This document shows, one piece after another, positions 1 through 52,885 of a DNA stretch of 52,885 nucleotides (its first letter is position 1; the number at the start of each line of letters is the position of its first letter). The stretch covers positions 1 through 52,885 of the forward strand of contig JAJEFO010000018.1 in NCBI GenBank assembly GCA_022820365.1. Direction: 5' to 3'. The notes under the pieces are model-generated. The model ran no database searches. It was given only the letters and a program-made list of their open reading frames with translations, and was not told the DNA's origin. The stretch comes from Silicimonas sp. GTDB lineage: Bacteria > Pseudomonadota > Alphaproteobacteria > Rhodobacterales > Rhodobacteraceae. Both the position numbers and the translations under genes were made by a program.

Positions 1-57
1 GACGTACAATGCGGAATTCACGGGAGAAGGCATGACGGCCAACGGGAATCACTTCTC

Positions 58-275
58 AGGGGGCGCATGACTGAACGGCGCGCAGCGCATTGGCGTGGTC
101 CGGATTGCCCGGAAACGCCACCTCGTTCAGCGTCAGCGCGGTCAGATCGGCGACCAGCGTCGTGAAGCCGTGGGCCTGCAGCCCGTCGGGAGTGCGCCCG
201 GATCTTGATCGCGAGCGGCCGGTCACTGACAACCCGCTTGCGAGCGAAGCATTCGAGACCCGTTTCTTCTGTTTC
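58..275 (-). pseudogene. probable transposase C-terminal remnant
   Basis: Two minus-strand frames, switching near base 200, join into one protein-like stretch: the first part contains RPLAIKIR, and after a frameshift it continues through TPDGLQAHGF and LVADLTALTLNEV. A basic stretch followed by an L/ADL/T-rich helix resembles the C-terminal tail of DDE transposases of the IS1634/IS4 kind. I cannot name the family with certainty. There is no start codon, catalytic core or visible terminal repeat, so at most this is a degraded fragment. It lies 240 bases from a broken recombinase, which supports a mobile-element scar. It could also be an unrelated decayed gene. Confidence 0.3.
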
Positions 276-517
276 AAAGAGTGCGCCCCTAGTCGATGAA
301 TCCCCGAAGCGTGCACCGTACTGCAGGGGCCTCCGTGTCGCGTTTTCCCAATTGCTCGCAGTGCGGTCGCTGCACCTGGGACGTGCCAGCCGTGCCGTGA
401 AGCGGAAGCAACCTCCTGGTCGCATCAGCGACTTTGCAGAAGAGGGGATATGCCATCATGCACATGCACCATGCACCAGCATCTCGGGTCGATTCCGAAA
501 GGTGGCGAAGACGTATG

Positions 518-893
518 CTAAGGGGTCTCCATCCGGCGCAACGTTCGGTGGACGGTCGGTCGCGACACGAAGAAGACCTTGGCGAGATCGCTGATCGAGT
601 ATTCTCCCGTGCCTTGCATTCGCCAGGGCTCTTTCCGTTGCTTTTCTACGGGTTTCGGCTTTTTCCCCCTCAGCTTTCCCATGGCCTTCGCGATCGCCAT
701 GCCTTCGCTGGTGCGCATCCTGATGAGGTCGGCCTCGATCTCGGCGAAGGTGGCGACGATGTTGAAGGACATCTTTCCCATCGGGTCGGAAGGATCATTG
801 ACGGTGGCGCCGAGCGTGCGCTTCAAGCCCTTTCGCTCCAGCTTCCCGGCGATGGCGCGCATCCGGAACGGAGCGGGACAGGCGGTCCAGTTC
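518..893 (-). pseudogene. serine recombinase (resolvase/invertase family), frameshifted fragment
   Basis: The minus strand reads LDRLSRSVPDAR in one frame (about 893 to 857), then shifts to a second frame that continues with GATVNDPSDPMGK, a segment FNIVATFAEIEADLIRMRT and a C-terminal helix-turn-helix (EYSISDLAKVFFVSRPTVHR). These are the conserved core end, long E helix and DNA-binding domain of Tn3-type resolvases and invertases. The N-terminal half with the catalytic serine is not present in any frame upstream, so the gene is both truncated and frameshifted and cannot make a working recombinase. It marks a decayed mobile element next to the chromosomal gene that follows. Confidence 0.72.
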
Positions 894-993
894 GGATCCA
901 TAGTCCAGGCCCCCAACATTCTCACCTGGAAGGAAGGGCTGGCCGAAATTTCCTGCTTCGACCATGGGCTTCGGAAGAGGCAAAACGACAGGG

Positions 994-3318
994 CTAAACA
1001 GAATCCTGTCGCAGCCGCTCCCTGATCTGCTTGGTTGACTCCCTGGCCCCGTCAAGCGCTATCAGGAGGGGCGGCAGGAACAGGAAATCTGCCAGCAGGG
1101 CAATGACAACCGTTATCCCCATCAGCAGGCCAAGCGATTGGTTGCTCGCCATCCCCGATGCACCGAACACGAGGAATCCGAGCGCAAACACGACAGTCGT
1201 TGCAAACAGCGCCTTGCCCACCGAGCGGAGTGCAGACTGCACCGATTCTGACGGCAGGAGGCCCTGATTGCGGGCTCGCAGATACTTGGTCAGGAAGTGA
1301 ATTGTGTCATCGACAATTATTCCGAAGGCCAGGGCGGTCACGACCGAAGCTGCAACACCGATCTCCCCCACTGCATAACCCCAGGCGCCGATCGCCATGG
1401 CGGCAGGAACGAAATTGGGTATCAGGCTGATCAGGCCGTACCGGAGGCTCTTGAAGATGAAGACAAGCAGCAAGGAGACAACCGTCATGGCCACAAAGGT
1501 GCCGATGAGCATTTTTTCGATGTTTCTCTTGATCGAGTATGCCCCGACAAGCGTTACTCCGGTGGCTCCGGTTTCCAGGTTCGATGCGTTCTGCCGCAGC
1601 CAATCCTGCGCACGGTTGTCAAGATCGATCTTCTCCTGTGCGGACAATCTCTTCAGCACGACCGTCATGCGCGTGGCAGACCGTTCGACATCAATGAGAT
1701 TGTTGAGGTCAAGCCCCATCGGAAGGGAAAATTCGTACAGCAACAGGTATTGCGCGGCGAGGTCAGACTCGTCTGGCACCACGTAGTAGTCAGGGTTGTC
1801 GCCATTCAAGTTCTTGTTCAAGCGCTTGAGAATATCGGAAATGGCAAAGACGTGGGCGACTTCCGGCTGTGCTTTGTACCATGAGGCGAAGGCATCGACA
1901 TCACGCAGATAGTCGACATCCGTGATGCCTCCCTCCTTGCCGGAGTTGAGTGAATACTCGAACGGTTCCAGTCCGACAAAGTTCTCGCTGATGAAGTCAG
2001 TGGATCGACGGTATTCGTAGCTGCTGTCGAGAATTTCGAGAGGATTTTCGTTGAGTTCGATCCGTGAAATGCCGGCTATCAGCACGACGACAACTGCCCC
2101 GAAAGAAAACAGCAGAGCAACGTGGTGAGAGACGACAAATCGCCCGAACAGATCAAAGAAGGTGCGATTGCCTTCGCGCAGAGGCCGAGCGCTCACTGGA
2201 AGGATCGAAAGCAATGCAGGCAACAGCGTGACTGAATAAACGAAAGCGCACATCGCGCCGAACGCAACGATGTTGCCCATGACGCGAAACGGCGGCATCT
2301 CGGAAAAGTTCAAGCTCAGGAAACCGATCGCGGTCGTGAGTGAAGTGAGGAATACCGGCCACATGTTTGACCGAATGGAATGTACGACCGCCTGCCTCCG
2401 ATCCATGCCCTGACGCATCTGAGCAAGCATTCCCTCAATGATGTGCATGGAGTGTGCGACTGCAACTGCCATCAAGACGAACAACGCTGCACCGCTTTCG
2501 CCGTAAAGCTTCAGGCCGGCCCAACCGGCGAATCCAAGTCCTGACATGATGACCGCAACCAGCATGATGACGATTGCACCCACCGCTGATATCGATCGCA
2601 GCAATGCGAACGCTACGACCAGCATTGTCAGAAACGCGATCGGCCCAAGCTTCCCCATTTCTTCATTAAGCGCATCGCGAACGGACCGGTTGAGAAAGAG
2701 TTCGCCGGTGAGGTGGTATTCGATGCTTGGATGGCTGGCACTTGCTTCGGCGGCGGTGCCGCGCAGAAAGTCGACCGCGTCCACTTTGGCCTGTTGTCGG
2801 CTGACTTCCGGTAGCACGACATTGACCGTCAGCCCAGCGACGCGCCCATCCCGGGCGACGAAGCGACCAGCTATCTCTTCCGTTCCAAGCGCGATTTCCT
2901 TGATCCGCTCCAGGTCACTCTCAGTCAGCCCGGCGGCGTCTTCGACCAGTGACTCGACGATGAGCTCGTCTCCGACCGCCCAACTGTGTGAGTAGTTGGT
3001 GATCGAGTCGACGCGTGTAACGTAAGGAGTATGCCAAAGCTGCTCAGTCATCTCCTCGACAGCCATGAGAGCTTCGCGCGTGAAAATGGTGCCATCCTTT
3101 GGCGCCAGGGCAACAAGGAGGGAATCGGACAGCGCGTAGGTTTCTTCCAACTGGTCTAGAGCGACGACACGCGGGTCGTCCTTGCTGAAGTGGTTTCGGA
3201 AATCTACGTCGACCTCGACCAGGCGCACGGTGCCCGCAGAAATCAAGAAAATTGCAAGCACCGAAACCAGCACCGTGAGCCACCTCCGGCTCATCGCGAG
3301 TGAAATGAAGGTCTCCAT
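994..3318 (-). CDS. RND superfamily exporter (HAE3/MMPL-like)
   Basis: A 774-residue inner-membrane protein: a first transmembrane helix right after the start (RRWLTVLVSVLAIFLIS), a large periplasmic loop with a WXXGDELIVESLV segment, a block of about five helices with a GxxxxxxHSMHIIEG motif, a second loop, and a second helix block containing FGIIVDDTIHFL. This duplicated layout and the D-D-x-x-H-F motif fit the hydrophobe/amphiphile efflux-3 and MMPL group of proton-driven exporters, often involved in lipid or hopanoid transport. Several in-frame starts exist; ATG 3318 is chosen because family members begin a few residues before the first helix. The gene has no adaptor neighbour. Substrate unknown. 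Confidence 0.85.
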   Translation of the reverse strand: METFISLAMSRRWLTVLVSVLAIFLISAGTVRLVEVDVDFRNHFSKDDPRVVALDQLEETYALSDSLLVALAPKDGTIFTREALMAVEEMTEQLWHTPYVTRVDSITNYSHSWAVGDELIVESLVEDAAGLTESDLERIKEIALGTEEIAGRFVARDGRVAGLTVNVVLPEVSRQQAKVDAVDFLRGTAAEASASHPSIEYHLTGELFLNRSVRDALNEEMGKLGPIAFLTMLVVAFALLRSISAVGAIVIMLVAVIMSGLGFAGWAGLKLYGESGAALFVLMAVAVAHSMHIIEGMLAQMRQGMDRRQAVVHSIRSNMWPVFLTSLTTAIGFLSLNFSEMPPFRVMGNIVAFGAMCAFVYSVTLLPALLSILPVSARPLREGNRTFFDLFGRFVVSHHVALLFSFGAVVVVLIAGISRIELNENPLEILDSSYEYRRSTDFISENFVGLEPFEYSLNSGKEGGITDVDYLRDVDAFASWYKAQPEVAHVFAISDILKRLNKNLNGDNPDYYVVPDESDLAAQYLLLYEFSLPMGLDLNNLIDVERSATRMTVVLKRLSAQEKIDLDNRAQDWLRQNASNLETGATGVTLVGAYSIKRNIEKMLIGTFVAMTVVSLLLVFIFKSLRYGLISLIPNFVPAAMAIGAWGYAVGEIGVAASVVTALAFGIIVDDTIHFLTKYLRARNQGLLPSESVQSALRSVGKALFATTVVFALGFLVFGASGMASNQSLGLLMGITVVIALLADFLFLPPLLIALDGARESTKQIRERLRQDSV

Positions 3319-3534
3319 GGTCACGTTTTGCGTATCGTGCAGGCAGTGGACAGTGTCAATTGACCACCCTGCCAAATTTGCGGGATCGGTGGCCGGCACT
3401 CCATGAAAGTCCCGGTTGCGCGCGCGGCGACATGGAGAACCGGATCTCAGAGCACCATCTTGACCTGTTCGCCGACTGCGCTTCGACTGTGCTCACTTCA
3501 ATGCGCTTGCCTCGAAGATTGGTCCGCGCCTGCC

Positions 3535-4062
3535 TCAACGAATGAACTGATCGACATAGTCTTCGCCCAATCCGACATCCGCGTAGTGCTTTCGGCACAT
3601 GTCGATCTTCGTGAAGACGTCTTCATAGCCTTGGACCTTTCCATACGGGTCCACGTAGATCATCACGCCGTTTACCTGGAAATAGGTGATCATCTCGTCC
3701 ACATCCTCGGGTACGACCAATGTATGCGTCTCGCCCGGGGCTTCGAACACGTATGAGCCTTCGCGTGCCACCCAGTCATGTTCGAGGTAGTGCCAGCTTC
3801 CTTTCAGGACGAACCCGTGCACCGGCTGCGGATGCCGGTGGCGCGACAGGAATCCGGACTGGCGAACCCGCAGCAGGTTCATCCAGTATCCATGGCTTCG
3901 GTTCAGGCACAGCGGCCGGAAGGACACTGTGTCGGTTTGTGGCACCCATAGGCGCTCATCCTCCGGGATGGCATCCGCTATGATGATTTCATCCAGCGCA
4001 TCCCTCGGGAAGGGCAGTTGATAAGGTGTCATCGGATTCTTATCTACGGATTCAATGGGCAT
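3535..4062 (-). CDS. cupin, 2,4'-dihydroxyacetophenone dioxygenase family
   Basis: A 175-residue single-domain cupin. Metal-site features are visible: the RHRHPQPVHGFVLKG stretch and the later APGETHTLVVP stretch supply the His/Glu ligands of the two cupin motifs. The overall pattern (LWVPQTD, WMNLLRVRQSGF, WHYLEHDWVA, EMITYFQVNG) matches the family named after 2,4'-dihydroxyacetophenone dioxygenase, an iron enzyme that cleaves a C-C bond next to an aromatic ring. The true substrate of this member is not evident. It starts 5 nt after the stop of the upstream SDR gene, so the two are probably co-transcribed. ATG 4032 is an alternative start. Confidence 0.75.
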   Translation of the reverse strand: MPIESVDKNPMTPYQLPFPRDALDEIIIADAIPEDERLWVPQTDTVSFRPLCLNRSHGYWMNLLRVRQSGFLSRHRHPQPVHGFVLKGSWHYLEHDWVAREGSYVFEAPGETHTLVVPEDVDEMITYFQVNGVMIYVDPYGKVQGYEDVFTKIDMCRKHYADVGLGEDYVDQFIR

Positions 4063-4067
4063 GTCGT

Positions 4068-4772
4068 TCACATCGCGGAATAGCCGCCGTCCACAGGATA
4101 GGTTGCGCCGGTCACGAATGAAGCTTCCTCCGAAAGCAGCCAGGCTGCAAGGGCACCGACCTCGGCGGGTTGGCCCCAACGAGCGAGAGGGGTTCGGTTC
4201 ATGATGATGGGTTCGCGCGAATCGTCACCGCGAATGGCTTCGGTCATCGGTGTTTCGATCCATCCGGGTGCAATGGCGTTCACGCGAATGCCGTCGGACC
4301 CCCACTTGCCTGCGAGTGCCTTGGTCAGCTGGGCCACGGCACCCTTTGACGCGGTGTAGGCTGGCGCGTGCGGTCCGCCAAAGTACGTGTACATCGATCC
4401 GGTGTTCACGATCGCGCCGCCGCCGGCGGCGAGCAGCGGGTGCGCAGCAAGGCAGCATCGCATCGTTCCGGTGAGGTTGACGTCGATTACTTTCCGGAAG
4501 GTGTCCAGATCGAATTCGCCGAGCTTCCTGATGATGCCGGCACAGTTCACAAGGCCGTCCAAGGATGTGAGGCCCTCGAAGAAGGCTTCGACCGCATCGT
4601 CGTCGGTGACGTCCAGGGACACCGCCGAGGCACCCGGCGCAGCTTCGAGGTACTTTTCGACTTCGCCCGCCGTGGCACCAGTGACGGTCACCTCCCAGCC
4701 CTTGTCGGCAAGAACTCGCGCGATACCGGCTCCAATCCCGCCCGTGCCGCCGATGATTGCGGTCTTTGGCAT
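4068..4772 (-). CDS. short-chain dehydrogenase/reductase (SDR)
   Basis: A 234-residue classical SDR. Visible are the N-terminal nucleotide-binding motif GGTGGIGAG, the NCAG motif, the catalytic Ser in NTGSMYTY, the catalytic YTASK pair, and the NAIAPGWIETPM segment that follows strand 6. It presumably oxidises or reduces a hydroxyl/carbonyl group using NAD(P). Start ATG 4772 is supported by a GAGGGG ribosome-binding site about 4 nt upstream. It is the first gene of a two-gene operon with the cupin, which suggests a shared small-molecule catabolic step. Substrate not determinable. Confidence 0.85.
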   Translation of the reverse strand: MPKTAIIGGTGGIGAGIARVLADKGWEVTVTGATAGEVEKYLEAAPGASAVSLDVTDDDAVEAFFEGLTSLDGLVNCAGIIRKLGEFDLDTFRKVIDVNLTGTMRCCLAAHPLLAAGGGAIVNTGSMYTYFGGPHAPAYTASKGAVAQLTKALAGKWGSDGIRVNAIAPGWIETPMTEAIRGDDSREPIIMNRTPLARWGQPAEVGALAAWLLSEEASFVTGATYPVDGGYSAM

Positions 4773-4930
4773 GACGCCCCTCGTTTCGGCGCCGTCACTG
4801 GTCCGTTCCGGCGTGCCGGGAGCATTCTGCAAATCTACGGGATTTTCCAGAAATTTCTTGGCTCTGCCTTGACCCGACCGGCAACCCTGCGCAGGTAGTG
4901 TACATCAAGTCAACAGAAGGGAACCCAACA

Positions 4931-5530
4931 ATGGCATTCGATCTTCCCGATCTTCCGTACGCACACGATGCACTGGCCTCGAAAGGGATGAGCGCCGAGA
5001 CGCTCGAGTTTCATCACGACCTCCATCACAAGGCCTATGTCGACAACGGCAACAAGCTGATCGCCGGCACCGAATGGGACGGCAAGTCACTTGAGGAGAT
5101 TGTCGCGGGTACGTATGACGCGAGTGCGGTTGCGCAGAATGGCATTTTCAACAACATCAGCCAGCTTTGGAACCACAACCAGTTCTGGGAAATGATGGGG
5201 CCGGGCGACAATGGCATGCCGGGCGAACTTGAAAGAGCGCTTGTTGACAGCTTTGGATCGGTAGACGAGTTCAAGTCCCAGTTTGCCGCCGCCGGTGCCG
5301 GACAGTTCGGCTCGGGTTGGGCATGGCTTGTCAAGAATTCGGATGGCTCCCTTGCTGTGACCAAGACCGAGAACGGTGTGAACCCGCTTTGCTTCGGACA
5401 GGTCGCGCTGCTCGGATGCGACGTTTGGGAGCATTCCTACTACATCGACTTCCGGAACAAGCGCCCGGCCTATCTGGACAACTTCCTGAACAACCTCGTG
5501 AACTGGGAAAACGTGGCAGGCCGCATGTAA
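4931..5530 (+). CDS. sodB: superoxide dismutase, Fe/Mn family
   Basis: A 199-residue cytoplasmic enzyme that converts superoxide to oxygen and peroxide. The four metal ligands are visible: His28 in EFHHDLHH, His82 in LWNHNQFW, and Asp164 and His168 in CDVWEH. The N-terminal helical hairpin and C-terminal alpha/beta domain are complete. The start ATG 4931 follows a GAAGGGA ribosome-binding site; an upstream in-frame start at 4898 lacks this. Alphaproteobacterial homologues are generally called SodB (iron type), but iron and manganese forms cannot be separated safely from sequence alone. Monocistronic, divergent from the SDR operon. Confidence 0.95.
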   Translation: MAFDLPDLPYAHDALASKGMSAETLEFHHDLHHKAYVDNGNKLIAGTEWDGKSLEEIVAGTYDASAVAQNGIFNNISQLWNHNQFWEMMGPGDNGMPGELERALVDSFGSVDEFKSQFAAAGAGQFGSGWAWLVKNSDGSLAVTKTENGVNPLCFGQVALLGCDVWEHSYYIDFRNKRPAYLDNFLNNLVNWENVAGRM

Positions 5531-5551
5531 TCCTCCACGACCGCTGCTTCG

Positions 5552-5578
5552 GCCCGTCGGTGCGTTTTGCCGACGGGC
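5552..5578 (+). terminator. hairpin after sodB
   Basis: A perfect 9-bp stem (GCCCGTCGG paired with CCGACGGGC) with a 9-nt loop sits 21 nt after the sodB stop, between two convergent genes. No U-tract follows on either strand, so it may terminate weakly or protect the mRNA 3' end. Confidence 0.5.
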
Positions 5579-5664
5579 GCATGTAAGGTCCGCTGCTTTC
5601 GCTGCCGCAATTAACGGAGTCAAGTTTGCGGAGAGATTTGCCTCAGATCCGGGCGCGCGGAACT

Positions 5665-6240
5665 TTATCCTTGGTGGGATTCGCGTACTGACCGCCTCAA
5701 TTCGGCTACCAGTTCATCCACATCCGGCATCGCCTTAACCAGGTCGCCCAAGCTTGGGTCCGCGAATCCCTCGGCAATCACGTGACCGATGAGCGCGAGG
5801 AGTGGTTGCCAGTATCCCTCAATGTCGACCAGATAGACCGGTTTTTCATGCAGCCCGAGCTGCGCCCAGGTCAGGACCTCGAAGAATTCGTCCAGCGAGC
5901 CCGCACCACCGGGCAGGACGGCCACCGCGTCCGCGTTCATCAGCATGATCTTCTTTCGCTCATGCATGGTTTCGGTGATGATCCGTTCGCCGATGCACCT
6001 GTCGGGAGCTTCGGTTGCCAGCAGGTGGGTCGGAATCACGCCGATCGCGGCGGCACCGGCGGCAGTCGCTGCATCGGCCACGGCTCCCATGATTCCCACG
6101 TCGCCGGCGCCATAGACAAGACGCCATCCGTTTTCGCCAATGGCCCGTCCGAGGTCACGGGCTGACTGCATGTAATTCGGGTTTCGTCCGTCACGAGCGC
6201 CGCAATAGACGCAGAGCGAAAAGGGGGCCGTTCGGGTCAT
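5665..6240 (-). CDS. LOG family protein (TIGR00730), putative nucleotide phosphoribohydrolase
   Basis: A 191-residue Rossmann-fold protein. Family members hydrolyse cytokinin riboside 5'-monophosphates or related nucleoside monophosphates to the base and ribose 5-phosphate. The start matches the family pattern FSLCVYCGARDG. The nucleotide loop YGAGDVGIMG corresponds to the usual GGGxxGLMG, and the signature PGGAGSLDEFFEVLTW corresponds to PGGxGTxxE with Ser in place of Thr. The physiological role in bacteria is unclear, possibly nucleotide turnover. It converges on sodB and is divergent from the LysM gene 128 bases away. Confidence 0.88.
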   Translation of the reverse strand: MTRTAPFSLCVYCGARDGRNPNYMQSARDLGRAIGENGWRLVYGAGDVGIMGAVADAATAAGAAAIGVIPTHLLATEAPDRCIGERIITETMHERKKIMLMNADAVAVLPGGAGSLDEFFEVLTWAQLGLHEKPVYLVDIEGYWQPLLALIGHVIAEGFADPSLGDLVKAMPDVDELVAELRRSVRESHQG

Positions 6241-6368
6241 GCTGCTGCCATTGTTCGCAAAAGGTGTTTTGACCCCTGTTAGCGGCGTTGATATTGTCGC
6301 TCAAGCGCCTGGTGGTAATTTGCTGTGAGACACTGGCCCGAACCAGACCCTGAGGGAGAAAGCAAGTC

Positions 6369-9300
6369 GTGAAGCCAATTTGGAAAGGCGCCATTGCTGC
6401 CGTCACCATTGCCCTCTTGCTGGCCATTCTTTGGATAGTGCTGCTGCCTGAGAGTCCGATCACTGGAGACGGAACCGATTCTTCCGTCACGACGGAGTCT
6501 GCCGACGACTTGGATTCGGCGGATGTTCCGGACGCGGACAGCGTTGCAACTGCGGACCCTGCGGAACCGGTGGCGCCTGCGACGGACGACGCTCCGGCCC
6601 CCGAGGGAGAGGTGACGGCGGAATCGACGGATGATGCGGAAACGACGGCACCGGAGAGCGTTGCAGCCACGGAGCCCGCGGAACCGGCGGCGCCTGCGAC
6701 GGACGACGCTCCGGCCCCCGAGGGCGAGGTGACGGCGGAAACGGCGGATGATGCGGAAACGACGGCACCGGAGAGCGTTGCAGCCACGGAGCCCGCGGAA
6801 CCGGCGGCGCCTGCGACGGACGACGCTCCGGCCCCCGAGGGCGAGGTGACGGCGGAAACGGCGGATGATGCGAAAACGACGGCACCGGAGAGCGTTGCAG
6901 CCACGGAGCCCGCGGAACCGGCGGCGCCTGCGACGGACGACGCTCCGGCCCCCGAGGGCGAGGTGACGGCGGAATCGGAGGATGTTGCGGAAACGACGGC
7001 ACCGGAGAGCGTTGCAGCCACGGACCCTGCGGAACCGGCGGCACCTGCATCGGATGACGGCCTAATCGCCGAGGGCGAAGTGACGGCGGAATCGGCGGAC
7101 ACTTCCGAAACGACGTCACCGGAGAGCGTTGCAGCTACGGACCCCGCGGAACCGGTCACACCTGCAGCGGATGACGGTCTGACCTCCGAGGGCGAAGTGA
7201 CGGCGGAAACGGCAGACCTTCCAGAAATGACGGAATCAGAAGTCGTTGCAGCCAGGGATCCGGTGGAATCGACGGCACCTGTGGAGGACGGCGACCGGAC
7301 CGCCGAGTGCGAGGTGATGGCGGAATCGACAGACGCGTCGGATCAGGAATGCATTGCACCCACGGAGACTGCGAAACCGGTGATGCCGGCGAAGGGCGAC
7401 GACCCGATCGCCGAGGTCGAAGCGACTACAGAGACTGCAGAATCGGAGGGCGTTACGGAAGCGACGACACCGGAGAGCGTTGCAGCCACGGACCCTGCGG
7501 CACCGGTGGCACCTGCAGCGGATGACGGTCTGGCCGCCGAAGGCGAAGTGACGGCGGAAGCAGCGGACATTCCTGATACGACGGAATCGGAAAGAGTTGC
7601 AGCCGCAGACCCCGTGGAACCGACGGCACCTGTCGCGGACGGCGACCGGACCACCGAGTGCGAGGTGATGGCGGAATCGACGGACGCGCCGGATCAGGAA
7701 TGCATTGCACCCACGGAGACTGCGAAACCGGAGATTCCGACGAAAGGCGACGGCCTGATCGCAGAAGACGAAGCGACTGCGGAAACTGCAGAATCGGAGG
7801 ACGTTACGGAAACGACGGCACCGGAGAGCGTTGTAGCCAGGGATCCTGCGGAATCGGCGGTGCCTTCGGCTGATGACGGCCCGACCATCGAGCGCGAGGT
7901 GACGGCGGAATCGGAGGATGTTGCGGAAACGACGGCACCGGAGAGCGTTGCAGCCAGGGATCCTGCGGAATCGGCGGTGCCTTCGGCTGATGACGGCCCG
8001 ACCATCGAGAGCGAGGTGACGGCGGAATCGGAGGATGTTGCGGAAACGACGGCACCGGAGAGCGTTGCAGCCAGGGATCCTGCGGAACCGGCGGTGCCTT
8101 CGACGGATGGCGGCCCGACCGTCGAGAGCGAGGTGACGGCGGAATCGGAGGATGTTGCGGAAACGACGGCACCGGAGAGCGTTGCAGCCAGGGATCCTGC
8201 GGAACCGGTGGTGCCTTCCACGGATGACGGCCCGACCGTCGAGAGCGACGTGATGGTGGAATCGGTGGATACTTCCGAAACGACGGCACCGGAGAGCGTT
8301 GCGGCCGCGGTCTCGTCTGATGAGGTGGCACCAGTTGATGGCGCAGCAACTGAATTGACCGCGTCGATCACGCAGAGCATCGCAACGTTTGACATTGTCC
8401 GCATCGAACCCGGCGGTAGTGCGGTCATCGCAGGGCGTGGAGTCGAAGGAGGAGCAACGGTTTCGCTGTACCTGAATGGGGAACCGGTCGGGGAGGCCAT
8501 CGCGGATCGATCTGGCAACTTCGTGATTTTCGCCGAAGTCGGCGTGTCTGATCTGCCTCGTGAATTGACGCTGACTGAGACCCGCCTGGACGGCACAATC
8601 CTCGAAGGCGCATTGTCCCTGATTCTGGGACCCGTTGCGCCGGTGAGGATTGCAATTGACGTTGATGCAGCCAGCGACGAATCTTCAGAGATCGACGCGA
8701 CCGCCTCAACTGACCAGGCAGCGCAGCCTGATGCCGAGCAGACCGCATCGGCTGCCATTTCAACCAAGCAGGCATCGGAGCCCGACGCCGATCAGACTGC
8801 ACCGGCCGTCGCCTCGACCGATCAGGCAGAACAGTCCGACGTCGAGCAAATCGCGTCGGCCGCCGTTGCAACCGAGCAGGCGGCACAGCCCGAAGTCGAA
8901 CAGACGGCATCGGCTGCCGCCTCAAGCGGTCAGGCAGAACAGTCGGATGGACGGCAAGACAGGCCGACCGTTCTTCTCTCCGACGAGAGCGGCGTCCAGG
9001 TTGTTCAGGATTCCGGAGACGACCCCGAAATTCCGGAGAACGTCTCCGTGGACACAATCGCCTACGACGAGAAGGGTGAAGTCACCGTCGGTGGACGTGC
9101 GACTGGTACGGAATCGGTTCGAATCTATCTGGACAACAAGGACCTTGTCGATGCCGATGTGGGCGCGGGCGGTCAGTGGCGCACGCCGTTACCGGATGTC
9201 GATACCGGCACCTACACGCTTCGAGTCGATGAGCTAAATGCGGAAGGCAGGGTGATTTCGCGTGTGGAGACTCCGTTTCTCCGTGAAGCTGTCGAAGACA

Positions 9301-9503
9301 TTCAGGCGCTGGACAAGAGTCCGGTCACCATGCTCGCACCTGTTTCGCTCGTCACGATCCAGCCTGGCAACACGCTTTGGGGCCTTGCGCGAAAGAAGTA
9401 TGGCAGAGGCATTCTCTATGTGCGCGTCTATGAAGCCAATACGGACCGGATTCGCGATCCCGACCTGATCTTCCCCGGTCAGATCTTCGCAGTGCCAGAT
9501 TGA
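6369..9503 (+). CDS. LysM-domain envelope protein with long Glu/Ala/Thr repeat region
   Basis: A 1044-residue protein, GTG start preceded by a GAGGGAGA ribosome-binding site. Layout: a short cytoplasmic N-terminus and one membrane anchor (about residues 8-27), an acidic low-complexity region of 39-residue repeats (about residues 57-650), an Ig-like beta domain (about 670-760), a second low-complexity block of 18-residue repeats (about 778-865), another Ig-like domain (about 890-980) and a C-terminal LysM module starting VTIQPGNTLWGLARKKYG. Rhodobacterales carry related LysM proteins without such a long linker. I infer a periplasmic protein tethered to the inner membrane that binds peptidoglycan across a long, flexible, negatively charged spacer. 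Confidence 0.82.
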   Translation: MKPIWKGAIAAVTIALLLAILWIVLLPESPITGDGTDSSVTTESADDLDSADVPDADSVATADPAEPVAPATDDAPAPEGEVTAESTDDAETTAPESVAATEPAEPAAPATDDAPAPEGEVTAETADDAETTAPESVAATEPAEPAAPATDDAPAPEGEVTAETADDAKTTAPESVAATEPAEPAAPATDDAPAPEGEVTAESEDVAETTAPESVAATDPAEPAAPASDDGLIAEGEVTAESADTSETTSPESVAATDPAEPVTPAADDGLTSEGEVTAETADLPEMTESEVVAARDPVESTAPVEDGDRTAECEVMAESTDASDQECIAPTETAKPVMPAKGDDPIAEVEATTETAESEGVTEATTPESVAATDPAAPVAPAADDGLAAEGEVTAEAADIPDTTESERVAAADPVEPTAPVADGDRTTECEVMAESTDAPDQECIAPTETAKPEIPTKGDGLIAEDEATAETAESEDVTETTAPESVVARDPAESAVPSADDGPTIEREVTAESEDVAETTAPESVAARDPAESAVPSADDGPTIESEVTAESEDVAETTAPESVAARDPAEPAVPSTDGGPTVESEVTAESEDVAETTAPESVAARDPAEPVVPSTDDGPTVESDVMVESVDTSETTAPESVAAAVSSDEVAPVDGAATELTASITQSIATFDIVRIEPGGSAVIAGRGVEGGATVSLYLNGEPVGEAIADRSGNFVIFAEVGVSDLPRELTLTETRLDGTILEGALSLILGPVAPVRIAIDVDAASDESSEIDATASTDQAAQPDAEQTASAAISTKQASEPDADQTAPAVASTDQAEQSDVEQIASAAVATEQAAQPEVEQTASAAASSGQAEQSDGRQDRPTVLLSDESGVQVVQDSGDDPEIPENVSVDTIAYDEKGEVTVGGRATGTESVRIYLDNKDLVDADVGAGGQWRTPLPDVDTGTYTLRVDELNAEGRVISRVETPFLREAVEDIQALDKSPVTMLAPVSLVTIQPGNTLWGLARKKYGRGILYVRVYEANTDRIRDPDLIFPGQIFAVPD
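6537..8298 (+). repeat. 117-bp tandem coding repeats (39 aa), phased without net drift
   Basis: The anchor GAGAGCG (or variants) recurs at 6537, 6654, 6771, 6888, 7005, 7122, 7239, then 7473, 7590, and 7824, 7941, 8058, 8175 and 8292. Every distance is 117 or 351 bases. Inside 7239-7473 and 7590-7824 the middle anchor (GAATGCA, 7347 and 7698) is displaced, giving 108+126, so these two stretches look like copies of one 351-bp higher-order unit. The near-identical copies at 6654-7005 and 7824-8292 imply recent duplication or gene conversion. The unit encodes a Glu/Ala/Thr/Pro-rich segment such as PAEPAAPATDDAPAPEGEVT. Confidence 0.92.
8703..8950 (+). repeat. 54-bp tandem coding repeats (18 aa)
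   Basis: CAGGCA recurs at 8715, 8769, 8823, 8877 and 8931, exactly 54 bases apart. The units encode variants of TDQAAQPDAEQTASAAI. This array lies between the two Ig-like domains of the LysM protein and is unrelated in sequence to the 117-bp array. Confidence 0.85.
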
Positions 9504-9840
9504 TTCATAAGCGGACGAGAGACGTTCTTGCCGCTGGCCTGCGGCACACAAGTTGCGTCACGCCGTTTTCAGCTCCGCCTGCGATGATGCCGCGTGCCCA
9601 AGACATGCAATGACTTTCCAAGGCACAATTGAGGCCGGAATCGCGACATGTTGTCTGGCCCTTTGAAGTCGTCGGCGAACCTTCGTAAAGACAAGCGATT
9701 CGGAAGCATCGTGTTGGAGGAGACGCCGAAGCAACGAGGCTCCGGCTGGAATGGATCCGGCAACAAGGTGCGTACGCCTCGCCGTCGGCGGGGCTGCGCA
9801 AAGGCGAAGGGGTGAATGCGGAGTTGAGGAACGAGGCAGG
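9504..9840. other. intergenic region with no recognised gene
   Basis: 337 bases between the LysM gene and the ABC exporter. A weak 6-bp hairpin (TGCCGC/GCGGCA, 9529-9546) follows the LysM gene and could be a poor terminator. The exporter promoter should lie here, but no clear -35/-10 pair was identified. Confidence 0.4.
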
Positions 9841-11652
9841 ATGACCGATATCCATTCTCCAGCCAGGGAACGCGATAGCGGCCTGGGAATCATAAGGAAG
9901 CTTGCACCGTTCCTCTGGCCGTCGGACAAGCAATGGGTCCGGCGGCGTGTCGTGCTGGCAATGTTGGCCTTGCTGCTCTCCAAGGTTGTCGCGGTTGGCA
10001 CGCCCTTTCTCTACAAGGCAGCGGTTGACGTGCTGGCCGGCGAGGACGTGGACCCCGTCTGGGCCCTCGGCATCGGTGCCGTCGGGATCACGGTTGCCTA
10101 TGGCATGGCGCGTCTGCTGACGATCGGGTTCCAGCAACTGCGGGATGTCCTTTTTGCCGCCGTAGGACAGCGTGCCCTGAGGCAGATTGCGCTGGAGACC
10201 TTTAACCATGTTCATGCGCTTTCGCTTCGCTATCACATCACGCGAAAGACCGGCGGCCTCAGCCGCATCATCGAGCGCGGCGTAAAGGGCGTCGAGTTCC
10301 TGCTGAGATTCCTTCTGTTCTCCATCGCGCCGCTCGTCGCGGAGCTGGTGATGATCGCTGTCGTCCTGGCAGTCGTGTTTGACATTTGGTACCTGGTCAC
10401 CGTGGCCGTTACCATTTTCCTGTATGTCTGGTTCACGTTCAGGGTGACCGAATGGCGAGTGAAGATTCGCCGGGAAATGAACGAGCAGGACACCGACGCC
10501 AACCAGAAGGCGGTAGACAGCCTTCTCAATTTCGAGACAGTTAAGTATTTCGGCGCCGAGGAACGTGAAGCGAACCGGTATGACGGCGCGATGGAACGCT
10601 ATGTCTTTGCGGCTCTCAAGACTTCCTATTCTCTGGCATTCCTGAATTTCGGGCAGTCGTTCCTGATTTCCGGCGGTCTCGTCGCCGTCATGATCATGGC
10701 CGCGGTCGGGGTTGCCGACGGCACTCTGACCGTCGGCGATTTCGTGCTCGTGAATGCCTACATGATCCAGATCACACTGCCCTTGAACTTCCTCGGCACG
10801 GTCTACCGCGAAATTCGGCAAAGCTTGGTGGACATGGGAGAGATGTTCGATCTGCTGGCTCAGCCCGCTGAAGTTCAGGACCGGACGGATGCACCCGACC
10901 TCGCAATCTCCGGCGGCGGGATCACGTTCCAAGACGTCCGTTTCGGTTACCAGGACGATCATCCGATTTTGAAGGGGGTGACGCTTGAAGTGCCCGGTGG
11001 CCGCACGGTTGCGATCGTGGGTCCTTCGGGTTCCGGAAAGTCCACGATCGGGCGACTTCTCTTTCGCTTCTACGACACGAGCGACGGAGCACTCCTAATT
11101 GACGGACAGGACATTCGCGATGTGACCCAGAAGAGCCTGCATGCCGCGATCGGTGTTGTGCCGCAGGATACGGTCCTCTTCAACGACACCGTCTACTACA
11201 ACATTGCATATGGTCGTCCAGAGGCGTCACGTGCAGAGATTGTCGAGGCAGCGCGGGCGGCCAAGATTCACGATTTCATCTCCGGCTTGCCGGACGGATA
11301 CGACACGACAGTTGGCGAGCGCGGACTCAAGCTCTCGGGCGGCGAAAAGCAGCGTGTCGGCATCGCGCGAACCATCCTGAAGAATCCGCCGATCCTGCTG
11401 CTGGACGAAGCTACAAGCGCTCTCGACACCGAGACCGAATCCGAGATTCAGCACGAGCTTCAGGCAATGGGTGAGGGTCGCACGGTGATTACCATCGCGC
11501 ACCGGCTGTCCACGATCGCACACGCCGACCGGATCGTGGTGCTCGAAGACGGGTACATCGTCGAAGAGGGCAATCACGACGCGCTCCTTGCCCGAAACGG
11601 ACGCTACGCCTCCCTCTGGCATCGGCAGGCTGCCGAAGACGACGCTGCATGA
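9841..11652 (+). CDS. ABC exporter, Atm1/HMT1-type (fused permease and ATPase)
   Basis: A 603-residue half-transporter, presumably working as a homodimer in the inner membrane. The N-terminal membrane domain has six helices (about residues 30-330); the ATPase domain has Walker A GPSGSGKS, the signature LSGGEKQR, Walker B ILLLDEATSALD and the H-loop IAHRLST. The helix with NFETVKYFGAEEREANRY is the hallmark of the Atm1/ABCB7/HMT1 branch, which exports glutathione-linked sulfur or metal species. Start ATG 9841 is preceded by GAGGCAGG. An upstream extension to 9751 has no family-like sequence. The gene stands alone and converges on the RND operon. Confidence 0.88.
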   Translation: MTDIHSPARERDSGLGIIRKLAPFLWPSDKQWVRRRVVLAMLALLLSKVVAVGTPFLYKAAVDVLAGEDVDPVWALGIGAVGITVAYGMARLLTIGFQQLRDVLFAAVGQRALRQIALETFNHVHALSLRYHITRKTGGLSRIIERGVKGVEFLLRFLLFSIAPLVAELVMIAVVLAVVFDIWYLVTVAVTIFLYVWFTFRVTEWRVKIRREMNEQDTDANQKAVDSLLNFETVKYFGAEEREANRYDGAMERYVFAALKTSYSLAFLNFGQSFLISGGLVAVMIMAAVGVADGTLTVGDFVLVNAYMIQITLPLNFLGTVYREIRQSLVDMGEMFDLLAQPAEVQDRTDAPDLAISGGGITFQDVRFGYQDDHPILKGVTLEVPGGRTVAIVGPSGSGKSTIGRLLFRFYDTSDGALLIDGQDIRDVTQKSLHAAIGVVPQDTVLFNDTVYYNIAYGRPEASRAEIVEAARAAKIHDFISGLPDGYDTTVGERGLKLSGGEKQRVGIARTILKNPPILLLDEATSALDTETESEIQHELQAMGEGRTVITIAHRLSTIAHADRIVVLEDGYIVEEGNHDALLARNGRYASLWHRQAAEDDAA

Positions 11653-11666
11653 GACCCGTTCCTCGG

Positions 11667-11691
11667 GCGGCCCCTGCTAGCAGGGAGCCGC
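11667..11691. terminator. bidirectional hairpin between convergent operons
   Basis: A stem GCGGC + CCCTG / CAGGG + GCCGC with one bulged A and a CTAG loop, about 15 nt after the exporter stop. No U-tract. A 10-bp direct repeat CGGACTCAAG follows at 11691 and 11721. Confidence 0.55.
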
Positions 11692-11748
11692 GGACTCAAG
11701 CTGCGTGCGGGCACAGAAGCCGGACTCAAGTGCGAGCGGAATCCAGCC

Positions 11749-14700
11749 TCACTCGGCCGCCTTCAATTCGCGCAGTGGCTGCACAGGTTCGGCAGGGCTG
11801 ACGCCTGTGTCCCAAACAAGGTCTGTGCCCTTTGTCTTTCGGGCTGCGCGTTTCAGCGCCCAGTCCCTGGCGCTGCGGCTTCTCGCGCCACGGCTCAGTG
11901 CGCTAAGGGCGCTAAGGGCGTTGGCGAGGATGATCCAGGACCAGACACGCAAGGCCAGCATTGACGGCGTCAGCACAAGTGTCAGAATCGTGGCGGTGCC
12001 GAGGCCAAAGACGACGGCGGTCGCGAGAGGCTTCCACCAGAGTGCCGTTGGCGCGTTGAGAGAGTATCCCCCGGCGAAAAAGTCGAGCGAAAGCCCCAGC
12101 ATCATCGGCGTCAGGCCTGCCATTGTCGTTATGGTTGTCAACAGGACCGGGCGCAGGCGGGCTTCGGCTGTGCGAATGATGGCCTCGACCCGCGGCATAT
12201 ACCGGGAATATTCCTGATACGTGTCGATCAGAACAATGTTGTTGTTCACGACGATTCCCGCAAGCGCGACAATGCCTGTTCCCGTCATGATGATCGAAAA
12301 CGGCTGCTGCATCACAAGCATGCCGATCACGACACCGGTGGTGGACAGGACCACTGCAAGAAGCACCAGTATCGCGTTGTAGAATGAATTGAACTGCGCA
12401 AGCAGAATGATGAACATGAGGCCGAGGGCGGCCATGAATCCGGTCTGCAGGAAGGCTTGGGACTCCGCTTGGTCTAAGGCGTCGCCGGTCCATTCCCATT
12501 CGACGCCGTCGGGGAACGGTCTTTCTTCCTCGATCCACCTGGTCAAGGCTTCGATCCGTTCGGTTGGGGTGACCGCCACGGAGTCCAAGCCTTCTTCGGC
12601 GATGCGGCTTGCCAAGGCGCCGTTCTGTGCATCCGCAGCTCTGACTATTTCTACGGCCGCACCCTCGGAATCGACCAGTTTCACCAGATCGCTTTCCACG
12701 TCGGCCTTTACATCGAAGAAACGGGTCTGGTCGGTCCGGGTGATCTGGGCGAGTTGCGAAACTGGCTTTCGGGAAATCAGGTTCGAAAGCGGCACGAGAC
12801 CTTCGCGTGTCCGGATCTTGAGAGAATCAAGCGTTGACAGAAACCGTTCGTCCTCGGGCAGGCGGACACGGATGTCGACTTCCTCGTCCGAGGAGTCCAC
12901 CCGCATCGTGTCCAGAAGGACGCCGCGCGTAACGAGCTGGATCGTGCCGCCTATCGTCGCGACGTCAGTGCCGTATTTTCCCGCTCTTTCGACATCCACA
13001 TCGATCTGCCAGTCGATTCCCGGCAAGGGGAGGTTGTCTTCTATGTCGACGAGGCCAGGGGTTGCATTGAACCGGTCGCGTGCAGTCAGTGTCGCTTCGG
13101 TCAGCTTGTCCCAGTCATTTGTCTTCAGGCGCAGGTGCACGGGCTTTGCAGACTCGGGACCACGCTCCAGAGTCAGGACCTCGACCTTGATGCCGGGTAT
13201 TTCGCTGAGTTGTGCCTGGAGGCTTTCCAGAACGCTGTTGCCGTTGAGTTCACCAATCTCAATGCCGTGCGCCTCGGCGTAAGCCGGTCGGTCTTCCCAG
13301 GCCACGATTTCGATCTGGATCTGGCCGATCGTGTCGATCGGACCTTGCGCGCCGCCGGTGTTCGCGTTCAGCCCGCCAGCGCCTGCGAACGCAAAGGCGT
13401 TCTGCACGCCAGGTGTGGCAAGGGTGATTGCCTCGACCTCTCGGACAAGCACGTCCTTTTCGGCAAGGCTGAGGTTGCCGCGCGCACGCACGTAAATGAT
13501 GGCCTGCTCGGCCTCGGTGTCCACGAAAAACTCGACGCCCCGGTTGTTCGCGCCGAAGTAGGTGAAAACCGATATCACGAAGAAAATGACTGTGCCAACT
13601 GTTACGACCGGCATCACGGGATTGCCTGCAATGAAAGCGATCAGGTGCCCGAACGGCGTACGTTTTCGTCCGACTTCGATCCGGCGCCTTCTGCGCTCGA
13701 ACCTGACGGCGCCGAGCGCAACGGACGAAAGCGCTGCAGAGGCCACGAAGAGGATCGCGCCGAACGCGGATCCAAGGATTCCGGCGTCAGGCCCTCCAAG
13801 AATGGACGGGTTGAGGACCTGCAAGGCGGCAAGGAACATGAGGCAGAACACGAGGGGGACAAGGGCTGCCCTGACGGGCCAGGGAAAGGAGCGCACAAGC
13901 GCCGCTGAAAGTTGTTCAAGGATGCGGCTCAGCCGACCCGAAATTCCGCCAACGACGGGCAGGTAGACCAGGGCGACAATCAGGGACGCCGAAAGAACGA
14001 AGATGAGCGTGATCGGCAACGTGCCCATGAGCTCGCCGGCCACGCCCGGCCAGAACAGCATGGGCAGGAAGGCACAGAGGGTCGTTGCCGTTGACGACAC
14101 GACCGGCCAGAACATGCGCTTTGCGGCCTCGACGAACGCGTGCATCGGACCGGTGCCGGCCCTGATTCGCTTGTCGGCATATTCCACCACGATGACGGCA
14201 CCGTCGACCAGCATGCCCACGGACAGAATCAGGCCGAACATGACGATGTTTGAAATGGCAATTCCCATGACTGCCAAGAAGGCGAAGCAGAGAAGGAACG
14301 AAGTCGGAATGGCGAATCCGACAAGCAGTGCCGAGCGGGTGCCCAGCGATGCCAGGACGACGATCATGACGAGGGCAATGGCGGTCAGGACCGATCCCTC
14401 AAGCTGTGTCACCATCGACTCCACCTGCGACGACTGGTCGTTGGATGTGCCCACGGTGATTGCCGCCTGCAGATCGGGTGGCCACGTCGCTCGTTCCTCC
14501 TCTATTTCTTTTCGAACGAGTTCGCTCGTGGCGATGGTGTGGAACCCTTTCCGCTTCACGATCTGAAGAGCGACCGTGTTCACGCCGTTGAAGCGTGCCG
14601 TGCCCGTCCGATCCTCGAAGGTCAGGCGGATGTCGGCAATGTCGCCCACCGTGATGATTCGGTCGCCGACGGCCTTTACCGGCAGCCTGAGAATGTCCTG

Positions 14701-15408
14701 CTGCTCATCGAAAGAAGAGGGAATCTTGATGGCAAAGGAGCCGGATTCTGACTCTACGTCGCCTGCAGCAATCAACTGGTTGTTGTTGGTGAGCATTCCA
14801 ACGAGTTCGCCCACAGTGACATCAATGGCCTCGAAGCGCAGCGGATCGACTACGATCTCGACCATTTCGTCGCGATGGCCGGCAAGCGCCGCCTCAAGTA
14901 TGGGCTCCAGCTCTTCAAGCCGGTCTTGAAGGGACTTTGCGACACGCAGCAAGGTCCGCTCGGGCACGGCGCCTGTCAGGTTGACGATTATGATCGGAAA
15001 TTCCGAGAAGTTCAGTTCGTCGATGGTGTATTGATCAGCTCCGGTCGGAAACTGCGCCTCGGCCTTGTTCATGGCGTCCCGCACGTCAGCCAAGACCTGC
15101 GTCTTGTCCCATCCGAATTCGAATTCCATGACGACGATGGCGTAGCCTTCGGCCGCCGTCGCCTGCATCGACTTCAGTCCGTCGATGTCGGCAAGCTCGG
15201 TTTCCATCGGCTTGACCAGGAGCGCTTCGCTGTCTTCGGCACTTATCCCGGCAAAGGGCACGCTCACGAAGATCGCCGGAATCTCTATGTCAGGCGCGCC
15301 CTCCTTGGGGAGCTGGGTATATGCAAAGGTGCCCGCGAGCAACGAAAGCGCGATGAATGACAGCACCATGCGGGCTCTCGACGCGGCCCAGTCGATGATG
15401 CCGGTCAT
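11749..15408 (-). CDS. RND efflux permease, HAE1 family
   Basis: A 1219-residue inner-membrane pump subunit driven by the proton gradient. It begins with the usual first helix, then a periplasmic domain, helices 2-6 with motif VGMLVDGAVIVVEYADKRI, a second periplasmic domain and helices 8-12 with GIVALAGIVVNNNIVLIDTY. The second of the paired acidic residues seen in AcrB (LVDD) is Gly here (LVDG), as in several non-AcrB alphaproteobacterial members. It is about 170 residues longer than AcrB: an extra hydrophobic segment lies between helix 6 and the second loop (about residues 500-570), plus a polar C-terminal tail. The start overlaps the adaptor stop by 4 nt. Confidence 0.93.
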   Translation of the reverse strand: MTGIIDWAASRARMVLSFIALSLLAGTFAYTQLPKEGAPDIEIPAIFVSVPFAGISAEDSEALLVKPMETELADIDGLKSMQATAAEGYAIVVMEFEFGWDKTQVLADVRDAMNKAEAQFPTGADQYTIDELNFSEFPIIIVNLTGAVPERTLLRVAKSLQDRLEELEPILEAALAGHRDEMVEIVVDPLRFEAIDVTVGELVGMLTNNNQLIAAGDVESESGSFAIKIPSSFDEQQDILRLPVKAVGDRIITVGDIADIRLTFEDRTGTARFNGVNTVALQIVKRKGFHTIATSELVRKEIEEERATWPPDLQAAITVGTSNDQSSQVESMVTQLEGSVLTAIALVMIVVLASLGTRSALLVGFAIPTSFLLCFAFLAVMGIAISNIVMFGLILSVGMLVDGAVIVVEYADKRIRAGTGPMHAFVEAAKRMFWPVVSSTATTLCAFLPMLFWPGVAGELMGTLPITLIFVLSASLIVALVYLPVVGGISGRLSRILEQLSAALVRSFPWPVRAALVPLVFCLMFLAALQVLNPSILGGPDAGILGSAFGAILFVASAALSSVALGAVRFERRRRRIEVGRKRTPFGHLIAFIAGNPVMPVVTVGTVIFFVISVFTYFGANNRGVEFFVDTEAEQAIIYVRARGNLSLAEKDVLVREVEAITLATPGVQNAFAFAGAGGLNANTGGAQGPIDTIGQIQIEIVAWEDRPAYAEAHGIEIGELNGNSVLESLQAQLSEIPGIKVEVLTLERGPESAKPVHLRLKTNDWDKLTEATLTARDRFNATPGLVDIEDNLPLPGIDWQIDVDVERAGKYGTDVATIGGTIQLVTRGVLLDTMRVDSSDEEVDIRVRLPEDERFLSTLDSLKIRTREGLVPLSNLISRKPVSQLAQITRTDQTRFFDVKADVESDLVKLVDSEGAAVEIVRAADAQNGALASRIAEEGLDSVAVTPTERIEALTRWIEEERPFPDGVEWEWTGDALDQAESQAFLQTGFMAALGLMFIILLAQFNSFYNAILVLLAVVLSTTGVVIGMLVMQQPFSIIMTGTGIVALAGIVVNNNIVLIDTYQEYSRYMPRVEAIIRTAEARLRPVLLTTITTMAGLTPMMLGLSLDFFAGGYSLNAPTALWWKPLATAVVFGLGTATILTLVLTPSMLALRVWSWIILANALSALSALSRGARSRSARDWALKRAARKTKGTDLVWDTGVSPAEPVQPLRELKAAE

Positions 15409-16604
15409 TTGCCCCGCTCCCGGAACCGGGCAGCGACCGGCGCGCCGTCGGTGACGTATTCCTGGCCGATCACAATCACGTCGGCCTCTGGCTCCAGGCC
15501 TGTAACCCAGATGCCTTCGGCTGAATCCCGAACCACGCTGACCTCGGCGAATGCGGCCTTCATGTCCCTTATGATCCGAACGCCGAGTTGACCGTCATCA
15601 TTGAGGGTCAGGGACGATTGCGGCAGAAGATGCGCATCCCGGCCGGCGGACTGGATGGCAATTTCCGCGGTCTGGCCGTCGCCGATTGCGAGATCGTCAT
15701 TTGCGACTTCCACCTCCACCCTGAACGTTCGCGTGCCCGGGTCGGCTGATCGCGAAAGGAAGGTGACACGGCCGGCAACCGTTCTCCCCGATGTAAGCCG
15801 CGCATGGGCGGCCGCCCCTGCCGAAACGCGTTCCAGGTGAATTTCGGGCACGAAGCCGACAAGCTTGATCGTGTCGAGCTGAATCACGGTGGCGCAGAGC
15901 GAGCCTGGTTGAAGAAGGGAGCCAAGCTCTGCTGCATCGCTTTCAAGGAGTCCGGAGAACGGCGCGCGAATCTCAAGCTTGCCAAGCTCGTTCCGTGCCG
16001 CGGCCACGGCTGCTTCCGCCGCCTGTATTCCAGACTTGGCGCTTTCGACTCCGGCGCGCGCGGCTTCCACTGCCGCCGCTGTCTGCGCAACCCGTGTTTC
16101 GGATGCGAACCCGCCCTGGTTCAGGCGCGCTGCGGCCCGGCCATTGATTTCGGCTTCAACGAGCCGCGCCTCTGCTTCCGGCAAGCGAAGCTCTGCCTCC
16201 CGCAATCGGGCCTCGGCCTCGTTCAGTGCAACCTGCCGCGTACCCGGGTCCAGCACGCACAGCAGATCGCCATCGATCACCGTAGCGCCTCGCCTCGCAG
16301 GCTCACTGACGACCCTGCCAGATGTTTCGGCACGCACGTCAACCTGTCGTGCAGCTTCAGTTCGGCCTCGGAGGATCACTGCCCCGTCGACGGTTTGCGC
16401 GACCGAACGCATCGCAACGACGGAAATGGCATCGCCTGCGCCAGAAGGCGGGATGCCTGTAGCGCCTGCATTAGCAGACTCGTCCGTCGCCACGACCTGC
16501 GCGCTGTTGCCTGCCGCAAACTTCAGCACTGCATCACGCTCGAGCACGAGGAGGTACAGCGCCACGACCACCAGGGTCGCTGTCAGAACGGGAAGCAGGC
16601 GCAT
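15405..16604 (-). CDS. RND periplasmic adaptor (HlyD/MFP family)
   Basis: A 399-residue adaptor. An N-terminal membrane anchor (LLPVLTATLVVVALYLLVLE) is followed by a lipoyl half-motif (RGRTEAARQVDVRAETSGRV), an Ala/Glu/Arg-rich coiled coil (about residues 130-200, several LREAELRLPEAEARL-like heptads), the second lipoyl half (KLEIRAPFSGLLE) and beta-barrel/membrane-proximal domains. It links the RND permease to an outer-membrane channel. It is the first gene of a two-gene operon and overlaps the permease by ATGA. No outer-membrane factor gene is nearby, so a TolC-like protein must come from elsewhere. Confidence 0.92.
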   Translation of the reverse strand: MRLLPVLTATLVVVALYLLVLERDAVLKFAAGNSAQVVATDESANAGATGIPPSGAGDAISVVAMRSVAQTVDGAVILRGRTEAARQVDVRAETSGRVVSEPARRGATVIDGDLLCVLDPGTRQVALNEAEARLREAELRLPEAEARLVEAEINGRAAARLNQGGFASETRVAQTAAAVEAARAGVESAKSGIQAAEAAVAAARNELGKLEIRAPFSGLLESDAAELGSLLQPGSLCATVIQLDTIKLVGFVPEIHLERVSAGAAAHARLTSGRTVAGRVTFLSRSADPGTRTFRVEVEVANDDLAIGDGQTAEIAIQSAGRDAHLLPQSSLTLNDDGQLGVRIIRDMKAAFAEVSVVRDSAEGIWVTGLEPEADVIVIGQEYVTDGAPVAARFRERGK

Positions 16605-16670
16605 GGCTTTCTTGTCCTCGCGGCCACCGGCTAACAGGCCAAGCGTACCACTCTGTGCAACAAGGCAATC

Positions 16671-16712
16671 ATCTTGCCGTGACTTGCATAATTGGGCAAT
16701 TCACGGCAAGAT
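16671..16712. promoter_or_regulatory. long perfect inverted repeat in a divergent intergenic region
   Basis: ATCTTGCCGTGA (16671-16682) is matched exactly by its reverse complement TCACGGCAAGAT (16701-16712). After one mismatch the stem continues 4 bp more (TTGC/GCAA) around an 8-nt loop. It lies 67 bases upstream of the RND adaptor and 88 bases upstream of the TPR gene. It may be an operator for the efflux operon or a transcribed hairpin. Confidence 0.6.
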
Positions 16713-16800
16713 TTCAACCGTTTGAGCTCATTGTGTTCTTTGCATTCCCGCATGCAGGAGATAAGAGGGCGCAGACCGCAGTAATGGATGGAAATTTGCA

Positions 16801-17451
16801 GTGTCCAGCCAGGATTCGTTCATCAGTGAAGTTACCGAGGAAGTCCGTCGCGACAGGCTCTTCCGGCTCATGCGCCGATACGGCTGGATCGCCGTCGCCT
16901 TCGTCGTGCTGGTCGTAAGCGGAGCCGCCGCCTTCGAGTGGCAAAAGGCCCGGGCTCGGGCAGAGGCCGAAGCCGCCGGCGATGCATTGTTGAATGCCCA
17001 GTCGGAAGATGCGCCGGCGGCCCGGGCAGAGATTCTCGCCGCCCTTGACAGCGGCTCAGCGGGTCGGAACGCGATCGTCCGACTGTTTCAGGCGGCTGCG
17101 GAGATCGAGGCTGGCGAAGAAGGGCGCGCCTTGGCGACCTTAGAGGCAATTTCGGCCGACACCGAGGTTCCCTCCGTGTATCGCGACCTTGCGGTCCTGA
17201 AATCCGTGATGATCTCGGATGCGGCACCGGAGGAGCGTATGGCTCGTCTTGAACCGCTCACGAAACCCGGCAACCTGTTCCGCCTTCTGGCCGTCGAGCA
17301 GCGTGCCCTTGCCGAAATTGAGCTTGGCCGAACAGAGACCGCCATCGAGACCTTGAACGGAATTCTTGCCGATGCCGAAATGACAGAGAGTTTGCGCAGG
17401 CGCGCCTCGTGGCTGATTGTGGCTCTAGGAGGAACGCCCGAGGATGCATAG
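16801..17451 (+). CDS. TPR-like membrane protein upstream of BamB (YfgM-like)
   Basis: A 216-residue protein with GTG start, one membrane helix (about residues 29-48, YGWIAVAFVVLVVSGAAAF) and an Ala/Glu-rich helical C-terminal domain of the TPR_21 type. Its position directly before bamB and der matches the yfgM-bamB-der order of other proteobacteria, where YfgM works with the periplasmic chaperone network at the Sec translocon. The C-terminus overlaps bamB by 8 nt, so translation is probably coupled. The ribosome-binding site (GGATGGA) is modest. Confidence 0.85.
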   Translation: MSSQDSFISEVTEEVRRDRLFRLMRRYGWIAVAFVVLVVSGAAAFEWQKARARAEAEAAGDALLNAQSEDAPAARAEILAALDSGSAGRNAIVRLFQAAAEIEAGEEGRALATLEAISADTEVPSVYRDLAVLKSVMISDAAPEERMARLEPLTKPGNLFRLLAVEQRALAEIELGRTETAIETLNGILADAEMTESLRRRASWLIVALGGTPEDA

Positions 17452-18781
17452 GCTGAAACGTTCAGTCAGCGACGTGCGAGTCGTGAATAGGCTTGGCATT
17501 CCGGTCTTGGTCGTGATGGCGCTTGCTGCGTGCGGCGAAGGGGAAGAGTTGCTGGAAGGTGAGCGGCTGGACATAGCCGGCTCGCCCGAGCACGTCATAG
17601 AGAACCGCGCCGCTGCGCTGAATCTTCCACCCGCTCGCGCGAACGCGGGATGGACGCATGTCAACGGCAACGTGCATCATCACCTGACGCATCTCGCTCT
17701 CTCCCGAGATCTTTCGCTTGCGTGGAGCGCGTCAATCGGACAGGGCAACGATCGAAGGCACCGGATCACGGCCGATCCGGTCGTCGCGGACGGGCGGGTC
17801 TTCACACTCGACAGCCAGGCGCGGGTTTCGGCACACACCACGACGGCGGGAGAGCTGTTGTGGGCACAGGACCTGACACCAGCCTCCGAGAATGCGGACG
17901 AGGGATCGGGCGGTGGCCTGGCCGTCGAACGCAGTGCAGTTTTTGCGAGCTCAGGCTTTGGCACCTTGACCGCACTGGAAGCCGCGACGGGCGACGTGCG
18001 CTGGGTGCAGAACCTTGAATCTGCGGTTTCCGGCGCTCCCACTGTGTACGAAGGGATTGTCTACCTGGTCACGCGAAACTCCGTGGGATGGGCCATTGAC
18101 GCGAAGAATGGGCGGATTCTCTGGCAGGTCATCGGCGCCACCAGCGAAAACGGGATTTCTGGCGGCTCGGCACCCGTGGTTGCCGGGTCACAAGTCGTTT
18201 TCCCGCTGCCGTCCGGCCAGCTGGTTGCAGCATCCATCGGGTCCGGCGCGCAGACATGGGTGGCAAGCGTTACAAGCGAGACTCACAGGCGCGCGTTCAG
18301 CCGATTTTCCGAACTGACGGCAGCACCGGTCGTGTCCGATGGCGTCGTCTATGCTGGCAATCATTCTGGTCGGGCCTCGGCATTCGATGCAGGTACCGGT
18401 GTGTCTATCTGGGACGTTGACGCAGGCGGCCTCAGTCCTGTCTGGGTCGCTGGAGGTTCAGTCTTTCTGGTGTCCGAAGAAAATCGCCTGATGCGACTGG
18501 ACACGGCAACCGGAAGGGCGATCTGGGCGCAGGAACTGCCATATTTCACGCGCGAACGCATCGCGCGCCGCAAGGCAATTTTTGCGCATTACGGTCCGGT
18601 CCTTGCAGGAGGACACCTGCTTCTTGCCTCGAGTGACGGCCTGCTGCGCCGGTTCGATCCCGTGTCGGGCGAACTGGCTGGTACAATGGACCTGTCCTCC
18701 GGAGCAGCCCGCAACCCCGTAATTGCTGGCGAGACTCTGTATGTCGTGACGGAAGACGGCCAGCTTCACGCCTTTCGTTGA
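17444..18781 (+). CDS. bamB: outer-membrane assembly lipoprotein BamB (PQQ-like beta-propeller)
   Basis: A 445-residue lipoprotein. A long N-terminus leads to a signal with lipobox LAAC (Cys about residue 29), then repeated beta-propeller blades with the typical pattern of a Gly-rich strand followed by W (for example DGRVFTLDSQARVSA, LTALEAATGDVRWVQ, WAIDAKNGRILWQV, RLDTATGRAIWAQ). BamB is a scaffold subunit of the BAM complex that inserts beta-barrel proteins into the outer membrane. The neighbours on both sides (TPR protein and Der) are the usual ones. Confidence 0.9.
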   Translation: MHRLKRSVSDVRVVNRLGIPVLVVMALAACGEGEELLEGERLDIAGSPEHVIENRAAALNLPPARANAGWTHVNGNVHHHLTHLALSRDLSLAWSASIGQGNDRRHRITADPVVADGRVFTLDSQARVSAHTTTAGELLWAQDLTPASENADEGSGGGLAVERSAVFASSGFGTLTALEAATGDVRWVQNLESAVSGAPTVYEGIVYLVTRNSVGWAIDAKNGRILWQVIGATSENGISGGSAPVVAGSQVVFPLPSGQLVAASIGSGAQTWVASVTSETHRRAFSRFSELTAAPVVSDGVVYAGNHSGRASAFDAGTGVSIWDVDAGGLSPVWVAGGSVFLVSEENRLMRLDTATGRAIWAQELPYFTRERIARRKAIFAHYGPVLAGGHLLLASSDGLLRRFDPVSGELAGTMDLSSGAARNPVIAGETLYVVTEDGQLHAFR

Positions 18782-18801
18782 TTCGTGCGGGCGCATGACC
18801 C

Positions 18802-20259
18802 ATGACCTTCAGGCTGGCCATTGTCGGACGTCCCAACGTGGGCAAGTCGACGCTGTTCAATCGCCTCGTGGGGAAGCGTCTCGCGCTTGTCAACGACCAG
18901 CCTGGGGTGACGCGGGACCTGCGTGAGGGCGATGCGCGCATTGCCGAGACGCATTGCACGGTCATGGATACGGCCGGGCTGGAAGAGGCAAGCGACGAGA
19001 GCCTGCAGGCACGCATGTGGCGACTGACCGAGCGCGCGATCGACACGGCTGATGCATGTCTCTTCATGTTTGATGCACGTGCGGGCGTCCTTCCGGACGA
19101 CATGACCCTTGCGAACATTCTGCGACGCAAGTCCGCTACAGTGATTCTCGTGGCAAACAAGGCTGAAGGGCGGGCCGGGGACGCCGGGCTTCTTGAAGCA
19201 TTTTCTCTTGGATTCGGCGACCCTTTGCCGCTATCGGCCGAACACGGCGAAGGCATGCACGAGCTTCATGCGCTTCTGGAGCCGTTGGTTCGCAAGGCGG
19301 AACAGGACGCCGAGGCGCGCGAAACCGAAGCGGAGGCCGATACCGGCAAAGGCAATGACGGAGAACGCGTTCTCTCTCCTGAATTTCCCCTCAAGGTTGC
19401 AGTAGTCGGCCGGCCAAATGCAGGCAAGTCAACGCTCGTGAACCAGTTGCTGGGCGAAGACCGCCTGCTGGCCGGGCCGGAGGCAGGAATAACGCGCGAC
19501 GCGATTTCGGTCTTTCTTGACTGGAACGGCTTGCCGGTTCGTGTCTTCGACACGGCCGGAATGCGGAAGAAGGCTCGCGTGCAGGATAAGCTCGAACGGC
19601 TATCGGTCGGAGACGGGCTCCGTGCCGTCAAGTTCGCCGAGGTCGTGATCGTCCTTCTCGACGCCGCAATCCCCTTTGAACAGCAGGATCTCCGCATTGC
19701 CGACCTGGCCGAGCGCGAGGGACGCGCGGTCGTGGTTGCGGTCAACAAGTGGGACAAGGTCAGGCAAGGGCAGGCAGCGTTTCGCGAACTGTCCGAAATG
19801 TTCGAGCGGTTGCTCCCCCAGCTTCGCGGCGCTCCGCTCATCGCGGTTTCGGCCAGCACAGGCACCGGAATGGACCGCCTGCGTAAAGCGGTAATCCGTG
19901 CGTACCAGGTCTGGAATCGCCGCGTTGGCACGGCCGAACTGAACCGCTGGCTCGTGGAGGTCATCGCGGCGCATCCTCCGCCCGCCCCCGGCGGGCGTCG
20001 CATAAGGCTGCGGTACATCACCCAAGTCAGAACCCGACCACCGGGCTTTGTCGTCATGTGTTCGTATCCGCAAAAGCTGAACGAGAGCTACAGACGGTAC
20101 CTGACCAACGCACTGCGCGAGGATTTCGACATGCCGGGCACGCCTGTTCGGCTGACCTTTCGCGGCCAAGGCCACAAGAATCCCTACCGCGACAGGAAGA
20201 AGCCAGGTCCTTCGCGGCTTCGCAAGCATCTCGGCTCGATCAAGCCGGGAGACAATTGA
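18802..20259 (+). CDS. der: ribosome biogenesis GTPase Der (EngA)
   Basis: A 485-residue protein with two tandem GTPase domains and a C-terminal KH-like domain. The first domain has G1 GRPNVGKST near the N-terminus, DTAGLEE and NKAEG; the second has GRPNAGKST (about residue 200), DTAGMRKK and NKWD. The linker is rich in Glu/Ala. The KH-like tail includes [14 protein letters not shown]. Der is essential for 50S subunit maturation. It starts 20 nt after bamB, most likely in the same operon. Confidence 0.97.
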
Positions 20260-20434
20260 CCCGGCCAATTTCTCCAGGCCCGATCAGCCACGGTTCGTCC
20301 AGGAACCAGCGTTGAGGCAGCGAGCGCCTTCGATCGCTTCAGAATGCGCACGGAGGGTTTCCAGCGTGATCAGTCCCGGTGCCGAAGTCGCGAACCGCTG
20401 AAGCGATCGGCGAGAAGGTCGCTTGTTGACGCAG

Positions 20435-21724
20435 TCACATGAGCAATCCTTCAGGCGTGATTGCCTTGGCTCCGCCCAGCCAGGGCAGCAGCTCTTCGGG
20501 CAGCTCAACGCCGCCGTCGGCCGTTTGGCCATGCTCGAGCACGGCAATCAACGTCCGTCCGACCGCAAGGCCCGAGCCGTTCAACGTGTGCACGAATTCC
20601 GGCTTGCCGTCCACTTCGCGAAACCGCGCGTTCATTCTTCGCGACTGGAAATCACCGCAGGTCGAGACCGAGGAGATCTCTCGATACCTGTTCTGTCCGG
20701 GCAGCCAGACTTCGACGTCATAGGTTCGCCGGGCGCCGAATCCGAGATCGCCAGTGCAAAGCGAAACCGTGCGGTAGGCCAGGCCAAGACGCTCGAGAAT
20801 TCCTTCAGCACAGCGGAGCATTCGCTTTTGCTCTTCCTCCGACGCGTCCGGATGCACGATCGACACCATTTCGACCTTTTCGAACTGATGCTGACGGAGC
20901 ATGCCTGCCGTGTCCTTGCCGGCGGCCCCGGCCTCGGACCGGAAACACTGGGTGTGTGCCGTCAATCGGATCGGGAGGGCATTGGCGTCTAGAATGCTGT
21001 CCCGCACCGTGTTTGTCAGCGTCACTTCGGAAGTTGGGATCAACCACAGCCCTTCGCGAGTGGCGTAGCTGTCCTCTGCAAACTTAGGCAGCTGGTTCGT
21101 CCCGATCATTGGTTCATCGCGCACGAGCACCGGCGTCATGGTCTCGGTGAGGCCGTTTTCGCACGTGTGAATGTCGAGCATCATCTGAGCCAATGCCCGG
21201 TGCACCCGGGCCACCGCCCCACGGAGCACAACGAACCGGCTTCCGGAAAGCTTGGCGGCAGTTTCGAAATCCATGCCCGGCATGACACCCGCGATGTCGA
21301 AGTGCTCGACCGGGTCGAAGTCGAAGACCGGCGGTTCGCCCCAGCGATGCAACTCCAGGTTTTCGTTCTCGTCGGAACCATGCGGCACGTCGTCATGCGG
21401 CACGTTCGGCAACTCCAGCAGGAAGTCCCGCAGTCGCGCATCTTCCGCGGCGGCCTCGTCTTCGAGTCGCGCGATCTCGTCCTTCTTTTCTGCGACGAGG
21501 GCGCGCAGGCGTTCGAACTTTGCATCGTCGCCTTTGGCCAACGCTGCGCCAACTTCTTTCGATGCCGTGTTTCGGTCAGCTTGGGCGGCCTCGGCGGCCG
21601 CAATCTTGGAACGTCGCACTTTGTCGATTGCGAGGATTTCCGACGATGGACGCAGCATTCCCCGGCGAGCCATTGCGGCATCGAACGCGGCGGGGTCTTC
21701 GCGAATCGCGCGAATGTCGTGCAT
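20435..21724 (-). CDS. serS: seryl-tRNA synthetase
   Basis: A 429-residue class II aminoacyl-tRNA synthetase charging tRNA-Ser (and tRNA-Sec where present). The N-terminal antiparallel coiled coil (about residues 30-100) binds the tRNA variable arm. The catalytic core follows, with motif 2 around [20 protein letters not shown], the EKVEMVSIV stretch and motif 3 [17 protein letters not shown]. Start ATG 21724 follows a TAGGAGACGAC ribosome-binding site; the open frame upstream lacks family-like sequence. It converges on der, as is usual in Rhodobacterales. Confidence 0.97.
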
Positions 21725-22161
21725 CGGTCGTCTCCTACGCTTGAGTTCCAGCGCTCTACACGCAGGCTGATTTATTGTCGACTCCGAGATGCTGTCTCTG
21801 TCTGACGCCCGGATTTGCCGGAACTTGGGATCGGCGCGAGTCGGATTTGCGCAATGCTTCAATTGATTGCCCAAATTGAACAACGAGCCAGTTGATGTGG
21901 CCGGATGTGCGCAGCACTGTTCGCCGCCATGCAGAACGAAAATTCAAACAAATCCACCAGAAGCCGGTTCGCAAGACTATGCGCCTGTCGGGTCAGTTCC
22001 ATCCGCATCCTGACCATTTTCCCACTGTGTACATTTGGGCAATGCAGTGCGGAAACTGCGGAAATTGACATGACGTGAACAATGCCGATGCATGCTGTGG
22101 CAAATGTCCGTGTCAATGCGGCGATTCGCCAATGAAGCGGTCACAGGAGAGGGGAAGCAAC
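21725..22161. other. divergent intergenic region upstream of serS
   Basis: 437 bases. The serS promoter should lie in the first 100 bases; on the minus strand TCGACA with a 17-bp gap to TAGAGC is a weak candidate pair. No leader element was recognised. Nothing else could be supported up to the small gene at 22162. Confidence 0.3.
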
Positions 22162-22386
22162 GTGCCGATCAGGAAAGCCAAGCAAGGCGGCAAGACTGCG
22201 TATCTCGATCATGTGAGCGTGTGGTGGAATGAAGATGACAATCGCATCCACATGAGGCTGCCGGGGAGGAAGCCCACAACGGTAAATTCAAATGTGGACA
22301 GCATTCGCGGTCACCCCCACTTATTCAAGAAGCTGGCAAGGTGCCTTGCGGATGCAGGAGTGCCACATCCGCCCATTCAGGACTAA
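22162..22386 (+). CDS. small conserved-looking hypothetical protein
   Basis: A 74-residue protein from a GTG start directly after a very strong ribosome-binding site (AGGAGAGGGG, 7 nt before the start). Translation includes HVSVWWNEDDNRIHMRLPG and ends LFKKLARCLADAGVPHPP. An upstream in-frame ATG at 22132 is possible but has no such site. Similar small proteins with a W-x-x-x-D-N-x-I-H pattern and an HP-L-F/Y-K-L ending occur in alphaproteobacteria, but I know of no function. No signal peptide or cysteine motif. Confidence 0.6.
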   Translation: MPIRKAKQGGKTAYLDHVSVWWNEDDNRIHMRLPGRKPTTVNSNVDSIRGHPHLFKKLARCLADAGVPHPPIQD

Positions 22387-22578
22387 CCGTAGACGCCGCG
22401 ATCTCCGCCTGTCCGCTCGGTAGTCCGCTGGGTCCGAGATTTCGAGTTGGCGTAGCTAGTCAGGTCAACACTCGTCCTTTGCCGGCCTGAAACCTTGTAG
22501 TGAGTGCGGTGGCAAGAGCCTTTAAATCCGCTAAGGACGGTCCTGTCAGTGCATGGTCATCGTGAGGTGCGAATTACC

Positions 22579-23424
22579 ATGAAAGTCATCTCCTGGAATA
22601 TTGGTCGCCGGCCCCAACCCTGGCGATGCCTGCTTGACATGGATATCGACCTGGCGCTGCTGCAGGAAGCGAGCGAGCCCCCTGCGGATGTCGCGGAACG
22701 GATTCAAGCCGATCCCGCGATCGAGGTCGATGCCGCGCCATGGGAGACCATGATTGTTGGCGCAAGGACTCGGTACAGGACCGCGATCGTCAAGCTGTCC
22801 AACCGCATTGAGCTCGATCGGATCGAAGCGAAGCGGCTCGAAGTGGCAGAAAGCAGGGAACTGGTGGCCAGCTGGCCTGGAACGCTCGCCGCGGCGGTCG
22901 TCACGCCGTCCTCAGGCGTTCCCCTGATCGCCATCTCGATGTATGCCCCATGGGTGAGCACGCATGCCTCGGCAGACAAGCGCATCTTCGCGGACGTTTC
23001 GGCTCACCATGTCGTTTCCGACCTGTCCACCTTCATCGCGAAGCGGGCAGGGCACCGCATCCTGGCGGCTGGCGACATGAACATCCTGCGGGGCTATGGA
23101 GAATTTGGCGACGAATACTGGGCCATGCGCCACAAGACCGTGTTCGACAGGATGGATGCCTTGGGCCTGCCCTGCGTCGGGCCGGAATACCCGAACGGCA
23201 GGCAGGCCGATCCCTGGCCGGTTGAACTGCCGCGAGACAGCAGGAATGTTCCCACATATCATTCCAACCGCAAAACACCTGAGACGGCAATGCGCCAGCT
23301 TGACTACGTCTTCGCCTCTGCGGAACTTGCCGATGCGCTGACGGTGCGGGCCCTCAACGAGCCAGGGGAGTGGGGTCCGAGCGACCATTGCCGGATCGCG
23401 ATCGAATTCTCACCAAGAGAGTGA
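22579..23424 (+). CDS. endonuclease/exonuclease/phosphatase (EEP) family protein
   Basis: A 281-residue protein with the EEP fold pattern: N-terminal VISWNIG with the metal-site Asn, LLQEAS with the metal-binding Glu, the AAGDMNILRG stretch carrying the catalytic Asp and Asn, and the C-terminal PSDHCRIAIEF with the catalytic Asp-His. All core residues seem present, so the protein is probably an active Mg-dependent hydrolase, but the substrate (DNA, lipid phosphate or other) cannot be told. Start ATG 22579 follows GAGGTG. No signal peptide. Single gene, followed by a hairpin. Confidence 0.82.
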   Translation: MKVISWNIGRRPQPWRCLLDMDIDLALLQEASEPPADVAERIQADPAIEVDAAPWETMIVGARTRYRTAIVKLSNRIELDRIEAKRLEVAESRELVASWPGTLAAAVVTPSSGVPLIAISMYAPWVSTHASADKRIFADVSAHHVVSDLSTFIAKRAGHRILAAGDMNILRGYGEFGDEYWAMRHKTVFDRMDALGLPCVGPEYPNGRQADPWPVELPRDSRNVPTYHSNRKTPETAMRQLDYVFASAELADALTVRALNEPGEWGPSDHCRIAIEFSPRE

Positions 23425-23449
23425 TCCGGGAGATGGTTTCAGGGTTCCG

Positions 23450-23472
23450 CAACTCCCGGTTTCCGGGAGTTG
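23450..23472 (+). terminator. hairpin after the EEP gene
   Basis: Perfect 10-bp stem CAACTCCCGG/CCGGGAGTTG with a TTT loop, 26 nt after the stop codon. Only a short mixed pyrimidine run follows. Confidence 0.65.
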
Positions 23473-23878
23473 TGCTTCATCCAACGTCATTTCTTCAAGA
23501 GGCTTGGCAGCGCGCCTTCATCAACGGATTGCCGCCAATGCCGACGTGAATGTCGATTCTGACCGTTGTCTCGCAGTTCGTTCATGAAGTTGCATCTGTA
23601 AGCGGTTCGCAAACAAGCAGGCGTAATGGAGACACTAGCTCAACGTAAGGACCGAATGCCGAGTGCCTTGCTTCAGCCACAATCGTCAGTTGCACCCAAC
23701 GAGTGATCATTGGCACGGATTGCAGGGCAAGCGCTGGCCGCGAAGGTGGTTCGGAACTCTGGGATTTCGCCAAACCACCTGTACCGTGACGACCACATTG
23801 CGCACGGGTTCGACAGATTGCTTGTGCGGGCGGCACTCAATCCCTTAAGCTTGCCGCAACCAGAGTTTGGAGGGCGAG
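23473..23878. other. intergenic region with no recognised gene
   Basis: About 400 bases. Short open frames exist on both strands but none shows a ribosome-binding site or family-like sequence. The promoter of the ppx/gppA gene should be in the distal part. Confidence 0.35.
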
Positions 23879-24994
23879 ATGCCGCCCAAGAGTCGTGCCG
23901 GTGTTGCGCCGTTCCCGATCGAGGTTGATGGCGCCATGCCGGGGTTGCCGGATCCGGCCGATTTGTACATGGCACTGGATCTAGGCACCAATTCGTGTCG
24001 CATGCTGATTGCTCAGCCGAAGGGCAGTCAGTTTCATGTCGTCGACAGCTTTTCCAAGAGCGTTCAATTGGGGCAGGGTCTTGAAGCCAGTGGCTTTCTT
24101 TCTCGCCAGGCAATGCGCAGAACGCTGAATGCGCTGAAGGTCTGCCGCGCGAAGCTCGACAGGCACGGCGTCAAGCGCATGCGGCTGGTTGCTACCGAAG
24201 CCTGTCGTCGGGCAAGGAACGGAAAGTCTTTTCTCAAGACAGTTGCTCGCGAGACCGGTTTTGAACTGGAAGTGATTGCTCCCGAAGAGGAAGCGCGCTT
24301 GGCAGTGATTTCCTGCGCGCCCCTTGTTTCGTCCAAGACCGAGCAACTGCTGGTTGTCGATATCGGCGGCGGCTCAACCGAACTGGTCTGGATTGACCTC
24401 AGCCGCGTACATAGGATCGAGCGGCCTCGATCAATCATGCGCCTCAAGACAGGATTTCCGCCAGACTCATCGTCTCCCTTCCCGACGGCTCATGTGGTCG
24501 ACTGGATATCCGTGCCGCTGGGTGTTTCGACGCTTCGCGACCAGTTTGTCGACGTTGACGACGATGCAGCTCGATTTGCCTTGATGAGCTGTTGCTTTGA
24601 AGAATGCCTCGCGGAATTTTCGCCATATGAGGCGGAACAGACGCGCGAGGGTTTCCAGATCGTCGGCACATCCGGGACGGTGACCACAGTGGCCGCGAGT
24701 CACCTTGGACTTGCCAGGTATGACCGAACGAAGGTGGATGGCCTCAGAATGACTTCCGATCAGATCGACAAGGTTATCAACAAGTACCTTGAACTGGGGC
24801 CACAAGGTCGTCGCGCGGATCCCCGCATCGGGCACGACCGACATGCATTGATCATGTCTGGCGCTGCCATCCTGCAGGCCTTGCTCCGGATATGGCCAAC
24901 CGACCGTCTGACCGTTGCGGACCGTGGATTGCGCGAAGGTCTGCTCTACGCGCAAATGTCAGCAGACGGCGTACTTGAAGACGGCATCCATTAG
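23879..24994 (+). CDS. Ppx/GppA family phosphatase
   Basis: A 371-residue actin-like phosphatase. The phosphate-1 loop is in YMALDLGTNSCRMLIAQP, the catalytic Glu lies in RLVATEACRRA, and the phosphate-2 loop is VVDIGGGSTELVWID; GTSGTVTTVAA follows near residue 265. Members hydrolyse exopolyphosphate or pppGpp; the length without a long C-terminal HD domain fits the shorter group usual in alphaproteobacteria. Start ATG 23879 is 5 nt after GGAGG. In Rhodobacterales this gene is often followed by rlmE; here it is followed by a gene-poor stretch, which suggests a rearrangement. Confidence 0.9.
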   Translation: MPPKSRAGVAPFPIEVDGAMPGLPDPADLYMALDLGTNSCRMLIAQPKGSQFHVVDSFSKSVQLGQGLEASGFLSRQAMRRTLNALKVCRAKLDRHGVKRMRLVATEACRRARNGKSFLKTVARETGFELEVIAPEEEARLAVISCAPLVSSKTEQLLVVDIGGGSTELVWIDLSRVHRIERPRSIMRLKTGFPPDSSSPFPTAHVVDWISVPLGVSTLRDQFVDVDDDAARFALMSCCFEECLAEFSPYEAEQTREGFQIVGTSGTVTTVAASHLGLARYDRTKVDGLRMTSDQIDKVINKYLELGPQGRRADPRIGHDRHALIMSGAAILQALLRIWPTDRLTVADRGLREGLLYAQMSADGVLEDGIH

Positions 24995-25459
24995 CCTTTG
25001 AGATGTTGTATCGCTTGGTCACATTTCGTGATTGAATTCTAAGACCGCGTCTATCGAACCAAAGCACATGATGCATCGCTGGAGTGGCATGAACACTCGG
25101 AACTTGCCAGTGAATCACTGACATGTGCCGCATGAAATCTTGATCACGGGTCTGGACGCAAGCCACATAGCCTCACGTCCCAGCAGATCGGCGTTTTGAA
25201 GCCGACCTTGATCATGCGGAAGTTAGTTTTTGTTGCGATGATCACAATGTTGCGCACCATCCGAATGCGTCATGTGCCGAAAGCTCGAGCCCAAACCGCG
25301 CCATCGGTCAGCAGCAACAGAATTTGCGGTAAGGCGCTTGCCGAAACGCTCTTGAACGGATTTTGCGCCCAGCGAATGGTATAGCGGAAGTCCGACTTGG
25401 AAGGGTGTCTTGGTCTTCGGGTCAGCTACTGTCCCGGATTCAGCATTCCCGTCATGACG
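24995..25459. other. gene-poor region, possible decayed sequence
   Basis: 465 bases. A plus-strand frame near 25200-25290 reads LIMRKLVFVAMITMLRT, faintly like the MRKLL-LNAMVR tail of IS110 transposases, but too short to call. Otherwise nothing supportable. Confidence 0.25.
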
Positions 25460-26215
25460 TCAACCGTTCAAGTCGCAGCCCAGGAAATTGCGGTTATGTT
25501 GCAGTGCTGCGTCAAGAACGGAAAATGATCCGGCTGCGGGATCAATGACAAAGTCCCCCTCGCTGCTCACCGCAGAAATCAGGCGCCCCTGCAGTTCAAC
25601 CGGCTTGGCGTGCGGATGCTCGCGTTTCGACACCTTTTCCAAAACGACGTCCGTGATGTTGTGGACTTTCCACACGCCCTTTGCCCTGACGGGCCGCCTT
25701 TGCAGGACGATGCAATGTTCCGCACGGCGTCTGGTGCGGTACCCCATGCCGAAGGTTCCCTTGTCCCATGTCATCAGGTCGACGATTTCAAGGCTAGTCC
25801 CTTCCAGCCAAGGACGCACGCCTTGGCATAGGTGAAACTTGTCCACCCAAAGAAACAGATGCCCGGACGGAATCAGCACGTGATCAATGCCACGGACAAA
25901 TTCGCCAATCATCGCGTCAGACATTTGTGTCATGGCGCTGCGACGCGTTCCGCGCGTTTTCCCCTCGTTGCCATAGGCGAGCTTGTCCAGAACGCCTCGG
26001 TACTGCGGATCAAGGAAGGCGACGGGAATGGCGCTCTCCGGGAGCAGTGACAGGAATTCCAAACCGTCCATCTTCAAGCGGGTGTTGGGTCTGAGGGACA
26101 CAGGCAATGTGATCTTGGGTACCTGCACGGTTCTTTCATTCGAGAAGACGGCTTTGGCAGTCGCATCGTCGGTCGGGCTCGAATTCCTGGTCGTCTTTTC
26201 TTGGGTGGCAGACAT
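25460..26215 (-). CDS. site-specific DNA methyltransferase, beta-class (N4-cytosine/N6-adenine)
   Basis: About 251 residues. Catalytic motif IV is DPQY (about residue 69, the usual form is DPPY/SPPY), and the SAM-binding motif I (VIDPAAGSFSVLDAAL) comes near the C-terminus followed by RNFLGCDL. Motif IV before motif I defines the beta class. Between them is a WDKGTFGMGYRTRR-type core and a basic linker. No restriction endonuclease is adjacent, so it is an orphan methylase, possibly phage-derived or regulatory. Two ATGs in tandem (26218, 26215) are possible; the second has better spacing to AAAGGA. The recognition site cannot be inferred. Confidence 0.82.
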   Translation of the reverse strand: MSATQEKTTRNSSPTDDATAKAVFSNERTVQVPKITLPVSLRPNTRLKMDGLEFLSLLPESAIPVAFLDPQYRGVLDKLAYGNEGKTRGTRRSAMTQMSDAMIGEFVRGIDHVLIPSGHLFLWVDKFHLCQGVRPWLEGTSLEIVDLMTWDKGTFGMGYRTRRRAEHCIVLQRRPVRAKGVWKVHNITDVVLEKVSKREHPHAKPVELQGRLISAVSSEGDFVIDPAAGSFSVLDAALQHNRNFLGCDLNG

Positions 26216-26296
26216 CATCGTCCTTTCTGGTTTCGGTTCGTGACGGACATGGTTCGGCGTCTGGACGGAATGAATTCCCGTTCAATTTCTAATCGA

Positions 26297-26938
26297 TCAA
26301 CCGCCAAGACTGGCGGCCTTCCGGGCCAAAGCCTCGATTTCTTTCCATCGGCCGCGGGACACCAAGTCGTCTGGCGCCACCCAAGATCCGCCCACACAGA
26401 TAGTGTTCTCAAGTGCGAGGTAGTCTCCGACATTGTTCATGCCGATGCCGCCTGTTGGGCAGAACTTGATTTGGGGCAGAGGGGCGGCAAGCGACTTTAG
26501 AGCTGGCGCACCGCCCGACGCTTCTGCAGGGAAGAACTTCTGGACCGTGTAGCCCCTTTCCAGCAAACGCATCGCCTCGGTGGCAGTGGCAGACCCCGGA
26601 ATGATTGGAAGTCCTTCAATTTCGGCGGCGCCTAGAAGCCGTTCCGTCGCTCCGGGCGAGACACCAAATGTCGCCCCTGCGGCTTTCGCTTCGCGAATGT
26701 CCACAGGCGTGAGCACCGTCCCGGCTCCGACGACGCTTCCCTTGATCTTGGTCATAGCACGAATTGCGTCAAGAGCGGCCGGCGTCCTGAGGGTCACTTC
26801 CAGTACGGGCAGTCCGCCATTGACCAGAGCCTTGGCCAGCGGGTTGGCCATTCCGGCGTCATGGACGGTCAAGACCGAAATGACGGGTGCAAGCTGGCAA
26901 ATCCTGGACGTCTCGCGGCAGCCTTCCTGCAGGTTCAT
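26297..26938 (-). CDS. eda: KDPG/KHG aldolase
   Basis: A 213-residue class I aldolase that cleaves 2-keto-3-deoxy-6-phosphogluconate to pyruvate and glyceraldehyde 3-phosphate in the Entner-Doudoroff pathway. The substrate-binding segment PVLEVTLRTP contains the catalytic Glu and a binding Arg; the Schiff-base lysine is in YTVQKFFPAEASGG; the phosphate site PTGGI follows. Start ATG 26938 fits the family N-terminus (RICQLAPVISVL); the open frame continues upstream without family-like sequence. No edd or glucokinase gene is next to it, unlike many genomes. Confidence 0.92.
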   Translation of the reverse strand: MNLQEGCRETSRICQLAPVISVLTVHDAGMANPLAKALVNGGLPVLEVTLRTPAALDAIRAMTKIKGSVVGAGTVLTPVDIREAKAAGATFGVSPGATERLLGAAEIEGLPIIPGSATATEAMRLLERGYTVQKFFPAEASGGAPALKSLAAPLPQIKFCPTGGIGMNNVGDYLALENTICVGGSWVAPDDLVSRGRWKEIEALARKAASLGG

Positions 26939-27260
26939 TGCGCGCGCTCGCAACCAATGCACGCATTCGCGCGCACCTTCCAGATCGACGCAAGTGGGAG
27001 CCTCAAGGATTCGAGGACTCGCGAAGGGACGTATCCGAATAGCCTCGGCCTCCAAGCAAGGGACTGGTTCCAACAGCCCTCAGCGACGCTGTCATGCTGA
27101 GATCGATCAGGACTGGGTGCAAAGGTTGATGACAATAACTTCAATGCTCAGATGCTCCGGCGCGAGGAATGCAGTTTCCGCATGACTGGCATGCAGCAGG
27201 CCAAGCTTCAAGATGTGTCGTTGTCGCCTATGTGAGGCACGACAGACAATGGAGTGCCAA

Positions 27261-27368
27261 ATGATCACCATGAACTCATCCGACGAAATTCAGAGAATTG
27301 AACTCAAGGCCCGCAAGCTTCGCGCGGATGTTGTGAAGTCCTTCTTTGCCCGTCTCGCCCGGCGCTGA
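27261..27368 (+). CDS. very small protein, possibly RSP_7527-like
   Basis: A 35-residue open frame, ATG 27261 with GGAG about 7 nt upstream. It is rich in Arg/Lys/Ala/Leu and has the pattern E-I-x-R-I-E-x-x-A-R-K-L-R-A followed by FFARLARR. This resembles short Rhodobacterales proteins (RSP_7527 family, E-A-R-x-L-R-A pattern). Function unknown; probably one amphipathic helix. Its position between converging genes leaves it as its own transcription unit. Confidence 0.5.
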   Translation: MITMNSSDEIQRIELKARKLRADVVKSFFARLARR

Positions 27369-27440
27369 ATCGACCGGACCGAAGTCGTGGTTCATTGGCG
27401 TGCGTATTTGTGGCCTGGCCATGCAGATACGCGCGTCGGC

Positions 27441-28157
27441 TCACTGACGGGAAGCATCCGTCCAGCCGGCTTCGAGCTTTTCGATGGCCGCGATCCGGTC
27501 GTCCGTCTTGGGGTGGCTGAGCAGCCATGCAGGCACCGCGGCGCCTCGCGCGCCGGTCAGCTTTTCGAGCTTCTTGAACAGTGACTTTTGCGGTTCGGTT
27601 CCGATCCCTGCCTTTATCAGCAAGGCCGAAGCGTAGGCGTCTGCCTCGTATTCGTCCGAACGCGAAAGCCGTGCAGCAAGCACGGTGGTGAGGACATTGG
27701 CAATCATTACGCCGAATCCTGGCAGGAAGCGGCCAAGAACCATCATGAGCGCCGTGCGAAGCGCGTTCTGACCTGAAAAATCGATCATTCTTCTGCGCGC
27801 GTGGCCAAGCGCCACATGACCGAGTTCGTGAGCAATTACCGATGCCAGTTCCTCCGTGGCAATCTCTCCGCTGCGGTACTTCTGGTAGAATCCGCGGGTC
27901 AGGAAGATGCGCCCGTCCGGAGCTGCAAGCCCGTTCACAGGTTCGACTTCATAGAGATGCACCCGGATACGAGGCAACTCCAGAGCTTTCGCCATGCGAT
28001 CAGTAAGCCTCTTGAGTTCGGGGTCGACCAGTTCAGACGAATTCGCATTCAGTTCGGCCGAGGTTTTCCAGGCCGAGAACTTGTACATGATCAGCGCGTA
28101 GAGAATCGCGAGAGCTATGGGCGCAAATTTAAGCATGACAGGAATATGGGATGCCAT
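27441..28157 (-). CDS. M48 family zinc metallopeptidase
   Basis: A 238-residue membrane-anchored protease. The N-terminal hydrophobic segment (FAPIALAILYALIMYKF) is followed by a soluble domain with the zinc motif HELGH (residues 110-114) and a downstream SDEYEADAYAS stretch that supplies the third ligand Glu. A hydrophobic region between them (about residues 130-155) may be a second membrane segment. M48 enzymes such as HtpX and BepA-like proteins act in envelope quality control. Start ATG 28157 or 28136; neither has a strong ribosome-binding site. Confidence 0.88.
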   Translation of the reverse strand: MASHIPVMLKFAPIALAILYALIMYKFSAWKTSAELNANSSELVDPELKRLTDRMAKALELPRIRVHLYEVEPVNGLAAPDGRIFLTRGFYQKYRSGEIATEELASVIAHELGHVALGHARRRMIDFSGQNALRTALMMVLGRFLPGFGVMIANVLTTVLAARLSRSDEYEADAYASALLIKAGIGTEPQKSLFKKLEKLTGARGAAVPAWLLSHPKTDDRIAAIEKLEAGWTDASRQ

Positions 28158-28271
28158 GGAGCGTGTTCCAAGAACTGACTCACCGGGCTGGCGTGACCTC
28201 CTGTGCAGATTCCGGGACTTCATGGCGATGCATAAGGGTCCTGACCGAGCTGTCATCGGCTCTCGGATGCG

Positions 28272-28439
28272 TCATTGCCAGACACTGCCGATGCCCAGGG
28301 ACAGGAACACGCCGAGCAGGGTGAACGCGATGCCATAGACAACTGCATACCTGAGCATGTCGATCAAAGCGCCACGTCGCTTGCGTGCGGCACGAAGACC
28401 CAGTGCCACGCCAAGGATCAGGAAAATTGCGACAACCAT
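28272..28439 (-). CDS. small two-helix membrane protein
   Basis: A 55-residue frame: VVAIFLILGVALGLRAARKRRG, a polar turn with DMLRYAVVYG, then a second hydrophobic segment FTLLGVFLSLGI. Two membrane helices separated by a basic turn. I recall similar short alphaproteobacterial proteins with a Gly-x-x-x-Arg-Ala-x-x-Arg turn and a D-x-x-Q/R-Y-A motif, some mis-named apolipoprotein acyltransferase. It lies 114 bases upstream of the M48 protease in the same direction, so the two may be co-transcribed. Function unknown. Confidence 0.6.
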   Translation of the reverse strand: MVVAIFLILGVALGLRAARKRRGALIDMLRYAVVYGIAFTLLGVFLSLGIGSVWQ

Positions 28440-28943
28440 GCAAATCTAGCCCCTCGCTCGACGACCATGGCGGCAAGATGCCGCCATCTTGCATTCATGG
28501 CACCAAAATCCTCTAGCGGCAATTTGCAGGGATCCTCGCCCGCCAGCCGCAACTCTGGATTCCGACATTCAATCTCCACAACATCCTGCGACGCCTGTCA
28601 TCTTCAAAACCGCATCGCATACGGCGGGCGGCGGCGCTGCCTGCTGGCAGAGAAATAGGCCAGACAGCGGCCATCGGCAGGCAATCATCAATTGGCCGCG
28701 AAAGGGAAGCGATGCCGCAGCAAGTTGAAACAGCGCCGTACAGCCCCAAAATTAAACCTTTGGTCCGAGAATTTCCGCGCCTTATCAATGCTACAGCGTC
28801 ATTACTTCAAGTCAATGCCACTTGCTTCAAGGGGCTTTCCGAGCCGTTCGAAGAGGGCGGGCACTTTATAAGCATTCAGGGTTTGGACGACGAAAGTTGC
28901 CCTTCTTTTGCCATTTAGAGCATCTTATGGGATCTACGGTGCC
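28440..28943. other. intergenic region with one perfect hairpin
   Basis: About 500 bases. A perfect 9-bp stem ATGGCGGCA/TGCCGCCAT with an AGA loop lies at 28467-28487. The part from about 28740 to 29030 is noticeably richer in A and T than its surroundings, as expected near a horizontally acquired toxin-antitoxin locus. No gene is supported. Confidence 0.45.
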
Positions 28944-29029
28944 CTTAAGAGCATCAAGCTTGACAATGAGAAAATTTCTGTCATGCTCTTAAGAGCACAA
29001 TAACCACGTTAAGAAAATCTTAAGAGCAC
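28944..29029 (+). promoter_or_regulatory. hipBA promoter with three operator copies
   Basis: CTTAAGAGCA occurs at 28944-28953 and 29019-29028, and the full palindrome GCTCTTAAGAGC at 28985-28996. A -35 box TTGACA (28960-28965) with a weak -10 (CATGCT, 28982) puts the central operator over the -10 region. The third copy ends one base before the hipB start codon. Autoregulation by HipB or HipBA is the natural reading. Confidence 0.72.
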
Positions 29030-29371
29030 ATGACGGCAAAAAACCTTCTTACAACTGCGCCGCCCTACGAGGTCGAACAGGCGATCACACGTCTGGGCCG
29101 GAACCTGCGCACCGCGCGCCTGCGCCGTAACCTGACGATCAATGAGGTCGCGGCCAAGATCGGCACTGGCCCGCGTGCTGTCATGGACGCGGAAAAGGGC
29201 AAGCTTAGCACCGGCATCGCGGCATACGCCGCGCTGCTTTGGACCTACGATCTGCTGCACCCGTTCGGCGCGCTTGCCGACCCGCTGACTGACAGAGAGG
29301 GTTTTGCCTTTGATCAACTTTCCGGCAGGGAGCGCGCGCGCAGCGGCAAGGGTCTCGATAATGACTTCTGA
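29030..29371 (+). CDS. hipB: HipB-type antitoxin, XRE family
   Basis: A 113-residue DNA-binding antitoxin. The helix-turn-helix is in LGRNLRTARLRRNLTINEVAAKIG and the following TGPRAVMDAEKG, with the family's GIAAYAALLWTYDLL segment after it. It would bind the TTAAGAGC sites upstream and neutralise HipA. No strong ribosome-binding site is visible and the third operator sits directly before the ATG. HipA begins 11 nt before this stop, so translation is coupled. Confidence 0.85.
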   Translation: MTAKNLLTTAPPYEVEQAITRLGRNLRTARLRRNLTINEVAAKIGTGPRAVMDAEKGKLSTGIAAYAALLWTYDLLHPFGALADPLTDREGFAFDQLSGRERARSGKGLDNDF

Positions 29372-30650
29372 TCTTGGTGCCACAGAGTGTTTTGTCTATG
29401 TCACGCTGCCCGGCACGAGCACATTCGTGACCGCGGGTCGTTTCGTGCTCGAACCGGACCGTGACGGCGTTCCGATCGGTCGCTTTGTCTACGGCCGAAA
29501 GTACCTTGCCAATGCAGATGCGGTTCCGATCGACCCGATTGATCTCAAGCTGGCCGACACGACATACCGCACGACGGCGCTCAAAGGCATGTTCGGCGCA
29601 CTGCGCGACGCCGGTCCTGACCATTGGGGCCGCCGCGTCATCGAAAAACATGCTGGAATGCCGCAACTCGGCGAGATCGACTATCTGCTCTACGGGCCCG
29701 ATGACCGCGCCGGTGCGCTTGGGTTTGGCCTCGGTCCGAATCCACCGGCACCGCTGAAAAAATTCAACCAGACGCTCGATCTTGCGAGGCTGATCACGCT
29801 TGCCGATGCCATCATATCCGGAGAAGACGTCCCGGACGGCCCAGAGGCCGGACAGGTCGCAGATCTCATGTTGATCGGCACCTCGATGGGAGGTGCGCGT
29901 CCGAAGGCCGTTGTCGAGGACTCGGACGGGCTTTGGCTCGCAAAGTTCAATCGCGAAGATGACAAGTGGAACCACGCGCGGGTTGAGCACGCGATGCTTC
30001 AGCTTGCCAGCGCCTGCGACGTACACACCGCGCAAAGCCGAATCGAAAATATCGCTGGCCGCGACGTGCTGCTCGTGAAGCGGTTTGACCGGGAAAGTAC
30101 AAGTCACGGCTATCTGCGCGCCCGGATGATGAGCGGGCTCACGATGCTGCGGACCGAGGACATCCACCAGCACAGGGACCGCTGGTCTTACCTGATGCTG
30201 GTCGAAGAGATGCGCCGCATCTCGGCGCAACCCAAGGACGATGCGGCCGAGCTATTCCGACGCATGGTCTTCAACGCGCTAATCTCGAACACCGACGATC
30301 ACCCGCGCAACCATGCTGCAATTGCGAGAGACGCCGACTGGAAGCTCTCCCCGGCCTACGACCTGACGCCTTCGATGCCGGTGAGCCTTGAGCGCCGTGA
30401 CCTCGCCATGACCTGTGGTGACATGGGTCGCTACGCCAATGCGCAAAACATGCTCTCGCAATGCGCCCGCTTCCATCTCGAGACGGAGGAAGCCGCCGCA
30501 ACCATCGATGCGTTGGAAAGCCAGGTCAAGGCCAGCTGGTATGCAATCGCCCGTCGCGCTGGCGTTACGGAAACCGATTGCGAGACCATCAATGGGGCCT
30601 TCGCCTACCCGGGATTTCGGCTCGCTCCGGAGCAAGCAACACTGGCTTGA
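29361..30650 (+). CDS. hipA: HipA-type toxin kinase
   Basis: A 429-residue serine/threonine kinase. It has an N-terminal HipA domain (VTAGRFVLE, PIGRFVYGRKYL), the phosphate-binding loop GTSMGGARPK (residues 173-182), a Lys in GLWLAKF, the catalytic loop NTDDHPRNH (residues 310-318) and the DFG-like AYDLTP. HipA of E. coli phosphorylates glutamyl-tRNA synthetase and causes growth arrest and persistence; the target here is unknown. ATG 29361 overlaps hipB by 11 nt. A longer frame from 29304 runs inside hipB and is rejected. All kinase motifs look intact. Confidence 0.92.
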   Translation: MTSDLGATECFVYVTLPGTSTFVTAGRFVLEPDRDGVPIGRFVYGRKYLANADAVPIDPIDLKLADTTYRTTALKGMFGALRDAGPDHWGRRVIEKHAGMPQLGEIDYLLYGPDDRAGALGFGLGPNPPAPLKKFNQTLDLARLITLADAIISGEDVPDGPEAGQVADLMLIGTSMGGARPKAVVEDSDGLWLAKFNREDDKWNHARVEHAMLQLASACDVHTAQSRIENIAGRDVLLVKRFDRESTSHGYLRARMMSGLTMLRTEDIHQHRDRWSYLMLVEEMRRISAQPKDDAAELFRRMVFNALISNTDDHPRNHAAIARDADWKLSPAYDLTPSMPVSLERRDLAMTCGDMGRYANAQNMLSQCARFHLETEEAAATIDALESQVKASWYAIARRAGVTETDCETINGAFAYPGFRLAPEQATLA

Positions 30651-30839
30651 GCACGTTCGGGGACGTTACTCTCGCCAAGTCACGTTTGTCTCGCAGCCAG
30701 TATTTTCGTGGACACCGAACCCAGCCTGGCCCGCTTGAGAATTATCGAAATCACATCGGCTCTTGCGGCAGGGGACACGGTCCCTTGGCAGCGCCGACTG
30801 CACAGGCAGTTGAGCCGCGCGTCGATTGTGCTCAACTCG

Positions 30840-32024
30840 TCAGCAAGAAGATGATTGCTGACTCGCAAGCACTTCCTCTGCGGCTTGTTCGAATGACAAA
30901 TTCGGCATTTGATATAGTCCACCGCCAAGACGACCCATTTCCCCCTCGCGATCAAGAATTCCAAGGCTGACCTGCGGCGTGCGTCCACATTCGGAGACGG
31001 CCAGCGCAGAGATGCCCAGTTTCAGGCCTGTGGCCTTGAAATAGGGGTGCTCTCCGACCGACATTCCGTGAACTGATCCGTGCGAGGTCGGCGGCTCATT
31101 GCCCATCTTCGCCATCGCGCCCAGGCCGAATGCATCGATGACAGCGCTGTCGCCGATGGCACCCAACGCACGGGACGGCGGCAGGTCAACGTCGAACGCG
31201 CCTTCTGGCGGCGTGGCAGGGACGGTGTACCAGCGCCCGGGGAATGCGGAGACCTGTATGCCGACATCGCGTCCGTTGCCGCCGGCCGCAGTGACAAAAC
31301 CGGACCCCTGGACGCCCTCTGCCCGGCTCATCATCAATTTGGTAGCCGCCATCCATAGGTTGAGAAAAATGCTGGGCGAGCCCTTGAGAAACTCAAGGAC
31401 CTCGTCATCGCCGATGCCGTTCGGCGAACGGTCGATCAATTCCTGTACAAGGGCGGCGCCTGCGACCGGTGTCCGGCCGTGGCAGTCATCGCCGCCCTTG
31501 AGACCATCGACGGCCAGCGGCACGAGGGCGATCCCCTCTGCCAAGCCTCCTTGAAGCACGTCGAGGCAGCGGGTGTTGAGCCATCTGACGTGATCCAGCA
31601 CGGCTTGCGATTTCAGGCCCAGGCGAAGGGCGGGTCGATTCCCGCCGTTGATCGGGGCAAACGTGCGGTGCTGCCCTCGCCACGCGTCGTAGACGGAATG
31701 CAGCGGCATTGACCCGCTGACTACGGCAGCAAGCGGCGTAACGACGTTTACGTCCTGTGCCGGTTTCAGGAGAATCTCTTCAGACGAGATCAATCCCTCA
31801 GCCGCGTCAAGGCTGGGCGCGAGCCCTTCGTAGACGGCTGCGACGCAGGCCGAGTTCAGAATGGGCCGGGTGATCGCGGCAGGGTCTGGGAAGGGAGGTC
31901 CGGCGTGGAGAAGGACGTTTTCCGCGATGCCGGTCACGTCTCGTACCAGATCGAACCTGTTCCAGACCGGTTGCGTGACCATGGCCTGGTCGAACGCCAG
32001 CCTGTCGGCTTGATGATGCGTCAT
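30840..32024 (-). CDS. DUF1116 protein (AllG/YlbE-like)
   Basis: A 394-residue cytoplasmic protein. Family pattern: LLHAGPPF, the segment ACVAAVYEGLAPSLDAAEGL, VTPLAAVVSGSMPLHSVYD, NGGNRPALRLGLKSQAVLDH, and a C-terminal SHGSVHGMS. In E. coli the DUF1116 protein AllG works with FdrA (AllF) and AllH as oxamate carbamoyltransferase in allantoin breakdown. Neither an fdrA nor an allH relative is present here. It is the last gene of operon A, with ATGA overlap to the preceding paralogue. A related transferase or ligase role on a different substrate is likely but unproven. Confidence 0.8.
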   Translation of the reverse strand: MTHHQADRLAFDQAMVTQPVWNRFDLVRDVTGIAENVLLHAGPPFPDPAAITRPILNSACVAAVYEGLAPSLDAAEGLISSEEILLKPAQDVNVVTPLAAVVSGSMPLHSVYDAWRGQHRTFAPINGGNRPALRLGLKSQAVLDHVRWLNTRCLDVLQGGLAEGIALVPLAVDGLKGGDDCHGRTPVAGAALVQELIDRSPNGIGDDEVLEFLKGSPSIFLNLWMAATKLMMSRAEGVQGSGFVTAAGGNGRDVGIQVSAFPGRWYTVPATPPEGAFDVDLPPSRALGAIGDSAVIDAFGLGAMAKMGNEPPTSHGSVHGMSVGEHPYFKATGLKLGISALAVSECGRTPQVSLGILDREGEMGRLGGGLYQMPNLSFEQAAEEVLASQQSSSC

Positions 32025-32647
32025 TCGGCGCCCGGTGGGATCACCCACGTCTCGCTGAAATAGAGAAACGCGGTCGTCGTCTCGAAACCGGCCTGAACAC
32101 GCGTGCCCAGCTGGCCCGGCAGGGAGCGGCCATTGACGATGATTTGCGCGCTTCTTGCGGGAACGAGAAGCGTGAACATGGTGTGAACTCCGGTGCCAAC
32201 CTGGTCTGGCGTGAGTTCCAGCGCCCTTGGCGGTTCCAGGTCCTCCCAAACCAGTTCGATGGACAGTTCCTCGCCGACAATTGTCTCTGCATATCGGTGG
32301 CCCATCGGGTCACCGGCACTCCGCACGGCCTGGGCAAGTCGTGGTGCCATGCCCTCAAATGCCGGTACGTCGCGAAAGGCGCCGAGACGGCCGACAAAGT
32401 TAGACTTAAGGTAGGTGGCGAGTTCGATGTTGTCGGCCAAAAAGACATTCGGGGTCGCGGGCGTGCCGGCCCTCGATCCGGGAGAGCCATAAAGCCAGAG
32501 AACCTGGCCCTGACCGGCCGGAGACCAGGCTACCCGAAAGAAGAGTGCCATGGCGGTGAATGCCCCGCTGGCATCCTTCAGGAGAATTCCGGGATTCTCG
32601 CCGGTCCAGTCGACCGTTCCAGGCGTGATCGGCATGCTTAGCGGCAT
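32021..32647 (-). CDS. unknown-family protein, tandem paralogue 2
   Basis: 208 residues, not recognised. It is a clear paralogue of the gene just upstream: shared stretches are PGTVDWTGENPGILLK near the start, LFFRVAWSP, RYAETIVG, RSAQIIVNGRSLPGQ and a C-terminal FSETWV. No signal peptide, membrane helix, cysteine motif or known catalytic motif is visible; many aromatic and beta-prone segments suggest a beta-rich fold. ATG 32647 shares one base with the upstream stop and follows GGAGGAG. Tight overlap on both sides implies a stoichiometric role in operon A, perhaps as a heterodimer with its paralogue. Confidence 0.75.
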   Translation of the reverse strand: MPLSMPITPGTVDWTGENPGILLKDASGAFTAMALFFRVAWSPAGQGQVLWLYGSPGSRAGTPATPNVFLADNIELATYLKSNFVGRLGAFRDVPAFEGMAPRLAQAVRSAGDPMGHRYAETIVGEELSIELVWEDLEPPRALELTPDQVGTGVHTMFTLLVPARSAQIIVNGRSLPGQLGTRVQAGFETTTAFLYFSETWVIPPGAE

Positions 32648-33276
32648 CAGGTCTCCTCCGTTGGCGTGACCCAGGTTTCGGAAAACGCGAGGAAGGCGGT
32701 CGACATCGTGCGGCCAAAGAACTGCCGCTCGGCAACCTGGCCGGGGAGCGATGTCCCGTTTACGCGCACCTCCGCAGATCTCGCTTCGAGAAACACGGAA
32801 TACATCTCGTGGACCTTGGTGGCCGAATTGTCCTTCGTGACCTCGACGGGCAGAGGCGGACCCATGTCGCGCCAAATCATTTCAAGCATGACACCGGATC
32901 CGCGAACGGTTTCCGAGTATCTGGTCTTCAGGTCGCCAGGCCGCCTTTCGACGCTGTCGCAATCTAGCCAGGTCATGGACTGCAGCCCGGACTTGCCGAC
33001 GAAAGTAGGCATCTTGGACACCCAGCCATCCACGATCCAGCGCATCATGCGCTGGTTGTCGGTCATGATGAAATTGGGTGCATCGGGCCAGCCCGCATCA
33101 CGGTCAGGCTGGCCGAGGACCAGCCCTGCATGTCCGCGACCGAAGGGGGACAGGACAACGCGAAAGAACAGGGACAGGACGTCATACGTTTCGGCGGAGG
33201 GGTCGGACTTCAGGTAAATTCCCGGATTCTCGCCAGACCAGTCGACGCGGCCGGGATTGATGGAAACGCGCGTCAT
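32647..33276 (-). CDS. unknown-family protein, tandem paralogue 1
   Basis: About 209 residues, not recognised. It shares PGRVDWSGENPGIYLK, LFFRVVLSP, RYSETVRG, RSAEVRVNGTSLPGQ and FSETWV with the next gene. It differs in the middle (WLDCDSVERRP). Start ATG 33276 overlaps the Rieske oxygenase stop as ATGA; an ATG two codons earlier (33282) is also possible. No signal peptide or metal motif is visible. The position directly after an oxygenase suggests a role in the same pathway, for example as an accessory or downstream enzyme, but no function can be assigned. Confidence 0.75.
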   Translation of the reverse strand: MTRVSINPGRVDWSGENPGIYLKSDPSAETYDVLSLFFRVVLSPFGRGHAGLVLGQPDRDAGWPDAPNFIMTDNQRMMRWIVDGWVSKMPTFVGKSGLQSMTWLDCDSVERRPGDLKTRYSETVRGSGVMLEMIWRDMGPPLPVEVTKDNSATKVHEMYSVFLEARSAEVRVNGTSLPGQVAERQFFGRTMSTAFLAFSETWVTPTEET

Positions 33277-34631
33277 TGCCATCTTGCCTCGTATTCCTTG
33301 AGACGCGACCGGATGAACTCGTTTCTCGCGTCCCCCTGCAGGTGGTCCCCGGACCTGTAGATTTCCGCCACGTCGATCGAGATTTCCTTGAGGATCGCGC
33401 CGTCATCGCGACCTTCTTGCACGGGGATTCTGAGCATCGTATCGCCTCCATAGGTCGGGATTGCGCCGTCGAGACCATCTGTTGGCTGTGGTGCAGGGTT
33501 TCCGGAGGCAACGGAACGGATGGCGTTCCGCAGAAGGCGTCGGGCCTTTGCGACGCCTCTGTCCGTGAAGCCCATGTTCTCACGCGCGTGAATGTTCTTC
33601 GGCCCTTGGCTGACCCACGCGTCATAGTCGCCAGGGTCGCGTTGGCGCTGTTCGTAGGAGCGGTCCGGTCCCTGGCCGTAGAAGTCGGTCGTCCCAAACC
33701 CGACCTTTGATTTGTCGGTCAAGCCCCGAGGGTCGTCGCCGTCGCGGAAATGGCGCCAGGCGATCACCAGCGTGTGCGTGTCGTCGACTGGAGTAATCCA
33801 GCGGCTGAGTCCGCAGCGCCCAAAATATCGGGGCTTGTCCGGCACAGGAAAGTGCCCGCCGTTTTGCGTGAAGCTTGGCAGAATGTGATCATGGCACCGG
33901 ATCCAGACAATGTCGTCCACGCGGCGGACGTTGGTGTAGAAATCGCCGGTCCGGCTTTCGTGGAACTCGATCATCGGCATTTCGGCGAAAGCGTCGATGA
34001 ACTGGCTCCGCACCGCGAGCGTGTGAAGATACACGACGTGGAAAGGGTCCCACGCATTTTCCATCACCTGAAGCCAGTTGCACGGGGACTCGATGAGGTA
34101 CGGCAGCATTTCGTCGCCTGCCTCGTCGAACGTGTCCATCACGGGAAACGGAGGCTGTTCCTCCGGTGGCCCCATGTAGGCGAATGCGAGCCCTTTGGAC
34201 TCAATGACCGGGTAGGCACCCAGGCAGGCGCGCCTCCTGACCTGGCTGGCCGGAGGTTCGCAGGGTGTCTCGAGGATTGTTCCATCGAGCCCGTACTTCC
34301 AGCCATGATAGGAACAGCGAATGCCGCCCTCTTCGACGATCCCGAATTCAAGGCTCATGTTCCGGTGGCAGCAATGCAGGTGCGTGAGACCGAGCCTGCC
34401 TTCGCCCTTCTCCCGGAACAGCACCAGGTCCTCGCCCATGATCCTGATTCGGCAGGGAAGGTCCCCGACCTGATCCGTCATCGCAACGGGCAGCCAGTAG
34501 CGTCGCAGGTATTCGCCGCAGGGCGTGCCCGGGCCAACTTCCGTCAATTCCGGATCAGGCGTCTGCGCCCAGACGGACTGCTGGGCATGCCCGCGAAAGT
34601 TGCCTTTCGGTGCTGCAAAGTGATCTGTCAT
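33273..34631 (-). CDS. Rieske mononuclear-iron oxygenase, alpha subunit
   Basis: A 452-residue oxygenase. The Rieske [2Fe-2S] ligands are C87-x-H89 (LHCCHRN) and C106-x-x-H109 (CSYHGWKY). The catalytic iron site is ENAWDPFHVVYLH with D195, H198 and H203. The arrangement and length fit the phthalate 4,5-dioxygenase-like group of one-component alpha subunits, which hydroxylate or demethylate aromatic and N-methyl compounds. No ferredoxin reductase is in the operon; a Rieske ferredoxin lies 17 kb away at 50.5 kb. Second gene of operon A, 73 bases after the M14 gene. Confidence 0.93.
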   Translation of the reverse strand: MTDHFAAPKGNFRGHAQQSVWAQTPDPELTEVGPGTPCGEYLRRYWLPVAMTDQVGDLPCRIRIMGEDLVLFREKGEGRLGLTHLHCCHRNMSLEFGIVEEGGIRCSYHGWKYGLDGTILETPCEPPASQVRRRACLGAYPVIESKGLAFAYMGPPEEQPPFPVMDTFDEAGDEMLPYLIESPCNWLQVMENAWDPFHVVYLHTLAVRSQFIDAFAEMPMIEFHESRTGDFYTNVRRVDDIVWIRCHDHILPSFTQNGGHFPVPDKPRYFGRCGLSRWITPVDDTHTLVIAWRHFRDGDDPRGLTDKSKVGFGTTDFYGQGPDRSYEQRQRDPGDYDAWVSQGPKNIHARENMGFTDRGVAKARRLLRNAIRSVASGNPAPQPTDGLDGAIPTYGGDTMLRIPVQEGRDDGAILKEISIDVAEIYRSGDHLQGDARNEFIRSRLKEYEARWQ

Positions 34632-34704
34632 TTGGTCTGCGAGCCAGTCGGATGGTGATATCCGAGCCGACGATTGGGAATAAGCGGCATGGCAATCTGC
34701 TGGA

Positions 34705-35700
34705 TCATCGGGTTACGTCCTGTGCCACGAGATGCAGCAATTCCCCCCGCCTTACAAGGCCGCGGCAGGTATGCGCCAGGATGAAGCCGTCAGACCGGAA
34801 CTTCACGTCACTTGAAGGCCGCTCCGGTTCAAAAACGTGGTGAAGCCTGCCAGCCAAGGCACCGGACTTTGCTTCTTGCCCCGCTGCTGCGGCCCTGTCG
34901 AACACGCCATCGCTTGTTGCGTAGAGCGACGAGGCAGGCGACGCAGTTTCAACGATTCTGGCGTGTTTCGGCTCTGCCTCTCCAGCGACGATCCCCATGT
35001 TCCGGAGCATGCGAAGGAGGCCGGTTTCCGCATGCCCCGTGATTTCAGGATCTGTGCCGCCGCCGCCTCCAAGTTCCGTGGCAATCATCGGAACGTTCTG
35101 GCGTTCCGCGGCAGCGTTGACGGACCGGTCGTCGTTCTGGTCGCCCAGTCGCCAGATCAGCGGAAGGCCGAACGCGCGGGCCAAGGCTAGATTCGCCTCG
35201 TATAGCGCGCTGTCGGCGCAGTGCGTGACCAGCGTGCAGGGTTGGAAGAACGATGCCTTGCCGCCCGAGTGCAAGTCGACAACGGCGTCGGCGCGGGGAA
35301 GCAGTTCGGTTTCCACGAAGTCGGCGATCATGGCCGTCGGACCGCCGTTTGGATCGCCAGGAAACGCCCGGTTGAGATTCGCGCCGTCAAGCGGACTGAC
35401 GCGGGAGGCCTCGGCGAACGCCGGAGCGTTCAAGGCGGGAACCAGAATGACCTGTCCAGCGAGGTCCGCCGGACCGAGACCCTGTGCCAGGCGCATGAGG
35501 GCTGCCGGTCCTTCGAACTCGTCGCCATGGGTGCCGCCAATGAGCAAGGCGACAGGGCCAGAGCCGTTCTTTAGCGAAATAACCGGGATCGGATGATGTC
35601 CCAGCGGGTTGGAATTGTCGGACCAGCGAAGACGAATTTCGCCGACGTGGCGACCAGGCTTGTCGAGGTCGATGGACGCCGAAACCCTGGTGGCTGCCAA
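34705..35700 (-). CDS. M14-family deacylase (aspartoacylase/succinylglutamate desuccinylase group)
   Basis: A 331-residue zinc hydrolase. The zinc ligands are in GGTHGDEFEG (H-x-x-E) and DLHSGG, with the family's NLNRAFPGD segment between and ATELGGGGGTDPE carrying the catalytic Glu. This resembles N-alpha-acetyl-diaminobutyrate deacetylase (DoeB) of ectoine degradation and related amide hydrolases. The frame begins at TTG 35700 with an AAGGAA site upstream; no ATG occurs before the conserved sequence, so a TTG start is most likely. First gene of operon A. The neighbours lack other ectoine genes, so ectoine is not assumed. Confidence 0.88.
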   Translation of the reverse strand: MAATRVSASIDLDKPGRHVGEIRLRWSDNSNPLGHHPIPVISLKNGSGPVALLIGGTHGDEFEGPAALMRLAQGLGPADLAGQVILVPALNAPAFAEASRVSPLDGANLNRAFPGDPNGGPTAMIADFVETELLPRADAVVDLHSGGKASFFQPCTLVTHCADSALYEANLALARAFGLPLIWRLGDQNDDRSVNAAAERQNVPMIATELGGGGGTDPEITGHAETGLLRMLRNMGIVAGEAEPKHARIVETASPASSLYATSDGVFDRAAAAGQEAKSGALAGRLHHVFEPERPSSDVKFRSDGFILAHTCRGLVRRGELLHLVAQDVTR

Positions 35701-35778
35701 AACGGTTCCTTTCGCCGAGAAGTTGCTTTGTCGTTTATCCTAAAATGTGATGAGGGTAATGACCATACCTGTCCATGC

Positions 35779-36903
35779 ATGTGGCTGGAGGCATCGAATG
35801 GGGAGGCGACGATAGCGGGACCGAAAGCAAAGCCGGGGATTGATCGGATCAAGCCGCATATGCTGGGGTCCGCTGCTGACGAACTGCCGCCCGCCTGGGC
35901 CTTGCTTAACTCCAATGAGAGCGTCTTTGGCCCGAGTCGGCATGCCAGGGACGCCGCTCGCGCATCCGTGTCTGGGATCGAGCGATACCCGGAAGGAGTC
36001 GATGTCGCGCTGGTCCGCGAAATTGCCGGGTTTCACGCGCTCGATCCGGGCAGGATTGTCGTCGGGCAGGGGGCGGACGACCTCCTCGCGCGGCTGTTCC
36101 GCGCGTATCTCGGCCAGGGAGACCAACTGGTCCGGTCTGCAAACGGATATCTGAAAGTTCCCAATTACGCACATGCAAACGGAGGTGAGGTTGTTTCGGT
36201 GGAAGATGACGACCTGATTCCGTCCGTCGACGGCATGCTCGCCGCTCTCTCTGAGCGAACGCGGGTGGTCTACCTCGCCAATCCTGAAAACCCGGCCGGA
36301 ACGTATCTTCCAAAGGCGGAAGTAGAGCGCCTGCACGCTGCCATCCCCGACGACGTTCTCTTGGTACTGGATTGCGCGTACGCCGAATATGCCTGGGCCG
36401 ACGATTACGATCCCGGACATGACCTTGTCACGCGATCGGCAAACGTGGTTGTCTGTCGAACGTTTTCCAAGATCTACGGACTTGCCGGAGCACGCGTGGG
36501 TTGGGCCCATGGCCCCGGGGACGTGATCGATGCTGTGCGGCGGATCGCCTTGACTTTCCCCATGGCAAAGCCCTCCGTTGCGGCGGCAATGGCGGCGCTG
36601 GAGGATCAGGCGCATGTCGCGTTTGTCCGTCGGGAGAACCGTGCGCTGCTGGAAGGATTCTGCGGCCGGTTGGTCAGCCTTGGCGTGGACTACATTCCGT
36701 CGCAGACCAATTTCGTCCTCGTCAGGATGCCTGGGGCGGTTCAGTCGGAAGCTGCAGTTCTGGCCCTTGGCGAGAAGGGGATACGGGTCCGGCGAATGAA
36801 TGCACCTGCATATGCCGATTGCTTCAGGGTCTCGATTGGCCTGCGGCACGAGTTGGACGCAACGTCTCGGGCGCTCGAAAGCCACCTGAGGGAGGCAACA
36901 TGA
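35779..36903 (+). CDS. HisC-like PLP aminotransferase (class I/II)
   Basis: About 374 residues from ATG 35779. Visible are LLNSNESVFGP, NPENPAGTYLP, LDCAYAEYAW and the PLP lysine in RTFSKIYGLAGARVGW, plus a C-terminal Arg region (FRVSIG). Related to histidinol-phosphate aminotransferase, but no other his gene is near, so another amino donor or acceptor is likely. The start is uncertain: a perfect GGGGAGG site at 35800-35806 lies 5 nt before an ATA codon (35812) where homologues typically start (AGPKAKPGI). First gene of operon B; the stop overlaps the next start. Confidence 0.87.
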   Translation: MWLEASNGEATIAGPKAKPGIDRIKPHMLGSAADELPPAWALLNSNESVFGPSRHARDAARASVSGIERYPEGVDVALVREIAGFHALDPGRIVVGQGADDLLARLFRAYLGQGDQLVRSANGYLKVPNYAHANGGEVVSVEDDDLIPSVDGMLAALSERTRVVYLANPENPAGTYLPKAEVERLHAAIPDDVLLVLDCAYAEYAWADDYDPGHDLVTRSANVVVCRTFSKIYGLAGARVGWAHGPGDVIDAVRRIALTFPMAKPSVAAAMAALEDQAHVAFVRRENRALLEGFCGRLVSLGVDYIPSQTNFVLVRMPGAVQSEAAVLALGEKGIRVRRMNAPAYADCFRVSIGLRHELDATSRALESHLREAT

Positions 36904-37448
36904 TGGCCGAGGCCACTCCGGCAGGGACGCCAGGCCAGGCAGCTCACCCCTCGGGCGCTCGCATCATCGAACTCCTCAAGGAGAGCGGGGTTGGAGAGGT
37001 CGTTGCATTGCCGGACATTGTCACGAGCGACGGGCTGCTTTGGCCGATATCGCGCGACCCGGCGCTTCGCCTGACACGGGTCTGCAAGGAGGACGAGGGT
37101 GTCTCGATTTGTGCCGCGATGTCCTGCAATGGAACACGAGCGGTGCTGCTAATGCAGCAGACCGGACTCATGGACTCTCTCAACGCCATCCGTGCGATCG
37201 GCATCGACTACCAAAGGCCGGTCGTCATGATGGTCGGTCTTCTTGAGAAGGAGCCACATCTGCCTGCAAGCAAGTCCGCGGCCTACGGCGTTAGGATCGT
37301 CGAGCCGGTGCTCCGCGCGATGGGGATTTCGCATTCCCCGATCGAAGAGCCGGAGGACGTTGAAAGCATCGTTCACTTGATTGATGAAGCATATGCGGGT
37401 TCGCGTCCGCACGTATTCCTGATTGGCCGCGCACCGGTGGCGCCGTGA
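36900..37448 (+). CDS. ThDP-dependent decarboxylase, alpha half (sulfopyruvate/phosphonopyruvate type)
   Basis: 182 residues forming the N-terminal PYR-type domain of a split ThDP enzyme. The activating Glu is in CKEDEGVSICAAM; MQQTGLMDSLNAIRA and RPVVMMVGL match the alpha subunit of sulfopyruvate decarboxylase (ComD) and phosphonopyruvate decarboxylase. ATGATG starts at 36900/36903 after GGGAGG; the first overlaps the aminotransferase stop. The partner subunit follows with a GTGA overlap. An aminotransferase plus such a decarboxylase would turn an amino acid into a 2-oxo acid and then an aldehyde. Confidence 0.85.
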   Translation: MMAEATPAGTPGQAAHPSGARIIELLKESGVGEVVALPDIVTSDGLLWPISRDPALRLTRVCKEDEGVSICAAMSCNGTRAVLLMQQTGLMDSLNAIRAIGIDYQRPVVMMVGLLEKEPHLPASKSAAYGVRIVEPVLRAMGISHSPIEEPEDVESIVHLIDEAYAGSRPHVFLIGRAPVAP

Positions 37449-38020
37449 CCATTAGGCGTGACGAAGCGCTTCGCACTCTCGTGCCGTTCGTGCGCGACGA
37501 CGACATCGTTGTCGCCGTGTACCAGACGAATTTCGACTGGATGGGGATTAATCCCAGGCCGCTGAATTACGTGGCCGTAGGAGCAATGGGGCAGGCGGCG
37601 TCGCACGGATTGGGCCTCGCGCTGGCCAACCCGGAACGACGGGTGTTCGTGTTTGACGGTGATGGCTCGCTGCTCATGAATCTTGGAGCGCTCGTCACTG
37701 TTGCCGGTGCCGGCGTCACAAATTTCTATCATTTCGTGTTTGCGAACCGCGTCTACGAAGTGAATGGCGACCAGCCGATCCCGAATGCCGAGAACGTCGA
37801 TTTCGCCGGATTTGCCGCGGCCGCGGGATACGCCATGTCGCATTCGTTTGACGAACTTGAGGAGTTTGCCAGCGCGGTGCCTCGCATTCTTGAACATGCC
37901 GGTCCGCAAATGGTCAGCCTCGAGACAAGGCCCGGCGAGCCGTACCCGAGGAACTACGCCTACATCCACAGTGCCGAGGCGCGAAAGACGTTCGAGGATG
38001 CGCTCAACGGCAGGGAATAG
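37445..38020 (+). CDS. ThDP-dependent decarboxylase, beta half
   Basis: 191 residues forming the ThDP-binding PP-type domain: the motif FDGDGSLLMNLGALVTVAGA holds GDG and the following Asn/Leu region that bind Mg and the diphosphate. The rest matches sulfopyruvate decarboxylase beta (ComE) and related phosphonopyruvate or 2-oxo acid decarboxylases. GTG start overlaps the alpha stop. The two halves would form an alpha/beta enzyme in the cytoplasm. Which C3 oxo acid is used cannot be told from the sequence; no sulfoacetaldehyde or phosphonate gene is adjacent. Confidence 0.85.
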   Translation: MTIRRDEALRTLVPFVRDDDIVVAVYQTNFDWMGINPRPLNYVAVGAMGQAASHGLGLALANPERRVFVFDGDGSLLMNLGALVTVAGAGVTNFYHFVFANRVYEVNGDQPIPNAENVDFAGFAAAAGYAMSHSFDELEEFASAVPRILEHAGPQMVSLETRPGEPYPRNYAYIHSAEARKTFEDALNGRE

Positions 38021-38021
38021 G

Positions 38022-39410
38022 TCAGGTGCCGCGACGCGCCGACGCCCGCCAGAGGCCGCCGATGCTCTCCAATGCCACCCGCGACGCGATGACCATCGAG
38101 ATCATCAATCCGGTCGTGACCGCGGCAGCGACTCCGAACCAGACGCCTATTTCGCTGAACTGAAACACGCCGACAAACAGCCAGACAAAGAATGCAATGC
38201 CGAAAGCCTGCCTGTAAAGGCTGATCCAGACGCTCCAGATCGGGCGCTTGAGTGCCTGCAGGAAAGAGTTGATTGCGAACAGCATCATGTAGGCTGGAAG
38301 GATCAGGCTTTCGACCCGGAGGTAGACGAGGCCGACCCGGATCACGTCAGGATCCTGGGTGAACCGTTCGAGCACAGGGCGTCCAAGGATCCAGATGATC
38401 GGCAACGCTCCGACAGTCATGATAAATCCGACCTTCCAGCAATAGAAGAGGGCCGCTCGCACACGATCATGGTCGCGGGCCCCGAACGCCTGGGCCGCGA
38501 TTGGGAGCAGTGCCCCGGTCACTCCGAGAACCGGGAGGAGCAGGATCTGTTCGAGCCTGATGGCAATACCAAACCCGGCAATCGCGTGCTCTCCGAAACC
38601 CTTTAGAACAAACTGTACCACGAATCCCGACAGCATCATGATCATGAGCGCGAATGCGGTTGGGAACGTCTGGAAGAAGATCTCCCGAAGCTCGGGAACT
38701 CGGGGCGAGAAATGTCGGGACCGTACCCGAGACAACGTTGCAAGCCTCAGCAGCTTCCACAGCAGATAGATCATTACGCCGGTTTGGCTGATGACGGTGG
38801 AAACTGCGAGGCCGTCGAAGCCTATCCCGGCCCAGACGCCGGGAAGGCCGAATATCAGCAGCGGATTGAGGGCAATGTTGGCAAAGAACGCGGCAATCAG
38901 GGCATGCTGCATGGACCGCCCGTCGCCGTGCGCCTGCAATGCCCCGTTGCAGGCAAAGGCGATCATGAAGCTGGGCAGTGCCAGGGAAAGAAGCAGATAA
39001 TACCGCGTCCCGGCGTTGCGATAAGGTCCGGGCTCGGACACAAGCTGCACGAGCGCCGGGCCGTACCATGATCCGATCGCCACAAGGACCAGGGCGGCGA
39101 CGGCGCCGAACGTGACGCCTTGTGCCGAAAGCCGTCGGGCGGCGCGCCGGTCCTTCGCCCCGAGGGCGTTTCCGACGATGGCCCCCATTGCGGCACCGAG
39201 GCCGAAGCCGATGGACAGCGCGATGTAGAAGGCCTGATATCCCAGCGAGATGCCGGCTTGCGCACTGGTCGACAACAGGCCGGCGAAGAACATGTCCACG
39301 ACGTTGTAGAGCGTGTTGAACAGCATCCCTATCGCGGCAGGGACGGCAAGAGTCCGAAAGTGACCACTGATCGGACCTTCGGTCAGGTCGCTGGTGAGTT
39401 CACGCGCCAT
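38022..39410 (-). CDS. MATE family efflux transporter
   Basis: A 462-residue membrane protein with 12 predicted helices in two halves. The N-terminal half begins LTEGPISGHFRTLAVPAAIGMLFNTLYNVVDMFFAG, and the symmetrical second half starts near FPTAFALMIMMLSGFVVQFV. MATE proteins export small organic molecules using sodium or protons. Placed at the end of a minus operon behind a cupin-XRE regulator (10-nt gap), so it may export a pathway intermediate or an unwanted analogue. Converges on the decarboxylase with a 1-bp gap. Confidence 0.92.
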   Translation of the reverse strand: MARELTSDLTEGPISGHFRTLAVPAAIGMLFNTLYNVVDMFFAGLLSTSAQAGISLGYQAFYIALSIGFGLGAAMGAIVGNALGAKDRRAARRLSAQGVTFGAVAALVLVAIGSWYGPALVQLVSEPGPYRNAGTRYYLLLSLALPSFMIAFACNGALQAHGDGRSMQHALIAAFFANIALNPLLIFGLPGVWAGIGFDGLAVSTVISQTGVMIYLLWKLLRLATLSRVRSRHFSPRVPELREIFFQTFPTAFALMIMMLSGFVVQFVLKGFGEHAIAGFGIAIRLEQILLLPVLGVTGALLPIAAQAFGARDHDRVRAALFYCWKVGFIMTVGALPIIWILGRPVLERFTQDPDVIRVGLVYLRVESLILPAYMMLFAINSFLQALKRPIWSVWISLYRQAFGIAFFVWLFVGVFQFSEIGVWFGVAAAVTTGLMISMVIASRVALESIGGLWRASARRGT

Positions 39411-39420
39411 GCATGGCCGT

Positions 39421-40008
39421 TCAGGGGCGCTCTGCCTGGACGGTCAGAAAAACGAATTCCGGTGTCAGGACATCCACGAATCCGTGGTTCAGTTCCGCGT
39501 CCACGCTCAGGCTGTCACCATCGGACAGGGTCAAGTGCTGCTGGCCGTAGCGGTAGATTGCTTGGCCGGCAAGCACTTGAACGAAGACGACGCCATGACC
39601 GACATAGGTCGGTGGCTTGCCGCCATCCCGGGTCAGCGTCACCCTGCGGGCCTGGAAGCGAAGATCCTTGCGCGCATGAAGGGCAAGATTCACGTAGTCG
39701 TGCCGATGCCCCTCGGTGAGACGGGTGGATTTCAGGCCCTCGCCGGCGTGTACCAGGGTGAAGTCCGTATGGTCGGTGCGCGCCTCTCGAAACAGCGACA
39801 CGATTGGAACGCTCAGTGCCTCGGCGAGCGCCGCGAGCGTGGAAATGCTTGGGCTTACCAGCCCGTTCTCGATGCGGCTTACCATGGCTGCGGATACGCC
39901 GGAAAGCTCTGCCAGCGCCCTGGCGGAATGGCCGCGCTCGCGCCGAAGCTCTTTCAGTGACTGCCCGATTGCTTCATCGATGTGCTTGCCGGCCTTCTCG
40001 GATGCCAT
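39421..40008 (-). CDS. transcriptional regulator, XRE helix-turn-helix plus cupin
   Basis: A 195-residue regulator. The N-terminal helix-turn-helix is in LKELRRERGHSARALAELSG and VSAAMVSRIENGLVSPSISTL; the C-terminal cupin (about residues 110-190) likely binds a small-molecule effector. The architecture is that of regulators controlling amine, polyamine and amino-acid breakdown (PuuR, SutR-like). It lies between the AhpD-like gene (10-nt gap) and the MATE gene. The inverted repeat GTTCGAA-N5-TTCGAAC at 40627 is a plausible binding site. A second regulator of the same design lies at 44.5 kb. Confidence 0.88.
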   Translation of the reverse strand: MASEKAGKHIDEAIGQSLKELRRERGHSARALAELSGVSAAMVSRIENGLVSPSISTLAALAEALSVPIVSLFREARTDHTDFTLVHAGEGLKSTRLTEGHRHDYVNLALHARKDLRFQARRVTLTRDGGKPPTYVGHGVVFVQVLAGQAIYRYGQQHLTLSDGDSLSVDAELNHGFVDVLTPEFVFLTVQAERP

Positions 40009-40017
40009 GTCGCGCCG

Positions 40018-40596
40018 CTACGTTTCTGCGTAATAGCCGACCACGTCGCCAGCCGTTGTCACGCCAAGCCCGTTAAGCAGCCGGTTGGCATAGTTGAAGT
40101 AGCAGATGATCTGGTTCATCTCCAGGATCTCGCCGTCATCCCAGCCCGTTTCGCGCAGCGCACGAACGGTGTCTTCCGAAATTGCGCCGGGTTGAAGGGT
40201 CAGGATTTCGGCATAGCGGAGTGCCACAAGTTCACGGCCGCTGAACTGGATCTCGGGTTGCCGGTCCTTGAGCGCCCGTTCGATCCGGTTGGCGCGCTCG
40301 TCGTCCCCGATGAGATGCTTCGCGTTTGCCCAGTGATTTGCATAGGAGTAGGCGCAATCGTTCAGCGTGGACACGTATGAGCCCATTACTTCCTGGAACC
40401 ACAGCGGAATGCTGTTGCCGTCGTCATGAAGGCAGGCGCGATAGAGCGTGACATGACCATGCATGGTGTTCGGCCGGAGCGAATGGACACGCATGACGTT
40501 GTCTACGGTTCCGTGCGGGGTCCGCGCCTGCTCCAAGGCTTCCGAGAGCACCTCATCGGCGTCCTCGTCGGAGATCATCTTGATCCATGCCGACAT
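40018..40596 (-). CDS. AhpD-like / peroxidase-related protein (carboxymuconolactone decarboxylase fold)
   Basis: A 192-residue all-helical protein of the CMD/AhpD superfamily. The active-site helix reads LNDCAYSYANHW: the first Cys and the His of the usual C-x-x-C-x-x-x-H motif are present, but the second Cys is Ser. A classical thiol peroxidase relay is therefore unlikely. Other parts (RPNTMHGHVTLYRACLHD, LVALRYAEILTLQPG) match the peroxidase-related group. First gene of a minus operon with the regulator and the MATE transporter, divergent from the ABC importer. Confidence 0.83.
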   Translation of the reverse strand: MSAWIKMISDEDADEVLSEALEQARTPHGTVDNVMRVHSLRPNTMHGHVTLYRACLHDDGNSIPLWFQEVMGSYVSTLNDCAYSYANHWANAKHLIGDDERANRIERALKDRQPEIQFSGRELVALRYAEILTLQPGAISEDTVRALRETGWDDGEILEMNQIICYFNYANRLLNGLGVTTAGDVVGYYAET

Positions 40597-40910
40597 TGTG
40601 TCTCCTCTGGATGACTGGCAGGCGGTGTTCGAAATTCATTCGAACAAGTTTCCTTATTCCTTGCCTAAACCGTCATGCAACGTTATTGAGTGAAATGCAA
40701 GAATTGGGGGGTGCCGGAATTTGCACTATCGCTGCCAGTGGTCAAAATGAACGCTGCGCGAAATGCGTCTCGGATCCATGCGATCCTTGACGCGCGGCTG
40801 CAATGGCAAGGCCATTGCGGGCGGCAATCGGGGAATGTCGTTGCCGGACATCCTCGAATTCTGCCATGGTTCCATGAGGCGTACGTCAACCGTCGCGGCA
40901 GGTGGAATGC
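40597..40910. other. divergent control region of the importer and AhpD operons
   Basis: 314 bases between two divergent operons. It contains an inverted repeat at 40627-40645 (listed separately). No further gene is supported; short frames here lack ribosome-binding sites. Confidence 0.5.
40627..40645. promoter_or_regulatory. operator-like inverted repeat GTTCGAA-N5-TTCGAAC
   Basis: A perfect 7-bp inverted repeat (40627-40633 and 40639-40645) with a 5-bp spacer, 31 bases upstream of the AhpD-like start. The size and symmetry suit a dimeric helix-turn-helix regulator such as the cupin-XRE protein encoded in the same operon. Confidence 0.55.
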
Positions 40911-41654
40911 ATGAGTAGCCAACCGATCATCGAAGCTCGCAACGTCGACAAGTTCTACGGGAATTTTCACGCCCTGAAGGATGTCAGCATTTCGGTTCAT
41001 CACGGTGAGCGTGTGGTGGTGTGTGGCCCGTCGGGATCGGGAAAGTCGACGTTGATCCGTTGTTTCAACGCTTTGGAAAACCATAGTTCAGGTACTCTTG
41101 TGGTCGATGGCATCGAGGTCTTCGAGGGTTCGAAGGATGTTCGGAAGCTGCGGCAGGAAGTCGGCATGGTCTTCCAGCAGTTCAACCTCTTTCCGCATCT
41201 CACAGTGCTCGAGAACCTAATGATCGGGCCGATGAAGGTTCGGAAGGTCTCGCGGGAGCAGGCGGAAGAGACTGCGCGCAAGTACCTGGATCGGGTGCAT
41301 ATTCCGGAGCAGGCGGAAAAGTACCCGGCTCAGCTGTCCGGAGGTCAGCAACAGCGTGTTGCGATTGCCCGGTCGCTTTGCATGGAAACCCGGATCATGC
41401 TGTTCGACGAACCGACGTCGGCGCTGGACCCCGAGATGATCAACGAAGTGCTCGACGTCATGGTCGAGCTTGCTGAAACCGGCATGACCATGGTCGTGGT
41501 TACCCATGAGATGGGTTTCGCGCGCAAAGTGGCCGATACCATGGTGTTCATGGAGGAGGGTCGAATCGTCGAGGTCGCGCCTCCCGAACAATTTTTTACG
41601 GCGCCTTCAAGCGAGCGTTGCCGGATGTTCCTGGCGCAAATCCTGGAGCATTGA
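40911..41654 (+). CDS. polar amino acid ABC importer, ATPase subunit (GlnQ/HisP-like)
   Basis: A 247-residue ATPase. Walker A GPSGSGKST, Q-loop GMVFQQFNLF, signature LSGGQQQR, Walker B IMLFDEPTSALD and H-loop VVTHEMGF are all intact. Together with two permeases and a binding protein it forms a complete importer for amino acids or related compounds. ATG 40911 is 5 nt after AGGTGG; an in-frame GTG 9 bases upstream lacks a site. The start of a four-gene operon (40.9-44.5 kb). Confidence 0.95.
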   Translation: MSSQPIIEARNVDKFYGNFHALKDVSISVHHGERVVVCGPSGSGKSTLIRCFNALENHSSGTLVVDGIEVFEGSKDVRKLRQEVGMVFQQFNLFPHLTVLENLMIGPMKVRKVSREQAEETARKYLDRVHIPEQAEKYPAQLSGGQQQRVAIARSLCMETRIMLFDEPTSALDPEMINEVLDVMVELAETGMTMVVVTHEMGFARKVADTMVFMEEGRIVEVAPPEQFFTAPSSERCRMFLAQILEH

Positions 41655-41655
41655 A

Positions 41656-42498
41656 ATGGCGACGAGCGGGACAGCCAGCCTGAGAGGCCTTCCGATCCCG
41701 AAGCCGCCGGTGCATCAGCAACTGCTGAACTCGGTTCCGGTTGCCGTCGCGATCTATGCCATCGTTGTCGGGCTGATCGTCTACGGGTCGTTCGCTGGAG
41801 CCCAGAACATGGGCTACAATTGGCAGTGGTACCGCGTGCCTCAGTACCTGTACAGCTTTACCGACGACGGATTTCAGTGGGGCGAGATTACGATAGGTCT
41901 GGTGGCGACCATCAGGCTCTCCATCCTGTCTTTCGCGCTCGCCACGTTTCTTGGGCTCGTCGTGGCACTTCTGCGGCTGTCAGGTCTCGTCGTAGGGTCT
42001 GCCGTCGCCGTCGGGTTCCTCGAATTGATCCGTAACATCCCGCTCCTGGTGCTGCTTTACCTCTTCTACTACGTGCTGGGACCGATCTTTGGGCTCGACC
42101 GCTACGTTGCCAGCATCCTGACGCTTGCCGTCTTCCATTCCGCACTGATATCCGAAATCTTCCGAGCGGGCATCAATGCCGTTGCCATCGGGCAGTGGGA
42201 AGCCGCGAAGTCAATCGGAATGTCCACCGGGCAGGCCTACCGCTACATCATTCTGCCCCAGTCCGTCCGCTTCATGCTGCCACCGATGACGGGCGAAGTG
42301 GTGCACCTCATCAAGTCGTCGGCGATCGTCAGCGTCATTGCCGTGGCCGAGCTTACGACAATCGGGCGCAACATTATTTCCGACACGTACATGAGTTTCG
42401 AGATCTGGTTCACCGTCGCAGCTGTCTACATGGTGGTGACCCTGATCCTGTCAATTGGCGTGTCGTTCCTCGAACGAAAGTACACGGTTGACCAATGA
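41656..42498 (+). CDS. polar amino acid ABC importer, permease subunit 1
   Basis: A 280-residue HisM/GlnP-type permease starting 1 nt after the ATPase stop. N-terminal helix (VAVAIYAIVVGLIVYG), a periplasmic stretch, then the transport domain from ITIGLVATIRLSILSF. The EAA loop is present (GQWEAAKSIGMSTGQAYRYI) with the family's PQSVRFMLPP. Partners with permease 2, the ATPase and the binding protein. Confidence 0.93.
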   Translation: MATSGTASLRGLPIPKPPVHQQLLNSVPVAVAIYAIVVGLIVYGSFAGAQNMGYNWQWYRVPQYLYSFTDDGFQWGEITIGLVATIRLSILSFALATFLGLVVALLRLSGLVVGSAVAVGFLELIRNIPLLVLLYLFYYVLGPIFGLDRYVASILTLAVFHSALISEIFRAGINAVAIGQWEAAKSIGMSTGQAYRYIILPQSVRFMLPPMTGEVVHLIKSSAIVSVIAVAELTTIGRNIISDTYMSFEIWFTVAAVYMVVTLILSIGVSFLERKYTVDQ

Positions 42499-42706
42499 TG
42501 CGTTCAAAGATCATCCCGAACGTGTACGGCGACCCAGCCGCTTTCATGCCGATGTCTGGCATCGCGAGCCGAACTGCGGATCGGTGTCGGGCACCTCCCA
42601 GGGATCGCAGACTGGCCAGGCCAGAACCCCGTCGACGTCCGAAATTCCCTGGGCTTGACCGGAAAATGAACAAATGAGAAGACCACTCAATCAAGGAGGA
42701 TACCAA

Positions 42707-43540
42707 ATGAAACTCAATCGCAGAATGCTCGGATATGCCTTGGCGGCGACCGCGACCGTGGGCCTTGCGTTGCCCGCGGCGGCTCAGCAGGCCACGCAGG
42801 CGCTGACCTCGGAGAGCGTGATCGAACAGATCAAGCAGGACGGAGTGATCCGGATCGGCCTGTCCCTGTTCGTGCCCTGGTCGATGCGCGACAAGAACGG
42901 CGAACTTATTGGCTACGAACTCGATGTCGGTCGCAAGCTTGCGGAGGACATGGGGGTGGAAGCCGAGTTTGTTCCGACGTCCTGGGACGGGATCATCCCG
43001 GCCCTCGTTGCCGGCAACTTCGATGTCATAATTTCGGGCATGTCGGTTACGGCGCAAAGAAACCTGACGATAAACTTCACAGATCCGTACGCGTATTCGG
43101 GGCTGGCAATTCTTGCAAACAAGGAAATGACGGCCGGCATGTCGCTGGAGGACATGAATTCGCCCGACGTGATCTTCACGGCCCGTCGGGGCGCAACCCC
43201 GGCTGTCGTGATTGCCGACAACTTTCCTGAGGCGCAGCTCCTTCTCTTCGATGAGGACGGCGCGTCTGCTCAGGAAGTGCTGAACGGCAATGCCCATGCG
43301 ACCATGGCCGCTCAGCCGACGCCGAACCGAGAGGCGGGCAGGAACCCGGAGACGCTTGTCGTCTTGGAAGGCGATCTGTTCGACCCGCGTGGTGAAGGCT
43401 TTGCCTTGCGGAAGGGAGACCCGGACGCGCTCAACTACTTCAACAACTGGATCGCCCAGCAATGGCGCAGCGGTTGGCTTGAAGCGCGCCACAACTACTG
43501 GTTCGCGACCGAGGACTGGGCCGACCAGGTAGCCCAGTAA
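42707..43540 (+). CDS. ABC importer, solute-binding protein (family 3)
   Basis: A 277-residue periplasmic binding protein. The signal peptide has a basic start (KLNRRM), a hydrophobic core (LGYALAATATVGLALP) and cleavage near AAA-QQ. The mature protein has the family-3 pattern: IRIGLSLFVPWSMRDKNGELIGYELDVGRKLAEDMG, SGMSVTAQRNLTINFTDPYAYSG. A very strong ribosome-binding site (AAGGAGGAT) precedes ATG 42707. The ligand cannot be read from sequence; the pocket lacks an obvious His/Lys/Arg signature. Confidence 0.93.
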   Translation: MKLNRRMLGYALAATATVGLALPAAAQQATQALTSESVIEQIKQDGVIRIGLSLFVPWSMRDKNGELIGYELDVGRKLAEDMGVEAEFVPTSWDGIIPALVAGNFDVIISGMSVTAQRNLTINFTDPYAYSGLAILANKEMTAGMSLEDMNSPDVIFTARRGATPAVVIADNFPEAQLLLFDEDGASAQEVLNGNAHATMAAQPTPNREAGRNPETLVVLEGDLFDPRGEGFALRKGDPDALNYFNNWIAQQWRSGWLEARHNYWFATEDWADQVAQ

Positions 43541-43551
43541 GCCAAGACCAG

Positions 43552-43577
43552 GGCCCGGGAGCCACGGCTCCCGGGCC
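43552..43577 (+). terminator. GC-rich hairpin after the binding-protein gene
   Basis: GGCCCGGGAGCC pairs with GGCTCCCGGGCC (about 11 bp, tight CACG loop), 11 nt after the stop and 8 nt before the next start. Such hairpins between a binding-protein gene and its permease genes usually protect the upstream mRNA and reduce read-through, giving more binding protein than permease. Confidence 0.75.
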
Positions 43578-43584
43578 TTGAGCA

Positions 43585-44484
43585 GTGAGGCGCTGGAACT
43601 TGCGCTCGTTCATCAACAGGATGCGGTGGCCTGACTACCTGATTGTCGCGATGCTCATCGCGTTCTTCGGGTATATCTGGTTCACCATCGAAGGCACCCT
43701 GAACTACAAGTGGCGCTGGGAGCTCATACCTGGATACATCATCGGCTATCACACGGGCCGAGAGGCGTATTTTGCCAACATTCTGCTTCAGGGCCTTGCC
43801 GCCACGATTCGGATCAGCATTTACGCGAGCATCCTCGCGGTGATATTGGGCACGATCCTCGGCGTCGCGCGGTGCTCGCAGAACCTGACCATACGGATGC
43901 TTGCGCGGACGTATCTGGAACTGCTGCGGAATATCCCGCCTGTCGTTGTCGTCTTCATTTTCTTCTTTTTCCTGTCGCAGCAATTGATCGATGCACTCGA
44001 CCTGGCACGCTGGTCACGCAATATCGCGCGGCAAGAGGACATCTGGCTGTGGGAACTCTTCTTTGGCGACATGCGCCGCTTTCCTTCGATCATATCCGGC
44101 GTGATCGTTCTCGCGCTCTTTGAGAGTGCGTTTGTCGGGGAAATCGTTCGCGCGGGCATACAATCCATACCCCGGGGACAGCGGGAAGCGGCCCGATCAA
44201 TCGGAATGAGCCGAATCCAGGAACTGCGGTATATCGTGCTGCCGCAGGCGATGAAGAGGGTCGTTCCGCCGCTTGCCAATCAGTTCATTTCGCTCATCAA
44301 GGACAGCTCGATCATATCGCTCATCTCTGTTCAGGAACTGACATACAAGACGGTCGAACTGGTGGCCTCGTCCCGGATGATCTTCGAGGCATGGATTACA
44401 ACCGCTGCGTTCTATTTCCTTGTCTGCTTCGGATTGAGCAGGCTGTTCTCGCGATTGGAGCGCAAGCGGGAAGGACAGGCATAG
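43585..44484 (+). CDS. polar amino acid ABC importer, permease subunit 2
   Basis: A 299-residue permease of the same type, with a longer middle region (residues about 145-170, RNIARQEDIWLWELFFGDMRR). The EAA loop is GQREAARSIGMSRIQELRYI and is followed by PQAMKRVVPPLANQ. GTG start 43585 is directly after the hairpin; ATG 43621 is a possible alternative. Last gene of the importer operon. It converges on the second cupin-XRE regulator (10-nt gap). Confidence 0.92.
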   Translation: MRRWNLRSFINRMRWPDYLIVAMLIAFFGYIWFTIEGTLNYKWRWELIPGYIIGYHTGREAYFANILLQGLAATIRISIYASILAVILGTILGVARCSQNLTIRMLARTYLELLRNIPPVVVVFIFFFFLSQQLIDALDLARWSRNIARQEDIWLWELFFGDMRRFPSIISGVIVLALFESAFVGEIVRAGIQSIPRGQREAARSIGMSRIQELRYIVLPQAMKRVVPPLANQFISLIKDSSIISLISVQELTYKTVELVASSRMIFEAWITTAAFYFLVCFGLSRLFSRLERKREGQA

Positions 44485-44494
44485 GCGAAGTCCG

Positions 44495-45073
44495 TCAGTC
44501 GGGGCGGGACGATACCGTGATGAACTCGATCTCCGGGCTCTGGATCTCCACGACGCCGTGCTCGAGCTTTGCATCGAAGCTCAAGGTGTCGCCGGGCGCG
44601 AGTTCGAACTCTGCATTGCCGCAGGAGTAGCGCAACTTTCCTGATGTCACCGCCAGAAAGACATGACCGTCGTGCTGGTACCGGGGCAACTCGCCTGCCT
44701 CGTCCCGGTTGATCAGGACGCGGGCTGCCTCAAAGCTCCCGCCCGGGCCGCTGTGCTTGCCGAGCAGCAGGTACTCATGGGCATGGTTTGGCGTGATCCG
44801 CCGTGACGGGATTCCGCCACCGGATCTCAGGTGGTAGACATCGGCTGTTCCGTTCCCGTGGGCGAGCAGCGCCATGACGGGAACCGACAGGGCCTCGGCG
44901 ATTGCGTCGAGCGTCCCAAGGGATGGGGAAACCTGCCCGTTTTCGATGCGACTGATCATGCCGGCCGATATTCCGGCACTTTTTGCGAGACGCGTGACCG
45001 TCATGCCGCGCTCCCGGCGCAGCCGGTTGACCGTCCGCCCGACCTCGATGTCAATTTCCGCCCTTTCAGGCAT
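44495..45073 (-). CDS. transcriptional regulator, XRE helix-turn-helix plus cupin (second copy)
   Basis: About 192 residues, same architecture as the regulator at 39.4 kb: helix-turn-helix in VNRLRRERGMTVTRLAKSAG and GMISRIENGQVSPSLGTLDA, then a cupin with HAHEYLLLGKH and ELAPGDTLSFDAKLEHG. The two share the IENGxVSPS signature and the same overall length and are probably paralogues. Start ATG 45073; upstream GTGs (45082, 45097) cannot be excluded. Divergent from soxB with about 60 bases between, so it likely controls the sox operon. Confidence 0.88.
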   Translation of the reverse strand: MPERAEIDIEVGRTVNRLRRERGMTVTRLAKSAGISAGMISRIENGQVSPSLGTLDAIAEALSVPVMALLAHGNGTADVYHLRSGGGIPSRRITPNHAHEYLLLGKHSGPGGSFEAARVLINRDEAGELPRYQHDGHVFLAVTSGKLRYSCGNAEFELAPGDTLSFDAKLEHGVVEIQSPEIEFITVSSRPD

Positions 45074-45097
45074 GGCGTTCACTGACCCTCCGGTCAC

Positions 45098-45136
45098 TTG
45101 ACATCGAGATTACCAAAAGTAAAAAATGTTACCAAT
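45098..45136 (+). promoter_or_regulatory. soxB promoter with direct repeats
   Basis: TTGACA at 45098-45103, 16 bp to TAAAAA (45120). This would put the transcription start only a few bases before the soxB ATG, so the mRNA may be nearly leaderless; no ribosome-binding site is visible. TTACCAA occurs twice as a direct repeat (45110 and 45129), 19 bases apart, and may be an operator. Confidence 0.5.
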
Positions 45137-46387
45137 ATGCAAAATTACTCGATCTTCGCTCTAGTGCGTCATGCGCTCAACGGTCACACGACATGGGCGC
45201 CTGCCTGGCGCAGCCCGCCCTTGAAGGAAAGCTACGACGTGGTCGTCATTGGTGCCGGCGGCCATGGATTGGCAACTGCATACTACCTTGTCAAGGAGTT
45301 CGGGGTTGCGAATGTCGCGGTTTTGGAGCGGGGCTGGCTCGGTGGCGGGAACGTCGCACGAAACACCGTGACCGTCCGGTCAAACTACATGCGGGATGCG
45401 TCAATCCCGTTCTACGTGAAATCGGTCGCGTTGTACGAGGGCCTGGCTGACGAGTTGAACTTCAACATGATGCACTCGAAGCGCACCATGATCGACGTGG
45501 TACAGACGTTTCCGAAGATGCGCGAGTTGCGGCGGCGCCAGCTGACCATGGACATTTACGGATCTACCTACGTACAGATTTCCACCGAAGAAGTGCGCCG
45601 CCGCATTCCCGCACTCACCGGTGGCGGTCCGGACGCACGACTGCCCGTGATTGGCGGGATGGTACACACCGATGCAGGAGTGAACCGGCACGATGCAGTC
45701 GCCTGGGGATATGCGCGCGGAGCCGATGCGCGGGGCGTTGAACTGCACCAGCAAATGCCGGTTATCAACCTCCTGCGGGGCAGTGACGGAGCCATCAAGG
45801 GCGTCGAAACGCCGCGCGGCGTGGTGCGGGCGCCCAAGGTCGCAGTCGCGGTATCCGGGCATACAACGACGCTGACTGAAACGGTCGGGCTCAGGCTCCC
45901 GTTGCGAACGATGAACCTGACGGCTTTCGTTTCCGAACCGGTCAAGCCGCTCGTTGACGTGGTCGTGAACTGCCCGGACAGCGGCTTCTATTTCAGCCAG
46001 TCGGACAAGGGGGAAATGGTGATAGGTGGCGCGCCCGACATGGGACAGAGCTTTCGCCGGGACATCAAGCAGCACGTGTTCGAAGACACCGTGACGGCCA
46101 TGCTGTCGCTGTTCCCGTCGTTCAGGAAGCTGAAGCTCCTGCGCCAGTGGGGCGGACACCTGGACATCGCGCCGGACGCCTCGCCCATCATGGATGAAAC
46201 GGATGTTCCGGGACTCTTCGTGACGGCGGGCTGGTGGGGCGGCTACAAGGCGATCCCGGCGGGCGGACTGACATTTGCGCATCTGATTGCAAAGGGAGCG
46301 CTTCATCCTCTGATGGAGCCCTTCTCCTTGAAACGGTTCAAGCATCTGGATTACGTGATGGAATCCGGAACGACGACGGCGAGATAG
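45137..46387 (+). CDS. soxB: sarcosine oxidase-type flavoprotein, beta subunit
   Basis: A 416-residue FAD/FMN-binding subunit. The dinucleotide motif is VVVIGAGGHGLATAYYL; GGGNVARNTVTVRSNYM is the family's flavin-attachment region; HDAVAWGYARGADARGVELH and GGHLDIAPDASPIM follow. In sarcosine oxidase this subunit carries the amine-oxidising site. The N-methylglutamate dehydrogenase subunit MgdA is closely related, so the substrate may be another N-methyl amino acid. First of the soxBDAG-ridA operon. Start ATG 45137 from homology. Confidence 0.93.
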   Translation: MQNYSIFALVRHALNGHTTWAPAWRSPPLKESYDVVVIGAGGHGLATAYYLVKEFGVANVAVLERGWLGGGNVARNTVTVRSNYMRDASIPFYVKSVALYEGLADELNFNMMHSKRTMIDVVQTFPKMRELRRRQLTMDIYGSTYVQISTEEVRRRIPALTGGGPDARLPVIGGMVHTDAGVNRHDAVAWGYARGADARGVELHQQMPVINLLRGSDGAIKGVETPRGVVRAPKVAVAVSGHTTTLTETVGLRLPLRTMNLTAFVSEPVKPLVDVVVNCPDSGFYFSQSDKGEMVIGGAPDMGQSFRRDIKQHVFEDTVTAMLSLFPSFRKLKLLRQWGGHLDIAPDASPIMDETDVPGLFVTAGWWGGYKAIPAGGLTFAHLIAKGALHPLMEPFSLKRFKHLDYVMESGTTTAR

Positions 46388-46398
46388 GGAGCGAGACG

Positions 46399-46656
46399 AT
46401 GATGCTCATCCCCTGTCCGTTCTGCGGCAATCGCAGCGAAAGCGAGTTCGCATATGGCGGTCCCGTGAAACCGGATCGGCCCGACTCGCATGTGACAGAC
46501 GATGAAGGCTGGGTCGCGTTCCTGACGACCGTCCCGAATCCGGTTGGCCCGGTTCATGAGCACTGGTGGCATGTAAAGGGATGCGGCGCTTGGCTGACGA
46601 TCTGGCGGGACACGCGAACGCATGACATCGTCGAGGGGCCGCCTGATGCAGGTTAG
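46399..46656 (+). CDS. soxD: sarcosine oxidase-type, delta subunit
   Basis: An 85-residue zinc-binding subunit. It begins LIPCPFCGNRSESEFAYGG, with CPFCG as half of the zinc site, followed by HWWHVKGCGAWLTIWRDT with His and Cys of the other half. It sits 11 nt after soxB, and soxA starts inside its last codons, the standard BDA order. ATG 46399 or the adjacent 46402. Confidence 0.92.
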   Translation: MMLIPCPFCGNRSESEFAYGGPVKPDRPDSHVTDDEGWVAFLTTVPNPVGPVHEHWWHVKGCGAWLTIWRDTRTHDIVEGPPDAG

Positions 46657-49570
46657 GCGTCTCCCAACGGGCGGAAGGATTGACCGGAGCCAGTCGCTGG
46701 CCTTTCGGTTCAACGGGAAGGAGTACCAGGGGTTTTCTGGCGACACCTTGGCGTCTGCATTGCTCGCCAACAACGTTCGTCTGACCGCACGGAGCTTCAA
46801 GTACCATCGGCCTCGAGGGATCGTCGGTTCCGGTCCCGAGGAACCGGCGACACTGGTGGAACTGGAGGGTCGTCGCGCATCTGCCAACCAGGCGGCGACA
46901 ACGGTTCGACTGGAAGAAGGGATGGCGGCGCGGTCGGTGAATTGCTGGCCGTCGCCGGGACTTGACATGGGCGCAGTCAATCAGCTGTTTGCGGGACTCA
47001 TCCCAGCGGGATTTTACTACAAGACATTCAAGTGGCCAGGCTGGCACCTCTATGAGCCGGCGATTCGCAAGGCCGCGGGTCTTGCCGGCGCACCGGTGGC
47101 GCCACCTTTGGACGGCCACTTCGAGGCAGTGCATGCGCATGCAGATGTTCTGATCGTCGGTGCCGGGCCAGCAGGGCTGATGGCCGCCCTTGTCGCCGGT
47201 CGCACCGGGTGCCGGGTCTTCCTGGCGGACGAACGCACAGAGGCGGGTGGAAGTTTGCTCGATCGACGTCTGGAAATCGCAGGAAAGCCGGCATTGGAAT
47301 GGGTGGCCGAATCCGTCGCCGAGTTGAAATCGATGCCCAATGTCACCCATCTGCTGCAGGACGCGAGCGTTTGGGCCTACCGGGAGCACAATCTCTTGAT
47401 GGTGAACGAGAGGTCGCCAGCCAATTCCAATGTACTGGAGAGGAACTGGCGCATTCGAGCGGGGCAGGTGATCCTTGCGACGGGTGCCATCGAAAGAGGC
47501 CTCGTCTTTCCCGACAATGACCGGCCGGGCGTGATGCTGGCCTCGGCTGCGCAGGCTTACGTCAACCGGTTTGCCGTGAAGCCGGGCGAAAGAGCTGTGG
47601 TCTTTGCCAACAACGACAGCGCGTATGCCGTCGCGGCTGACCTTCACGCGTCCGGTATCGACATTGCCGCAATCGTGGACAGCCGCGATGCCGTTCCTGA
47701 GGATGCAAGAGACTTGGCTGGAGAGATCCCGATCAAGTCCGGCTCCGTCGTCATCGGCATTCGAGGGAAACGGGCGGTCAAGGGCGCGACCGTTGCCGAG
47801 CGAGACGGGCGAGGGGCCGAGAAGGTCGACTGTGACCTGCTGCTCCACTCTGGCGGTTGGAACCCGACCGCGCACCTGTTTTCCCAGTCACGCGGAAGTC
47901 TCCGCTACGATGACACTCTCGCGACTTTTGTGCCGGACAAGGCGGCGCAGGCCTGCGTTTCGGTTGGTGGCGCAGTGGGAGAATTTTCGCCCGCTTCGGC
48001 GCTGCGAACCGGCGCAGAGGCGGCAGCCAGCGCAACGGGGTCGGAGATGCCGGATCTTCCCGCTGTGACGGAAGGGCACTACTCGATTGCACCGCTTTGG
48101 CGCGTCGATGCGCGGGGTGCCAAGGGCAAGGCATTTCTGGACATTCAGAACGATGTCACGGTCGACGATGTGCATCTCGCGCTTCGCGAGGGCTATGACA
48201 ACGTGGAGCATGTCAAGCGCTACACGACCGGCGGCATGGGGTTCGATCAGGGAAAGACGGGCAACATCAACATCATCGGCACAATTGCCCTGCAGAAAGG
48301 CGTGCCGATTCAAGATGTCGGCACAACCACCTTCCGTCCGCCGTACACGCCAGTATCCTTTGGAGCGATCGGCGGCATCCGGGAAGAAAGCGTCGTTCTG
48401 CCTTACCGACACACGCCAATTACCCGTTGGAACCTCGATCGTGGCGCCTTCATGTATGAAGCCGGCGCACGGTGGAGGCGCCCGGGATATTTCCCGCGCG
48501 ACGACGAGACGTTTCAGGAAGCCGTCAACCGCGAATGCCGTGCCGTACGTGAGGATGTCGGCGTTTACGACGGCTCACCCCTTGGAAAGTTCGAGCTGAA
48601 GGGGGGCGATGTCGGTCGCTTTCTCGATCACATCTACACGAACCTGATGTCCACGCTGAAGCCCGGCCAATGCCGCTACGGGCTCATGCTGACGGAAGAT
48701 GGTCTGATCCTCGACGATGGCGTCGCCATGCGGCTGGGAAAGCACCGCTGGATGGTCTCTACCTCCACCGCGCACGCGGACACCGTGCACGGGCATATGG
48801 AGGAGTTGCTCCAGACTCAGTTTCCTGAGTGGAACGTCTATGTGACACCCGTGACCAGCCAATGGAACAACGCGACCGTATGCGGCCCGAAGGCACGCGA
48901 AGTCATGGCCGCGCTGGGCAGTGACATCGACCTTTCGCACAAGGGTTTGCCGTTCATGAGCTTCGCGGACGGACAAGTGGCCGGACTGCCCGCGCGTGTC
49001 GTTCGGGTCAGTTTCACGGGCGAATTGTCGTTCGAGATAAACGTAGCGCCTCGGCACATGCGCGATCTTTGGGAGCGGACAATGGAAGCGGGCGAGCCCT
49101 TCGGGATCGAACCTGTGGGATCGGAAGCCAGTCACGTGCTGCGGGTTGAAAAGGGATTTCTCTCCCTGGGACATGAAGTGGACGGAACGGTTGATGCCCA
49201 TGACCTCGGCATGAGCTGGATCATGTCGAAGAAGAAGAGGGACTTCGTCGGCAAACGTTCGGTAGAACTGCGACGCCGGGGCAACGAAATTCGAAGAGAA
49301 TTGGTGGGATTGCTGCCTGCAAACCCGAATGAGCAGATTCCGGAGGGTGCCCCGCTGACTCCCGGAGGCGAGAGGCGGCCGACCGAGGGGCTTGTAACAG
49401 CCTGTGTGTGGAGCGTCGTTCTTGACCGGTGGGTCGCTTTGGCGCTTCTGGAGAACGGAAAGTCGCGACACGGTGAAACCGTCCATGTCCGCCTGAAGAA
49501 CGCGACGATCGCCGCTGACGTCATGGAGCCGGTGTTCCACGACCCCGACGGACTGCGGATGAGGTCCTGA
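46646..49570 (+). CDS. soxA: sarcosine oxidase-type, alpha subunit
   Basis: A 974-residue subunit. N-terminal ferredoxin-like fold (FRFNGKEYQGFSGDTLASAL), an NAD/FAD-binding domain with VLIVGAGPAGLMAALVA (about residue 168) and VILATGAIERGLVFP, and a C-terminal aminomethyltransferase (T-protein-like) domain from about residue 590, which in sarcosine oxidase passes the methyl-derived carbon to tetrahydrofolate. Overlaps soxD by 11 nt. Length slightly below the usual 1000. Confidence 0.94.
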   Translation: MQVRRLPTGGRIDRSQSLAFRFNGKEYQGFSGDTLASALLANNVRLTARSFKYHRPRGIVGSGPEEPATLVELEGRRASANQAATTVRLEEGMAARSVNCWPSPGLDMGAVNQLFAGLIPAGFYYKTFKWPGWHLYEPAIRKAAGLAGAPVAPPLDGHFEAVHAHADVLIVGAGPAGLMAALVAGRTGCRVFLADERTEAGGSLLDRRLEIAGKPALEWVAESVAELKSMPNVTHLLQDASVWAYREHNLLMVNERSPANSNVLERNWRIRAGQVILATGAIERGLVFPDNDRPGVMLASAAQAYVNRFAVKPGERAVVFANNDSAYAVAADLHASGIDIAAIVDSRDAVPEDARDLAGEIPIKSGSVVIGIRGKRAVKGATVAERDGRGAEKVDCDLLLHSGGWNPTAHLFSQSRGSLRYDDTLATFVPDKAAQACVSVGGAVGEFSPASALRTGAEAAASATGSEMPDLPAVTEGHYSIAPLWRVDARGAKGKAFLDIQNDVTVDDVHLALREGYDNVEHVKRYTTGGMGFDQGKTGNINIIGTIALQKGVPIQDVGTTTFRPPYTPVSFGAIGGIREESVVLPYRHTPITRWNLDRGAFMYEAGARWRRPGYFPRDDETFQEAVNRECRAVREDVGVYDGSPLGKFELKGGDVGRFLDHIYTNLMSTLKPGQCRYGLMLTEDGLILDDGVAMRLGKHRWMVSTSTAHADTVHGHMEELLQTQFPEWNVYVTPVTSQWNNATVCGPKAREVMAALGSDIDLSHKGLPFMSFADGQVAGLPARVVRVSFTGELSFEINVAPRHMRDLWERTMEAGEPFGIEPVGSEASHVLRVEKGFLSLGHEVDGTVDAHDLGMSWIMSKKKRDFVGKRSVELRRRGNEIRRELVGLLPANPNEQIPEGAPLTPGGERRPTEGLVTACVWSVVLDRWVALALLENGKSRHGETVHVRLKNATIAADVMEPVFHDPDGLRMRS

Positions 49571-49571
49571 G

Positions 49572-50072
49572 ATGAGCTACGATGCGGCATTCGCGAGGCT
49601 TCCGGTCAACGCCTGTTTCGACCTGAAGGGGGCGGAAAGCGCCTTGGTTGAATGGATTGGCGCGGAGATGCTGCCGGGTTTTCCGGCGGATGCGAATCGC
49701 TGTCGCAAGGCGAATGGAGTTTCGCTCGACCATGTAGGACCGCGTCATTGGCTCTTGCAGGCGGACATTGACCGCGAGGACGAACTGAACGGGGCATTGC
49801 GTCCGCACGAAGCCCCGGCTGAGGTGAGCATTGTCAGGATCTCGGACACCATGGCGACCTTTCGCATCACCGGAACCGATGCGGCACATATGCTGGCAAT
49901 CGGCTGTCCGCTCGACTTGCACGAAGCTGCATTCCCGGAGGATGCAGTGAGCTTTACCGAGTTTTTTGGCCAGAAGGCGCTGGTTCGCCGTTGCGTTGGC
50001 GGGTTCGAAGTGTCCGTCGAGCAGAGTTTCGGCGACATGACGGAAGACTATCTGACGCGCGCGCTGCGTTGA
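49572..50072 (+). CDS. soxG: sarcosine oxidase-type, gamma subunit
   Basis: A 166-residue gamma subunit, structurally a folate-transferase-like domain. Recognisable features are VSLDHVGPRHWLLQAD, VSIVRISDTMATFRITG and SFGDMTEDYL. It starts 1 nt after soxA and is a little short for the family. It is the least conserved of the four subunits, so the assignment leans on order. Confidence 0.87.
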   Translation: MSYDAAFARLPVNACFDLKGAESALVEWIGAEMLPGFPADANRCRKANGVSLDHVGPRHWLLQADIDREDELNGALRPHEAPAEVSIVRISDTMATFRITGTDAAHMLAIGCPLDLHEAAFPEDAVSFTEFFGQKALVRRCVGGFEVSVEQSFGDMTEDYLTRALR

Positions 50073-50085
50073 TTCGGAGGCAGGA

Positions 50086-50484
50086 ATGACACGAACGCAC
50101 ATCCATAAGTACGAGACTCGCTATCATGCGAAAGCGATCTATTCCAAGGCCATCCGGGCTCGAGGCGACCTCGTTGTCATGCAGGGTCAGGTCGGCACGC
50201 TTCTGGACGGCACCGTAGTGGGGGAAGGCGATCCCGGCGTGCAGGCAGACCAAGCCTGCCGCAACATCGAGCGCTGGATGATCGAGGCCGGAGGCAGCCT
50301 GAAGGACGTCGTGAAGCTGACCGTCTATGTCACGAACATCAGCTATCGCCCGGCAGTCTATGACGCGATCAACCGTTGGTTCGAGGGCGTGCACCATTGC
50401 TCGACCGGAGTCGTGGTCACTGCGCTTGCCGACCCGGCGTTACTGGTCGAGATCGACGCCATGGCAGTGATCAGTGACAAATAG
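50086..50484 (+). CDS. RidA/YjgF family protein
   Basis: A 132-residue protein of the RidA (YER057c/UK114) family. RidA enzymes hydrolyse reactive enamines/imines formed by amine-oxidising enzymes, which fits the last gene of a sox operon. Visible are VVMQGQVGT, QACRNIERWMIEAGGSLKDVVKLTVYVTN and ALLVEIDAMAVI. The catalytic Arg of classical RidA (R-S-x-V) seems replaced by Cys (CSTGVV), so it probably belongs to a Rid group with a different activity. GGAGG site before ATG 50086. Confidence 0.88.
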   Translation: MTRTHIHKYETRYHAKAIYSKAIRARGDLVVMQGQVGTLLDGTVVGEGDPGVQADQACRNIERWMIEAGGSLKDVVKLTVYVTNISYRPAVYDAINRWFEGVHHCSTGVVVTALADPALLVEIDAMAVISDK

Positions 50485-50487
50485 AAT

Positions 50488-50808
50488 TCAGACCCTGACC
50501 TGAACCATCCCGTTTTCCACGCGGGTCTCGAACACCTTCATTGGGCGCGTTGCCGGCGCGCAGACCGGCCTTCCGTCGCGGACATCGAATGCGCCCTGGT
50601 GCAGCGGGCATTCGATGACGTGACCGTCGAAATACCCGTCGCAAAGATCGGCGCCTCCATGGTTGCACAGCGCGAGCGAAGCAAAGATGCCGGTCGGCGT
50701 ATCGTAGACGGCCACCAGTCGCGGGCCCAGCGACACCCGAGTGACCCAGTTCCGCTCCAATGAGTCTACTGCAATCAGGTCAGTCCAAGCGCGCTTTGCC
50801 TTGTTCAC
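50488..50808 (-). CDS. Rieske [2Fe-2S] ferredoxin
   Basis: A 106-residue ferredoxin with ligands C-N-H (ALCNHGGADL) and C-P-L-H (IECPLHQGAFDV), typical of the electron carriers of ring-hydroxylating and N-demethylating oxygenases. GTG start overlaps the desaturase stop by 4 nt, so the two are translationally coupled. It ends 3 bp from the convergent RidA gene. Presumably it feeds electrons to the neighbouring diiron desaturase, possibly also to the Rieske oxygenase in operon A. Confidence 0.85.
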   Translation of the reverse strand: MNKAKRAWTDLIAVDSLERNWVTRVSLGPRLVAVYDTPTGIFASLALCNHGGADLCDGYFDGHVIECPLHQGAFDVRDGRPVCAPATRPMKVFETRVENGMVQVRV

Positions 50809-51761
50809 GTCTGGTCTGCAGCTGCCGGTTCGCGCAGAAAGAGCTGGCGCAGGATGTCTCGATGAGCACCGAGATAGCCATGCCTTTCGACGTGGATGTG
50901 GTCCTTCAGCTTCTCGTGGAGCCGGGGCAGGGCATGGAACGGCACGGACGCCACGTAGTGGTGCTCTGCGTGATAGTTCATGTTCCAGCAAAGGAAGCGC
51001 CATGGCGCGGACACGAGGTTCGTTCGCGTGTTCTCAGACATTTGTGGAACGGTCGGTCGCCCGACATGTTCCGTCATTCGAACAAAGCGCATCACTGGTT
51101 CGCCCAGGAACAGCGGGATGATCCAGTACCAGATCAGGCCCCACCAACCCGTTACGGCCATGCCAAGGAAAATGGCTGCATAGATCGCCAGCATTCGGCG
51201 TGCGTCCATGAATACGGTCTTGTGCTCAACTGACGGAATGAATTTCTTCTCTGCTTCGTTCAGGCGACCGGTTGCATGTCGAAAGACCTCGGTGAACTTG
51301 CTTCGCCAGTAGGGAACGGCACTCAGGTACCAAAGGTATTCCCCAAATGTCGTGGGCATCGAGATCAATTCAGGATCCTCGTCGTGGAGTTGGGTATAAG
51401 TGTGATGATCGCAGTGCTCGTATCGGAAAAACCTGTGCGGAAGCATGATGATGATACCGCAGATCTGACCGACGAGGTCGTTAAGCCAGCGGGTGCGGAA
51501 TGCCGTATAGTGCACGCATTCGTGCTGAAGCGAAAAGTGATGCACCAGCACCGTGCCTTGCACCAGCATTGCGGGCCATATCAGCCAGCTGTTCCATGCA
51601 AGCGCTATCAGCGTGGTGGTGACGGCAAGAAGCCCGATCCACAGGACCAAGCGACGCAAGGCCGGCCCGTCCGATCGACGCATGAACTGCTTCAGTTCTT
51701 CGCGTGTAAGCTTCCCCTCTTCCAGCGCCTGGGTAAGGGGTGTGACGATGGGATTTGCCAT
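50805..51761 (-). CDS. membrane fatty-acid-desaturase-type diiron oxygenase
   Basis: A 318-residue integral membrane protein with the three His motifs of the family: HECVH, HCDHH and HAEHH, flanked by about four hydrophobic segments. Together with a coupled Rieske ferredoxin this looks more like a hydroxylase or monooxygenase (as in alkane or xylene oxidation) than a plain lipid desaturase. ATG 51761 follows GAGGG. First gene of a two-gene operon, convergent with soxBDAG. Confidence 0.87.
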   Translation of the reverse strand: MANPIVTPLTQALEEGKLTREELKQFMRRSDGPALRRLVLWIGLLAVTTTLIALAWNSWLIWPAMLVQGTVLVHHFSLQHECVHYTAFRTRWLNDLVGQICGIIIMLPHRFFRYEHCDHHTYTQLHDEDPELISMPTTFGEYLWYLSAVPYWRSKFTEVFRHATGRLNEAEKKFIPSVEHKTVFMDARRMLAIYAAIFLGMAVTGWWGLIWYWIIPLFLGEPVMRFVRMTEHVGRPTVPQMSENTRTNLVSAPWRFLCWNMNYHAEHHYVASVPFHALPRLHEKLKDHIHVERHGYLGAHRDILRQLFLREPAAADQT

Positions 51762-52289
51762 GAGAACCCTCGTGATTTGCCGACAGCGGTGTCCTTTTCA
51801 CCTTGCTGGACGGCTCCGGAGACGGGAGTGCTCCGCACCATGTGACCCGAACATCTGGCCACATTGCCAGTTTGTTACTGCATCCTGCATGATTGCGCAA
51901 TTCCATGTTCTGGTTTGGGACACAGGAGTCGATCGCGATTCGCGGCAGATTGGTCACTTGGTCATTGGCAATTTGAGGTTGCGTCTGTTGGCGAAGCGCA
52001 GCGTCTCCTCGCAAATCGAGTTTCCGGTTCCAATTGCCGACGGTTTCTGTTGACGCTCTGGGCATTTCCGGATTTGAGCGTGTCATCCATCTCGCCGGCT
52101 CCCAAGTCGGGTGTACGATCCAGATGGAAATGAACGTACGGAAAACGAAAATTGAAATCGTAGATCAATTGATTGAAGAAGACCGGGTCGGCTGGAAGGC
52201 AGTCTCATGAGTGCGACCCGTTCATCAGTTTGGTCGTGTTGGCTGGCAATGTGCAGACACATGCAGATACCGCCGAAGGATTGAGAGTG
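51762..52289. other. intergenic region, no supported gene
   Basis: About 530 bases of more AT-rich sequence upstream of the desaturase and before the broken transporter. No protein-like frame or clear promoter was found. Confidence 0.4.
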
Positions 52290-52292
52290 TGA

Positions 52293-52885
52293 TCGACCCG
52301 CTCGTCCGCATGTCGCGAACTCATCCCTTGGCCGAACGAACTCTGGATCGCAGTTGTCTATTTCCTGGTGCCCCTGTGCTGCCTCGTGTCGCTGTTGCTC
52401 GGACGCTTGCGCGAGATTCGGCAGGGCGGCTCGAGCCTGCAGGCAACCTCAGCGCTGTCGGCCTTGGCCATTACGCTCTACTCGATTGCGATCGTCCATA
52501 CCGATGTCGTGAGAGCCATGCTACTCTTTTGCCTCACCCCGATCTGGAGCACGCATCTTGCGCGTGCGGTTCTGGGGGAAGTGATCACACCTTCGTGCAT
52601 ACTGGCCATGGTCTGAGCATTTGTCGGCATGCCGACAATCTTCGGACTTGGGGCAAGCGTTCCGCTGCCGCGCAATGCAGATGATTGGCTTGGACTGGGT
52701 TCCGGAATTGTCAGGGCAGTCGCCGCGGTTCGTCTCGATCGGGACCGCCACCTTCTTTCGGCCGAGATGACTGGCGTGTTCATTCTGTGGGCAGCGATCT
52801 TCTCGATCTCGGCCACGCTTGTCGTGGCACCGGGCAGCGAACCAGATGCGGATTTGGTGCTGACTACGCTTCTCTGGCTTGTGCC
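52293..52885 (+). pseudogene. EamA/DMT family transporter, broken and cut by window end
   Basis: The frame carries a transporter-like protein: PWPNELWIAVVYFLVPLC, SALSALAITLYSIAIVHTDVV, MLLFCLTPIWSTHLARAVLGE, then an in-frame TGA (52614-52616) and, in the same frame, FVGMPTIFGLGASVPLPRN and FILWAAIFSISATLVVAPG. The sequence matches a branch of EamA transporters across the stop. A stop also precedes the fragment (52290) and no start is visible, so the N-terminal helices are missing. The far end lies beyond the window. Confidence 0.75.

Follow-up and report, generated by a model that had tools for sequence, protein, structure and literature searches.

A divergent gene cluster with a paired new protein family in Silicimonas, probably for degradation of a nitrogen-containing natural compound

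Gene clusters that open nitrogen-containing rings determine what kinds of dissolved organic nitrogen are available to bacteria. Five adjacent genes in a Silicimonas sp. contig (JAJEFO010000018.1; the whole analysed stretch of 52,885 nucleotides is here called the window) encode a deacylase, a Rieske oxygenase, two proteins designated p1 and p2, and a DUF1116 protein, and raise the question of what such a combination might do and whether it works alone. These genes are half of a larger divergent cluster, which is apparently undescribed, is common to many marine and soil bacteria, and probably degrades a nitrogen-containing natural compound.

Layout and recurrence of the cluster

Frame calling confirms five frames between positions 30840 and 35700, all on the minus strand, separated by a 73-nt gap and then joined by overlaps of 4, 1 and 4 nt, exactly the linkage described in an earlier note on this DNA. 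The first gene (34705..35700, TTG start) encodes an M14/AstE-AspA deacylase resembling DoeB (AstE_AspA_cat, PF24827, 4e-37; 229.9 bits against the DoeB model TIGR02994, below its cut-off of 402.7). The second (33273..34631) encodes a Rieske oxygenase alpha subunit of the phthalate-dioxygenase/LigXa type (Pfam Rieske 2e-15 and LigXa_C 3e-7), in which the cluster ligands CxH..CxxH and the mononuclear iron ligands DxxH4H are present. These are followed by p1 (32647..33276), p2 (32021..32647) and the DUF1116/AllG-family protein (30840..32024), which matches AllG (PF06545, formerly DUF1116) at 9e-56 and 189.3 bits, above the cut-off of 27.

On the opposite, plus strand, about 35779–38020, lies the divergent arm, whose genes encode an aminotransferase of HisC-like type and a thiamine (TPP) decarboxylase made of two subunits. 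The aminotransferase (35779..36903, with its start at 35779 or 35860; for the searches the open frame was taken from 35767 on) scores 235.7 bits against the HisC model TIGR01141, below the cut-off of 276.55. The alpha subunit (36885..37448) resembles sulfopyruvate decarboxylase (75 bits against TIGR03845, cut-off 147.95) and the beta subunit (37445..38020), assigned with Pfam and NCBIfam, accompanies it; against TIGR03846 the score is 104.1 bits, also below the cut-off (221.5). Between 30600 and 38200 no sigma-70-like sites were detected, and terminator-like sites (7 versus 6.8 expected) are uninformative.

Neighbourhoods were counted in the best 80 of 257 named relatives, comprising 61 two-copy and 19 single-copy p loci. 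The gene set is found again in other genera and classes, with carriers in Silicimonas/Boseongicola, Ruegeria, Leisingera and SAR116, and in Variovorax with one p gene. The oxygenase and/or DUF1116 gene is near the pair in all 61 two-copy loci, both being present in 44; in 50 of the 61, p2 is followed immediately by a DUF1116 frame in the same orientation. All five genes are found together in only 26 of these best 80 loci, the M14 gene being the least constant member (28/80). DUF1116 occurs without a nearby Rieske gene in 9/80, and the SAR116 loci keep the pair with no DUF1116 nearby. Genes outside the five recur as well: aminotransferase in 38/80, each TPP subunit in 39/80 and an amidase in 35/80. 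Aminotransferase and TPP alpha occur together in 37 of these loci, the former without the latter in 1 and the reverse in 2. An aldehyde dehydrogenase, absent from the window operon, is near the pair in 31/80. Some relatives' clusters also hold LysR and amino-acid transporter genes, and in Ruegeria conchae, among others, the aldehyde dehydrogenase and amidase genes are inside the same operon. Catalytic motifs are retained in the relatives' frames from the same best 80: the HxxE motif in 27/28 M14 frames, the Rieske cluster ligands in 61/61 and iron ligands in 59/61 oxygenase frames (3 short frames excluded), the catalytic Lys in 38/38 aminotransferases and the TPP GDG motif in 39/39 decarboxylases.

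The joint occurrence of the gene set exceeds chance, since p1 is present in 8/8 genomes of its own genus and p1/p2 carriers are nested within DUF1116 carriers. Among 394 genomes of the family, DUF1116 occurs in 18 and p1/p2 in 9, all of them within the 18 (8.5e-14 assuming independence; 1.9e-12 without the genus's second genome). The earlier note had named recurrence of the five genes in distant genomes as support, and had held that the pair without its partners would speak against its reading. Recurrence is observed for the core and less often for all five genes, and no two-copy locus (0/61) lacks both the oxygenase and DUF1116 genes; only single-copy homologues do so, in 10/19 of these loci among the best 80. 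What does not stand is the treatment of the five genes as a closed unit, which overlooked the aminotransferase, decarboxylase and amidase.

The paired family p1/p2

The two proteins that the note had left unassigned are, as it proposed, paralogues (38–39% identical). Pfam gives nothing for p1 and, for p2, only DUF2378 at 0.047, which is chance level; NCBIfam matches neither. Pfam searches with 39 family members return 8 families, one member each (best E 0.003), none matching two, and a family profile search of PDB sequences reaches E 0.12 at best. Judged by these searches, p1 and p2 constitute a new protein family. The pair goes back to one ancient tandem duplication; the p1/p2 tree splits cleanly into two clades, and the p1–p2 distance correlation is 0.955 versus 0.69–0.80 for other pairs. 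On account of the clade split and this correlation, p1 and p2 probably form a heteromer.

Invariant residues in 144 sequences are N17, R184, E200, W135, W202, glycines and a proline, with no His and no Cys. Predicted models of both proteins (pLDDT 94–95) find no match at E 0.001 in the PDB, nor does the p1 model in a viral structure library. The top fold match of p1, above that threshold, is 25-phosphosteroid lyase (E 6e-3, probability 0.51, TM 0.22). The same enzyme ranks fifth by E for p2 (E 3.6e-2, probability 0.66, TM 0.31) and is the most probable among the 50 matches shown, the top one by E being an unrelated Parabacteroides lipoprotein. The models thus point to this lyase without significance; it has 360 residues (PDB 9fzn, 9g4c) as against about 209 per p subunit. 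We tentatively suggest that p1 and p2 might together make up an enzyme of a new, cofactor-free class, each as one subunit, with a fold absent from the PDB. Such an enzyme would open or dehydrate a nitrogen heterocycle after its oxygenation, within a catabolic pathway so far undescribed and common to Rhodobacterales, SAR116 and further alpha- and gammaproteobacteria; betaproteobacteria such as Variovorax would have a single-subunit form.

A putative pathway and its alternatives

It is quite possible, if short of probable, that the cluster serves the catabolism of a nitrogen-containing aromatic or heteroaromatic amino acid and its N-acyl form. Gene content, recurrence, co-inheritance and catalytic motifs are observed, whereas all reactions and their order are deduced from them. 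The substrate would be imported by an ABC system with a family-3 solute-binding protein of the polar amino-acid type (42674..43540, plus strand). Its homologue is near the cluster in 15 of the best 80 loci, and it is a probable importer of the cluster substrate. Its closest solved relative is PDB 9e2b, for which no ligand was found in the open-licence literature. The system further comprises, all on the plus strand, an ATPase (40902..41654; PF00005 3e-37), 83–98% to cluster-adjoining frames in its own genus, Ruegeria, Litoreibacter and Roseobacter, and two permeases (41506..42498 and 43585..44484), whose homologues adjoin the cluster in relatives. The M14 enzyme would strip the N-acyl group, and amide hydrolysis is a possible first step. 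The aminotransferase would then yield a 2-oxo acid and the TPP enzyme decarboxylate it to an aldehyde, which an aldehyde dehydrogenase, as encoded in relatives' loci, would convert to a ring-acetate. After oxidation of the ring by the Rieske oxygenase, the p1–p2 heteromer, without metal or redox cofactor, may act on the product as a lyase or hydratase, and DUF1116 and the amidase may split the remaining C–N bonds. In the source genome the Ruegeria amidase has no match at E 1e-40 and the Ruegeria aldehyde dehydrogenase none at 1e-120. Among 5 further genomes of the genus, an amidase match (34%) occurs in one and the dehydrogenase in none. The pathway here is therefore trimmed or served by other enzymes. 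The inconstancy of M14, the SAR116 loci without a DUF1116 gene nearby and the 9/80 loci with DUF1116 but no nearby Rieske gene also speak against this reading.

Weak hints make an imidazole ring of histidine type the likeliest candidate for the ring, though we still regard it as rather unlikely. They are the HisC type of the aminotransferase, a gene of the mercaptohistidine N1-methyltransferase type (TIGR04345) above cut-off beside one proteobacterial cluster set (6 of the best 80 loci), formamidase in 6 SAR116 loci of the same 80, and a molybdopterin oxidoreductase in both SAR116 loci scanned. No published pathway for histamine or imidazole-acetate that employs a Rieske enzyme was found in the open-licence literature. 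Ovothiol biosynthesis was considered separately and rejected, TIGR04345 being above cut-off in 4/12 genomes tested and the OvoA N-terminal domain in 0/12, a result that also speaks against the preferred reading.

DUF1116 might instead retain AllG chemistry and turn a ureido intermediate into carbamoyl phosphate, with p1/p2 in place of AllF and AllH. The score against PF06545, the position of DUF1116 behind p2 and a hydantoinase A gene adjoining one single-copy p homologue are consistent with such a role. The AllF (FdrA) domain also occurs in CoA ligases. However, the source genome (98% complete) gives 0 matches to AllH (PF11392), found in 4/121 genomes searched, and SAR116 keeps the pair without DUF1116 nearby. 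The GLGPGLTPSGDD motif of four AllH frames is absent from p1/p2, and on this motif comparison they were rejected as AllH homologues. We consider retained AllG chemistry unlikely.

Slightly less likely still is a methylated betaine, homarine for example, degraded to N-methylglutamate or sarcosine. Sarcosine-oxidase-type SoxA and SoxB are each near the pair in 19 of the best 80 loci (families checked in L107 and L014), locus L110 has a choline/glycine-betaine-type transporter, and the hosts include Rhodobacterales and SAR116, in both of which a homABCDER operon for homarine reportedly exists that may be the same cluster. This leaves the aminotransferase and TPP decarboxylase without a role, however, and no paper on that operon was found in open-licence literature (without bioRxiv preprints and most subscription journals).

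We doubt still more an indole ring, by which tryptophan or an indole-3-acetyl conjugate would give indole-3-acetate before ring oxidation. Aminotransferase, decarboxylase and aldehyde dehydrogenase would constitute the indolepyruvate route, and nitrile hydratase alpha occurs in SAR116 loci L095 and L088. The indoleacetamide hydrolase model is nearest for the amidases, but their scores (Ruegeria 225/532 bits, locus L116 192 bits) are far below cut-off; no aromatic ring-fission or anthranilate genes are among those neighbours that were scanned, and the small, two-subunit build of the decarboxylase also counts against this route. A sulfonate or phosphonate route, in which cysteate would give sulfoacetaldehyde or phosphonoalanine would give phosphonoacetaldehyde, is very improbable, because although the nearest models of the TPP subunits are sulfopyruvate and phosphonopyruvate decarboxylases, all curated cut-offs are missed (75/148, 104/222 and 110/313 bits), no phosphonate or desulfonation genes are among those scanned, and the Rieske enzyme is left without a role.

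Whatever its substrate, the cluster carries a paired family without a Pfam model or close fold, an AllG-family protein without AllH and a two-subunit TPP decarboxylase of a type described as rare in the literature. Named carrier strains (Ruegeria conchae, R. atlantica, Leisingera sp. ANG-M1 and Variovorax ginsengisoli) make it directly testable.

Comparison with known systems

No published pathway with this gene set was found in the open-licence literature, which agrees with the earlier note; its interpretation is supported in part, for the recurrence of the set and the lack of a described pathway, but not for the five-gene boundary. The ectoine enzyme DoeB (PDB 6twl, E 1.6e-55) shares the deacylase family and zinc-site motif of the M14 protein, and no ectoine hydrolase is seen in the window's cluster. 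The best PDB sequence matches of the Rieske protein are phthalate dioxygenases (7fhr, E 4e-43; 7fjl, 3e-41), the latter presumably of the phthalate 4,5-dioxygenase type; in contrast to such systems, the window operon has no reductase gene. DUF1116 represents the AllG family of the oxamate carbamoyltransferase AllFGH (PMC12625717, PMC3364942). In the window, unlike in AllFGH, it is adjoined by p1/p2 and the Rieske oxygenase instead of AllH.

The lum operon for lumichrome (riboflavin) catabolism in Nocardioides simplex, whose description calls two-subunit TPP decarboxylases (there LumK/LumL) rare, was compared by gene content (PMC12746152). It differs in having a P450 and a xanthine oxidase, a Rieske system of four components, and a catechol dioxygenase; the text consulted names no aminotransferase or DUF1116 there. 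Like the cluster in the window, lum brings together a TPP decarboxylase of two subunits, a Rieske oxygenase and hydrolases for catabolism (PMC12746152).

Gene content of the cluster in the window

The five minus-strand genes proposed as an operon in the earlier note are present where it had placed them, with a 73-nt gap followed by overlaps of 4, 1 and 4 nt. Pfam analysis identifies an AstE/AspA M14 deacylase (34705–35700), a Rieske oxygenase whose C-terminal part gives a LigXa-type match (33273–34631) and an AllG family protein (30840–32024; DUF1116 is the former name). The two paralogous proteins are p1 (32647–33276), for which Pfam gives no family, and p2 (32021–32647), for which it gives a chance-level match only.

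These genes are part of a larger cluster, whose plus-strand genes diverge from the M14 gene. The first of them, starting at 35779 or 35860 and ending at 36903, encodes a HisC-like aminotransferase and is followed by two small TPP-enzyme subunits (36885–37448 and 37445–38020), whose nearest models, sulfopyruvate and phosphonopyruvate decarboxylase, score below their cut-offs. A minus-strand block encoding a MATE exporter, an XRE-cupin regulator and a peroxidase-related protein (38022–40596) also lies beside the cluster in three relatives (L056, L057 and L061). A family-3 amino-acid ABC transporter is located at 40902–44484; in loci L034 and L036 its counterpart lies directly beyond LysR.

On the other flank, a HipA-like toxin gene (PF07804, 29304–30650, plus strand) is situated tail to tail with the DUF1116 gene. 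It is preceded and overlapped by a small plus-strand frame (29030–29371) in the expected place of HipB, which has no Pfam match at 1e-5. The DNA methylase match at 25460–26218 (minus strand) covers only the profile end (136–212 of 221), possibly a broken gene.

Distribution and neighbours in relatives

p1 is present in all 8 genus genomes, in none of 29 others drawn from the family and in 1 of 24 from the class. The p family occurs in 9 of 394 sampled family genomes, all of them among the 18 that carry DUF1116. Neighbours were counted by blastp with cut-offs (at least 40% identity for Rieske), up to 10 kb on each side, in the best 80 of 257 relatives from a named-genome scan, a set biased towards the window's own sequence. 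The counts are lower bounds because 18 of the 80 stretches are shorter than 12 kb: at least 61 for Rieske, 59 for DUF1116, 35 for amidase, 38 for aminotransferase, 39 each for TPP alpha and TPP beta, 28 for M14 and 31 for aldehyde dehydrogenase (ALDH). In 37 of these best 80 loci the aminotransferase is accompanied by TPP alpha; 1 locus has the aminotransferase alone and 2 have TPP alpha alone. Among the 61 two-copy loci, 53 have Rieske, 52 DUF1116, 44 both and 0 neither, whereas 10 of the 19 single-copy loci have neither; the link to the oxygenase and/or DUF1116 is therefore a feature of the pair and not of the single homologue.

Ruegeria conchae has the same divergent set, with ALDH between M14 and Rieske and amidase after DUF1116. 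The source genome has no match to this amidase at E 1e-40 or to this ALDH at 1e-120; an amidase match of 34% is found in 1 of 5 further genus genomes. Paracoccus aminovorans carries a single p gene, annotated as NAD-dependent dehydratase, in the order LysR / Rieske, VanB-type reductase, oxidoreductase, p, DUF1116, VOC, amidase, ABC transporter. The neighbours scanned in single-copy loci with neither Rieske nor DUF1116 include, in Rokubacteria L127, a class V aminotransferase and a D-serine-dehydratase-type enzyme, and in L126 a gamma-glutamyltranspeptidase. One genus genome (G006, contig 505, L045/L077) holds a second Rieske-p1 copy, with p1 76% identical and ALDH in front, representing either a foreign contig or a recent gain. 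The cluster is also held by a bin labelled Bordetella parapertussis (L093), a label that looks doubtful.

The p1/p2 pair

A midpoint-rooted tree built from 144 sequences groups all 62 second copies in a single clade, to which none of the 62 first copies or the 20 singles belongs; several deep supports are moderate (0.865 for the second-copy clade), so that the placement of the singles is tentative. Similarities of p1 and p2 correlate at 0.955 over 44 loci and those of other gene pairs at 0.69–0.80, all inflated by shared ancestry. Residues G15, N17, P18, G46, G48, W135, G179, R184, E200 and W202 are invariant in 144/144 sequences, with no His or Cys among them. Eight Pfam families each match 1 of 39 p members and none matches two or more.

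The predicted models are mostly beta (pLDDT 95.0 for p1 and 94.4 for p2; pTM 0.90 for both). Foldseek finds no PDB match for either, and no match for p1 in a viral structure library, at E 0.001. A 25-phosphosteroid lyase ranks first for p1 and has the highest probability among the 50 matches listed for p2, in neither case with significance; by E-value the top match of p2 is a Parabacteroides lipoprotein.

Putative pathway and known systems

The aminotransferase-TPP alpha pairing together with the ALDH suggests that these enzymes would shorten an amino acid by one carbon, yielding an acid. The metal ligands of the Rieske enzyme are kept. SAR116 loci retain Rieske and the pair, with formamidase in 6 loci, while DUF1116 is absent near the pair in the stretches scanned; therefore the step of p1 and p2 most likely adjoins that of the oxygenase, and DUF1116 and the amidase would most likely act at later C-N bonds. 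Two SAR116 loci (L095 and L088) also encode, downstream, a molybdopterin oxidoreductase and the alpha chain of a nitrile hydratase.

SoxA and SoxB of the sarcosine oxidase type, each near 19 of the 80 loci, hint at N-methyl groups in some substrates. Our first guess for the ring is imidazole; indole, methyl-betaine, ureido and sulfonate substrates are its rivals. In L107 a stand-alone ovothiol-type methyltransferase (TIGR04345; 4098–4874, minus strand) lies beside SoxBDAG and p1-p2, a setting also seen in L096, L100, L101, L106 and L112. Both methyltransferase proteins scanned exceed the TIGR04345 cut-off, and the OvoA N-terminal gives no match over its cut-off in four genomes with such a stand-alone enzyme.

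The cluster is real and widespread, probably catabolic and apparently undescribed, and the pair is a new protein family. A homarine operon, which the open-licence literature search did not find, reportedly occurs in the same bacterial groups. If it is this cluster, the pathway has already been described, and what is new would be limited to the fold of the pair. Six open-licence papers mention DUF1116, and no link to a Rieske oxygenase was found in the parts of them that were consulted. Among described clusters that combine a Rieske enzyme with a two-subunit TPP decarboxylase, the nearest one found is the lum operon (PMC12746152), but its partner genes differ.
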